Shown here: positions 1 to 41,821 of the stretch, one piece after another | Numbering within the stretch: the first letter of the stretch is position 1 | Layout of the letters: each line of letters opens with the position of its first letter | Source of the DNA: an uncultured Rhodospirillales bacterium | GTDB taxonomy: Bacteria > Pseudomonadota > Alphaproteobacteria > Acetobacterales > Acetobacteraceae | Length of the DNA: 41,821 nt | Direction of reading: 5' to 3' | Assembly (NCBI GenBank): GCA_903893975.1 | Contig: CAITOL010000102.1 | Location: 1 to 41,821 of the forward strand | The notes under the pieces: generated by a model | What the model saw: only the letters and a program-made list of their open reading frames with translations | Database searches by the model: none | What the model was told of the DNA's origin: nothing | Position numbers and translations under genes: made by a program

Positions 1-25
1 CCAGAAAAGTCCTCTCCAGCAAGCC

Positions 26-159
26 GTTCTTTTTGTGAACAAAAAGAACCAAAAAAACGTCATCAACTCCTAGGCTTCGCCGTACACCGCCGGCCCACCC
101 CCCATCGCACCGAACCAAAGTCAGAAAAGTTTTTTGCTTCTTTTTTCCAAAAAAGAAGC
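26..159. repeat. Intergenic double-hairpin repeat, copy A
   Basis: Two perfect 11-bp inverted repeats, each with a 2-nt centre, bound this element: arms GTTCTTTTTGT/ACAAAAAGAAC at 26-49 and GCTTCTTTTTT/AAAAAAGAAGC at 136-159. Between them an AAAAAAC run (52-58) can pair with GTTTTTT (129-135) and enclose a GC-rich spacer containing GGCTTCGCCGTAC. The same architecture recurs at 31103-31234, and the first hairpin recurs inverted at 1331-1354. It lies upstream of the alcohol dehydrogenase; the gene to its left is outside the window. It may act as a bidirectional transcription end or RNA-stabilising element, but no classical GC stem plus U-run is present. Confidence 0.75.
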
Positions 160-220
160 CCTTCCCTTCCCCAACCTTCCCCCTCCCCCTATCCTACAAA
201 AAACCGTCCAGGAGCCCCCA

Positions 221-1303
221 ATGCGCGCTGCCATCTTCCGCCAAGGTGACATGGTTGTCGACGAAATCGCCGCCCCGCGCCCCGCCCCCGGCCAGGTGCT
301 GGTCAAAACCATCTGCTGCGGCATTTGCGGCTCAGACCTGCACGCCGCCAAATTCACCCAGCAATTCACCGACGTCGCCCGCCGCAGCGGCAGCCGCTTC
401 GTCATGGACCCAACCCGCGACGTCGTCATGGGCCACGAATTTTGCTGTGAAATCATCGAGCACGGCGCCGGCAATACCGGCAAGCTCAAGCCCGGCACCC
501 TGGTCACCTCCATCCCCATGACCGTTGAAGGCACCCAGGTCCACGGCCTCAGCTACTCCAACGACTATTCCGCCGGCTATGGCGAACAGATGGTGCTGGC
601 CGAACGCCTGCTGCTGCCGGTGCCGAACGGCCTGCCCGCCGAGCACGCCGCCCTGACCGAGCCGATGGCGGTGGGCTGGCACGCCGTGCAAGCCGCCCGG
701 CTCGGCCAGGACGATCTGCCGCTGGTCATTGGCTGCGGCCCGGTCGGGCTGGCAGTGATTGCCGGGCTGAAGATCAAAGGCGTCCACCCGATCATCGCCG
801 CCGATTTCTCCGCCGGCCGCCGCGCGCTCGCGCTCAAAATGGGGGCCGATATCGTCATCGACCCCGCCGCCCAATCTCCCTATGCCAGTTGGGTCGAAGC
901 CGCGACCCCCGATGGCTATGACGGCAGCCGCTTCGCCGCCTTGTTCGGCAGCGGCCCGAAGCGCCGCCCCGGCGTCATCTTCGAATGCGTCGGCGTCCCC
1001 GGCCTCATCCAGCAGGTCATGGGCGGCGCCCCCGCCGGCGCCCGCATCGTCGTGGTCGGCGTGTGCATGGAGCCGGATCGCTTCGAGCCGTTTTTCGGCA
1101 TCGCCAAGGAACTCAACCTGCAATTCGTCCTGGCCTATACCGGGCAGGAATTCGCCGACAGCCTGCGCCACATCGCCGAAGGCCAGATCGACGTCAGCCC
1201 CCTCATCACCGGCAAAGTCGGCCTAGCCGGCGTCAAACAAGCCTTCACCGACCTGGCCAACCCCGAACTCCACGCCAAAATCCTAGTAGAACCCTGGCGC
1301 TAA
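221..1303 (+). CDS. Zinc-binding alcohol dehydrogenase family protein (MDR)
   Basis: A 360-residue medium-chain dehydrogenase/reductase, predicted to oxidise an alcohol or polyol with NAD(P). The N-terminal GroES-like domain has the catalytic zinc ligands: Cys36 in CGICGSD, and His72/Glu73 in GHE. A Rossmann GCGPVGLAV motif follows near residue 182. The four-cysteine structural zinc lobe usual after residue 90 is absent; that stretch reads TSIPMTVEGTQVHG instead. The start at 221 has AGGAG 7 nt upstream; the frame stays open to 134, but the extra residues are translated hairpin sequence. The gene stands alone, between AT-rich hairpin repeats on both sides and convergent with the Na/Pi cotransporter gene. 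The substrate cannot be told from sequence. Confidence 0.88.
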   Translation: MRAAIFRQGDMVVDEIAAPRPAPGQVLVKTICCGICGSDLHAAKFTQQFTDVARRSGSRFVMDPTRDVVMGHEFCCEIIEHGAGNTGKLKPGTLVTSIPMTVEGTQVHGLSYSNDYSAGYGEQMVLAERLLLPVPNGLPAEHAALTEPMAVGWHAVQAARLGQDDLPLVIGCGPVGLAVIAGLKIKGVHPIIAADFSAGRRALALKMGADIVIDPAAQSPYASWVEAATPDGYDGSRFAALFGSGPKRRPGVIFECVGVPGLIQQVMGGAPAGARIVVVGVCMEPDRFEPFFGIAKELNLQFVLAYTGQEFADSLRHIAEGQIDVSPLITGKVGLAGVKQAFTDLANPELHAKILVEPWR

Positions 1304-1330
1304 CCCCGGAAAACAGCCAAAGTTTTTTTG

Positions 1331-1354
1331 GTTCTTTTTGTCCACAAAAAGAAC
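1331..1354. repeat. Intergenic hairpin repeat, copy B (inverted, single hairpin)
   Basis: Perfect 11-bp inverted repeat GTTCTTTTTGT/ACAAAAAGAAC with a CC centre, 27 bp after the dehydrogenase stop codon. It is preceded by GTTTTTTTGG, which is the reverse complement of the flank of copy A, so it is an inverted copy of that first hairpin. It sits between convergent genes (dehydrogenase and Na/Pi cotransporter), where a bidirectional terminator would be expected. Confidence 0.7.
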
Positions 1355-1381
1355 ATCTTAATGCTTGGACTTAACCCGCCG

Positions 1382-3025
1382 TCACCGAGCCTCCGGCTCC
1401 AAAACCGCATACCCAATACTAGCCAGATGCGAATTCACCAGTTTCAGGTCATGCATCAACCCCAGGAACTGCCGGCTCGCCTGCTGCGCCTCCGCATCCC
1501 GGCCCAAGCGGCTGAGATGCGCCCGCACCGCCGCGCGCTCGGCCTCGTTCAGCACCCGCTTGGCGTCGCGCAGTTCGGCGCCGGAGCGTGCGTCCTCGGT
1601 CAGCATCGTAGACATTGCCAGCCGCAGATCCGCCGCCACCCCGGCAAGCAGGCTGCGTAACGCCTCCTGGTCCACCGGCGCGAACGCCTCCTGATCGCGC
1701 CCGGCAATCCGGCCGATGCGCTTGTCCAGCAGCAAGCCGGCCTGGCCGACATTGACCGCGAATTCCAGCAGGTCGGACAGCCGCAGCGCATCCCGCCCGG
1801 TCAGTTCCGCCCGATCCAGCCGCGACAGATACTGCTTCACCGCCGCATGCAGCCGGTCCAACTCCCGCCCCAGCCGGGTCGCCTGCTCGGCCAGCGCCTT
1901 GTCCCGCTTGCGCAGCGCCTGCGGCAGCATTTGCAGCAGCGCGTCCACCAGATCGCCCATGCGCAGAATTTCCCGCGCCGCGTTGGACAGCGCCAGATAC
2001 GGCGTCTCCAGCGCCCCGGCGTCCAGAAACAACGGCCGCCCCACATCGGTGCTCGCGGACGGCGGCGGCGGGAACATCCGGCTCAACACCGTGCTGGCAT
2101 TGCGCAACCAGCCGACGCAGGCCAGCGCCAGCACCACGTTGAACAGCAGATGGAAGCTGGTCACCGCCACCCGCGGATCGCCCAGCCAGTGCCACCACGC
2201 ACCGGCCAGCGGGCGCAAAAACGGCAGCGCCACCAGGCACCCGGCCGCCCGGAACAGCAGATTGCCCACCGGCACCCGCCGATTGGCCGGGTTGGTGCTG
2301 TCACTCTCCAGCACCGGCGGCAGCGCCCCGCCCAGATTGGCCCCCAGCACCATCGCCAGCGCCGCCACCGGGCTCAACCCGCCGCTCGCCGCCACGCTGG
2401 CCACCAGCAGCACCGCGGCGACCGAGGAATGCGCGATATAGGTCACCACCGCCGCAATCAGCACATCCAGCAGCGGGTCATCGGTCAGCGCCTCCAGCGC
2501 ACTGCGCAGCAGCGGATCGGCATTCAGCAACCCCAGCAGCCCATCCGCCGCCGGCGCCGCCGCCGGTTGCAGCGCCCCGGTCATGTCATGCAGCGCCAGC
2601 AGCATCAGCCCCAGCCCGATGCCCACCCGGCCCAACTGCCGATACCGCCCCTTCGGCGCCCGACGGAACGTGACGTAACCCGCCAGCAGCAACAACGGCG
2701 CCAGCCAGGACACATCGAACGATAAAATCTGCACAATCAACGCCGTGCCGACATTTGCTCCCAGCATCACCGCCAAAGCCGGCACCAGATCCAGCACCCC
2801 GCGCGCGGCGAAGGTCGTCACCATCATCGCCGTCGCCGTGCTGGATTGCAGCAGCATGGTCACGCCCGCCCCGGCGCCGACCGCCACTACGCGGTTGCGC
2901 AACGCCTGCCCCAGCAGCCGACGCAAATCAGACCCGAAGGCCCGCTCCACACCGCTCTGCACCGTCCGCGTGCCCCATAGCAGCAGCACCACATGCCCGG
3001 CGAGCGCGAGCGCGGTCAGCAGCAC
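1382..3025 (-). CDS. Na/Pi cotransporter family protein with C-terminal PhoU-like domain
   Basis: A 547-residue inner-membrane protein of the NptA/YjbB type. The N-terminal half is hydrophobic with the two inverted Na_Pi_cotrans repeats and their signatures: MLLQSSTATAMM near residue 60 and IAHSSVAAVLLVAS near residue 200. The C-terminal part (from about residue 330) is a charged helical region like the PhoU-type tails of this family. Members move inorganic phosphate with sodium; E. coli YjbB is reported to export phosphate. The GTG start at 3025 overlaps the decarboxylase stop (3016) and has AGGA 9 nt upstream, so it is the last gene of an operon with the decarboxylase and the Nramp-related gene. 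The open frame upstream of 3025 is the decarboxylase coding region read out of frame. Confidence 0.85.
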   Translation of the reverse strand: MLLTALALAGHVVLLLWGTRTVQSGVERAFGSDLRRLLGQALRNRVVAVGAGAGVTMLLQSSTATAMMVTTFAARGVLDLVPALAVMLGANVGTALIVQILSFDVSWLAPLLLLAGYVTFRRAPKGRYRQLGRVGIGLGLMLLALHDMTGALQPAAAPAADGLLGLLNADPLLRSALEALTDDPLLDVLIAAVVTYIAHSSVAAVLLVASVAASGGLSPVAALAMVLGANLGGALPPVLESDSTNPANRRVPVGNLLFRAAGCLVALPFLRPLAGAWWHWLGDPRVAVTSFHLLFNVVLALACVGWLRNASTVLSRMFPPPPSASTDVGRPLFLDAGALETPYLALSNAAREILRMGDLVDALLQMLPQALRKRDKALAEQATRLGRELDRLHAAVKQYLSRLDRAELTGRDALRLSDLLEFAVNVGQAGLLLDKRIGRIAGRDQEAFAPVDQEALRSLLAGVAADLRLAMSTMLTEDARSGAELRDAKRVLNEAERAAVRAHLSRLGRDAEAQQASRQFLGLMHDLKLVNSHLASIGYAVLEPEAR

Positions 3026-4431
3026 GCAACCGCATCCTGCATGGTCTGCCACACCGCCGCGATATCCGCCGCCTCGGTCGGCAGCGCCCCGATGGACACG
3101 CGCACCATCCACCGCCCATCCAACACCGCCGGCGTCAGATACGCCGCACCGGACTGGTTGATCGCCTCCGCCCATTTTTGCGTGAACGCATCCAGCGCCG
3201 CCCCCGTCAGCCCCGCCGGCTCATAGCGCACGCACACCGTTTGCAGGCTGACCGGCGCCAGCACCCGCCAACCCGGCGTCGCCGCCACCATCGCCGCCAG
3301 GCGCTGCGCATGCGCCAGATCGCGCCGCAGCCGGGCCTGCAACGCCGCCACCCCCTGCTCGCGCAGCACAAACCACAGCTTCAGCGCCCGAAACCGCCGG
3401 CCGAGCGGAATGCCCCAGTCGCGCAAATTCTTCACCTGCCCATCGACCGACGATTGCAGGTAAGACGGGTTGGTAGACATCACCCGCACCAGATGCTCGG
3501 GGTCGCGCACATAATACAGCGAGCAGTCAAACGGCACGCCCAGCCATTTATGCAGGTTGATCACCAGGCTATCCGCGCCCTCGATCCCCTCCCACATCCA
3601 GCGGCATTCCGGCAAAATCATCGCCGAGCCGGCCATCGCCGCATCCACATGCAGCCAGATATCATGCGCGCGGGCGATTTTGGCGATCGCCCCCACCGGA
3701 TCAATCGCCGTCGTCGCCGTCGTGCCGGTGGTCGCCACAATGGCGCAGGGCCGATGCCCGGCCGCGATATCCGCGGCCACCATCGCCGCCAGCGCCTCCG
3801 GCCGCAGCCGATACGCGGCGTCGCACGGCACCAGCCGCACATTGTCCCGCCCGAACCCGGCCAGCAACGCGCCCTTCTCCACCGAGCTATGGCTGTGCTC
3901 GCCCACATACACCAGCAGCCGTGGCCCGCCGCCCTGCAACCCGCCTTTGGTCAGCGCGTAGCCCGATGCCCGCTCCCGCGCCGAAATCAGCGCAATCAGC
4001 GCCGAGGTCGATGCGGTGTCCTGGATCACCCCGCTCCACCCCGCATCCAGGCCGCAGATCTGCCGCATCCAGTCGGTGACCACCTCTTCCAGCTCGGTCA
4101 CCGCCGGGCCGGACTGCCACGACAGGCCCAACACCCCCAACCCGGTACTCACCAGATCGCCCAGCACCCCCGCCGGCTGCGCATTGGCCGGGAAATAGCC
4201 AAAAAACCGCGGATGCTGCCACAGCGACAGGCCGGGCATGATCACCCGGTCCAGATCCGCCATCACCGCCGCGAACGGCTCCGGCTGCTGCGGCGGCGCC
4301 TTGGGCAGCGCATCGCGCACCGCCCCCGGCTGCGTCGTCGCCTGCACCGGCCGCGCCGCGATCCCCTGCTGATAATCCGCCAGCCAGTCGATCAACTGGT
4401 GGCCGGCCTGGCGAAATTCCTCCGGGGTCAT
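3016..4431 (-). CDS. PLP-dependent aromatic-L-amino-acid decarboxylase-like protein
   Basis: A 471-residue group II decarboxylase, close to the about 480 residues of DOPA/aromatic amino acid decarboxylases. It carries HSSVEKGALLAG (His181, cofactor-stacking), LHVDAAMAGSA (Asp263, cofactor ring nitrogen) and NLHKWLG, whose Lys295 should bind pyridoxal phosphate. The likely reaction is conversion of tyrosine, DOPA, phenylalanine or tryptophan to the amine plus CO2 in the cytoplasm; the substrate is not decided by these motifs. The start at 4431 has AGGA 9 nt upstream and lies 7 bp after the transporter stop; its own stop overlaps the GTG of the Na/Pi gene. Amine production could serve acid resistance or metabolite synthesis (inference). 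Confidence 0.86.
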   Translation of the reverse strand: MTPEEFRQAGHQLIDWLADYQQGIAARPVQATTQPGAVRDALPKAPPQQPEPFAAVMADLDRVIMPGLSLWQHPRFFGYFPANAQPAGVLGDLVSTGLGVLGLSWQSGPAVTELEEVVTDWMRQICGLDAGWSGVIQDTASTSALIALISARERASGYALTKGGLQGGGPRLLVYVGEHSHSSVEKGALLAGFGRDNVRLVPCDAAYRLRPEALAAMVAADIAAGHRPCAIVATTGTTATTAIDPVGAIAKIARAHDIWLHVDAAMAGSAMILPECRWMWEGIEGADSLVINLHKWLGVPFDCSLYYVRDPEHLVRVMSTNPSYLQSSVDGQVKNLRDWGIPLGRRFRALKLWFVLREQGVAALQARLRRDLAHAQRLAAMVAATPGWRVLAPVSLQTVCVRYEPAGLTGAALDAFTQKWAEAINQSGAAYLTPAVLDGRWMVRVSIGALPTEAADIAAVWQTMQDAVACC

Positions 4432-4438
4432 GCGCGTC

Positions 4439-6082
4439 CTATCCCTGCCCGAACGCCAATTGCAGCACGCGCACCACCACCATGCCAACCGCCATCACCA
4501 GATACAGCCGCAGCGCCCCCATCCACACCCGCGTCGCCACCGTCAGCCGTGGCGGCGCCAGCCGCGCCAGCGCCGGCATCCGCCACGCCAGCTTCGGCGG
4601 CCCGCCCACCGCCACCACCGGCGCCACCTCGCCACGTGACAGCACCCAGGTCGCCACAAACCCCAGCACCGACAGCCCCGCCCCGCCGCCCAGCACCCAC
4701 AAAATCTGCGTGTCGCTGATATCCGGGTACAGCACCGCCGCCGTCAGGATGATCGACAGCGTCACCAGCACCGCGATCACCGCCCCGGTAAACAGGTTCA
4801 GCCAGCGCCCATTGACCCACGGCCCCAGCACCGCCCGGTCATTGCACAGCAACAGCAGAAACACCGTCGCACTCGGCAGCAGCACCCCGGCCAGCGTCTG
4901 CACCGCCAGCGTAATCAGCCCCAACGGCGCATCCGGCATCAACACCAGCGCCGCCGCCACCGCGATAAGCCCGCAATAGACCAGGTAAAACCCCTTGGCC
5001 TCGCTCGCCTTGCGGTGCAGCGAGTGCTTCAGCGACAGCACATCCCCGATCGCATACGCCGTCGCCAACGACACCGCCGCCGCCCCGATGATGGAGGCAT
5101 CGATCAGCGCGATGGCAAACAACACCCCCGCCGTCGGGCTGACATACTGCCCCAACCCACGCGCCACCCCACCGGCATCGGTAAAGCCGCCAAACTCCGG
5201 CCGTCCCTGAAAGGTCGCGGCGCAGAACACAATCATCGCAATCGCGCCGATCATCACCAGCACAATCCCCAACCACAAATCGGCCTTCTCATAGCCGATA
5301 AAGCGCGGGGTAATCCGCTTGTCGATGATATAACTTTGCTGAAAAAACAACTGCCAAGGGGCAACCGTTGTGCCAACGATGCCAATAATCAGCAGCAGAA
5401 TATCGGACAATTTCCCCGCCGGCAGGCCCGGCACCACCAGGTCATGCGCAATCTGCCCCAGCGGCACATGCACCGCCATCACCACCGGCACCAGCAGCAG
5501 GCTGCCCAGGCACAGCATCAGCGCAAACCGCTCAAACCGACGGAAATTCCCCGTCCCCGCCGCCAGCATGGTCAGCACCGCCGCAATCGCCACCCCGGCG
5601 ATCTTGGGCATGCCGAGGTAATCCAGCGCCAGGCTGATGCCGATAAACTCGGTCACGATGGTCAACCCGTTCAGAATGAACAGATCAATCACGCTAAACG
5701 CGCCCCAGAACTTGCCGAACCGCTCCAGAATCAGCCGCGCATGCCCCACCCCGGTTACCGCCCCCAGGCGCAGCACCATCTCCTGGTTCACATACAGCAC
5801 CGGCACCAGCAGCAGCAGCGTCCACAGCAGCGCCGTGCCGTAATTCTGCCCCGCCTGGGTATAGGTCGCGAACGCCCCGGCATCGTTGTCGCCGATCATC
5901 ACAATCAGCCCCGGCCCGAGAATCGCCAGCAACGTCCGCAACCGCGCCCCCAGCGAGGCGCGCGGCCCGGTATCGCTTTGCCGGATCGTGCCGAGCGCAC
6001 CGGTAATATCGCCAATATGGGCACTATCCAGCACGGCGCTCTCGCCAATGCGGGTCGTATCGAGGTGGGGCATATGCGTCAT
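4439..6082 (-). CDS. Nramp-related divalent metal transporter (NRMT-like, possibly Mg2+)
   Basis: A 547-residue polytopic membrane protein of the Nramp fold: LGPGLIVMIGDNDAGAFAT in the first helix and TEFIGISLAL in a later one. The canonical DPGN of helix 1 reads DAGA here (Asp67 kept, Asn replaced by Ala70), and the helix-6 MPH motif reads VAPWQ (Met replaced by Ala241). Loss of the Asn and Met that hold transition metals is the pattern described for Nramp-related magnesium transporters, so the usual label MntH (manganese) may be wrong. The start at 6082 has GGAG 7 nt upstream; ATG at 6073 is an alternative. It has an unusual soluble N-terminus of about 45 residues. It is preceded by a long structured leader and followed by the decarboxylase after 7 bp. 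Confidence 0.85.
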   Translation of the reverse strand: MTHMPHLDTTRIGESAVLDSAHIGDITGALGTIRQSDTGPRASLGARLRTLLAILGPGLIVMIGDNDAGAFATYTQAGQNYGTALLWTLLLLVPVLYVNQEMVLRLGAVTGVGHARLILERFGKFWGAFSVIDLFILNGLTIVTEFIGISLALDYLGMPKIAGVAIAAVLTMLAAGTGNFRRFERFALMLCLGSLLLVPVVMAVHVPLGQIAHDLVVPGLPAGKLSDILLLIIGIVGTTVAPWQLFFQQSYIIDKRITPRFIGYEKADLWLGIVLVMIGAIAMIVFCAATFQGRPEFGGFTDAGGVARGLGQYVSPTAGVLFAIALIDASIIGAAAVSLATAYAIGDVLSLKHSLHRKASEAKGFYLVYCGLIAVAAALVLMPDAPLGLITLAVQTLAGVLLPSATVFLLLLCNDRAVLGPWVNGRWLNLFTGAVIAVLVTLSIILTAAVLYPDISDTQILWVLGGGAGLSVLGFVATWVLSRGEVAPVVAVGGPPKLAWRMPALARLAPPRLTVATRVWMGALRLYLVMAVGMVVVRVLQLAFGQG

Positions 6083-6408
6083 CTTCCGTCTCCAACCGCA
6101 CCGGCCACGCCGGGCCGGTCCTCTGCGGGGCAGCCTGCCGCCAAGCGGCAACCGACCGGGCGCGCAACCGCGACCGGTCAGCCCCTAGACGGGGGCCGGG
6201 CGCCGTAGCGGCGGGAAAACGGCAGAAAAGCAAACTGGGCCATCACGGCATCCTCTGGCTCGATCAATCACGAGCCCGGTGCCGTCTCAGCCCCAGGACC
6301 TACCGCCGATGGCGGAACATCCCGTGGTCCTGAAGGCGGCCCGAGCGAAGATCCAACCCAACAGTCACAACATCCAACGGACGTCGACTGTCGCAATCCG
6401 TGGGTTGG
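6083..6408 (-). promoter_or_regulatory. Highly structured 5' leader of the Nramp-related gene (riboswitch candidate)
   Basis: Seven perfect hairpins occur in the leader. In transcript order: (1) outer stem 6408-6401/6360-6353 CCAACCCA, 9-nt bulge, ACAGTC/GACTGT, inner ACGTCC/GGATGT; (2) CAGGACC/GGTCCTG at 6332-6294 with inner CCGCC-ATC-GGCGG; (3) ACGGCA/TGCCGT at 6285-6245 with inner GGCTCG/CGAGCC; (4) 6196-6181; (5) 6179-6154; (6) 6150-6136; (7) ACCGGCC/GGCCGGT at 6119-6100, just before the ribosome site. Hairpins 2 and 3 abut. The inner stem of hairpin 1 uses a G-U pair that becomes an A-C mismatch on the plus strand, favouring a minus-strand RNA. The conserved bases of yybP-ykoY, M-box, cobalamin and TPP riboswitches were not found. 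Function is inferred from position only. Confidence 0.5.
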
Positions 6409-6539
6409 GAGGGGGTAGATCGCGGGTTCATGGCGCTCCAAGGGGAAACACAAACAGCAAAGGCGCCACCCATCCGGATGACGCCTTGGCGATAGACCCG
6501 TACGGGGCCTGGGATCAAGAGGCGTTTTCGTCAGGTTTC
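6409..6539 (-). other. Intergenic region after the ankyrin gene, with possible terminator-like palindromes
   Basis: This gene-free stretch joins the ankyrin gene to the transporter leader. It contains ACGCCT (6481-6486) facing AGGCGT (6520-6525), with a perfect CCCGTACGGG palindrome (6497-6506) inside, starting 14 nt past the ankyrin stop. No U-run follows on the minus strand, so termination is uncertain. A promoter for the leader would be expected here but none is convincing by eye. Confidence 0.35.
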
Positions 6540-7151
6540 TTAAGGCTGCGGCCGTCCGAAGCCCAGAAACCCAGCCTGCGGCGCCGGCGTGCCCGGATCG
6601 GTCGCCACATACGGCCGCACCGGCGCCGGCGCTGCCGCCACTGGCGCAACCTTCACCGCCGCAACCGGTGCCGCTGCCGCCGGCTTGGCGGCCACAACCG
6701 GCTTGCCACTCGGCGCACTATTCGTCGCCACCCGCGCGGAAGACCGCCCGGCCGCCCCGCGCATCGAAAGCAGCAGGAAGGTGATATCGCTCCGCCCCAG
6801 GTCAATCGCCAGATCAACCGGCGTCAGGCCCAGCATATTCGGCGTTTCCAACTCCGCCCCGCGGCTGATCGCATCGCGGCACCCGGCGATATCGCCACGG
6901 TTGATCGCGTCGAACAGCGCCTCATTCGGCTTCATTTCCGATGGCGGTCGCAGCAGCGGCGCTGCCTCGCTCTGCTCCACCCGCGCCCCCGGCAACGCCT
7001 TGGGCGTCGAACTGCGCGCAGGCTTTTTCGCGCCGGAAGACACCACCGAAGTGTCATCCGGCGTTTGCGCCCAGGCACCCCCAAGCGGGGCCACCAGCAC
7101 GGGCAGGGCAAGGCTCAGGGCGCTAAGCGCAAGACGGAAGCGATGGGACAT
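6540..7151 (-). CDS. Secreted ankyrin-repeat protein
   Basis: A 203-residue protein starting with a clear Sec signal peptide (SHRFRLALSALSLALPVLV, cleavage probably after GGAWA, about residue 28). Residues about 70-130 form two ankyrin repeats (EALFDAINRGDIAGCRDAI, then GLTPVDLAIDLGRSDITFLL). The rest is an Ala/Pro/Val-rich low-complexity tail ending in GFLGFGRPQP. Ankyrin repeats bind other proteins, so a periplasmic scaffold or inhibitor role is possible; the partner is unknown. The ATG at 7151 was chosen because the signal peptide begins there; the longer open frame overlaps the TspO gene. Only 14 bp separate it from the TspO stop, so it is probably the last gene of the DUF58-DUF4159-TspO operon. 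Confidence 0.75.
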   Translation of the reverse strand: MSHRFRLALSALSLALPVLVAPLGGAWAQTPDDTSVVSSGAKKPARSSTPKALPGARVEQSEAAPLLRPPSEMKPNEALFDAINRGDIAGCRDAISRGAELETPNMLGLTPVDLAIDLGRSDITFLLLSMRGAAGRSSARVATNSAPSGKPVVAAKPAAAAPVAAVKVAPVAAAPAPVRPYVATDPGTPAPQAGFLGFGRPQP

Positions 7152-7165
7152 GCCGCGTTCATAGC

Positions 7166-7705
7166 CTAAAGCCGATTGAGCCACCAGAACCCCGCATTCA
7201 GATAAGTCGCATAACTCGTCCACAGCAGATACGGCACCAGCAGCGCCGCCGCCACCCGGTCCAGCCGGGCGAAACTGCGCAATGTCAGCAAAATCAGCCC
7301 CCACAGCGGCACAATCACCACCAGCCCTAACCCCGGGTTGTGCAGGCCGAAAAACGCCGGCGTCCACAGCGCGTTGGCCAGCAACTGCCAGCCCCACAGC
7401 CGCAGCGCCGCCCGGTGCGGCAGCACCTGGCGCCACACCCGCCACGCCGCCACGCCCATGCCGATATACAGCGCCGTCCACACCGGCGCGAACAGCCAGT
7501 TCGGCGGCCGGCCCGGTGGCGGCAGCAGGCTCGGATACCAATCACGCACCGCAGCAGCGGTCAGCGACCCGCTCGCCCCGCCCACCAGCAACGGCAGGCC
7601 GACAAAGCCGATCAAAGCCAATATCACCGTGCGACGGTCAGGCGGGGTCAGGTTCTGGAAAACACATACTCCTTCGCCCCATTCTAACGCCCCTCCTGCC
7701 GCCAC
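7166..7705 (-). CDS. TspO/MBR family protein
   Basis: A small inner-membrane protein of the tryptophan-rich sensory protein (peripheral benzodiazepine receptor) family, with five hydrophobic helices. Family hallmarks are PPGRPPNWLFAPVWTALY, LLANALWTPAFFGL and PYLLWTSYATYLN. Relatives bind porphyrins and heme intermediates and affect tetrapyrrole or stress responses. The start is uncertain: GTG at 7705 (179 aa, overlapping the upstream gene by 22 bp) or GTG at 7627 (153 aa, closer to the usual about 158). A strong GAAGGAG at about 7680 fits neither; it precedes a 9-codon frame (ATG near 7673) ending just before 7627. It lies between the VWA/GATase-like gene and the ankyrin gene. Confidence 0.8.
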   Translation of the reverse strand: MAAGGALEWGEGVCVFQNLTPPDRRTVILALIGFVGLPLLVGGASGSLTAAAVRDWYPSLLPPPGRPPNWLFAPVWTALYIGMGVAAWRVWRQVLPHRAALRLWGWQLLANALWTPAFFGLHNPGLGLVVIVPLWGLILLTLRSFARLDRVAAALLVPYLLWTSYATYLNAGFWWLNRL

Positions 7706-9759
7706 GCCAGCAGCGCCAGGCCGAGGATCAGCGGCAGCGCCAGCCAGGGCGGCAACAACGGCAAGGCGGCAATCCCGGTCACCACATGGTCATGCCGCCG
7801 CTGCAACCCAATCCACGCCGCCCCCGCCGCCTCCCGCCCGGCTTCCACCCGGCGCAGTTCCGGCACCCCGGCCGGGTCCAGCCAATGCACGCTGCCGCCA
7901 CTGGCCTCCGCGAACGGCGCCAGCAGGCTGGCGGTGGCGCGCAGATCGGCCAACTCGCGCGGGTTCACCAGGGCGGAGGCCGCAAACGCCCGCGCCTTGC
8001 CGGCGGCCACCTGCCACACCCCCGGCACCGGCGCCGGCAGGCTGCCCACCGCATGGCCGGGGTCGGTGGCGCGCAACGCCAGCGGCAGCACCCGCCCGTC
8101 CGGATCAGTCACATTGGCCACCGGCGGCGGCGCCTCGTCCATGCTGCGCCGGTCCACGCTCAACTGCCCGTCCTCGATCCGCGCCGTCAGCGCGTCCTCC
8201 TCCAGCTCCGGCTCCTTCATCAGCCAATGCGCCACCCGGCGCAGCAACTCCGCCTGCGGCCCGCCGCCATCATGCCCGCGCGACCACAGCCAGATCTGGT
8301 CCGACAGCAGCAGCGCCACCCGCCCATCCTCCACATGGCCCAGCACCAGCAGCGGCGCGCCATCGGCGGTCAGCACCGTCTCGCCCTGCACCGCGCCCAC
8401 GCCGTCATACCGATACCACCGCCCCCAACCCTGCGGCGTCTGCAGCCCGCTGGTCACCGGATGGCGCGCCCCCAGCGCCGTCACCTGCGGGCGAAACGCG
8501 CCCTCAATCACCCCGCCCGCCGGCTTGGCCGGCAGCACCGCGCCCAGCGGCGTGCTCGCCAGCGTGTCCCGCCCGGCGAATTCCGGCCCGGCGCTCATCA
8601 GCAGCGCCCCGCCGCCGCGCACATATTCGGCGATATTGCGCAGATAGGCCGGCGGCAGCAGCCCGCGATTGGCGAACCGGTCCAGAATGATCAGGTCGAA
8701 TTCCTTAATCTTAACCTGAAACAGCTCCCGCACCGGAAAGGCGATCAGCGCCAGCTCGTTCAACGGCGTCAGATCATCCTTCTCCGGCGGGCGCAGAATG
8801 GTGAAATGCACCAGATCCACCGCCGGGTCAGATTTCAGCAGCCGCCGCCAGGTGCGCTCTCCCTGATGCGGCTCGCCCGATACCAGCAGCACCCGCAGCC
8901 GGTCGCGCACCCCGTTGATGCTGGCCACCACCCGGTTGTTCAGCAGGCTCGCCTCCCCCAGCAACGGGTCGACCGACACCTGCACCACCGTCGGCCCGCC
9001 ACGGGTAATCGGCACCGGAATGCGGGTCTCCACCCCAATCGCCACCTGCATCCGGCTCGGCGGCTCGCCATCGCGCTGCACCGTCAGCCCTACGGTGGCG
9101 TTATAGGCCATGCCGTTTTTCGGCAGGCCGAGGTCCTCCACAATCACCGCCAGATCAACGCTCTGCCCAACAATGCCGTATTGCGGCGCCTCGATCACCC
9201 GGAGGCGCCGGTCGGTCTCCTCCCCCTTGGCCGGGATCAGCACATGCATCGGCGCGCCCCATTGCGGCCCCGCTTTGGCGTCGGCGGGCAGGTCATGCAC
9301 CTGCCCATCGGTAATGGCGACAATGCCCGCCCGCCGCCCGCGCGGAATATCCGCCAACGCCCGCTCGATAGCGGCGAAAAGCTGCGTGCCCTCCCGCCCC
9401 TGCTCGGGCACGCTGACAAAGCGCAGCTCCAGGTCGTGCAGGTCCCGCCCCTTGGCCTCCAGCGCGGCGCGCGCCGCCGCCGCCAGCGCCGCCCGCTGGC
9501 CCACCGCCATGCTGGCGCTCTGGTCCAGCACCACCAGCCCGATATCGGGCAGCGTCTCGCGGGTTTCCTGCAACAGCACCGGCCCGGCCAGCCAGAACAG
9601 CACGGCGGCATAGGCAAAGCCGCGCCACACCGTGCCGCGCGCCCGCCGCCACACCGCCAGCCCCAGCAGCAGCGCGCAGAACCCGGCCAGACCCGCCAGC
9701 AGCCACAGCGGCAGCACCGGGTCGAAGCGCAACGCGGCGAAAGCCTGCTCGAACTTCAT
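7684..9759 (-). CDS. Membrane protein with VWA-like and glutamine-amidotransferase-like domains
   Basis: A 691-residue protein with two N-terminal membrane helices (about 17-35 and 46-62), a VWA-type domain with an intact metal-site motif (LVVLDQSASM, DxSxS) and MxAxTDG-like AIVAITDG, a beta-rich middle, then a class I amidotransferase-like domain (DLIILDRFANRGLLPPAYL, YVRGGGALLMSAGPEF), and a C-terminal membrane helix. It resembles the large membrane proteins found beside MoxR, DUF58 and DUF4159 genes, a system thought to assemble or regulate envelope proteins; its enzymatic activity, if any, is unknown. Its ATG overlaps the TGA of the DUF4159 gene (ATGA), indicating translational coupling. 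Confidence 0.78.
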   Translation of the reverse strand: MKFEQAFAALRFDPVLPLWLLAGLAGFCALLLGLAVWRRARGTVWRGFAYAAVLFWLAGPVLLQETRETLPDIGLVVLDQSASMAVGQRAALAAAARAALEAKGRDLHDLELRFVSVPEQGREGTQLFAAIERALADIPRGRRAGIVAITDGQVHDLPADAKAGPQWGAPMHVLIPAKGEETDRRLRVIEAPQYGIVGQSVDLAVIVEDLGLPKNGMAYNATVGLTVQRDGEPPSRMQVAIGVETRIPVPITRGGPTVVQVSVDPLLGEASLLNNRVVASINGVRDRLRVLLVSGEPHQGERTWRRLLKSDPAVDLVHFTILRPPEKDDLTPLNELALIAFPVRELFQVKIKEFDLIILDRFANRGLLPPAYLRNIAEYVRGGGALLMSAGPEFAGRDTLASTPLGAVLPAKPAGGVIEGAFRPQVTALGARHPVTSGLQTPQGWGRWYRYDGVGAVQGETVLTADGAPLLVLGHVEDGRVALLLSDQIWLWSRGHDGGGPQAELLRRVAHWLMKEPELEEDALTARIEDGQLSVDRRSMDEAPPPVANVTDPDGRVLPLALRATDPGHAVGSLPAPVPGVWQVAAGKARAFAASALVNPRELADLRATASLLAPFAEASGGSVHWLDPAGVPELRRVEAGREAAGAAWIGLQRRHDHVVTGIAALPLLPPWLALPLILGLALLAWRQEGR

Positions 9760-12419
9760 TGCCCCAACCGCTCCAGGATCGCCGGCACATGCACCTGGTC
9801 GCCCTTATAATTGCCGGTCAGCGCGTACATCACCAGGTTCACCCCGAAGCGATAGGCCAGCACCCGCTGGCGCGCCCCGCCGGGCAGGGTGGCATACGGG
9901 TTGCGGCCCTGCGCATCCACCGCCCACGCCGATGCCCAGTCATTGCCGCCGATAATCACCGGGCTCACGCTGTCATTGCTGCGGTCCTGGTCGCGCTGCA
10001 CCCACACCACATCGCCGGTGTAGCGGCCGGGAAAATCCTGCAACAGAAAGAACGACCGCGCCAGCACGTGCTGGCTGGTCAGCGGCGCCAGCGGCGGCAC
10101 CGCCAGCCCGGCGGTCACCCGCTGCAAATTGGCATCCGGCCCGCTGCTAAACCCGGTCGCCGCCCCCCCGGCGGCGGTATCGATCAGCACGATGCCGCCA
10201 TGCGCCATAAACCCGTTCAAAGCCGCCACCGCCGCGGCCGACAGCCCGGCGCTCTCCGCCCCCACCCGCCAATACAGCAGCGGATAAACCGCCAGATCGC
10301 CCTCCCCCAGCGCCACCCCCACCGGGTCGGCGAGGTCGGCATTGGTGCGGCGGTTCACATAGTCGCTCAGCCCCAGCAGCCCCGCCTGCGCCCGCCCGTC
10401 GCTGTCCGCATCGCCGGACAGCACATAGGCCAGCCGCGTCGCCAACGCCGGTTGGCCCCCCGCTTGTTGGGCCTGAACCGGGCCCGCCGCCAGCAGCACC
10501 GCCAGCCCAGCTGCCCACAGCAGGCCGCGCAGCCGCAATGCCAGCAGCAGATCCACCGCCAGCAGCCCCAAGGCCAGCGCCAGCAGCCACGGCGCCAAAG
10601 CCTGCTCGCGCAGCGCACTGCCCATCGGCGCCTCCTCAGCGCCGGCCAGCGCCGGGGCGGCCACCGGCAGCGCCAGCCGGTTGGCCAGATTCAGCGCCCG
10701 CCGCCCGCTCTCCGGCCCATACAGCCCCGGCGGATGGCGCGGCCCCACCGGCATCGCCGCCAACTCCGCCCCGGTCAACGCCTGCGCCGCCGGCGGCGGC
10801 GCGCCCAACTGGCCGAACCCGTCCAAACTCTCCACCGGCGCCAGCCGCGCCGCCGCATCCGCGCCTGCCACCCCCACCGCCTGCGCCACCACCCGGCGCA
10901 GCATGTCCACAAACAACCCGGACAGCGGCAGATCGGACCAATCCGCATTGGCGGTGACATGAAACAGCACAATCCGCCCCGCCCCGCGCGCCGCCTGCGT
11001 CACCAGCGGCGTGCCGTCGGCCAGGCTCGCCCAGGTCTGACCGGCCAGCTGCGCCCCGGGGGCGGCCAGCACCTGCCGGTTCACCCGCACATCGGCCGGC
11101 ACGCTCAGCCCGGCGAACAGCCCCGGCGGAAACGCCGCCAGCCCGGCCGGCTGCGTCCACGACATCGCCCCGCCCAACTGCCGGTCGCCCCCGGTCAGCG
11201 GCACCGGCAGCAACCCATCCGGATGCTCCGCCGTCGCCGGCCCGGCAAAGCGCAGCAGCAGCCCGCCATGCTCCACCCAGGCGCTCAACAGCGCCCGCTC
11301 CGGCCCGTCCGGCACCACCCGATCGGCCAGCACCAACACCGAAAGCTCGCGCGCCAGCAGCCCGCGCAAATCGCCCTCGCGCAGTTCCGCATACGGCCCC
11401 AGCGCGCGTTTGACGTAGTATAGCGGCCCGGTCAGCGGTGCCTCCGCATTGGTGGCATCGCCCGCCAGCAGCCCCACCGGGCGGCGGCGGAAGCCCTCAT
11501 CCAGCAGCGCCACCCCGCCGGCGCTCGCCGGCCCTTCCAGCGCCAGCCGGCTCAGCCGGTTGCGCAACTCCGCCGGCAAATCCAGCTGCGCCGTCCCCGT
11601 CGCCGCCCCGGCCGGCACCGTCAGTTCCACCCGCGCCAGGGTGCGCCCATCGCCGGTCTGCGCCAGCACCCCCACCGTCGCCGCCACCGGCTCGGGCACC
11701 TGCGCCAGCGTCACCGCAAACCCATCCGCCGCCGCCACCGGCGCCAGCAACAGCCGCGCCGGCGCCACCGCATCGCGCAGCACCGTCACCGCGCCCATCC
11801 CGGCCAAGGCGGCGGCAAACGCGTCCCACGCCGCATCCGCCAGCCCGTCCGCCAGATAAAACACCGCCGCATCCGGCCTGGCGCCCCCGGCCTTGGCCGC
11901 CCGCAGCGCCGCGCCGGCCGCCGCGCGATCCACCGGCCAAGGCTGCGGCCGCAACGCCGCCAGCCGCGCCCGCATCGCCGATGCCGGCATCGCCGGCGTC
12001 AGCTTGGGTGCCGCGCCATCGCCATCCGGCGCCGTGGTCAACAGCGCCACCGCCCGCCCGGCCCGCGCCGCCCGGTCCAGCACCGCATCCGCCGCCGCCA
12101 TCCGGCGCGGCCAGTCCGTCGCCGCCGCCCAGCCATCATCCACCACCAGCAGCACCAGGCCACTGCCGGCCAACGCGCCGCCGGCCTGCAACACCGGCTG
12201 CGCCAGGCCAACAATTACCAGCCCCGCCGCCAGCAGCCGCAGCGCCAGCAGCCACCACGGCGTGCGCGCCGGCGTCTCCTCCGTGCTCGGCAGCCCCACC
12301 AGCAGCCGCACAGCGGGAAACACCTGGGTGCGCGGCGCCGGCGGGCTCACCCGCAGCAGCCACCACAGCACCGGCAACCCGGCCAAGGCCAGCAACAGCC
12401 AGGGGGCGGCGAACATCAT
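9756..12419 (-). CDS. DUF4159 domain-containing membrane protein with BatA-type N-terminus
   Basis: An 887-residue protein. The first 80 residues hold two membrane helices of the aerotolerance-regulator (BatA) type, beginning FAAPWLLLALAGLPVLWWLL. A VWA-like domain follows in which the metal-site motif is degenerate (VVDDGWAAATD instead of DxSxS). The middle has an amidotransferase-like fold, two more helices near residues 615-660, and the C-terminus is DUF4159 (LATRLAYVLSGDAD, then GGIVLIDTAAGG). The family accompanies MoxR/DUF58 operons. Start and stop overlap their neighbours by 4 bp (ATGA) on both sides. The sequence is extremely Ala/Pro/Leu-rich. Its molecular function is not known. Confidence 0.82.
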   Translation of the reverse strand: MMFAAPWLLLALAGLPVLWWLLRVSPPAPRTQVFPAVRLLVGLPSTEETPARTPWWLLALRLLAAGLVIVGLAQPVLQAGGALAGSGLVLLVVDDGWAAATDWPRRMAAADAVLDRAARAGRAVALLTTAPDGDGAAPKLTPAMPASAMRARLAALRPQPWPVDRAAAGAALRAAKAGGARPDAAVFYLADGLADAAWDAFAAALAGMGAVTVLRDAVAPARLLLAPVAAADGFAVTLAQVPEPVAATVGVLAQTGDGRTLARVELTVPAGAATGTAQLDLPAELRNRLSRLALEGPASAGGVALLDEGFRRRPVGLLAGDATNAEAPLTGPLYYVKRALGPYAELREGDLRGLLARELSVLVLADRVVPDGPERALLSAWVEHGGLLLRFAGPATAEHPDGLLPVPLTGGDRQLGGAMSWTQPAGLAAFPPGLFAGLSVPADVRVNRQVLAAPGAQLAGQTWASLADGTPLVTQAARGAGRIVLFHVTANADWSDLPLSGLFVDMLRRVVAQAVGVAGADAAARLAPVESLDGFGQLGAPPPAAQALTGAELAAMPVGPRHPPGLYGPESGRRALNLANRLALPVAAPALAGAEEAPMGSALREQALAPWLLALALGLLAVDLLLALRLRGLLWAAGLAVLLAAGPVQAQQAGGQPALATRLAYVLSGDADSDGRAQAGLLGLSDYVNRRTNADLADPVGVALGEGDLAVYPLLYWRVGAESAGLSAAAVAALNGFMAHGGIVLIDTAAGGAATGFSSGPDANLQRVTAGLAVPPLAPLTSQHVLARSFFLLQDFPGRYTGDVVWVQRDQDRSNDSVSPVIIGGNDWASAWAVDAQGRNPYATLPGGARQRVLAYRFGVNLVMYALTGNYKGDQVHVPAILERLGQ

Positions 12420-13294
12420 CGCCCCGCCCGCTCCCCGCTCAACGCCAGATACAATGCCAGCAACGCCGTCTCCGGCGCATGGTCGGTCTGATGCAGCCCA
12501 TAGCCCCAGCCCACCCCGGCGGCGATGGTGGCCAGATGCTGCTGCTGCGCCGCCAGCCGCGCCGCATAGGCGCCGCGCAACCCATCCACCCGCCGCACCA
12601 AAGTCGGCACTTCCTGCTCCAGCCCGGTAAACCGCACCCGGCCGTGATACGGCAACACCAGCTCCGCCGGGTCCAGCACCTGCAGCAAATGCCCGGTCGT
12701 CGGCAGCGCCGCCAGCCGGCCCACGCTCGCGGCAATCGCCTCCGACGGCGCCAGGAAATCGCCGATCAGCACCACCCGCCCATGCCGCGGCACCGGGGCG
12801 GCCGGCGCGGGCAGGCCATCCTCCGCCGCCAGCCCCGGCAACGCCGCCGCCATCCGCTCCAGCCCCCCCGCGCCGCTAAACACCTGCGCGCTGCCCAGCA
12901 GGCGCACCCGCTCCCCGCCGCGCAGCAGCAACGCCGCCAGCGCCAGCAGCAGCAGATCCGCCCGCGCACCCTTCTCCTCCGCCGCCGCCTTGGACCGCCA
13001 GTGCATGCTCGGCGACCCATCGCGCCACAAACACACCGTCTGCGCCGCTTCCCACTCGGTCTCGCGCACGATCAACCCATCCGCCCGCGCGGATTTGCGC
13101 CAGTCGATCCGCCGCGCCTCGTCGCCGGCCAGATACGGGCGAAACTGCCAAACCCCCTCGCCCACCCCGGCCCGGCGCCGTCCATGCACCCCCTGCCACA
13201 CCGTCGCCGCCACCCGCGCCGCCGCCACCTGCAACGGCGGTAACCGCGCCCCCAATGCCTCAGCGCGACGGGCCCGCTGGCTACTCTGCTCCAC
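12416..13294 (-). CDS. DUF58 domain-containing protein
   Basis: A 292-residue soluble protein of the DUF58 family. The signature is GEGVWQFRPYLAGDEARRIDWRK-type (split here at residues about 68-90: FRPYLAGDEARRIDWRKSAR), followed by a VWA-like core with a DGSPSM metal-site motif. DUF58 proteins usually sit next to a MoxR AAA+ ATPase and are thought to cooperate with it. The GTG at 13294 is chosen because AAGGAG lies 9 nt upstream; longer in-frame starts lack this. It is the first gene of the minus-strand run DUF58-DUF4159-VWA-TspO-ankyrin. Its usual partner moxR is at 24081-25073, about 10.8 kb away on the same strand. Confidence 0.83.
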   Translation of the reverse strand: MEQSSQRARRAEALGARLPPLQVAAARVAATVWQGVHGRRRAGVGEGVWQFRPYLAGDEARRIDWRKSARADGLIVRETEWEAAQTVCLWRDGSPSMHWRSKAAAEEKGARADLLLLALAALLLRGGERVRLLGSAQVFSGAGGLERMAAALPGLAAEDGLPAPAAPVPRHGRVVLIGDFLAPSEAIAASVGRLAALPTTGHLLQVLDPAELVLPYHGRVRFTGLEQEVPTLVRRVDGLRGAYAARLAAQQQHLATIAAGVGWGYGLHQTDHAPETALLALYLALSGERAGR

Positions 13295-13400
13295 GCCGGT
13301 GCTCTCCTTCACATCATCGCCCGTGGCAAGCGGCCCAGGCCGCGTTCTCAGTGTGTAACAGTTTCGCCCTCCGGCCCAAGCCCCATCCACACCCGCTACA

Positions 13401-13418
13401 CTGTCACGGAAGCTTCGC
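13401..13418 (+). promoter_or_regulatory. Weak Pho-box-like site before acid phosphatase 1
   Basis: CTGTCACGGAAGCTTCGC. The first 7-mer matches the PhoB half-site CTGTCAC perfectly; the second, 11 bp on, matches at only 3 of 7 positions. It lies 63 bp upstream of the phosphatase start. Taken alone it is weak, but better candidates precede the TonB receptor and phosphatase 2. Confidence 0.28.
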
Positions 13419-13480
13419 TTGTTCGAGCCTTCCCGACCCGCTTGTCATGCCGCCGTTCGTATTCATGATGGAGCGCCTGT

Positions 13481-14194
13481 GTGACCTATTCGAAGCGCCT
13501 GCTACTGGCCACCTGCCTGGCCGCCGCCTTCACCCTGCCCGCGCTGGCTGCTGAGCCATATGTGACGGCGAAGATGCTGGATATCGCCAGCCTGATGCCG
13601 CCGCCGCCGGTCACCGGGTCGGCCGAGGATCAGGCCGAGTTGAAAATCGTGCTCGCCGCCCAGGCCCAGGCCAGCGAGGCGCGCAAGGCGCAAGCCTTCG
13701 TCGATTCGGATGAAACCATCTTCATCATGTTCACCGGCGTGCTCGGCGCCAAATTCGTCGAAGCCAACCTGCCCAAGGCCAGCGCGCTCTATGCCCGCAT
13801 CAGCGCCAGCGAGGACGACACGCTGGACGCCTCCAAGCCGTTCTTCGGCCGCGTCCGCCCGTGGCTCGCCCACCCCGAGGTCAAGGCGATCGCCAAGCCG
13901 AGCAAAAGCGGCTCCTACCCCTCCGGCCACACCACCCAGGTCGCCATCGACGCGATTGTGCTCTCGGCCATGGTGCCGGAAAAAAGCCGGGAAATCTGGG
14001 CGCGGGCGGAAGATTACGCGCAAAGCCGCGTCATCGGCGGCATGCACTACCCCAGCGACCTGCAAGCCGGCTGGCGCGCCGGCACCGCGATGGCGGCGGT
14101 GATGTTCGCCCTGCCGAACTTCCGCAGCGACTTCGCCGCCGCGCGCGATGAAGTGCGCGCCGCCCTCGGCCTCGCCCCGCTGCCGGCCAAATAA
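13481..14194 (+). CDS. Class A non-specific acid phosphatase (PAP2 family), copy 1
   Basis: A 237-residue periplasmic enzyme with a Sec signal peptide (KRLLLATCLAAAFTLPALA, cleaved about residue 23). All three parts of the PAP2/class A signature are intact: KPFFGRVRP (Kx6RP), SYPSGHTT (PSGH) and SRVIGGMHYPSD (SRx5Hx3D). The two histidines act as nucleophile and proton donor in hydrolysis of organic phosphomonoesters. The GTG at 13481 has GGAG 7 nt upstream. It is a close paralog of the phosphatase at 18964-19662, sharing long identical stretches, and it converges on tonB with a strong hairpin between. A role in phosphate scavenging with the TonB system is inferred. Confidence 0.9.
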   Translation: MTYSKRLLLATCLAAAFTLPALAAEPYVTAKMLDIASLMPPPPVTGSAEDQAELKIVLAAQAQASEARKAQAFVDSDETIFIMFTGVLGAKFVEANLPKASALYARISASEDDTLDASKPFFGRVRPWLAHPEVKAIAKPSKSGSYPSGHTTQVAIDAIVLSAMVPEKSREIWARAEDYAQSRVIGGMHYPSDLQAGWRAGTAMAAVMFALPNFRSDFAAARDEVRAALGLAPLPAK

Positions 14195-14200
14195 CGCAAA

Positions 14201-14228
14201 AGGCCGCCAGCCGAGCGGCTGGCGGCCT
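14201..14228. terminator. Bidirectional terminator hairpin between phosphatase 1 and tonB
   Basis: A perfect 12-bp GC-rich stem (AGGCCGCCAGCC / GGCTGGCGGCCT) with a GAGC loop, 6 nt past the phosphatase stop and 21 nt past the tonB stop. It is followed by CGTTTG on the plus strand and TTTGCG on the minus strand, so the U-tract is short both ways. Its position between convergent genes supports a shared terminator. Confidence 0.8.
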
Positions 14229-14249
14229 CGTTTGCGCCAAACCGGCGCG

Positions 14250-15068
14250 CTACGGCTTATCGATAAAGTTGATCGTCGTGCTGCCACCGAACCGTCCCTC
14301 CGGCGGCGGCCCGGGCTGGGCAGCCCGCACCATCGCCAAAGCGGCCTTGTCCAGCGTGTCATTGCCGGACGACCTGACGATGCTGACATTGACCATCACC
14401 CCGCCAGCATCCACGGCAAACGCCACCCCAACCGAGCCAACCCCCACCACGGACAGCCGATGCGCGCGGATTTCCTGTAGCAATTTGCTGGCATAGGTCG
14501 CGCGCGCCTGCGTCAGTTGCGCTGCCGCCTCTGCCGCGCCCGCCGGATCGGGCGGCGGCGGCGGCGGGGCCACGGCCGGCTCCGGCGGCGGCGCAACCGG
14601 CTTCGGACGCGGCGGCACCGGTTTGGGTTGCGGCTTCGGCTGCGGCTTGGGCGGCGGCGGCGCCACAATCACCGGCGCATTTGGCACCACAACTTTCGGC
14701 GGCTCCACCACCACCGGCGGCGGCACCGGTTCCGGCACCGGCGGCGGCGGCTCCGGTGGTGGCGGTTCCGGCGGCGGTGGTTCAGGTGGCGGCGGCTCCG
14801 GGGGGGGCGGTGGCGGCTCGGGCGGCGGCGTTGGCGCCGGCGGCGGCTCTACCACCGGCTCCGGCACGGGTTCCGGTGGCGGCTCGGGCGGCTGCTCCAC
14901 CACCGGCGCCCCTTGCGCGATGGTAATCTCCAGCGAATCGACGCTGACCGGCAAATTCGGCTTCGGAATGGTCACCAGCAGCACCGCCGCGATATGCACC
15001 CCAAACGCGGCCAGCAACGCCCCAGAGCGCACCCAGCCGCGCTGCAGCGGATCGGTCGCTGGCATCAT
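14250..15068 (-). CDS. tonB: Energy transducer TonB
   Basis: A 272-residue protein with one N-terminal membrane anchor (SGALLAAFGVHIAAVLLVTI, about 15-34), a very long proline-rich spacer (about residues 58-178, with PEPPP units then KPQPKPQPKP), and a C-terminal TonB domain (TYASKLLQEIRAHRLSVVG, then VRSSGNDTLDKAALAMVRAA). TonB carries proton-motive energy from ExbB-ExbD across the periplasm to outer-membrane receptors. The PEPPP part is encoded by near-identical 15-bp tandem repeats (14743-14802). The ATG overlaps the exbD stop by 4 bp. It is the last gene of the receptor-exbB-exbD-tonB operon, so this TonB is probably dedicated to that receptor. Confidence 0.88.
   Translation of the reverse strand: MMPATDPLQRGWVRSGALLAAFGVHIAAVLLVTIPKPNLPVSVDSLEITIAQGAPVVEQPPEPPPEPVPEPVVEPPPAPTPPPEPPPPPPEPPPPEPPPPEPPPPEPPPPVPEPVPPPVVVEPPKVVVPNAPVIVAPPPPKPQPKPQPKPVPPRPKPVAPPPEPAVAPPPPPPDPAGAAEAAAQLTQARATYASKLLQEIRAHRLSVVGVGSVGVAFAVDAGGVMVNVSIVRSSGNDTLDKAALAMVRAAQPGPPPEGRFGGSTTINFIDKP
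14743..14802. repeat. Four tandem 15-bp repeats inside tonB
   Basis: Four consecutive 15-bp units (such as GGCGGCGGCTCCGGT and GGTGGCGGTTCCGGC on the plus strand) encode repeated Pro/Glu pentapeptides of the TonB spacer. Since the unit is a multiple of three, slippage would change spacer length without breaking the frame. Confidence 0.8.
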
Positions 15069-15532
15069 GGCGCGGGGGCAGCCAGTTTCGCCCCCGCCGG
15101 CGCATCCGCCCGCGGCTTCGGGTCAGAAATCAACGCGATATGCACCAACCCGTTCGACGCCAACTGGTCCAGCACGCCCACAATGGCGCCATAGGCCGCA
15201 CTGCGATCCGCCCGCACCTGGATCACCCGGCTGGTGTCCCCCGCCGTCAGCTTCAGCAGCGCCGGCACCAGATCATTCAGCGCCACCGTTTCGGTGCCGA
15301 TGGCAATCCCACCGTCGCTGGTCACCGACACCACAATCGGCTCCTTCGGGTTCACCGGCTGCGACGCTTTCGCCTGCGGCAAATCCACCTTCAGTCCCGT
15401 GGCCAACATCGGCGCCGTCACCATGAACACGATCAGCAACACCAGCATCACGTCCACCAGCGGCGTGATATTGATATCGGCCAACGGGCGATGCAGCCCG
15501 CCGCCGCCGAGGTGCTGGCTCGAAAAAGCCAT
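15065..15532 (-). CDS. exbD: Biopolymer transport protein ExbD
   Basis: A 155-residue protein with the ExbD/TolR plan: short cytoplasmic N-terminus, one membrane helix (PLVDVMLVLLIVFMVTAP, with the conserved Asp of the proton path) and a periplasmic domain (IQVRADRSAAYGAIVGVLD). With ExbB it forms the inner-membrane motor for TonB. The ATG at 15532 overlaps the exbB stop by one base (TGATG), and its GGAGG ribosome site is inside the last exbB codons, so translation is coupled. The C-terminal tail (PAGAKLAAPAP) is an Ala/Pro extension. Confidence 0.88.
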   Translation of the reverse strand: MAFSSQHLGGGGLHRPLADINITPLVDVMLVLLIVFMVTAPMLATGLKVDLPQAKASQPVNPKEPIVVSVTSDGGIAIGTETVALNDLVPALLKLTAGDTSRVIQVRADRSAAYGAIVGVLDQLASNGLVHIALISDPKPRADAPAGAKLAAPAP

Positions 15533-16173
15533 CACACCACCTCCTTCAACCCGTGCCGCCGCACCGCCGGCGTCACCGCCTGCAACGCCTCTTCCTCAAT
15601 CAAGCCGGACAAAGTCTGCGCCGCACTGCCAATCGCCGCCCCAATCCGGGTATAGCCGATGGACGCCGGAATCGCCGCCGCCAGCCCGATGGCCGTGGTC
15701 GCCAGCGCCTCGGCAATCCCAGGCGCGACAATGGCGAGCGAGGTATCCTTCGCCGCGGCAATCGCGGTGAAGCTGGACATAATCCCCCACACCGTGCCGA
15801 ACAGCCCGACAAACGGCGCCACCGAGGAAATCACCGCCAGGTTCACCAACCCACCCTCAATGCGCGCCACCACCGCGCGCGCCTGGCGGTTCATCGTTTC
15901 AATCAGGCGCAACCGCGTCTCCCCGATCGACTCGCCGGGCAGCCGCAGGCTCGCCGCCTTCTCCCCCACCTCGATCACCGAGGCCAGCAACGCCGGCGGC
16001 ACCCCACGCTGCCACGCGCGCAACGCGGATTTGAAACGAACAATCCCCACGATGCCCTCGATGATCAACACCCAGCACCAGATGGAGGCCGCGAACAGCA
16101 GCAACATAACGAACTTGCCAACCTCGCCGGCAGCAAGAAAAAACTGAATCGGAGACAGATCAATCGCGTTCAT
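15532..16173 (-). CDS. exbB: MotA/TolQ/ExbB proton channel family protein
   Basis: A 213-residue protein with three membrane helices: one near residues 20-42, and two in the conserved block LAVISSVAPFVGLFGTVWG and EALATTAIGLAAAIPAS. It forms the pentameric channel around ExbD that powers TonB. The ATG at 16173 (NAIDLSPIQFFL) has AGG 7 nt upstream; a GTG 24 bp earlier is possible. It follows the TonB receptor gene by 107 bp on the same strand, with a perfect hairpin in the gap, and precedes exbD with a one-base stop/start overlap. Confidence 0.86.
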   Translation of the reverse strand: MNAIDLSPIQFFLAAGEVGKFVMLLLFAASIWCWVLIIEGIVGIVRFKSALRAWQRGVPPALLASVIEVGEKAASLRLPGESIGETRLRLIETMNRQARAVVARIEGGLVNLAVISSVAPFVGLFGTVWGIMSSFTAIAAAKDTSLAIVAPGIAEALATTAIGLAAAIPASIGYTRIGAAIGSAAQTLSGLIEEEALQAVTPAVRRHGLKEVV

Positions 16174-16240
16174 GGGGCCTGTTGTCCCTAAGGTCACAAA
16201 ATACGAGAAGGCCCGGCACCGCCGAGCCTCCCCGTCTGTA

Positions 16241-16260
16241 GCGGCACAAGCAGGTGCCGC
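16241..16260 (-). repeat. Intercistronic hairpin between the TonB receptor gene and exbB
   Basis: Perfect 7-bp stem GCGGCAC/GTGCCGC with a 6-nt loop, 20 nt after the receptor stop. No U-run follows, so it is more likely an mRNA-stabilising or attenuating stem that sets the receptor-to-ExbB expression ratio than a full terminator (inference). Confidence 0.5.
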
Positions 16261-16280
16261 GCGGTTGCGTAAAGCCGGGC

Positions 16281-18647
16281 TTAGAACCCGATCGCCAGGC
16301 TCGCGAACACGGTCCGGCCAGGCAGGAACGAGTAGGTGAGCTTGGTGTTGTTGATGTTGATCAACCCGGTCGGGTCGCCACCAATATCGGTCGTGTTCTT
16401 GTGATCGAAGATATTGTAGACGCCGAGTTTCATTTCGACGCTGTTGCCAATCCCGAAATCATGCAGCGCGCTGCTGCGAATGCCGATCACGAAATCGGTG
16501 GTGTTGTAGGCTTTGACATAGTTCAGGCTCGACGCCGTCGTCGCAGAATTGGCCTTCTGGCCGCTGCTGCCATAGGCATCACCAGTGAATTTCTGCAGCA
16601 AAGACCCAAACACCATGCCGTCGTCATAAATCACGCCACCGGCGGCGGTGTAGCTCGGCGCACCACCCACCCGCATATCCTTGAACTGACCCGATGTATA
16701 CTTGGCCTGGATCAACGCGCCGCTGGCATAAGCCGACAGCCCATTGCGGATCGAGTAGCTGCCTTCCGCTTCCAGGCCGCGATACTGCGCCGTGCCGCCA
16801 TTGGCATAGATGGTCTCGCCCGTGCTCAGCGTGTTCGTCACCGGGAAGTTGTTCGCGGTAATCTGGTAGACGTCCATATCCGCGGTGATACGGCCAGATT
16901 TATAAACTGCACCCGCCTGATAGTTGGTGGTGGTCTGCGGCTTGATGCCACCGATTTGCGGGTCGAACACATACAGCGCCGACACCGTCGGTGCCAGGAA
17001 GCCCCGCGACGCCTGGGCATACGCGGTCACTTCCGGCGTGACCTTGTAGCGCGCGGCCAGGAACGGCAGCGGCGCGGAATAGGTGGCGGTGTAGTGCATC
17101 GGCTGCAACGTGGTCTGGTTGATCACCGCATCATGGTCGCGGGTGAAGCTTTCGTATTTGAACCCCGGCGTGATCGACAGACGTTCCAGCGGATGGAACT
17201 CATATTCAATGAACGGCTGCACGTTGGTGATGTGCGACGCCAGCAGCAACTTGTACGACGCCTGCTGGCTGTTACCCAACTGCGGGAAGGTCTTCATCGT
17301 GGTATAGTCGATATATTCCTGCAAGCGGGTGTTATCCACACGCTCGATCCACATCCCCGTCCGCAGCGTGCCACTCAGGTAACCGGCATCGAAATCGCGA
17401 TCCATCTTGAAGATGTCGCCATAGGCGCGATAGTCGTTATATTTCACGTACCCAACAACATCGCCATTGGCCACACCCACGATCGGCACCGTGGTCTTGC
17501 CGCCGGTCAAGGTCGGAATTTTGATCGAGGTGATCGAGCCACCATTGGCAACTGTCGAATTGCCTTCAATCGTCTGGTCCGCACCGTTGTTCTGCAGGTT
17601 CGGATACCAGTAGGAGTAGGTATAGAGCTTGTTATCGAAATGCCAGTTGCCGACCGTGCCGTCGACATCGACATATTCCATGTCCGTCTGTTTTTGCGAG
17701 TTATTATAGCCGAAATACTGCTGCGACCGCGGATTGCCGTTCACCGCCCCATAGCGCTTGCCATAGGCTTGCAACTGCGGATAGGTGATCGCCCCGACGT
17801 TATTGTAATTCTGCAGTCCCAGATTGGCGAAAACCGTAACCGTATAGTTATCGTATTTCTTCTCGACCTTGCCCAGGAACTGGTTCTGGTCAACATGCCC
17901 GTAATTCAGCGCGCCATTGGTGAACGCGTTGGAATACTGGAACAGTCCGCGCACGCCGGTATCGCCGATCAGGCCGGTTTGCACCGTCGCCCCGCTCGCC
18001 ATCGTGCCAAAGCTGCCATACGATGTTTGCAGCCGGCCACCGAACGTGTCGCTCAGGTCGATCGAGCGCAGCGCCATCGTGCCGCCAAACGTGGCATAGC
18101 CAACCTGCGACGCCGCACCCGGGCCACGGTCGATCACCACACTGCCCAGGAACGAACCCGGGAAATAGGCCGCCGAGTGATGGGTCGGGTCGTTCGCATC
18201 GCCAAACGGAATCCCGTCGAAGGTGATGTTGAACTGGCCGTCTTGGAACCCACGCCAGCCGCTCTTGGAATCGCCCAGCAGGCCGTTGGTGTTGGCGGAG
18301 TTAAAGCCCGGCGTGTACTTGCCAGCTTCGTTGTAGTCGGAGCTCGGCGGCACCACGTCGCGCAACACCTTGTCGCTCACGATCGACACCGGCTGCGCCG
18401 CGTCCAGCGATCCCTGCGACGGCGCCAGAGCCGGGGCCGATCCGGCCGGGGCCTTGCTGCCCACAGCCACCGGGCTCGACAGCGCCGGCAGCGCGTTCGA
18501 CCCTGCGCCCTTGGATTGCACATCCACAGTGCCGATATCGTTGCCGCTCGCCTGTGCCAGCGCCGCGCCAGACGCCAACAGCAGCGACAGCATAGAAATC
18601 GACGCGCAAAGCGCGGCACGTCGGGTTTGATGGAAGTGGGACGCCAT
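16281..18647 (-). CDS. TonB-dependent outer-membrane receptor
   Basis: A 788-residue receptor. A Sec signal peptide (ASISMLSLLLASGAALAQA, cleaved about residue 32) and a Gly/Ser/Ala-rich linker precede a plug domain (about 80-200; DSKSGWRGFQDGQFNITF, IDRGPGAASQVG, FGGTMALRS). The rest is a beta-barrel rich in Tyr/Asn/Gly, ending in the typical aromatic C-terminus ASLAIGF. No extra N-terminal signalling domain is present. It should import a scarce ligand using TonB-ExbBD encoded just downstream. The acid phosphatases on either side suggest an organophosphate or phosphate complex rather than iron, but that is inference. The start at 18647 has GAGGG about 9 nt upstream. Candidate Pho box at 18779-18796. 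Confidence 0.88.
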   Translation of the reverse strand: MASHFHQTRRAALCASISMLSLLLASGAALAQASGNDIGTVDVQSKGAGSNALPALSSPVAVGSKAPAGSAPALAPSQGSLDAAQPVSIVSDKVLRDVVPPSSDYNEAGKYTPGFNSANTNGLLGDSKSGWRGFQDGQFNITFDGIPFGDANDPTHHSAAYFPGSFLGSVVIDRGPGAASQVGYATFGGTMALRSIDLSDTFGGRLQTSYGSFGTMASGATVQTGLIGDTGVRGLFQYSNAFTNGALNYGHVDQNQFLGKVEKKYDNYTVTVFANLGLQNYNNVGAITYPQLQAYGKRYGAVNGNPRSQQYFGYNNSQKQTDMEYVDVDGTVGNWHFDNKLYTYSYWYPNLQNNGADQTIEGNSTVANGGSITSIKIPTLTGGKTTVPIVGVANGDVVGYVKYNDYRAYGDIFKMDRDFDAGYLSGTLRTGMWIERVDNTRLQEYIDYTTMKTFPQLGNSQQASYKLLLASHITNVQPFIEYEFHPLERLSITPGFKYESFTRDHDAVINQTTLQPMHYTATYSAPLPFLAARYKVTPEVTAYAQASRGFLAPTVSALYVFDPQIGGIKPQTTTNYQAGAVYKSGRITADMDVYQITANNFPVTNTLSTGETIYANGGTAQYRGLEAEGSYSIRNGLSAYASGALIQAKYTSGQFKDMRVGGAPSYTAAGGVIYDDGMVFGSLLQKFTGDAYGSSGQKANSATTASSLNYVKAYNTTDFVIGIRSSALHDFGIGNSVEMKLGVYNIFDHKNTTDIGGDPTGLININNTKLTYSFLPGRTVFASLAIGF

Positions 18648-18778
18648 TCGAATTCACCCTCTTGCAGTGTGCAGCTCGCACGCCACCGATCTCGCTCGGC
18701 GACGCGCACAGGGCCGGCTCAATAGCAGCCATGGCTCCGGATATGATGACGGTTGCGCGGCCGTTCGGTGATGAAACC

Positions 18779-18796
18779 GAGACGGTTTTATGACAC
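18779..18796 (-). promoter_or_regulatory. Pho-box-like site upstream of the TonB receptor operon
   Basis: On the minus strand GTGTCATAAAACCGTCTC, 14 of 18 identities to the Pho box CTGTCATAAATCTGTCAC, with the two half-sites TGTCA and CGTC at the correct 11-bp spacing. It lies 132 bp upstream of the receptor start codon and is the only AT-rich stretch in this promoter. Confidence 0.45.
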
Positions 18797-18865
18797 ACCA
18801 CGCAACCCCAACCGCATCACCCCAAAGGTAAATCCCCAGTGCTGCTGCGGCAGAAACGGCGCGCG

Positions 18866-18883
18866 ATGTCACGCAAGTGTCGC
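18866..18883 (+). promoter_or_regulatory. Pho-box-like site upstream of acid phosphatase 2
   Basis: ATGTCACGCAAGTGTCGC: half-sites TGTCAC and TGTCGC start exactly 11 bp apart, the spacing of PhoB direct repeats. It lies 80 bp upstream of the GTG start. If real, phosphate starvation would induce the phosphatase and perhaps the genes after it. Confidence 0.45.
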
Positions 18884-18963
18884 TTGGCAGCGCCGTCCAT
18901 GCGGGTTTCAAGCACCTCACCCACCGCTCAACGCAACGCCGTCAACCACGGGGATATCGCCGC

Positions 18964-19662
18964 GTGACCCTGCTCCCTCGCCTGCTCCTGCTCGCCGCCC
19001 TCGCTCTGGGCGCCGCCCCGGCCCACGCGGCCACACCCTATGTCCCCGCCAGCATGATCGACGTCGCCGCCCTGCTGCCGCCCCCGCCCGATGCCGCGGC
19101 AACGGCGGTGGAAATCGCCGCCGTGCGCGCCCTGCAAGCGCAAACCAGCGAGGCCCGCAAAGCCCAGGCGCTGGTCGATGCCGACGAGTCGGTGGATGTG
19201 ATGTTCGCCGGGGCGCTCGGCGGCAAAGTCACCCTCGCCACCCTGCCCGCCACCAGCACCCTGTTCAGCCGCGTCGGCGCCTCAGAAGGTGCCACCACCA
19301 AGGCCGCCAAGGCGCTCTTCGCCCGGGTGCGGCCGTGGATCGCAACGGCCGACGTTCACGTCTACACCAAGCCGAGCAAAACCCCGTCCTACCCCTCCGG
19401 CCACACCACCCGCGTCACCCTCGCTGCCATCGTGCTCACGGCCATGGTGCCGGAACGCGCTCCAGCGATCTGGGCCCGCGCGGCGGATTACGCGCAAAGC
19501 CGCGTGATCGGCGGCATGCACTACCCGTCCGACATCGAAGCCGGCTGGCGCACCGGCACCGCGGTCGCCGCGTTGCTGCTGCAACAACCAGACTTCAAAG
19601 CCGACTTCGCCGTCGCCCGCGACGAACTGCGCACCGCGCTCGGCCTGCCCGCACGGCCGTAA
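18964..19662 (+). CDS. Class A non-specific acid phosphatase (PAP2 family), copy 2
   Basis: A 232-residue periplasmic phosphatase with signal peptide LPRLLLLAALALGAAPAHA and all catalytic motifs: KALFARVRP (Kx6RP), SYPSGHTT and SRVIGGMHYPSD. It is a clear paralog of copy 1 (13481-14194); a 25-bp run over the PSGH motif is identical (13913-13937 versus 19387-19411). The GTG at 18964 is chosen because the signal peptide begins there, with GGGA about 9 nt upstream. The solute-binding protein gene starts 36 bp after it on the same strand, so the two are probably cotranscribed. It is divergent from the TonB receptor, with a Pho-box-like repeat upstream. Confidence 0.9.
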   Translation: MTLLPRLLLLAALALGAAPAHAATPYVPASMIDVAALLPPPPDAAATAVEIAAVRALQAQTSEARKAQALVDADESVDVMFAGALGGKVTLATLPATSTLFSRVGASEGATTKAAKALFARVRPWIATADVHVYTKPSKTPSYPSGHTTRVTLAAIVLTAMVPERAPAIWARAADYAQSRVIGGMHYPSDIEAGWRTGTAVAALLLQQPDFKADFAVARDELRTALGLPARP

Positions 19663-19698
19663 TCGCCCGCCGCCTTCCGCCAGCCCGGAGCCTTCGCC

Positions 19699-21252
19699 AT
19701 GCCAAACGCCATCAACCGCCGCGCCGTCCTCGCCACCCTTGCCGCCGCCTCGGTCGCATCGCCCGCGCGGGCGGCCGACAGCCGGCCATCGCTGACCTTG
19801 GGCGTCCAAAGCTCGCCGCAAAGCCTGGAGCCGCTGCGCGAATTCTCCAACGTCTCCTGGCGCATCGGCTATAACGTGTTCGAAGGCTTGCTGAGCATCG
19901 ACTATCAACACGGCTTCAAACTCAAGCCGGCGCTGGCCACGGCCTGGCAACGCCTGTCACCGACGATGATGGAGTTCACCCTGCGCGAAGGCGTGCGGTT
20001 CCATAATGGTGACGTTATGACCGCCGAAGACGTCGCCTTCTCCTTCGGCCCCGAACGCATGACCGGTGACGCCGCGCCCGGCGCGCCAATCGCCAAAGTG
20101 TTCGTTGGCAGCATCGAACGGGTGGAAGCCCGTGATGCGCGCACCGTGCGGGTCACAACCCGCACCACCGACCCGCTGCTCGAACAGCGGCTGGCCGGTT
20201 GGGGCGCGCAGATCATCTCCAAACGCGCCTTCCTCGCCGCCCCGTCCTACGCCGCCTGGGAACGCGCGCCGGTTGGCACCGGGCCGTATCGGGTCAAGGA
20301 TTTCAGCATCGACATCGCCTGCACCCTCGCAGCCCATGATGCCTATCACGGCGGCACACCGCCGGCGCGGGAAATTCAGTTCCGGGTCATGCCCGAACTC
20401 GCCGCCCGCGTCGCCGCGCTGGCCACCGGGGAAGCCGACATGATCACCGAAGTCTCGGTCGATCAGGTCCCGCAGATCAAGGCGATGCCGAACCGCGAGG
20501 TCGTCGGCGGGCCGATCCTGAACTTCCGCGTGCTGGTGTTCGACCAGACCAACCCCGTGCTGGCCGATCCGCGCATCCGCCGCGCACTCGCGCTATCCAT
20601 CGAGCGGCAGGCGATTGTGGAGGCGCTGTATCTGAACACCACCCGCGCCACCGCCGCCTTCCAACACCCCGCCTTCGGCGCCTTGTATGATGCCACGCGC
20701 CCGGGCACCGCCTACAACCCCGATCTCGCCCGCCAGTTGCTGCGGGATGCCGGCTATACCGGGGCGGAAATTTCGTATCGCATCCAGCCCGGCTACTACA
20801 CCCTGCAACTCCAGACCGCGCAGATCCTGCAGGAGATGTGGCGCGCCGTTGGCCTGAACGTGAAGCTGGAGGTACGGGAAAGCTGGTCGCAGGTGCTGGA
20901 CCCGAAAGGCCGCGCCATCCGCGACTGGTCGAACTCGGTGCTGTTTCAAGACCCGGTCGGCGCGCTCACCCGCCTCTACGGCCCGCGCAGCCCGGTGCAG
21001 ACCGGCACCAAGGAATGGGCCAACGCCGCGTTCAACCGCGATGCGGAAATCCTGGAAACCAGCCTTGATACCGCCGAACGCCGCGCCGCCTTCACCAGGC
21101 TGCTCGATATCTACGAAACCAGCGATCCGCCGGGCGCGATTCTGCACGATGTCGTCATGCTCTATGGCAAACGTCGCGGCATAGACTGGCAACCCTACCC
21201 GGTTGAGTATATGGATTTCGGCCCCGGCAATCTGCGCTTCAGCCAAGGCTAA
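19699..21252 (+). CDS. ABC transporter solute-binding protein, family 5 (peptide/opine/nickel type), orphan
   Basis: A 517-residue periplasmic protein with a twin-arginine-like signal (INRRAVLATLAAASVASPARA) and the SBP_bac_5 body: SPQSLEPLREFSN near the start, TLREGVRFHNGDVMTAEDV about residues 94-112, and a C-terminal lobe with YDATRPGTAYNPDLARQLL. Such proteins deliver oligopeptides, dipeptides, nickel or other solutes to an ABC permease. No permease or ATPase gene is nearby, so it must share one encoded elsewhere. GGAG lies 8 nt before the ATG. Position after the Pho-box-preceded phosphatase suggests a link to phosphorus supply, but the ligand is unknown. Confidence 0.85.
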   Translation: MPNAINRRAVLATLAAASVASPARAADSRPSLTLGVQSSPQSLEPLREFSNVSWRIGYNVFEGLLSIDYQHGFKLKPALATAWQRLSPTMMEFTLREGVRFHNGDVMTAEDVAFSFGPERMTGDAAPGAPIAKVFVGSIERVEARDARTVRVTTRTTDPLLEQRLAGWGAQIISKRAFLAAPSYAAWERAPVGTGPYRVKDFSIDIACTLAAHDAYHGGTPPAREIQFRVMPELAARVAALATGEADMITEVSVDQVPQIKAMPNREVVGGPILNFRVLVFDQTNPVLADPRIRRALALSIERQAIVEALYLNTTRATAAFQHPAFGALYDATRPGTAYNPDLARQLLRDAGYTGAEISYRIQPGYYTLQLQTAQILQEMWRAVGLNVKLEVRESWSQVLDPKGRAIRDWSNSVLFQDPVGALTRLYGPRSPVQTGTKEWANAAFNRDAEILETSLDTAERRAAFTRLLDIYETSDPPGAILHDVVMLYGKRRGIDWQPYPVEYMDFGPGNLRFSQG

Positions 21253-21307
21253 GGCCAAAGCGCGCCGGCCCCGTATCCGCGCGCGGATAACGCCGAGGAG
21301 AATGCCG

Positions 21308-22441
21308 ATGGAAAGCGTAACGACCAACGCGGCAAGCCGCGTGGCAACCGGCCACATCCTGGCGCTGCGGCTGTTTGATGTCGCCTACGCCATCGACCTC
21401 GTGCAGGCCGAAGCCCTCTGGGCCCGCCATGCCGCCGGCCGGGCCAGCCGCGCCCGCCTGGTGGTCACGCCGCCAAAGGCGATGGCCTTCGGTGTCCCGC
21501 CGCTGACCATTATCCTCGACCCCATCACCACGGAAATCGACGGCCGGCCCACAACCGCGACCGTCACCGCACGGCTTTATGATTTTGGCGCCGTTACCCT
21601 GGCCATCCGCGTCGCCGTCGCTGGGCTGGCGTGGACCGAGTTCGCCCAGCGGGTCAACGCCGTCGATCACAGCCTGACCCAAGGGCCGCATAGCAGCCTG
21701 TGGGCCGAAATCCTGGCCGCGGTGCGCGGCGTCATCGCGGCGGCCCTGGTGCGCCCAGCCGCCTCCACCGTGACCGAGGATTATCTCATCGCCGTCGTCA
21801 ACGCCTTCACCGTGCCGCTCAACGCCGCCGATCTGCTCGGTACGCTCGACCTGGTGCCCCTGCTGTCCGGCGAACATCGCCCACTCTCCCCCGCCGCGCG
21901 CAACGATCTGATGCGGCGGCAATTCTCGTATTACGAAGACGATCTCGTCGTCCTCACCTGGGACCGCGCCTTCATCTACGAGCCGCGCGGCGACTCCGAT
22001 GTGGCCGACGTGCTGGAAGTCGCCAATGTCCAGTTGCTCGAAATGCGCTACTACGACGAATTGCTGGATGACGAACTGCCGCGCATGAACGATCTGGTGG
22101 AAACCGCGCGCGGCGGCATGAACGTGCTCGCCTCCCGCCGCTATGCCGGCCTGGCCCGCAAGCTTTACACCCTGGTCGCCGATGTTACAGAATTGACCGA
22201 GAAGGTCGATAACGCGCTACAAGTCACCGAAGACGTGTATCTGGCCCGCGTCTATGCCGCCGCGCTGGATTTATTTCGCGTCGGGCTGGTCAATGCCGCC
22301 GTCAATCGCAAACTGGCTATCATCCGCGAAACCTACACCGCCTTGTATGACGAAGCCTCCAGCGCCCGCACCGAACTGATGGAAGCGGCGATCCTGCTGC
22401 TGATCTTTGTCGAACTCATCGTCGCCGTCACCCACCACTAA
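21308..22441 (+). CDS. Uncharacterised C-terminally membrane-anchored protein (RMD1/DUF155-like layout)
   Basis: A 377-residue protein I do not recognise with certainty. The N-terminal half is mixed alpha/beta (ARLYDFGAVTLAIRVAVAG about residues 90-108). The C-terminal half is helical and charged, likely coiled coil (VTELTEKVDNALQVTEDVYL), ending in one membrane helix (EAAILLLIFVELIVAV). This layout, a YDFGAV strand and a terminal helix reading LIFVELIVA, resembles RMD1/DUF155 proteins, a weak match. Start at 21308 has GAGGAG 7 nt upstream; the ATG two codons earlier is too close to it. It follows the solute-binding protein by 55 bp and precedes the CYTH-CHAD gene by 38 bp, so the four plus-strand genes may form one operon. 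Confidence 0.65.
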   Translation: MESVTTNAASRVATGHILALRLFDVAYAIDLVQAEALWARHAAGRASRARLVVTPPKAMAFGVPPLTIILDPITTEIDGRPTTATVTARLYDFGAVTLAIRVAVAGLAWTEFAQRVNAVDHSLTQGPHSSLWAEILAAVRGVIAAALVRPAASTVTEDYLIAVVNAFTVPLNAADLLGTLDLVPLLSGEHRPLSPAARNDLMRRQFSYYEDDLVVLTWDRAFIYEPRGDSDVADVLEVANVQLLEMRYYDELLDDELPRMNDLVETARGGMNVLASRRYAGLARKLYTLVADVTELTEKVDNALQVTEDVYLARVYAAALDLFRVGLVNAAVNRKLAIIRETYTALYDEASSARTELMEAAILLLIFVELIVAVTHH

Positions 22442-22479
22442 CCCGCCAGCCCGCCGCCCTCGCCGCATGGATATCAGTG

Positions 22480-24062
22480 ATGCAAAGCCCGAAGCCGCCC
22501 GCGCCTGCCGACCTCAGCACCACGGAGATGGAGCTGAAATTCCTTGTCGATGCGCCAACCTTTCAGGCGCTGCAACACGCCCGCTTGCTAAGTGGCACCG
22601 CGCCGTTGGCCTTGCAGGCAATTCGCTCGATTTATTTCGATACCGTGGACGCCGATCTCTGGCAGCACCACCAGACCATCCTCCGCCTCCGCACCCAGGG
22701 GGAGACGCATATCCTGACGGTGAAATCCGCCGCCACCGATGCCACCAATCCGTTCGCACGCTCCGAAATCGAAGTCGCCTGCCCTCGGCGGACCTCGACC
22801 TCACCTGCCTTGCGCCGCCAGTTCTGGCTGAAATTCAGCAGATCATCGGCGATAAACCGTTGCTGCCCCGGTTTGAAACCGATATCCAACGCAAAGTGGC
22901 GCGGGTCGTGGCCCAGGGGAGCGATATCGAGGTCGCGTTCGACAGCGGCCACATCGTGCATGGCGGCGCCCGCGAACCGATCCAGGAAATCGAGCTCGAA
23001 CTGAAATCCGGCGACGCGGTCGACCTTTTCGGCCTCGGCCTGGCACTCACCGAAATCGCGCCGGTCCGCTTGCATATGCAAAGCAAGGCCGCACGCGGCC
23101 GCCAACTCAGCGCCGGCACGCCGGCGCGTGCGGTGCGGGCGCATACCGCGCTGGCCGCCGCCGATGCGGTGGACGACGTCATCGCCCTCACCCTCGCCAC
23201 CGCACTGCGCCAGTTCGTCGATAACTGGCCCGCTTTTGCCACCGACGATGCGCCAGAGGCGGTGCACCAGATGCGCGTGGCCATGCGCCGGCTGCGCGCG
23301 GCACTGGCGCTGTTCCACCGCAGCTTTCCCTGTGTGGAATTCGCCGTCATGCGCGCCGATGCACGGCGGATCGCCAAGGCCATGAACGAAGCCCGCAACT
23401 GGGACGTGTTCGGCGAGATGTCCGGCCCGGCCGGCCCCGGCCTGTTTCAGGCCGAACGCGGCTTCGCCGCTGTCCGCCAGGCCGCCGAAACGCATCGCCG
23501 CGCCGGGCATCAACAGGTTGCAGACCTGCTCGCCGGCGTGGAAGCCACCCGCTTCGTGCTCTCCGGCCTCGCCTTCATCGCCCGGCGGGGCTGGCGCAAC
23601 TCCATCCCCAGCGCGGATCTGCCCCGCCTGTCCGCCCCGGCCACCGGCTTTGCTGCCGCCAGCCTCGAACGCCTGCACCGCCGGGTGCGCAAACGCGGCA
23701 AAGCGATCGCCGACATGCCCGCGTCGGAGCGGCATGCCCTGCGCCTGTCGCTGAAAGCCCTGCGCTATACGAGCGATTTTTTCGCCGATCTCTTTCCCGC
23801 CACCCCCGCCACCCGCCTCTACCTCCGCGCCGTCTCACGGCTACAGGATGTGCTGGGCACCTTTAACGACATGGTGACGATCACCGATCAGGTGCGGCGC
23901 CTGCACGTGCATGACGATGCGCCCGCCGCCCGCGCCGTGGGCATCATGCTCGGCTGGTACGGCCGCGCCGCGGTTGCGGACGACGCTGCGGTGCTGAAAG
24001 CCTGGCAGGCCTTCCGCCGCGCCAAACCGTTCTGGACCGACGCGCTCAACGCCGCCGCCTGA
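22480..24062 (+). pseudogene. CYTH-CHAD domain protein, broken by a one-base frameshift
   Basis: The N-terminal CYTH (triphosphate tunnel) domain starts at 22480 with its ExExK motif (EMELK) and reads well to EIEVACP at about 22784. The natural continuation (SADLDLTCLAPPVLAEI) lies in the next frame, with two bases where three are needed at 22783-22784. From there to 24062 the protein is intact: rest of CYTH, then a CHAD domain (VHQMRVAMRRLRAAL, LRLSLKALRYTSDFF) with conserved His and Arg/Lys. CYTH enzymes cleave tri- and polyphosphates; CHAD domains bind polyphosphate. The repaired protein would be about 528 residues. Either a sequencing deletion or a real inactivation; strong conservation on both sides favours an error or very recent mutation. 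Confidence 0.8.
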
Positions 24063-24080
24063 CCCCGCGCCCAGCAGGCC

Positions 24081-25073
<993 letters not shown>

Positions 25074-25245
25074 CAATAAGGTTCCTGTTCCATGAAAGGC
25101 GGGCGGTAAAGGAAATCACATCAAAGCAGCGTTCGTCTCTTGTCTGTTCGGGCGCGCGACGCCACCTCTGGTCAAGTGGGGATGTTAGCGTTATCCGCCA
25201 TTGCGGGAACAGTCGAAATCCCGCAGGTGCGGCAGGAGAGCCAGG
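25074..25245. promoter_or_regulatory. Divergent promoter region moxR / DUF1285
   Basis: 172 bp between divergent starts, more AT-rich than its surroundings near 25115-25145 and 25175-25195 and therefore the likely place of both promoters. I see no strong operator palindrome or riboswitch-like structure. Confidence 0.4.
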
Positions 25246-25872
25246 GTGAGTGAGCCGACGATGACGGCAAAGGATGCGGCCTTATTGGCCTGCCTGCCCA
25301 AGGTCACGGGCGCTGGCGGCGTTCGGGTGCCGACGGAATGCGGCGATCTGCCCTTCATCATCAAGCGCGACGGCACGTGGTTGTATCGTGGCAGCGCGAT
25401 CAACCGCAAGGAACTGGTCTGCCTGTTCGCCTCCGTACTGCGGCGCGAGGCGTGCGGCGGCTTCTTCCTGCAAACCCCCGCCGAGCGCGGCCGGATCGAG
25501 GTGGAGGACGCACCCTTCGTGGCGGTGGAGCTGGATTGGACCGGCGTCGGCCAGGATCAGGTGCTCACCTTCCGCACCAATGTCGATCAGTTGATCACCG
25601 CCGGGCCGGACCACCCGATCCGGGTGACGCATGACCTGCTGACCTGCGAACCCACCCCCTATCTGCAAGTCCGCGCCGGCAGCGGCCGCTTCCCGGTCGA
25701 AGCCCGCATCGGCCGGGCGGTCTATTATGAACTGGTCGCGCTGGCTGAACCGGGCTTGGTCATGGGCCGGGAAAAGCTCGGCGTCTGGAGCCAAGGGGTG
25801 TTTTTCCCGCTCGGCGACATGCCAACCGCCGAGGATGGCTGGGACGATGACGCGGACGGCGAAACAGACTAA
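25246..25872 (+). CDS. DUF1285 domain-containing protein
   Basis: A 208-residue soluble protein of the DUF1285 family, recognised by CGDLPFIIKRDGTWLYRGS near the N-terminus, INRKELVCLFASVLRRE, and PHPIRV-like DHPIRVTHD later. The family is widespread in alphaproteobacteria, has known folds but no agreed function. The GTG at 25246 has AGGAG 7 nt upstream, better placed than the ATG at 25261. The C-terminal end is very acidic (DGWDDDADGETD). The NUDIX gene starts 9 bp after its stop and the CCA gene follows, forming the conserved DUF1285-NUDIX-CCA operon. Confidence 0.85.
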   Translation: MSEPTMTAKDAALLACLPKVTGAGGVRVPTECGDLPFIIKRDGTWLYRGSAINRKELVCLFASVLRREACGGFFLQTPAERGRIEVEDAPFVAVELDWTGVGQDQVLTFRTNVDQLITAGPDHPIRVTHDLLTCEPTPYLQVRAGSGRFPVEARIGRAVYYELVALAEPGLVMGREKLGVWSQGVFFPLGDMPTAEDGWDDDADGETD

Positions 25873-25881
25873 ACCCGGCGC

Positions 25882-26559
25882 GTGAACGCTTCTCAATTAC
25901 GCGCCCGGCTCGCCACCCCCGCCCCCGAACCCGGCCACGGCCCGGCCACGCGCACCTTGCGCGATGTCCCCGCCCTCGGCGCCCCGATCGACAGCGACCT
26001 CGGCGCCGCCTTGCTCACCGACCATCTGGTCCCCGCCGCCGTGCTGGTCGCCTTCCTGCAAGGCACGGAGCCAGCGGTGCTGCTGACCAAGCGCACCGCG
26101 CATCTGAACAAGCACGCCGGCCAGGTCAGCTTCCCCGGCGGCCGCATCGACCCGGATGACGCCAGCCCCGAAGCCGCCGCCTTGCGCGAAGCGGATGAGG
26201 AAATCGGCCTCGCCCCGCGCCATGTCGAACTCATCGGCCGCCTCGGCGACTACGTCACCGGCACCGGCTATCGCATCACCCCCGTGCTCGCGTTGCTGCC
26301 CGAAGGGCTGGAACTGGCGCAACTCGACCTCGTCGCCTCGCCGCATGAGGTCGATGAGGTGTTCGTGCTGCCGCTGCACGTGCTGCTGGACCCAGCAGCC
26401 CCGCAATGGCGCCGCTCCAGCTTCGATGGCCGGGTGCGGGAATTCTGGGTCTGGCCGCATGCCGAGCACTACATCTGGGGCGCCACCGCCGCGATCCTGG
26501 TGCATGTCGCCGCCCGGCTGCGCGGCGAAGCCCCGCCCAACCGCCTGCCCCCGGCCTAG
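25882..26559 (+). CDS. NUDIX hydrolase, CoA pyrophosphatase type
   Basis: A 225-residue hydrolase. The CoA-specific motif LLTKRTAHLNKHAGQVSFPGG is visible (residues about 68-88), directly followed by a NUDIX box whose metal-binding part is ALREADEEIGL. Family members cleave coenzyme A and oxidised CoA to phosphopantetheine and 3',5'-ADP. The GTG start lies 9 bp after the DUF1285 stop and has no strong ribosome site, suggesting coupling with the upstream gene. The CCA gene begins 11 bp downstream. Confidence 0.87.
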   Translation: MNASQLRARLATPAPEPGHGPATRTLRDVPALGAPIDSDLGAALLTDHLVPAAVLVAFLQGTEPAVLLTKRTAHLNKHAGQVSFPGGRIDPDDASPEAAALREADEEIGLAPRHVELIGRLGDYVTGTGYRITPVLALLPEGLELAQLDLVASPHEVDEVFVLPLHVLLDPAAPQWRRSSFDGRVREFWVWPHAEHYIWGATAAILVHVAARLRGEAPPNRLPPA

Positions 26560-26570
26560 CCGCTCCGGCA

Positions 26571-27725
26571 ATGCTCCGGATCGACCCCGCCCAGTTCCTC
26601 CCCCGCCCCGGCCTGCGCCCGCTCTGGGATGCCCTGCCCCAGGCCCGTCTCGTCGGCGGCGTGGTGCGCGACCTGCTGGCCGGGGTAGCCACGGCGGATA
26701 TCGACCTCGCCACGCCGGACCCGCCAGACGCGGTGATGCGCATCCTCGCCGCCGCCGGGATCAAAACCATCCCCACCGGCCTGGCGCATGGCACCATCAC
26801 CGCGCTCTGCGCCGGCCAGCATTTTGAAATCACCACGCTGCGTCGCGACATCGCCACCGATGGCCGGCACGCCGTGGTCGCCTACACCGATAACTGGCAG
26901 CAAGACGCCGCCCGGCGAGATTTCACCTGCAACGCCATGTCGCTGGACCGCAGCGGCACCGTGCACGACTATTTCGGCGGTGCGGCCGACCTCGCCGCCG
27001 GCGTGCTGCGCTTCGTCGGCGACCCCGCCACCCGCCTGGCAGAAGATTATCTGCGCCTGCTGCGGTTTTTCCGCTTCTACGCCCGCTTTGGCCGCCAGCC
27101 CCCGGCGCCGGAGGTCTGCCACGCCCTCACCGCCGCCGTGCCCGGGCTGGCGCAGCTTTCGGTGGAACGGGTCTGGCACGAACTCAAGCGCATCCTCGCC
27201 GCCGCCGCCCCGCTGGCCAGCCTGCGCCTGATGCACCACCTCGGCGTGCTGCCCGCCGTGCTGCCCAATGCCGCGCTCGATCGCCTCGCCGCCCTGCTGG
27301 CGATCGACGCACCGGCCGACCCGCTGCTGCGGCTGGCCGCGCTCTCGCCCGCCGACCCCACCCCCTTGGCCGACCGGCTGCGCCTGTCCGGGGACGAACG
27401 GCAGGTGTTGCTGGCCCTGCGCGGCCCGGTGCCGGACGACAGCGCCGATGACCGCGCGCCGCGACAGGCGCTCGCCGAGACCCCGGCAACCATCCTCATC
27501 CAGCGCAGCTGGCTCGCCGGCCGCACTGCCGCCCTGCGCCACCGCCTCGCCACCCTGCCCGCCCCGGTTTTCCCGCTGCAAGGCCGCGACCTGCTGGCCG
27601 CCGGCTTGCCGCCCGGCCAGGCACTCGGCCAACGCCTCGCCGCCCTGCGCCGCTGGTGGTGGGATGGCGGCTGCACCGCCGACCGCGCCGCCTGCCTCGC
27701 GGCCCTCGCCGACCTCCCGCCTTAG
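26571..27725 (+). CDS. CCA tRNA nucleotidyltransferase / poly(A) polymerase family
   Basis: A 384-residue class II nucleotidyltransferase. The head domain carries GGVVRD (29-34) and the catalytic DID (43-45), then RRDFTCNAM and EDYLRLLRFFRFYARFG, which position the tRNA and incoming CTP/ATP. It adds or repairs the CCA end of tRNAs. The ATG at 26571 lies 11 bp after the NUDIX stop; an in-frame extension upstream is NUDIX sequence read in another frame. The stop TAG (27723-27725) overlaps the TAA of the convergent gamma-glutamyltransferase, leaving no room for a terminator. Confidence 0.9.
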   Translation: MLRIDPAQFLPRPGLRPLWDALPQARLVGGVVRDLLAGVATADIDLATPDPPDAVMRILAAAGIKTIPTGLAHGTITALCAGQHFEITTLRRDIATDGRHAVVAYTDNWQQDAARRDFTCNAMSLDRSGTVHDYFGGAADLAAGVLRFVGDPATRLAEDYLRLLRFFRFYARFGRQPPAPEVCHALTAAVPGLAQLSVERVWHELKRILAAAAPLASLRLMHHLGVLPAVLPNAALDRLAALLAIDAPADPLLRLAALSPADPTPLADRLRLSGDERQVLLALRGPVPDDSADDRAPRQALAETPATILIQRSWLAGRTAALRHRLATLPAPVFPLQGRDLLAAGLPPGQALGQRLAALRRWWWDGGCTADRAACLAALADLPP

Positions 27726-29419
27726 GTCGGCTGCGCCTGTCCGGGCCAGAACCGCACCCGCCGCAAGGTCGGCCCGCCGCTCACCCCAATCGGGGTGCCG
27801 TCCGCCCGCCAGCACGCCGCCCCGGTCATGCTGCCATCCGGGTTGAACTGAATCCCGTTCATGCCGCCAGCCACATGCGGCTGCATCTGCACGTTATGCC
27901 CGCGCCGGCGCAGCTCCTTCTGCACGCTCTCCGGGATGGTATCCTCCACCTCTAGAGCCGGCCCCTCGGTCCACACCCGCGGCGCCTCCACCGCCTCCTG
28001 CAAGCTCATGCCGTGGTCGATCAGGTTCACCAACGCCTGCATCGCGCTGGGGAAAATCCGCTTCCCACCCGGCAGGCCCAGCGCATACACCACCTTGCCA
28101 TCGCGCAACGCCATCATCGGCGACATCGACGTCGTCACCCGCTTGCCCGGCGCGATGGACTGCGCCACGCCCGGGCGCGGATCGAACAAATTCATATAGT
28201 TATTCGGGATAATCCCGGTGCCCGGAATCACATAGCGCGCGCCGAAGGTGTTGTTGATCGTCTGCGTCGTCGCCACCACATTGCCGTCACGGTCGGCGGC
28301 GGTCATATGCGTCGTGTGCGCCCCTTCCCCCGGCGACACGCCCGCCCCCCAGCGTTGCGCCCGGCCCATGTCGATGGCCGCCCGCCGCTCGGCGGCATAC
28401 TCCTTGGAAATCAGCCGCGCCACCGGCACCGCCACAAAAGCCGGGTCCGCCGTCGCCACCGCCCGGTCGGCGAAGGCGATTTTCAGCACCTCGGCCAGCA
28501 GATGGATGCCGTCCACACTGCCAAAGCCCAGCCCGGCAATGTCGTAGCCCTCCAGCATGTTCAGCATCTGCGTGATATGCACCCCAGACCCGGCCGGCGG
28601 CGGCGGGCCGAGGATTTCCCACCCGCGATAAAGCCCGCGGATCGGCGCCCGCTCGATCACCTGATACTCCCGCAGATCGTCCAACCCGACATAGCCGCCA
28701 TTGGCCGCCATATGCGCTGCCACCGCCGCCCCGATCGGCCCGCCATGCAGCGCCCCCTCGCCCTGCTGCGCAATCAGCCGCAGGGTTTCGGCATAATCGC
28801 CGTTCACCAGCCGCTCCCCCGCCTGCAACGGCCGCCCGCCGGGCAACAACAAGGCCGATGCCGCCTGGTCGCGCCGCAAATCCGCCGCCGCCTCCTCGAT
28901 GCAGCCGCTCAGATAGGGCGTGGCCACAAAGCCGCGCGCGGCGTGGCGAATGGCCGGCTGCAACACATCATCCAGCGACAGCGTGCCGAACCGGCGCAAC
29001 GCCTCGCACCAGCCACGCAGCGATCCGGGTGCCGCCACCGCGCTCGGCCCCACCAGATTGGTGCGGCCCACGGTCTCGTAATTCTCCGGCGCGCCATCCG
29101 GCACCGGCTGGTACATATCCGCCCGCCCAGCCTTCGGCACCGTGCTCATCCCGTCCAGAATCCGGTGGCTGCCATCGGCGAGGCGGATATGCGCGGTGCC
29201 GCCGCCGACAATACCGACCATCATCGGCTCCACCACCGTCAGCGCGAACAGCGACGCAATCGCCGCGTCAATCGCATTGCCGCCCGCCGCCAGCATCTCC
29301 GCCCCGGCGGCGGAGGCAAGCGGATGGTTGGTCACCACCATGCCCCGGCTGCCCGTGGCCGGCTGCTTATCGGTGCGGAACGTGGTCGCGGCGCGCTGGC
29401 GCCAAGTGGCTTGTGTCAT
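27722..29419 (-). CDS. Gamma-glutamyltransferase family protein
   Basis: A 565-residue N-terminal nucleophile hydrolase. The autoprocessing site is HTTHM with catalytic Thr369 (first Thr of TTH), followed by DRDGNVV; GNAIDAAIASLFAL and GGGTAHIRL in the large subunit and GGKRIFPSAM in the small one also fit. It would hydrolyse or transfer gamma-glutamyl groups from glutathione and related peptides. The ATG at 29419 has AGGAGG 9 nt upstream. Unlike periplasmic relatives it shows no signal peptide (TQATWRQRAATTFRTDKQP), so it is probably cytoplasmic. It is divergent from a family 5 solute-binding protein gene, 94 bp away. Confidence 0.87.
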   Translation of the reverse strand: MTQATWRQRAATTFRTDKQPATGSRGMVVTNHPLASAAGAEMLAAGGNAIDAAIASLFALTVVEPMMVGIVGGGTAHIRLADGSHRILDGMSTVPKAGRADMYQPVPDGAPENYETVGRTNLVGPSAVAAPGSLRGWCEALRRFGTLSLDDVLQPAIRHAARGFVATPYLSGCIEEAAADLRRDQAASALLLPGGRPLQAGERLVNGDYAETLRLIAQQGEGALHGGPIGAAVAAHMAANGGYVGLDDLREYQVIERAPIRGLYRGWEILGPPPPAGSGVHITQMLNMLEGYDIAGLGFGSVDGIHLLAEVLKIAFADRAVATADPAFVAVPVARLISKEYAAERRAAIDMGRAQRWGAGVSPGEGAHTTHMTAADRDGNVVATTQTINNTFGARYVIPGTGIIPNNYMNLFDPRPGVAQSIAPGKRVTTSMSPMMALRDGKVVYALGLPGGKRIFPSAMQALVNLIDHGMSLQEAVEAPRVWTEGPALEVEDTIPESVQKELRRRGHNVQMQPHVAGGMNGIQFNPDGSMTGAACWRADGTPIGVSGGPTLRRVRFWPGQAQPT

Positions 29420-29513
29420 CGGATACGGCCTCCTGTTTTCCCGCAGCTTGCATGATGCTTGAAACGCCGCCAAGCCGTGTCACAATGCCGGCAACCAACA
29501 AGGGAACCGGACC
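29420..29513. promoter_or_regulatory. Short divergent promoter region ggt-like / solute-binding protein
   Basis: A 94-bp gap holding both ribosome sites (AGGAGG for the transferase, AAGGGA for the binding protein) and therefore two overlapping or very close promoters. Joint regulation is likely. No clear operator is visible. Confidence 0.4.
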
Positions 29514-31094
29514 ATGCAACGCCGCGACATCCTCAAATCCGCCCTCGCCGGCGCCGCCGCGCTCGCCGCGCCCAATCTGGCGCTGGCCCAGGGCAAGAAC
29601 GTGCTGCGCTTCGTGCCGCAATCCGACCTCGCCTCGCTCGACCCGGTCTGGACCACGGCGGACGTCACCCGCAATTACTCGCTGGCGGTGTTCGACACCT
29701 TGTTCGGCCTCGATGCCCAGTTCAACCCGCAGCCGCAAATGCTCGCCGGCTTCACCACCAGCGCCGACAAACTCACCTGGGAACTCACCCTGCGCGACGG
29801 GCTGATGTTCCACGACAATACCAAGGTGCTCGCCACCGACTGCATCGCCAGCATCAAACGCTTCGCCCAGCGCGACCCGCTCGGCCAGGCGCTCGGCGCC
29901 CGCATCGCGGACATGACGGCGGTTTCGGACAAACTGATCCGCATCCGCCTCAGCCAGCCCTTCGGCCTGCTGCCCAGCGCCCTCGGGCAGCCGTATTGCG
30001 TCATGCAGCCCGAACGCCTCGCCAAAACCGACGGCTTCACCCAGATCACCGAGGCCGTCGGCAGCGGCCCGTTCCGCTTCAAGGCCGATGAACGCCTGCC
30101 CGGCGCCCGCGTGGTGTTCGAAAAATTCGCCGGCTACGTGCCGCGCGCCGATGGTGTGCCCACCGCCACCTCCGGCCCGAAAGTGGCCTATTTCGACCGG
30201 GTGGAGTGGACCGTGATGCCGGACCCCGGCACAGCGCAATCCGCGCTGATCAATGGCGAGGTGGATTGGTGGGAAAACCCGTCCATCGACCTCATTCCGC
30301 CGCTGCGTAAGGACAAACGCCTGACCGTGCGGGTCACCGATGTCACCGGCGAAATCGGCTGCCTGCGCTTCAACCACCTGCAACCCCCGTTCAACAACCC
30401 CGCCATCCGCAAGATTGTGCAGCGGGCGATGAACCAGAAGGACGTGATGTCCGCCGTCGCCGGTGCGGAACCGTCGCTGATCAAAGCGCCGATCGGCCTG
30501 TTCGTGCCCGGAACCTCGTACGCGTCCGATGTCGGGATCGCCGACAACACCAATGGCTGGCACGACCTCGCCAAAATCAAGGCGGACCTGATCGCGGCCG
30601 GCTATAAGGGGGAGAAGATTGTCGTCCTCGCGTCGACCACTCAGCCGACCATCTATGCCGAAGCCCAGGTGGCCGGGGACGTACTCACCCGCATCGGCTT
30701 CAACGTCGATTTCCAAACCCTGGAATGGGGCACCGTGGTGGCCCGCCGGGCCAGCAAGGAACCGGTTGAGAAAGGCGGCTGGAACATCTTCTTCACCTAT
30801 CTCGGCGGCACCGGCAACATCTCCCCCGCCACCATGTCCGGCGGGCGCGGCAATGGGGAAAAGGCGTGGTTCGGTTGGCCGACCAGCCCCAAGATGGAAG
30901 CCTTGCGTGAGGAATGGTTCGCTGCGCCGGACCTGCCGGCCCAGCAGAAACTCACCGCCGCCATGCAGGCCGAATTCTGGGACTTCCTGCCCTATATCCC
31001 GCTGGGCATGTACGACCAGCCGACAGCGTATTTCAGCTACCTCAAGGATGTGCGGGACGGGTTCCCGCAGTTTTATGGGGTGAAGAAGGGGTAG
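29514..31094 (+). CDS. ABC transporter solute-binding protein, family 5, orphan
   Basis: A 526-residue periplasmic protein with a twin-arginine-like signal (QRRDILKSALAGAAALAAP, cleaved after LALAQ) and the SBP_bac_5 plan: SDLASLDPVWTTADVTRN, LTWELTLRDGLMFHDNTKV (about 86-104) and FNNPAIRKIVQRAMNQKDV. The ligand is probably a peptide; divergence from a gamma-glutamyltransferase suggests glutathione-type peptides (inference). As with the protein at 19699, no permease or ATPase gene is near. AAGGGA lies 9 nt before the ATG. Transcription ends in the hairpin repeat at 31103-31234. Confidence 0.86.
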   Translation: MQRRDILKSALAGAAALAAPNLALAQGKNVLRFVPQSDLASLDPVWTTADVTRNYSLAVFDTLFGLDAQFNPQPQMLAGFTTSADKLTWELTLRDGLMFHDNTKVLATDCIASIKRFAQRDPLGQALGARIADMTAVSDKLIRIRLSQPFGLLPSALGQPYCVMQPERLAKTDGFTQITEAVGSGPFRFKADERLPGARVVFEKFAGYVPRADGVPTATSGPKVAYFDRVEWTVMPDPGTAQSALINGEVDWWENPSIDLIPPLRKDKRLTVRVTDVTGEIGCLRFNHLQPPFNNPAIRKIVQRAMNQKDVMSAVAGAEPSLIKAPIGLFVPGTSYASDVGIADNTNGWHDLAKIKADLIAAGYKGEKIVVLASTTQPTIYAEAQVAGDVLTRIGFNVDFQTLEWGTVVARRASKEPVEKGGWNIFFTYLGGTGNISPATMSGGRGNGEKAWFGWPTSPKMEALREEWFAAPDLPAQQKLTAAMQAEFWDFLPYIPLGMYDQPTAYFSYLKDVRDGFPQFYGVKKG

Positions 31095-31102
31095 AAAAAG
31101 CT

Positions 31103-31234
31103 GTTCTTTTTGTGAACAAAAAGAACCAAAAAAACTTCGTCACCTCCTTGGCTTCGCCGTACTTTCCCAAGTGGGAGGGTGCGTGCGGAGCCAGAGTTGG
31201 AAAGTTTTTTGCTCCTTTTTTACAAAAAAGGAGC
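31103..31234. repeat. Intergenic double-hairpin repeat, copy C
   Basis: Same layout as copy A (26-159). Hairpin one, GTTCTTTTTGT/ACAAAAAGAAC with GA centre, is at 31103-31126 and identical to copy A. Hairpin two, GCTCCTTTTTT/AAAAAAGGAGC, is at 31211-31234; compared with copy A both arms differ by one base in a way that keeps pairing. AAAAAACTT (31129-31137) can pair with AAGTTTTTT (31202-31210), enclosing a spacer with GGCTTCGCCGTAC, also found in copy A. It fills the gap between the convergent solute-binding protein and rodA genes, where a bidirectional terminator is expected. Confidence 0.78.
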
Positions 31235-31238
31235 CCTT

Positions 31239-32408
31239 CTACCCAATCCTACGCGGCCCAAAGCCCGCCTCCTCGCCACCAAACTCCACGTCGCGATGCA
31301 CATGCACCGACATCAGCACGCCCATCCCGATCATCACCATAATCATCGCCGACCCCCCGTGGGACACCAGCGGCAACGGCACCCCGCCCACCGGGATCAC
31401 CCCCATCACCATCGCCAGATTGACGAACACGTACATGAAGAAATTCATGCTCACGCCCAACGCCACCAGCCGGCCATATTGATGCCGGCAGCGGATCGCG
31501 ATCACCACCCCGCCCAGCACAATCAGGCACAACAACCCCATCAGCGCGTAACTGCCGACCAGGCCGAACTCCTCCGCCCACATGGTGAAGATAAAATCGG
31601 TCTGTTTTTCCGGCAGAAAGTTCAGATGCCCCTGCGTACCCTGTAAAAACCCCTTGCCCCAGATCCCACCCGACCCAAGCGCGATTTTGGACTGAATGAT
31701 GTTGTAGCCCGCGCCGAGTGGATCGGATTCCGGGTTCAGAAACACATCGATGCGCGACCGCTGGTAGTCGTGCAAATGCGCGTAGGCCAGCGGCATCGCC
31801 CCGGCCAGCCCGCCGATCAGCACCAGCACCTTCCACCAGCGCAACCCGGCGCCGAGGAAGACCGTCATCCCCACCACGGCGGTAATCACCGCCGTGCCCA
31901 GATTGGGCTGCTTCAAAATCAACCCCACCGGCAGCAGCACCGCCAGCGTCGGCGGAATCAGAAACAGCGGATTGCCCACCCGCTCCCAACTCGCTTTATG
32001 GAACCAACTCGCCAGCGCCAGCACCAGAGCCAGCTTCATCAACTCGCTCGGCTGCCACTGCATGCCCGCCAGTTCGATCCAGCGCTGCGCCCCTTTGCCG
32101 ACATGGCCCATCCGCAGCACCAGCACCAGCAGCACGATACCGCCGGCATAGGCCACCCAGGACAGTTTGGCGATGAAGCGGATATCGATCATCGCGATGC
32201 TCAGCATCAATCCCAGCCCGAAGCCGAAGCGCAGAATGTGCTTGGTGGCATACGGGTCCGGCGCGCCGCCAGCGGCAGAGTACAACGCCACATAGCCAAC
32301 CCCGGCCAACCCACCGAGCAGCAACACATACAGCCAGGAAATGCGCAGGAATTTGCCGGTGAGCCCAAAGCTGGAGTCGCGCAGCAGCCGGCGCTCGAAC
32401 ACGCTCAT
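31239..32408 (-). CDS. rodA: Rod shape-determining protein RodA (SEDS glycosyltransferase)
   Basis: A 389-residue polytopic SEDS protein. Signatures include GKGAQRWIELAGMQWQPSE, KQPNLGTAVITAVVG, GKGFLQGTQGHLNFLPEKQ (with the essential periplasmic loop) and GGVPLPLVSHGGS. RodA polymerises glycan strands of peptidoglycan during elongation together with PBP2. The ATG overlaps the mrdA stop by 4 bp, so the pair is translationally coupled. It is the last gene of the mreC-mreD-mrdA-rodA operon and converges on the solute-binding protein gene, with hairpin repeat copy C between. Confidence 0.93.
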   Translation of the reverse strand: MSVFERRLLRDSSFGLTGKFLRISWLYVLLLGGLAGVGYVALYSAAGGAPDPYATKHILRFGFGLGLMLSIAMIDIRFIAKLSWVAYAGGIVLLVLVLRMGHVGKGAQRWIELAGMQWQPSELMKLALVLALASWFHKASWERVGNPLFLIPPTLAVLLPVGLILKQPNLGTAVITAVVGMTVFLGAGLRWWKVLVLIGGLAGAMPLAYAHLHDYQRSRIDVFLNPESDPLGAGYNIIQSKIALGSGGIWGKGFLQGTQGHLNFLPEKQTDFIFTMWAEEFGLVGSYALMGLLCLIVLGGVVIAIRCRHQYGRLVALGVSMNFFMYVFVNLAMVMGVIPVGGVPLPLVSHGGSAMIMVMIGMGVLMSVHVHRDVEFGGEEAGFGPRRIG

Positions 32409-34249
32409 TTCGCCGCCTGCTTGGCCGGCGCCACCTGCCCAGCCGGGTCGCGCAACAAGGTCTCGATCATAATTTCCCGCGCAATCGGTGCCGCCGCCTG
32501 TGCGCCGGCATTGCCATGTTCCACCACCAAAGCCAGCGCGTAGCGCGGCGCGTCATGCGGGGCAAAGGCGACGAACAGCGCATGCGGGCGGAACTCCCAG
32601 GCCAAATCCTCAGATTTGTAGCCGTGCTCGCGCTGCTCGCGGGTCACGTTGCGAACTTGCACAGATCCGGTTTTCCCGGCCATCTGTGCAGTGGCATAAA
32701 CGGGGGAGTTAAGCGGGCCCAATTTGGCCAGCGGCGCACTGCCGGCCTGTTCGTTCACCACCGCCCACATCCCCTCGCGCACCATCGCCAGCCCGCGCTC
32801 GGACACCCCCATGCTCGCCGCCACCGGCGCCACCGTCCCGCGCGTCAGGCGTGGCACCACCATTCGCCCCGTGGCCAGCCGCGCCGTCATCGTCGCCAAA
32901 GCCAGCGGCGTGGTCTGCACCCGGCCCTGGCCGATGCCGCAGACGATGCTGTCGCCGATATTCCACACCTCGCCCCGCCCGGCCGCCCAGGCGCGGGTCG
33001 GCATCAGCCCGGTGCGCGCGCCCGGCAGGTCGGCCTGCAAATCCACCCCAATGCCAAAGCGGTTGGCCATCGCCGCCAGCTTGTCGATGCCCATGCGGCG
33101 CGCAGCCTCGAAGAAATACACATCGCAGCTATTCTTGATCGCGCCGCGCAAATCCAGATTGCCGTGCCCGCCTTTGCTCCAGCAATGGTAACGCCGGTCG
33201 CCGTAATCCAGATAGCCCGGGCAGTTGATCGTCTCCCCAGCCGTCACCACCTTCGCCTCCAGCGCCGCCAGCGCCACCACGGTCTTGAAGGTGGAACCGG
33301 GCGAATACAGCCCCGCTACCGCCTTATTGATCAGCGGCGCCCGCCGGTTCGATGTCCATTCCACCCATTGCGCCTGCGACACGCCGGAATTGAACAGCGA
33401 CGGATCGAACGACGGGTTGGACGCCATCGCCAGCACATCGCCGGTGCGCGCATCCAGCACCACCGCGCTCGCACTCTCCTCGCCCAATCTTCCCAGCACC
33501 GCCTGCTGCAAATCGGCGTCGATGGTCAGGCTGATATCCTCGCCCGGCACGCCTTCCTGGCGGTCCAACTCGCGGATCACCCGCCCGTTGGCGTTCACCT
33601 CCAACTGCACCGCCCCGGCCCGGCCGCGCAGCACCTCGTCATGCACCCGTTCCATCCCGGCCCGCCCGACCCGCATGCCCGGCAGCGCCAGCACCGGATC
33701 ATCCTCGGCATCATCCTCCGCCGGCGGGGCGACGTAGCCGACTATATGCGCCAGCGTCGGCCCGAAGCGATATTCCCGCGTGGTGCCCACATCCACCAGC
33801 ACGCCCGGCAGGTCCGGTGCGTGCACCTCGATGCGCGCCATATCCTCCCAGGTCAGGAATTCGCGCAAAATCACCGGAATAAACCGCCGATGCCGGCGCA
33901 GATCGCGCTCGATCCGGGCACGATCATGGTCGGCCAGCATCACCACGCGGGCAAAATTATCCAGGGTCGCGCCCACATCGGCGGTTTGCTCGGCAATCAG
34001 CAACGCCCGCCAGTTCAGCCGGTTGCCGGCCACCACCACCCCGTTGCGGTCCAGCAGCCGCCCGCGCGGCGGCGCCAGCAGCCGGGCGCTGATGCGGTTG
34101 GAATCCGCCAGGGTGGCATAGCGCGCGCCCTCCACCACCTGCACCTGATACAGTCGCGCCGCCAGCGCCCCCAACGCCGCCACCTGCACGCCGCCGACAA
34201 TCAGCGCCCGCCGGGTGAACACGCCGGAATTCTGCGTCTCCCGCTTCAC
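32405..34249 (-). CDS. mrdA: Penicillin-binding protein 2 (peptidoglycan transpeptidase)
   Basis: A 614-residue class B PBP: N-terminal membrane anchor (ALIVGGVQVAALGALAARL), pedestal (PPRGRLLDRNG, residues 60-70), and transpeptidase domain with SPGSTFK (Ser319/Lys322), NSCD (Ser374/Asp376) and KTG (526-528). It crosslinks new glycan strands for elongation with RodA. The start is GTG at 34249, which forms a GTGA overlap with the mreD stop; the longer open frame is mreD sequence out of frame. The length matches PBP2. Confidence 0.93.
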   Translation of the reverse strand: MKRETQNSGVFTRRALIVGGVQVAALGALAARLYQVQVVEGARYATLADSNRISARLLAPPRGRLLDRNGVVVAGNRLNWRALLIAEQTADVGATLDNFARVVMLADHDRARIERDLRRHRRFIPVILREFLTWEDMARIEVHAPDLPGVLVDVGTTREYRFGPTLAHIVGYVAPPAEDDAEDDPVLALPGMRVGRAGMERVHDEVLRGRAGAVQLEVNANGRVIRELDRQEGVPGEDISLTIDADLQQAVLGRLGEESASAVVLDARTGDVLAMASNPSFDPSLFNSGVSQAQWVEWTSNRRAPLINKAVAGLYSPGSTFKTVVALAALEAKVVTAGETINCPGYLDYGDRRYHCWSKGGHGNLDLRGAIKNSCDVYFFEAARRMGIDKLAAMANRFGIGVDLQADLPGARTGLMPTRAWAAGRGEVWNIGDSIVCGIGQGRVQTTPLALATMTARLATGRMVVPRLTRGTVAPVAASMGVSERGLAMVREGMWAVVNEQAGSAPLAKLGPLNSPVYATAQMAGKTGSVQVRNVTREQREHGYKSEDLAWEFRPHALFVAFAPHDAPRYALALVVEHGNAGAQAAAPIAREIMIETLLRDPAGQVAPAKQAAK

Positions 34250-34794
34250 GCGCGTTCCGGCTCGGCCAGGCTGCGTTGCGCCCGGGCAAAGGGCACCGCC
34301 AGCAGCGGATACAGCCCCGCCGCCAGCAACGCCGCGAACACCGCCGGCAGCACCGGCAGCAGCCGCAAGGTCAGCAGCGCCGTCAGCAACCATTGCAGCC
34401 CGGCCGCCGCCGCCGCCAGCAGCGCGAACGCCAGCCAGATCACCATAAACCCACCCCGGGCCAGAAACCGCCGCCCGGCGGTCGCCACCGCATGCAGCGC
34501 CAGCAAAATCACCACATTGGTGCCCAACGGCGCATAGCCGAGCAAATCCACCACCACCCCAAGCCCGAACACCATCAAAGGTGGCATGGACGCCGGACGA
34601 AACAGCGACCAGAAAAACACCGAGGCCAGCGCCATCGCGAACTGGATCTGCGGCTGGCCGGACAGCCCGAACGGGGCGGCCGCCAGCAGCACCAGCAGCA
34701 CCGTCACCACCAGCGGAAAGCCGCGCCGGGCCGCCATATCCAGCCGCCTGCCCCAACTCGGGCGCGGCCGGATGCCGGGCAGACGATCATCCAT
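34246..34794 (-). CDS. mreD: Rod shape-determining protein MreD
   Basis: A 182-residue inner-membrane protein with about five to six hydrophobic helices (PLVVTVLLVLLAAAPFGL near the N-terminus, GLGVVVDLLGYAPLGTNV in the middle). The DLLGYAPLG segment is typical of MreD. It works with MreC and the RodA-PBP2 pair in the elongasome. It starts 3 bp after mreC and ends in a 4-bp overlap with mrdA. MreD proteins vary widely, so the call rests on topology plus gene order. Confidence 0.85.
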   Translation of the reverse strand: MDDRLPGIRPRPSWGRRLDMAARRGFPLVVTVLLVLLAAAPFGLSGQPQIQFAMALASVFFWSLFRPASMPPLMVFGLGVVVDLLGYAPLGTNVVILLALHAVATAGRRFLARGGFMVIWLAFALLAAAAAGLQWLLTALLTLRLLPVLPAVFAALLAAGLYPLLAVPFARAQRSLAEPERA

Positions 34795-34797
34795 GCC

Positions 34798-35661
34798 TTA
34801 GCGCCGCCGCTCAACCTGGCGCGGCACGCTCAACTCCGGCGGCGCCAGATCATGCAGCCCGTATTCGAACAACCGCACCACCTCCAGCCGATCGAGCCGC
34901 GCATCCGGCTCCACCTCCGGCACATGGCTGGCGGAGTAGCGCACCACGCCCACCGGCAGCCCGGCCGGGAAGGCATTGGCCTCCGCGCTGGTCACCACCC
35001 GCTCCCCCTCCACCGGCATCACGCCTTCCGGCCAATACATCAGCCGCGGCCGCGCACCGTTGGTGCCGGCCAGCATCGCCCGGCCACGGCTGCGCTCCAG
35101 CGTCACCGGCACGCGGGAATTCAAATCGGTGATCAGCAACACCCGCGCGCTGCGGCTGCCAATTTCCGTCACCCGGCCAACCAGCCCGCGCTCATCCAAC
35201 GCAATCTGGCCCTTGGTGGTGTGATGGTTCGGCCCCAGCGACAGCAGCACCGCGCGGGCATACACCCCGCCCGCATCCGCCACCACCCGCGCGGTGACGT
35301 AGCTCGGCGTCGGGTCCGGCACCCAGCGCAAATTCGCCTTCAACACCGCGTTTTCCGCGTCCAACGCCAAGGCGACCGACTGCCAGCGCCGCAGCGTGTC
35401 ATTCTCCGCCCGCAGCCGCGCATTGTCTTCATACAGCGTCACCGCGTGGCGGACCTCATCGACCACCACCCGCACCTTGCCCAGCGGCTCCGCCAGCACG
35501 CCCCAGATCGGCGCCAGCGCATCGGCCAGCGCCACCCGCATACGCTCCGCCAGCAGCACATCCGCCTTGCCTAGCAGCATCAGCCCAAAGGCGAGCGCAA
35601 TCAGCACCGGCAGGGTCAGCTTGGCCAGCGCCTGCCGCAACGGGATGGACAACCGGATCAA
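34798..35661 (-). CDS. mreC: Rod shape-determining protein MreC
   Basis: A 287-residue protein with one N-terminal membrane helix (LTLPVLIALAFGLMLLG), a coiled coil (about 62-105, NARLRAENDTLRRWQSVAL) and the periplasmic beta domain (DERGLVGRVTEIGSRSARV, ITDLNSRVPVTLERS). It connects the elongasome to PBP2. The start is TTG at 35661, with AGAGG 5 nt upstream; no ATG or GTG fits the conserved N-terminus better. The usual upstream neighbour mreB is not here: the next gene upstream on this strand is nnrS. Confidence 0.9.
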   Translation of the reverse strand: MIRLSIPLRQALAKLTLPVLIALAFGLMLLGKADVLLAERMRVALADALAPIWGVLAEPLGKVRVVVDEVRHAVTLYEDNARLRAENDTLRRWQSVALALDAENAVLKANLRWVPDPTPSYVTARVVADAGGVYARAVLLSLGPNHHTTKGQIALDERGLVGRVTEIGSRSARVLLITDLNSRVPVTLERSRGRAMLAGTNGARPRLMYWPEGVMPVEGERVVTSAEANAFPAGLPVGVVRYSASHVPEVEPDARLDRLEVVRLFEYGLHDLAPPELSVPRQVERRR

Positions 35662-35740
35662 ATGCGCCTCTTTCGCAACATCCGGCCATCATAGGGAGAA
35701 TGGCGGCCTCGCGGTAGCTGCAAAGAAAGCAACGCCCGGG

Positions 35741-36913
35741 CTACCGTGTCCCCCCTTGACCGCGCGGCCCCGCCAACAGGGCCGGGGCAAAGCGGCCGAG
35801 GAACAGCGCAAACGCCGCGCACCAGCAGCCAACGGCCAGCCACAGCAACCAGGCCGAATTATCCGGCCACAGCGCCATGCCCACCCGTGCCAGCAACGCC
35901 GCCAGCAACCCGCCATACATCCCCGCCATCCAGCCATCGGCGCGCAGCGCCTGCCCGGTATGGCCCAACGTGGCGCGCGTCATCATCGCCGCCGTGGTCA
36001 TGCCCACCGCGCCCACCGCCCAGATATGCACCACCGCCGCCAGCGGCAGCCAGTCCGGCCAACCCGCATGCCCGGCCGCGGCCAAAAAGCCCAGCACCGC
36101 CAACCCGTAGCCGCCATGCAACACCACCAGCAGCAAATCCCGCCGCGCCGCCCAACCCTGCCAGCGCGCCAGCCGCGCCAGCCCGACCACCCCGGCCAGC
36201 GCCAACGGTAGCGCCGTCAGCCGCGCTTCTGGCCAGCCCACCCAGCCCAGCAACGCCAGCCCCGCCAGCCCCATCCCGGCCGCATCCAGCCGGTCGAACG
36301 CGGCCACCGGTGCAGCCATGCCGTTGCGTTGCAACCAGTTACGGGTAAAGGCCGGCGTCACCCGCCCGCCGATCAGCAGGATCAGCAGCACCAGCACCGC
36401 CAACCCGCCGCGTTGCGCCAGCCCGGTATCACAACCTTGTGCCACCGCCAGGGTAAACCCGGCATCGGCCAGCACCAGCAGCACCAGAATGCCGATCACC
36501 TTGCGATTGCGCGCATTGCCCGCGGCCAGGATTTCCCACCCGGCCAGCCCGAGCAGCCCAAGCGGAAACACCAGCCCCACCGCCAACCCAGGCGACGGCG
36601 GCAGCACCGCCACCACCACCCGCGCCACCAGCCAGGCCAGCACCAGCGCCCCCAGCCGCAACCCCGCCACCGGCGGCCGCCCGGTCCAGTTGGCAATCGC
36701 GGTCAGCAGAAACCCCGCCACCACCGCGCCGCCATAGCCAAAAATCAGCTCATGCGCATGCCAGTCGACCGGCGCGAACGCCCCGGGCAGCGCCAGCGTG
36801 CCGGCAAACACCGCCGGCCAAACCCCGACCGCCACCACCGCCCACGCCGCCGCGAGCACGAAGAATGGCCGCGCCCCAAGGCCCAGCACCATGGCCAGAC
36901 GCGCCCGGCTCAT
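35741..36913 (-). CDS. nnrS: NnrS family protein
   Basis: A 390-residue membrane protein with about 12 hydrophobic helices, recognised by the N-terminal RPFFVLAAAWAVVAV, DWHAHELIFGYGGAVVAGF (His pair proposed to bind heme/copper) and GGRVTPAFTRNWL. NnrS proteins are linked to denitrification and protect against nitric-oxide stress. The ATG overlaps the mogA stop (CAATGA). It is the last gene of the nar-moa-mog-nnrS run, which fits nitrosative protection during nitrate respiration. Confidence 0.87.
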   Translation of the reverse strand: MSRARLAMVLGLGARPFFVLAAAWAVVAVGVWPAVFAGTLALPGAFAPVDWHAHELIFGYGGAVVAGFLLTAIANWTGRPPVAGLRLGALVLAWLVARVVVAVLPPSPGLAVGLVFPLGLLGLAGWEILAAGNARNRKVIGILVLLVLADAGFTLAVAQGCDTGLAQRGGLAVLVLLILLIGGRVTPAFTRNWLQRNGMAAPVAAFDRLDAAGMGLAGLALLGWVGWPEARLTALPLALAGVVGLARLARWQGWAARRDLLLVVLHGGYGLAVLGFLAAAGHAGWPDWLPLAAVVHIWAVGAVGMTTAAMMTRATLGHTGQALRADGWMAGMYGGLLAALLARVGMALWPDNSAWLLWLAVGCWCAAFALFLGRFAPALLAGPRGQGGTR

Positions 36914-37431
36914 TGCGGCCGGAACGCGGTGATCACCGCCGGATCGGTTTCGATCCGCCCGGCACCGGCCAGATCCAGGCAATACGGCACCGCCGCGAAC
37001 ACCGCCTGCAAACACACCGCCACTGCGGACGGCTTGCCGGGCAGGTTGATCATCAGGCACTTCCCGCGCAGCCCGGCGGTCTGGCGCGACAGAATGGCCG
37101 TCGGCACCTGCTGTAAGCTGGCCAGCCGCATCGCCTCGCCAAAGCCGGGCATCGCGCGCTGCATCACCGCCTCGGTCGCCTCCGGGGTGCAATCACGCGG
37201 CGACGGCCCGGTGCCGCCGGTGGTCAGCAGCAGATCCACCCCCGCGTCGTCGCACATCGCCAGCAGCGCCTCGCGCACGCTGTCAAACCCGTCCGGGATA
37301 ATCCGCCGCACCGGCTCCCATCGCGAGGTGATCGCCCGCGTCAGCCAGTCCACAATCGCCGGCCCGCCCAAATCGGTATAGTCCCCGCGCGCCGCGCGGT
37401 CGGAGACCGTTAAAATCCCAATCCGCACCAT
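36910..37431 (-). CDS. mogA: Molybdopterin adenylyltransferase (MogA/MoaB family)
   Basis: A 173-residue cytoplasmic protein. The molybdopterin-binding motif [17 protein letters not shown] is at 70-86, and [10 protein letters not shown] is near 129-138. It adenylates molybdopterin to prepare molybdenum insertion, supplying cofactor for NarG. The length fits MogA. It lies just downstream of moaA: its ATG is 5 bp past the natural moaA stop (37437-37439), and its own stop overlaps nnrS. Confidence 0.88.
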
Positions 37432-37436
37432 CGCGC

Positions 37437-38434
37437 CTACCCTCCCAACGCCGACATATGCCGCGCCAGCGCCGGTGCGCCGAGTGCATCAACCTGGACT
37501 CATGCCCCGCCGGCTTGGCCGCCAGCCCGGCATCAATGGCACGCTGCAAACCCGCGTCGGCCTCCGACCCGCGCAACGCCGCCCGTAGATCGGTCGCGCC
37601 TTCATGCCCCAGGCACGGATACAGCATCCCCGTGCAACTCACCCGCACCCGATTGCAGGTGGCGCAGAAATGCTCGGTCATCGGGGTAATGAAGCCGATG
37701 CGCTGCCCGGTTTCCTGCACCTCCGCATACCGCGCCGGCCCGCCGGAGCGGTGGGCGGAAGGCCGCAAGGTCAGCCGGCTGGCAATCTGCGCCCGCAGCA
37801 CATCCAACGGCAGATACTGCGCCGTCCGATCCTCCCCGGTATCGCCCAACGGCATGGTCTCGATCAGGCTAAGGTCATGGCCCTCGCGCGCGGCGAAGCC
37901 CAGCAGGTCGAAAATCTCTGCCTCCGTGCTGCCGCGCAACGCCACCGCGTTCAGCTTCACCCGCAACCCCGCCGCCTTCGCCGCCGCGATGCCAGCCAGC
38001 ACCACCGCCAGATCGCCTCGCCGCGTCAAAGCGCGAAACCGCACCGGGTCCAAAGTGTCGAGGCTGACATTCACCCGCCGCACCCCGCACGCCGCCAGCG
38101 CCTCGGCATGGCGCGCCAGTTGGGTGCCGTTGGTGGTCAGCGTCAGCTCGTCCAACGCGCCGCTGCGCAAATGCCGCGACAGCGACTGGAACAGCCCGAT
38201 CACCCCCTTGCGCACCAGCGGCTCGCCACCGGTGATGCGCAGCTTGCGCACCCCACGGGCAATGAAGGCGCTGGCCAGCCGGTCCATCTCCTCCAGCGAC
38301 AGCAACTCCCGTCGCGGCAGAAACTGCATCGCCTCCTGCATGCAGTAGACGCAGCGCAAATCGCACCGATCGGTCAGCGACAGACGCAGATACGTCACCT
38401 GCCGGCCGAACGCGTCATGCAGGGCGCAGCCCAT
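37437..38434 (-). CDS. moaA: GTP 3',8-cyclase MoaA, frameshifted near the C-terminus
   Basis: A radical-SAM enzyme making the first molybdenum-cofactor intermediate from GTP. The SAM cluster CDLRCVYC (Cys24, 28, 31), ITGGEPLVR and the C-terminal cluster [11 protein letters not shown] are intact. At 37496-37501 one base is missing: after KPAGHE the frame goes off and stays open to 37283, across mogA. In the next frame the sequence continues as [19 protein letters not shown] with a stop at 37437, and the terminal Gly-Gly is the conserved, functionally needed MoaA end. The span given assumes the restored frame. ATG 38434 has GGAGG 5 nt upstream. Its start overlaps the parvulin gene by 20 bp. Confidence 0.87.
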
Positions 38435-39380
38435 TCGCACCTCCCGCAATCGCCGTCCGACCGGCCGCCGCCGGGTCATCCGCCCGGTTCATCACCCCCA
38501 CCAGTTGCAGCCAGCGTTCATCATCGGCGGCGGCCACGAAGGCGCGCAGCTGGCGCGCCTCGTCACTCTCCACCGGCGTTTCCGCCGCCACCACCTCAGC
38601 CTCCGCCAGCACCTGCGCCAGATAGGCCGCCGTTGCCCGATGCACAGCGCGGTCGGCGAGATAATCCCGAATGCGCGGCCCGACCACGGCATAGGGCAAC
38701 ACCTCGCCCTCCACCCGCTGCATCAGCTGGATGATATGCAGCCCGAACCGGGTCGCCACCGGGCCAGAAATCGCCCCCGGCACCAGGCTGCGCAACGCCG
38801 CCTCAAACTCCGGCGTGGTCTCACCGCCGCTAATCTGGCCGAGCGCCCCGCCTTGCGCGGCGGAGCTACAGCCTGAAAATTCCTTGGCCAATTCAGCAAA
38901 CCGCTCCGGCTGCGCCGCCAAAATCGCCCCAATCGTCGCCGCCCGCGCGGCCGCCGCCGTCTGGGCTTCGGCATCAGCGGGATCGGCCGGCAGCAGAATA
39001 TGCGCGGCTTCAAACAAAGCCGGGGCGCGGAACCGCTCGGGATTGGCGGCGTAATACGCCACCGCCTCGGCCTCGGTCGGCGCCACCGGCGTCACCTCTG
39101 CCTCCAGCAGCGCGCGCAAACCGGCATCCTCGTCGGTTTCCCGCCGCCCGGCGGCATCCGTCTGCGGCGTCACGTCCAGCCCCAGCGCCTCGGCACGCTG
39201 GCGCAACACCAGGCGCAGCACCATCGCATCCCGCGCCGCCTGCCAGCTTTCCGCCACCGTCGCGGCGGGGAAATTGGCCACCTCAGCGGCGATGCTGTCC
39301 AACGGCAGCAACTCGCCGTTCACCAGCAGCGGCGTGCGGTCGGGTGACACGCCACGCCGGTCGATCACAATGCGGGCCAT
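38415..39380 (-). CDS. Peptidylprolyl isomerase, parvulin (PpiC/NifM-like), of the nar operon
   Basis: A 321-residue protein with an N-terminal SurA/NifM-like helical region and a parvulin domain ([18 protein letters not shown], then [18 protein letters not shown] and [10 protein letters not shown]). No signal peptide is visible, so it should act in the cytoplasm, probably on folding of NarG/NarH. Parvulin genes recur directly after narI in many bacteria. ATG 39380 lies 4 bp past the narI stop; its 3' end overlaps the moaA start. Confidence 0.86.
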
Positions 39381-39384
39381 GCGC

Positions 39385-40092
39385 CTACTCCCCTGCCGGT
39401 TTGGTGACGGGCCGGGCGCGCACCACCTGATAGCCACGGCGGCCGAGATACCAGATCGGTGCGCTCCAGACATGAACCAGCCGGGTGAACGGAAACAGCA
39501 CAAACAGCGTCATGCCCAGCGTCAGATGCAGTTTGAACACCGGGTTCACCTCCGCCAGCAGCCCAGCAGCACCGGGGTCCAGCGTCAGAATCCCCTGCGC
39601 CCAGCCCATGAATTTCACCATCTCGCCGCCATCCATATGCTGCAACGATACCGGAATGGTCAGCAGCCCCAGGCATAACTGCGCCCATAGCAGCAGCAGA
39701 ATCGCGGTATCGCCAAAGCTGGAATTGGCCCGCACCCGTGCATCGAACAGCCGGCGATGCGCCAGCAGGGCAATGCCGACGAAGCAGGCAATGCCGGCCG
39801 CCCCGCCCACCACAATCGCCAGCCCCTGCTTGAAGCCATGCGAAATGCCCAGCCCCTCAAACAGCCACAGCGGCGTCAGCAACCCACCGGCATGGCCGAG
39901 GAAAATCACGAGGATACCGACATGGAACAGGTTGGAGCCAAGCCGCAACTGGCCGCGCCGCAACAACTGGGACGAATAGCTCTTCCAGCTATATTGCTCG
40001 CGGTCATAGCGCAGCAGGGAGCCGAGCAGAAACACCGTCAGGCACAGATACGGATACCAGCCAAACAAGACGCTGGTCAGGGATCGGGTCAT
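39385..40092 (-). CDS. narI: Respiratory nitrate reductase gamma subunit
   Basis: A 235-residue cytochrome b subunit with five membrane helices (VLFGWYPYLCLTVFLLGSLL first). Histidines in NLFHVGILVIFLGH and in LHLTLGMTL/RLVHVWSAP are the expected ligands of two hemes. It takes electrons from quinol on the periplasmic side and passes them to NarH. The ATG at 40092 has AAGGAG 8 nt upstream, while the ATG two codons earlier is too close to it. It begins 13 bp after narJ. Confidence 0.93.
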   Translation of the reverse strand: MTRSLTSVLFGWYPYLCLTVFLLGSLLRYDREQYSWKSYSSQLLRRGQLRLGSNLFHVGILVIFLGHAGGLLTPLWLFEGLGISHGFKQGLAIVVGGAAGIACFVGIALLAHRRLFDARVRANSSFGDTAILLLLWAQLCLGLLTIPVSLQHMDGGEMVKFMGWAQGILTLDPGAAGLLAEVNPVFKLHLTLGMTLFVLFPFTRLVHVWSAPIWYLGRRGYQVVRARPVTKPAGE

Positions 40093-40105
40093 CGTCATCG
40101 CTCCT

Positions 40106-40783
40106 TCAGGTGCGGGCGGCTGGGCGGGCATCGCGCCCGGCGGCGCGCAGGCGGGTGCGCATCCGGTCGGGCGAACAACCGGACAGGTCTTCACCCGGGC
40201 CAAATTTCACCACGCTTTCCTCCCACTCGGCGTCGAGTGCTTCGAGTTCCTCCGCCTCCCGCGCCACCGGCGCCACCGCAACCGTGGCCGCCCCGGCGAT
40301 CTGCAGCAGCGTGGCAAAAATCGCCGCATAGCGCGTATCCCGCGCCTGCGCCGCGGCGTGCATCGAGGTCAGAATGGGCGTGATATCGGCAAGATACCCC
40401 GCCGCCTCGGCCTTCGGGCGGGTGGACAGAAACTCCAGGAACAAAGGCAGGTAATCCGGCAACTCGCCGGGTGCCAGCAGCAGCCCGGCCTGTTCATACA
40501 CCTGGGCCAGATCCACCATCGCCTGGCCACGGTCACGGCTTTCGCCATGCACATGCTCAAACAAATGCAGCGACATCCGGCGGCCACGGTCGAACAGGTC
40601 CACGTAATCGGCCTGCAGGTCGAACAGATCGTCATCCGCCAATGCCAGGATCAACGGATGCAGCTTTGCATCCTGCGCCGGCGGTAAATCCGCCGCGATG
40701 GCCGCGGCAATTTCCGGGATTGCCGCCCGCAGCCCCTCATCGGGATAGCACAACAACGCAGACAGAATCTTGAACTTGCGCAT
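40106..40783 (-). CDS. narJ: Nitrate reductase molybdenum cofactor assembly chaperone
   Basis: A 225-residue helical cytoplasmic chaperone of the TorD/NarJ group, recognised by KILSALLCYPDEGL, YVDLFDRGRRMSLHLFEHVHGESRDRG (read in two parts, the core at about 60-85) and LPDYLPLFLEFLS. It holds NarGH until the molybdenum cofactor is inserted and the complex binds NarI. Its ATG overlaps the narH stop by one base (TGATG). Confidence 0.93.
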   Translation of the reverse strand: MRKFKILSALLCYPDEGLRAAIPEIAAAIAADLPPAQDAKLHPLILALADDDLFDLQADYVDLFDRGRRMSLHLFEHVHGESRDRGQAMVDLAQVYEQAGLLLAPGELPDYLPLFLEFLSTRPKAEAAGYLADITPILTSMHAAAQARDTRYAAIFATLLQIAGAATVAVAPVAREAEELEALDAEWEESVVKFGPGEDLSGCSPDRMRTRLRAAGRDARPAART

Positions 40784-41821
40784 CACATCACCTCCATCGG
40801 GTTGGACGCCTTGCGCGGGCCTTTGCTGGCGAACAGATTGGCCGGCGTATCGCCGCCCGAGCAGCCATTGCCGAAGCTGAAGCCGCAGCCGCCGCGCAAT
40901 TCGGCCGCGTCCGCACTCCATTCCCGATGCGCGGTCGGAATGACGAAGCGGTCCTCGTAATTTGCAATGGCGAGATAGCGATACATCTCCTCAATCGCCG
41001 CCGCGTCCAGCCCGACCTCGCCGGCAATGCCGGTATCAATCCGGCCTTCGATGGACTTCACCCGCATGAACGCCCGCATCGCCAGCATCCGCTCCAGCCC
41101 CAGCTTCACCGGCGCCTCGTCGCCGGCGGTCAGAAGATTGGCCAGATATTGCAGCGGAATCCGCAACGACCCCACATCCGGCATACCGTTCTTCGACGCC
41201 ACAGCGCCCGAGGCGGCCGCCGCCTGGATCGGCGATAGCGGCGGCACATACCAAACCATCGGCAGGGTGCGGTATTCCGGATGCAGCGGGAAGGCGATCT
41301 TCCAATCCATCGCCATCTTCCACACCGGGGACGCCCGCGCCGCATCCAGCCAGGCATCCGGCACGCCATCAGCCCGCGCCTGGGCAATCACCTTGGGGTC
41401 GTTCGGGTCCAGGAACAGATCCAGCTGCGCCTGATACAAATCCTTCGGATCAGGCGTATTGGCCGCTTCCTGAATGCGGTCGGCGTCATACAGCAGCACG
41501 CCGAGATAGCGGATGCGGCCGACGCAGGTTTCCGAACATACCGTCGGCTGGCCGGATTCGATCCGCGGGAAGCAGAAGATGCATTTCTCCGACTTGCCGC
41601 TAGACCAGTTGTAGTAAATCTTCTTGTACGGGCAGCCGGACACGCACATCCGCCAACCCCGGCATTTGTCCTGATCGATCAGCACAATGCCATCTTCTTC
41701 CCGCTTATAAATCGCGCCAGACGGGCAGACCGCGGCACAGGTCGGGTTGAGGCAATGTTCACACAGGCGCGGCAGATACATCATGAAGGTATTTTCGAAC
41801 TGGCCGTAAATCTCCTTCTGC
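40783..41821 (-). CDS. narH: Respiratory nitrate reductase beta subunit, 5' end outside the window
   Basis: The C-terminal 345 residues or so of NarH. Cysteine groups for the iron-sulfur clusters are visible: CEHCLNPTCAAVCPSGAIY, DKCRGWRMCVSGCPYKK, KCIFCFPRIESG and CSETCVGRIRYLG. It relays electrons from NarI to the molybdenum site in NarG at the cytoplasmic face. The frame runs to the window edge (reading QKEIYGQFENTF before the first in-window Met), so the true start and narG lie to the right. The end (NPMEVM) overlaps narJ. Confidence 0.95.
   Translation of the reverse strand, partial: QKEIYGQFENTFMMYLPRLCEHCLNPTCAAVCPSGAIYKREEDGIVLIDQDKCRGWRMCVSGCPYKKIYYNWSSGKSEKCIFCFPRIESGQPTVCSETCVGRIRYLGVLLYDADRIQEAANTPDPKDLYQAQLDLFLDPNDPKVIAQARADGVPDAWLDAARASPVWKMAMDWKIAFPLHPEYRTLPMVWYVPPLSPIQAAAASGAVASKNGMPDVGSLRIPLQYLANLLTAGDEAPVKLGLERMLAMRAFMRVKSIEGRIDTGIAGEVGLDAAAIEEMYRYLAIANYEDRFVIPTAHREWSADAAELRGGCGFSFGNGCSGGDTPANLFASKGPRKASNPMEVM

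Follow-up and report, generated by a model that had tools for sequence, protein, structure and literature searches.

A conserved leader with a probable upstream ORF and covarying helices precedes Nramp-type transporter genes: a likely translational switch common in one bacterial family

The stretch of DNA analysed here (41,821 nucleotides, referred to as the window) carries a real, conserved leader in front of an Nramp-type transporter gene, which is unmatched to any catalogued RNA and is most likely a translated RNA switch preceding transporters of this type. The reading we prefer, with a probability of roughly 60%, is a translational switch controlled by a leader ORF, similar in kind to mgtQ of Salmonella and built on the translation of a short upstream ORF (uORF1). 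The same nucleotides carry both a conserved peptide and a covarying fold of the RNA. For a transporter family whose substrate (Mg2+ or Mn2+) varies by member, the leader is an additional control element, one that is common within a single bacterial family. The features are collected in Table 1, where hairpins 1 to 7 are numbered as in a first-pass annotation of this DNA that had drawn seven stem–loops upstream of the gene.

Table 1. Positions of the leader, its parts and the transporter gene in the window. SD, Shine–Dalgarno sequence.
Feature	Position	Strand	Remark
uORF1 SD, GGAG	6436-6439	-	AGGGATCAC-type in many relatives
uORF1, 43 aa, MNPRSTPSQPTDCDSRRPLDVVTVGLDLRSGRLQDHGMFRHRR	6300-6431	-	N-terminal ~16 residues conserved
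P1 5' strand, CCAACCC	6402-6408	-	Outer stem of hairpin 1; pairing covariation p 0.003
P1 3' strand, GGGTTGG	6353-6359	-	73/103 cells paired in held-out leaders
P2 apical hairpin, UCGAC-loop-GUUGG in the window's MFE register	6374-6387	-	p 0.001 in relatives
P3 5' strand, GCTCGGG (anti-anti-SD), uORF1 codons about 29-32	6340-6346	-	p 0.001
Hairpin 2, CAGGACC 6332-6326/GGTCCTG 6300-6294	6294-6332	-	Distal extension of P3 in the window
P3 3' strand, ACCGGGC, also in the SD hairpin	6274-6280	-	Window pairs 6/7, one G-U
SD-sequestering hairpin (hairpin 3)	6245-6285	-	z -3.9
ORF2 SD (AGAGGA), inside the hairpin	6251-6256	-	GGAGG-type in most aligned relatives
ORF2, 21 aa, MAQFAFLPFSRRYGARPPSRG	6178-6243	-	Longer in most relatives
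Hairpins 4-7	6083-6177	-	Not conserved; no clear excess over chance
SD of the Nramp-type gene (GGAG)	6090-6093	-	From the sequence
Nramp-type transporter, 547 aa	4439-6082	-	PF01566, E 7.4e-81

The leader is common in the window's family and rare elsewhere. A 74-nt sequence model was built from 13 leaders, matches at E < 1e-7 were taken as strong, and the family, class, order and phylum searches were run with Infernal's stricter filters. Strong copies numbered 47, spread over 45 of the 200 family genomes searched, and an Nramp-type gene comes next in 43 of the 47; among nine further copies read from the order search the figure is 8/9. Queried with the protein, 36 of the same 200 genomes gave an orthologue at 60% identity or above, accompanied by the leader in 35, the exception (G096) covering residues 211–545 of the orthologue alone, with the upstream part off the contig. 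Within the genus (five genomes including the window's own), two genomes have the transporter and the same two have the leader. Some distant Nramp-type genes (36–46% identity) carry the leader as well (L106, L118, L125, L126, L129–L132 and L135), and among the family matches listed, 68 of 78 Nramp-type places below 60% identity have no adjoining leader match, the other ten having one at E ≤ 1.5e-4 (nine places) or 0.002 (one place). Searching 80 named orthologues gave 11 strong leader matches, one of them from a Dyella, and three weak ones.

Outside the family, six genomes, one of them with a weak hit, were found in the class sample, where 8/385 genomes matched at E ≤ 1e-3 and two of these belong to the window's family. 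Eight class-sample loci were read, one genome being represented twice and the window's own copy being left out: an Nramp gene comes next in five, L142 and L147 end soon past the hairpin, and L146, a weak match without an ATG, has none. In the order sample 35/299 genomes matched at E ≤ 1e-5, all labelled as the window's family, and in the phylum sample 3/398 did so at the same threshold, two within the family and one outside. The leader model matches just one copy in the window's own genome, the one in the window; three more Nramp-family genes are present in that genome (C126, C75 and C87; loci L001, L002 and L004).

Comparison of the leader with 80 orthologous loci placed the start of similarity at 6433. 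The first-pass annotation had bounded the element at 6083–6408, which does contain the hairpins, but the conserved element begins further upstream, with the SD and ATG of uORF1 at 6439–6431. For a closer comparison we used 54 leaders, drawn from 65 motif-bearing loci after omission of seven duplicates (L021, L046, L051, L079, L084, L091 and L105), three weak loci (L018, L024 and L058) and L133, which has a 34-aa uORF1 and for which the script detected no next start. All 54 possess a uORF1 of 38–46 codons that starts with ATG and has an SD core of 3 nt (AGG, GGA or GAG) at most 14 nt 5' of it, and the other two frames are interrupted by stops in 54/54 and 50/54. The peptide consensus is MNPRSSSQPTESHSRR..., and codon counts were made over 52 leaders, excluding the window and L006 with one inserted codon each. 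Codon 11 encodes Glu or Asp in 52/52; codon 15 encodes Arg in 44/52 by means of CGG, AGG, AGA, CGT or CGA, and its third base pairs within P2 (column 60 of alignment A2). Two codons are retained at the nucleotide level, CGA at codon 4 (48/52) and AGT at codon 14 (51/52). Where codons 2–16 differ, the mean BLOSUM score in frame is 1.24 with 32% synonymous changes, against −1.28 with 7% and 0.68 with 28% in the two shifted frames; the values of the second shifted frame make the in-frame test, taken alone, a modest one. On these sequence features uORF1 is probably translated. The uORF1 and ORF2 products that were tried, four of them from ORF2, matched no Pfam or NCBIfam family at E ≤ 1.

Folded RNA coincides with this ORF. 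Since relatedness inflates permutation tests, columns were simulated 1000 times on a tree inferred with FastTree from the alignment itself, and P1, P2, P3 and the inner stem of the SD hairpin covary beyond this phylogeny-aware null (pairing covariation p 0.003, 0.001, 0.001 and 0.003, respectively), with the caveat that the tree derives from the alignment under test and that P3 had been suggested by these very sequences. The covariation upstream of orthologues that the first-pass annotation had named as a check was thereby found for these four helices and not for P0 (p 0.59) or the outer stem of the SD hairpin (p 0.53), which are unsupported under the same null. All 24 slid controls gave p ≥ 0.05 on the pairing measure. 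On the plain G measure the four helices reached p ≤ 0.007, but six slid controls also fell below 0.05 (P1 at −1, +1 and +2; SD inner stem at +2; SD outer stem at +1 and +2), so that the pairing measure alone is specific. An all-against-all phylogenetic pair scan returned no pair at E < 0.05, the best being a P2 pair at E 0.25, and RNAalifold on MAFFT alignments recovered P2 alone in A2 and nothing in A3.

P2 forms the tip of P1, and the window breaks two of the five P2 pairs in the alignment register. A scan of A2 for column helices (four pairs, over 80% paired, with double changes) returned nine registers, eight of them within P1 or P2. For P0, P1 and P2 together, 85.7% of cells are paired as opposed to 79.7 ± 0.6% in shuffles (0/500), with a covariation score of 0.268 against 0.174 when shuffled and 0.065–0.140 when slid. 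P3, the long-range helix, is paired in 360 of 378 cells over the 54 leaders, while permuted partners reached at most 93.4% (0/2000) and slid ones at most 67%; its double changes include GCTCGGG/CCCGAGC, GCTCAGG/CCTGAGC, GCCTGGG/CCCAGGT and CCGCGGG/CCCGCGC, and its own duplexes are more stable than crossed ones (−29.4 vs −24.8, 0/2000 permutations, relatedness ignored). The 3' arm of hairpin 2 starts with the final nucleotide of the uORF1 stop codon. In 15 held-out leaders, some of which are closely related to aligned leaders (L189 to L137, L186 to L125) so that the set is not fully independent, paired cells amounted to 42/45 for P0, 73/103 for P1, 70/75 for P2 and 96/105 for P3. The mean folding z is −2.8 over uORF1 nucleotides 16–90 (39/54 leaders below −2) and −2.9 from the uORF1 stop to the next start (42/53 below −2).

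The 3' strand of P3 is shared with the SD-sequestering hairpin. Both structures use 6280–6274 and therefore compete and exclude each other. In the window the hairpin has an outer stem, ACGGCA 6285–6280/TGCCGT 6250–6245, and an inner one, GGCTCG 6276–6271/CGAGCC 6262–6257. Across the leaders, own anti-SD:SD duplexes are more stable than crossed ones (−18.0 vs −15.6, 0/2000 permutations), a test that ignores relatedness and is the sole backing for the outer stem. What the hairpin gates varies. In 35 of the 54 leaders it is a small ORF2, separated by a gap from the Nramp gene downstream; ORF2 adjoins or overlaps the Nramp start in eight; the Nramp gene itself stands in the place of ORF2 and is gated directly in seven, L006 being of this type; and four have no Nramp gene after the leader. 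In the window, ORF2 encodes just 21 aa and the Nramp gene is preceded by a separate SD. ORF2 encodes a small protein of 40–110 aa in 41 of the 54 leaders, with the C-terminal consensus W..D..GRL.C.W. Four loci (L136, L137, L109 and L119) keep uORF1, the hairpin and the second small ORF with no Nramp gene next.

The stems of the first-pass annotation are present in the sequence, as seen in an arm listing and the MFE fold: the outer stem of hairpin 1 (arms 6353–6360/6401–6408), hairpin 2 (6294–6300/6326–6332), hairpin 3 (6285–6245, found in the minus-strand MFE fold) and further arms at 6154–6164/6169–6179, 6136–6141/6145–6150 and 6100–6106/6113–6119. Its picture of a structured leader before an Nramp-type gene is supported, and the leader proves to be conserved and tied to genes of this type. 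Its picture of seven hairpins forming a single device has to be narrowed to hairpins 1 and 3 and, via P3, the base of hairpin 2; a plain untranslated aptamer is not supported, as hairpin 1 lies inside the conserved uORF1 and hairpin 2 at its end; and the last stem, suggested as a gate on the Nramp ribosome site, is not conserved, the conserved gate being hairpin 3. The minus-strand leader folds better than its shuffles (z −3.17, 1/100 equally good) and so does the plus strand (z −4.68, 0/100), so the strand is given not by folding but by uORF1 and its SD. The excess lies in hairpin 1 (6350–6412, z −4.2) and hairpin 3 (6243–6287, z −3.9). Hairpins 4–7 were considered as parts of the switch and rejected: jointly (6083–6240) they reach z −1.6 (p 0.06), and the stretch is absent from L006, the other congener with the transporter. 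An interspersed repeat at 6087–6137 was likewise set aside, with one other similar place in the window's own genome (52 nt at 79%).

Just 5' of uORF1, at 6460–6487 on the minus strand, the window has a strong stem–loop (z −3.8) whose tail is rich in T; it would either terminate the upstream gene or belong to the leader as a 5' hairpin. The corresponding region in relatives has no clearly conserved structure (mean z −0.98, 10/54 below −2; control stretch −0.32, 4/54). In a promoter search the best sites cluster about 90 nt upstream of the uORF1 ATG (21/54), with scores barely above those of shuffles (7.24 vs 6.98).

An upstream ORF combined with alternative helices is the general architecture of attenuators, and the leader has a conserved short ORF, with its SD, ahead of the transporter gene, and mutually exclusive helices, one of which encloses the downstream SD. 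As we envisage the switch, uORF1 would be translated while its RNA folds as P1/P2 and the long-range P3, the latter made with sequence adjoining the anti-SD. Once formed, P3 would occupy the anti-SD region and leave the SD of ORF2 or the Nramp gene free (ON); a ribosome on the last third of uORF1 would prevent P3, allowing the anti-SD to capture the SD during transcription (OFF). Smooth translation of uORF1 would then repress the transporter, and pausing or abortion early in uORF1, within the conserved peptide, or a lack of translation would induce it. Translation of uORF1 and kinetic switching are what we infer for this model, together with a direction of control and a metal signal (Mg2+ or Mn2+) that are both read from the neighbouring gene.

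In nascent RNA ending after P3, the mean probability of P3 is 0.83 without a ribosome (above 0.5 in 47/54 leaders), 0.77–0.86 with a ribosome at codons 3–24, 0.00–0.01 at codons 27–33 and 0.19–0.32 from codon 36 to the stop. The position of the ribosome in uORF1 could thus set which hairpin forms first. The equilibrium scan of the complete leader with ribosome masks, on the other hand, gave no switching: the SD is on average 23–29% unpaired at all positions and 25.5% in the free leader (in the window about 56% at equilibrium). The SD hairpin wins at equilibrium wherever the ribosome sits, so a switch would have to be kinetic. Kinetic control occurs in other attenuators.

More tentatively, the leader may represent a new class of dual RNA and peptide metal sensor, in which the cell would read its Mg2+ or Mn2+ level by way of a ribosome crossing an aptamer in the N-terminal part of uORF1. 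That part of uORF1 might then serve both as a nascent-peptide or translation sensor and as a folded RNA with conserved internal loops; if so, several subfamilies of Nramp-type transporters within a single bacterial family would share such a sensor.

Among the alternatives to the translational switch, a riboswitch aptamer that binds a metal or other ligand (P1/P2 with the conserved GCGATCTAGCAGC, CGGAG and ACAGT segments) and senses the metal directly, translation of uORF1 being secondary, is a doubtful one. Several segments are retained at the nucleotide level, the CGA and AGT codons above among them, and GCCCGGG is off frame from the ATG, so that the second half of uORF1 is out of frame with the motif, in 8/54 leaders by alignment column, the window included, or in 10/54 counting L109 and L137, which are aligned one base off. 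In those leaders it is the RNA, not the C-terminal peptide, that is conserved. The constancy of ATG, SD core and ORF length in 54/54 and the synonymous Arg codons at codon 15 speak for a translated ORF instead, and known riboswitch classes give no match, with which a new class would still be compatible.

We regard it as unlikely that the leader peptide senses a translation signal other than a metal, such as amino acid or tRNA supply, a polyamine or an antibiotic. The attenuator architecture is general enough to serve such a signal, the CGA and AGT codons are conserved in a peptide rich in Ser, Arg and Pro, and a gene for a PLP-dependent decarboxylase lies 3' of the window's Nramp gene; the neighbour, however, is of Nramp type in 43/47 copies and comes from several subfamilies (36–85% identity to the window's).

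That uORF1 and ORF2 encode functional small proteins, with the RNA structure merely tuning their synthesis, seems quite improbable. The C-terminal consensus shared by the 41 ORF2 products and the persistence of ORF2 in four leaders without an Nramp gene next are what one would expect of such proteins; a uORF1 whose second half goes off frame in 8–10/54 leaders while P3 persists is not, nor is an ORF2 that is replaced by the Nramp gene in 7/54 and has just 21 aa in the window. Chance folding of GC-rich intergenic sequence would suit hairpins 4–7, but is scarcely credible for hairpins 1 and 3 and P3 given conservation over many genera, covariation and the agreement of held-out leaders.

The nearest solved chain to the window transporter is 7qia (E 1.5e-49; runner-up 1.2e-20), labelled 'Divalent metal cation transporter' in the structure match, which we take to be EleNRMT. 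On this sequence match, EleNRMT would be the closest solved relative. In the excerpted text of PMC8806188 the binding-site motif of the NRMT clade is given as DxxG-TxxA/T. The window's segments aligned with those of 7qia are NDAGA and GTTVAPW, with methionine absent; TxxA is matched (TTVA), and the first segment has Ala where 7qia has Gly. Both Mg2+ and Mn2+ behaviours are reported in this group, one member being likely a manganese transporter (PMC4072509, in excerpt), and the window transporter may carry either Mg2+ or Mn2+. Downstream of the Nramp gene lie genes for the PLP-dependent decarboxylase (3016–4434) and a Na/Pi-cotransporter (1382–3175), both on the minus strand. By eye, L118 too has an ORF similar to the Na/Pi gene 3' of its Nramp gene, and L006 has one similar to the decarboxylase gene 5' of uORF1.

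Comparison with known RNA elements began with Rfam. The window gave no match at the gathering level, and the leader at E ≤ 10 and 20 relatives at E ≤ 1 gave a few implausible sub-threshold matches. M-box, yybP-ykoY and other Rfam classes were rejected as candidates, the matches at E 0.7–5 being eukaryotic, viral, CRISPR-repeat and PrrB/RsmZ models far below gathering; the first-pass view that neither M-box nor yybP-ykoY is present agrees with this covariance search, which found nothing credible. Among the matches listed from the open-licence literature (titles and abstract openings), we did not find this leader described. The yybP-ykoY Mn2+ riboswitch controls Mn2+ homeostasis genes (PMC6754395, in excerpt), and unlike it the window leader has no Rfam match. 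As described in the excerpt of PMC4072509, the M-box riboswitch precedes nrmT genes, mostly in Clostridia and Deltaproteobacteria; that arrangement resembles ours in placing a structured leader before an Nramp-related transporter gene, whereas here the M-box does not match and a conserved ORF spans the first hairpin. The mycobacterial M-box controls a conserved small uORF and, as proposed for the leader reported here, forms a translational platform gating a small ORF ahead of an operon (PMC12810186, in excerpt). Sensing in that system falls to the M-box aptamer; in our case no known aptamer was found, and an ORF makes up the candidate sensor region.

The closest mechanism among the papers covered is that of Salmonella mgtQ, a likeness of architecture drawn from the excerpted text of PMC8092293. 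There, mgtQ is a uORF in the mgtC–mgtB intergenic region that controls mgtB at translation, with stems 1:2, 2:3 and 3:4 around the small ORF hiding or freeing the mgtB ribosome site. Both systems would thus place a small ORF over alternative stems, one of which occludes the ribosome site of a transporter gene while its rival frees it. Situated within an operon, mgtQ encodes eight amino acids and acts on the Mg2+ transporter MgtB (PMC8092293, in excerpt), whereas uORF1 has 38–46 codons, contains a covarying hairpin of its own and precedes an Nramp-type gene, usually with a second small ORF in between.
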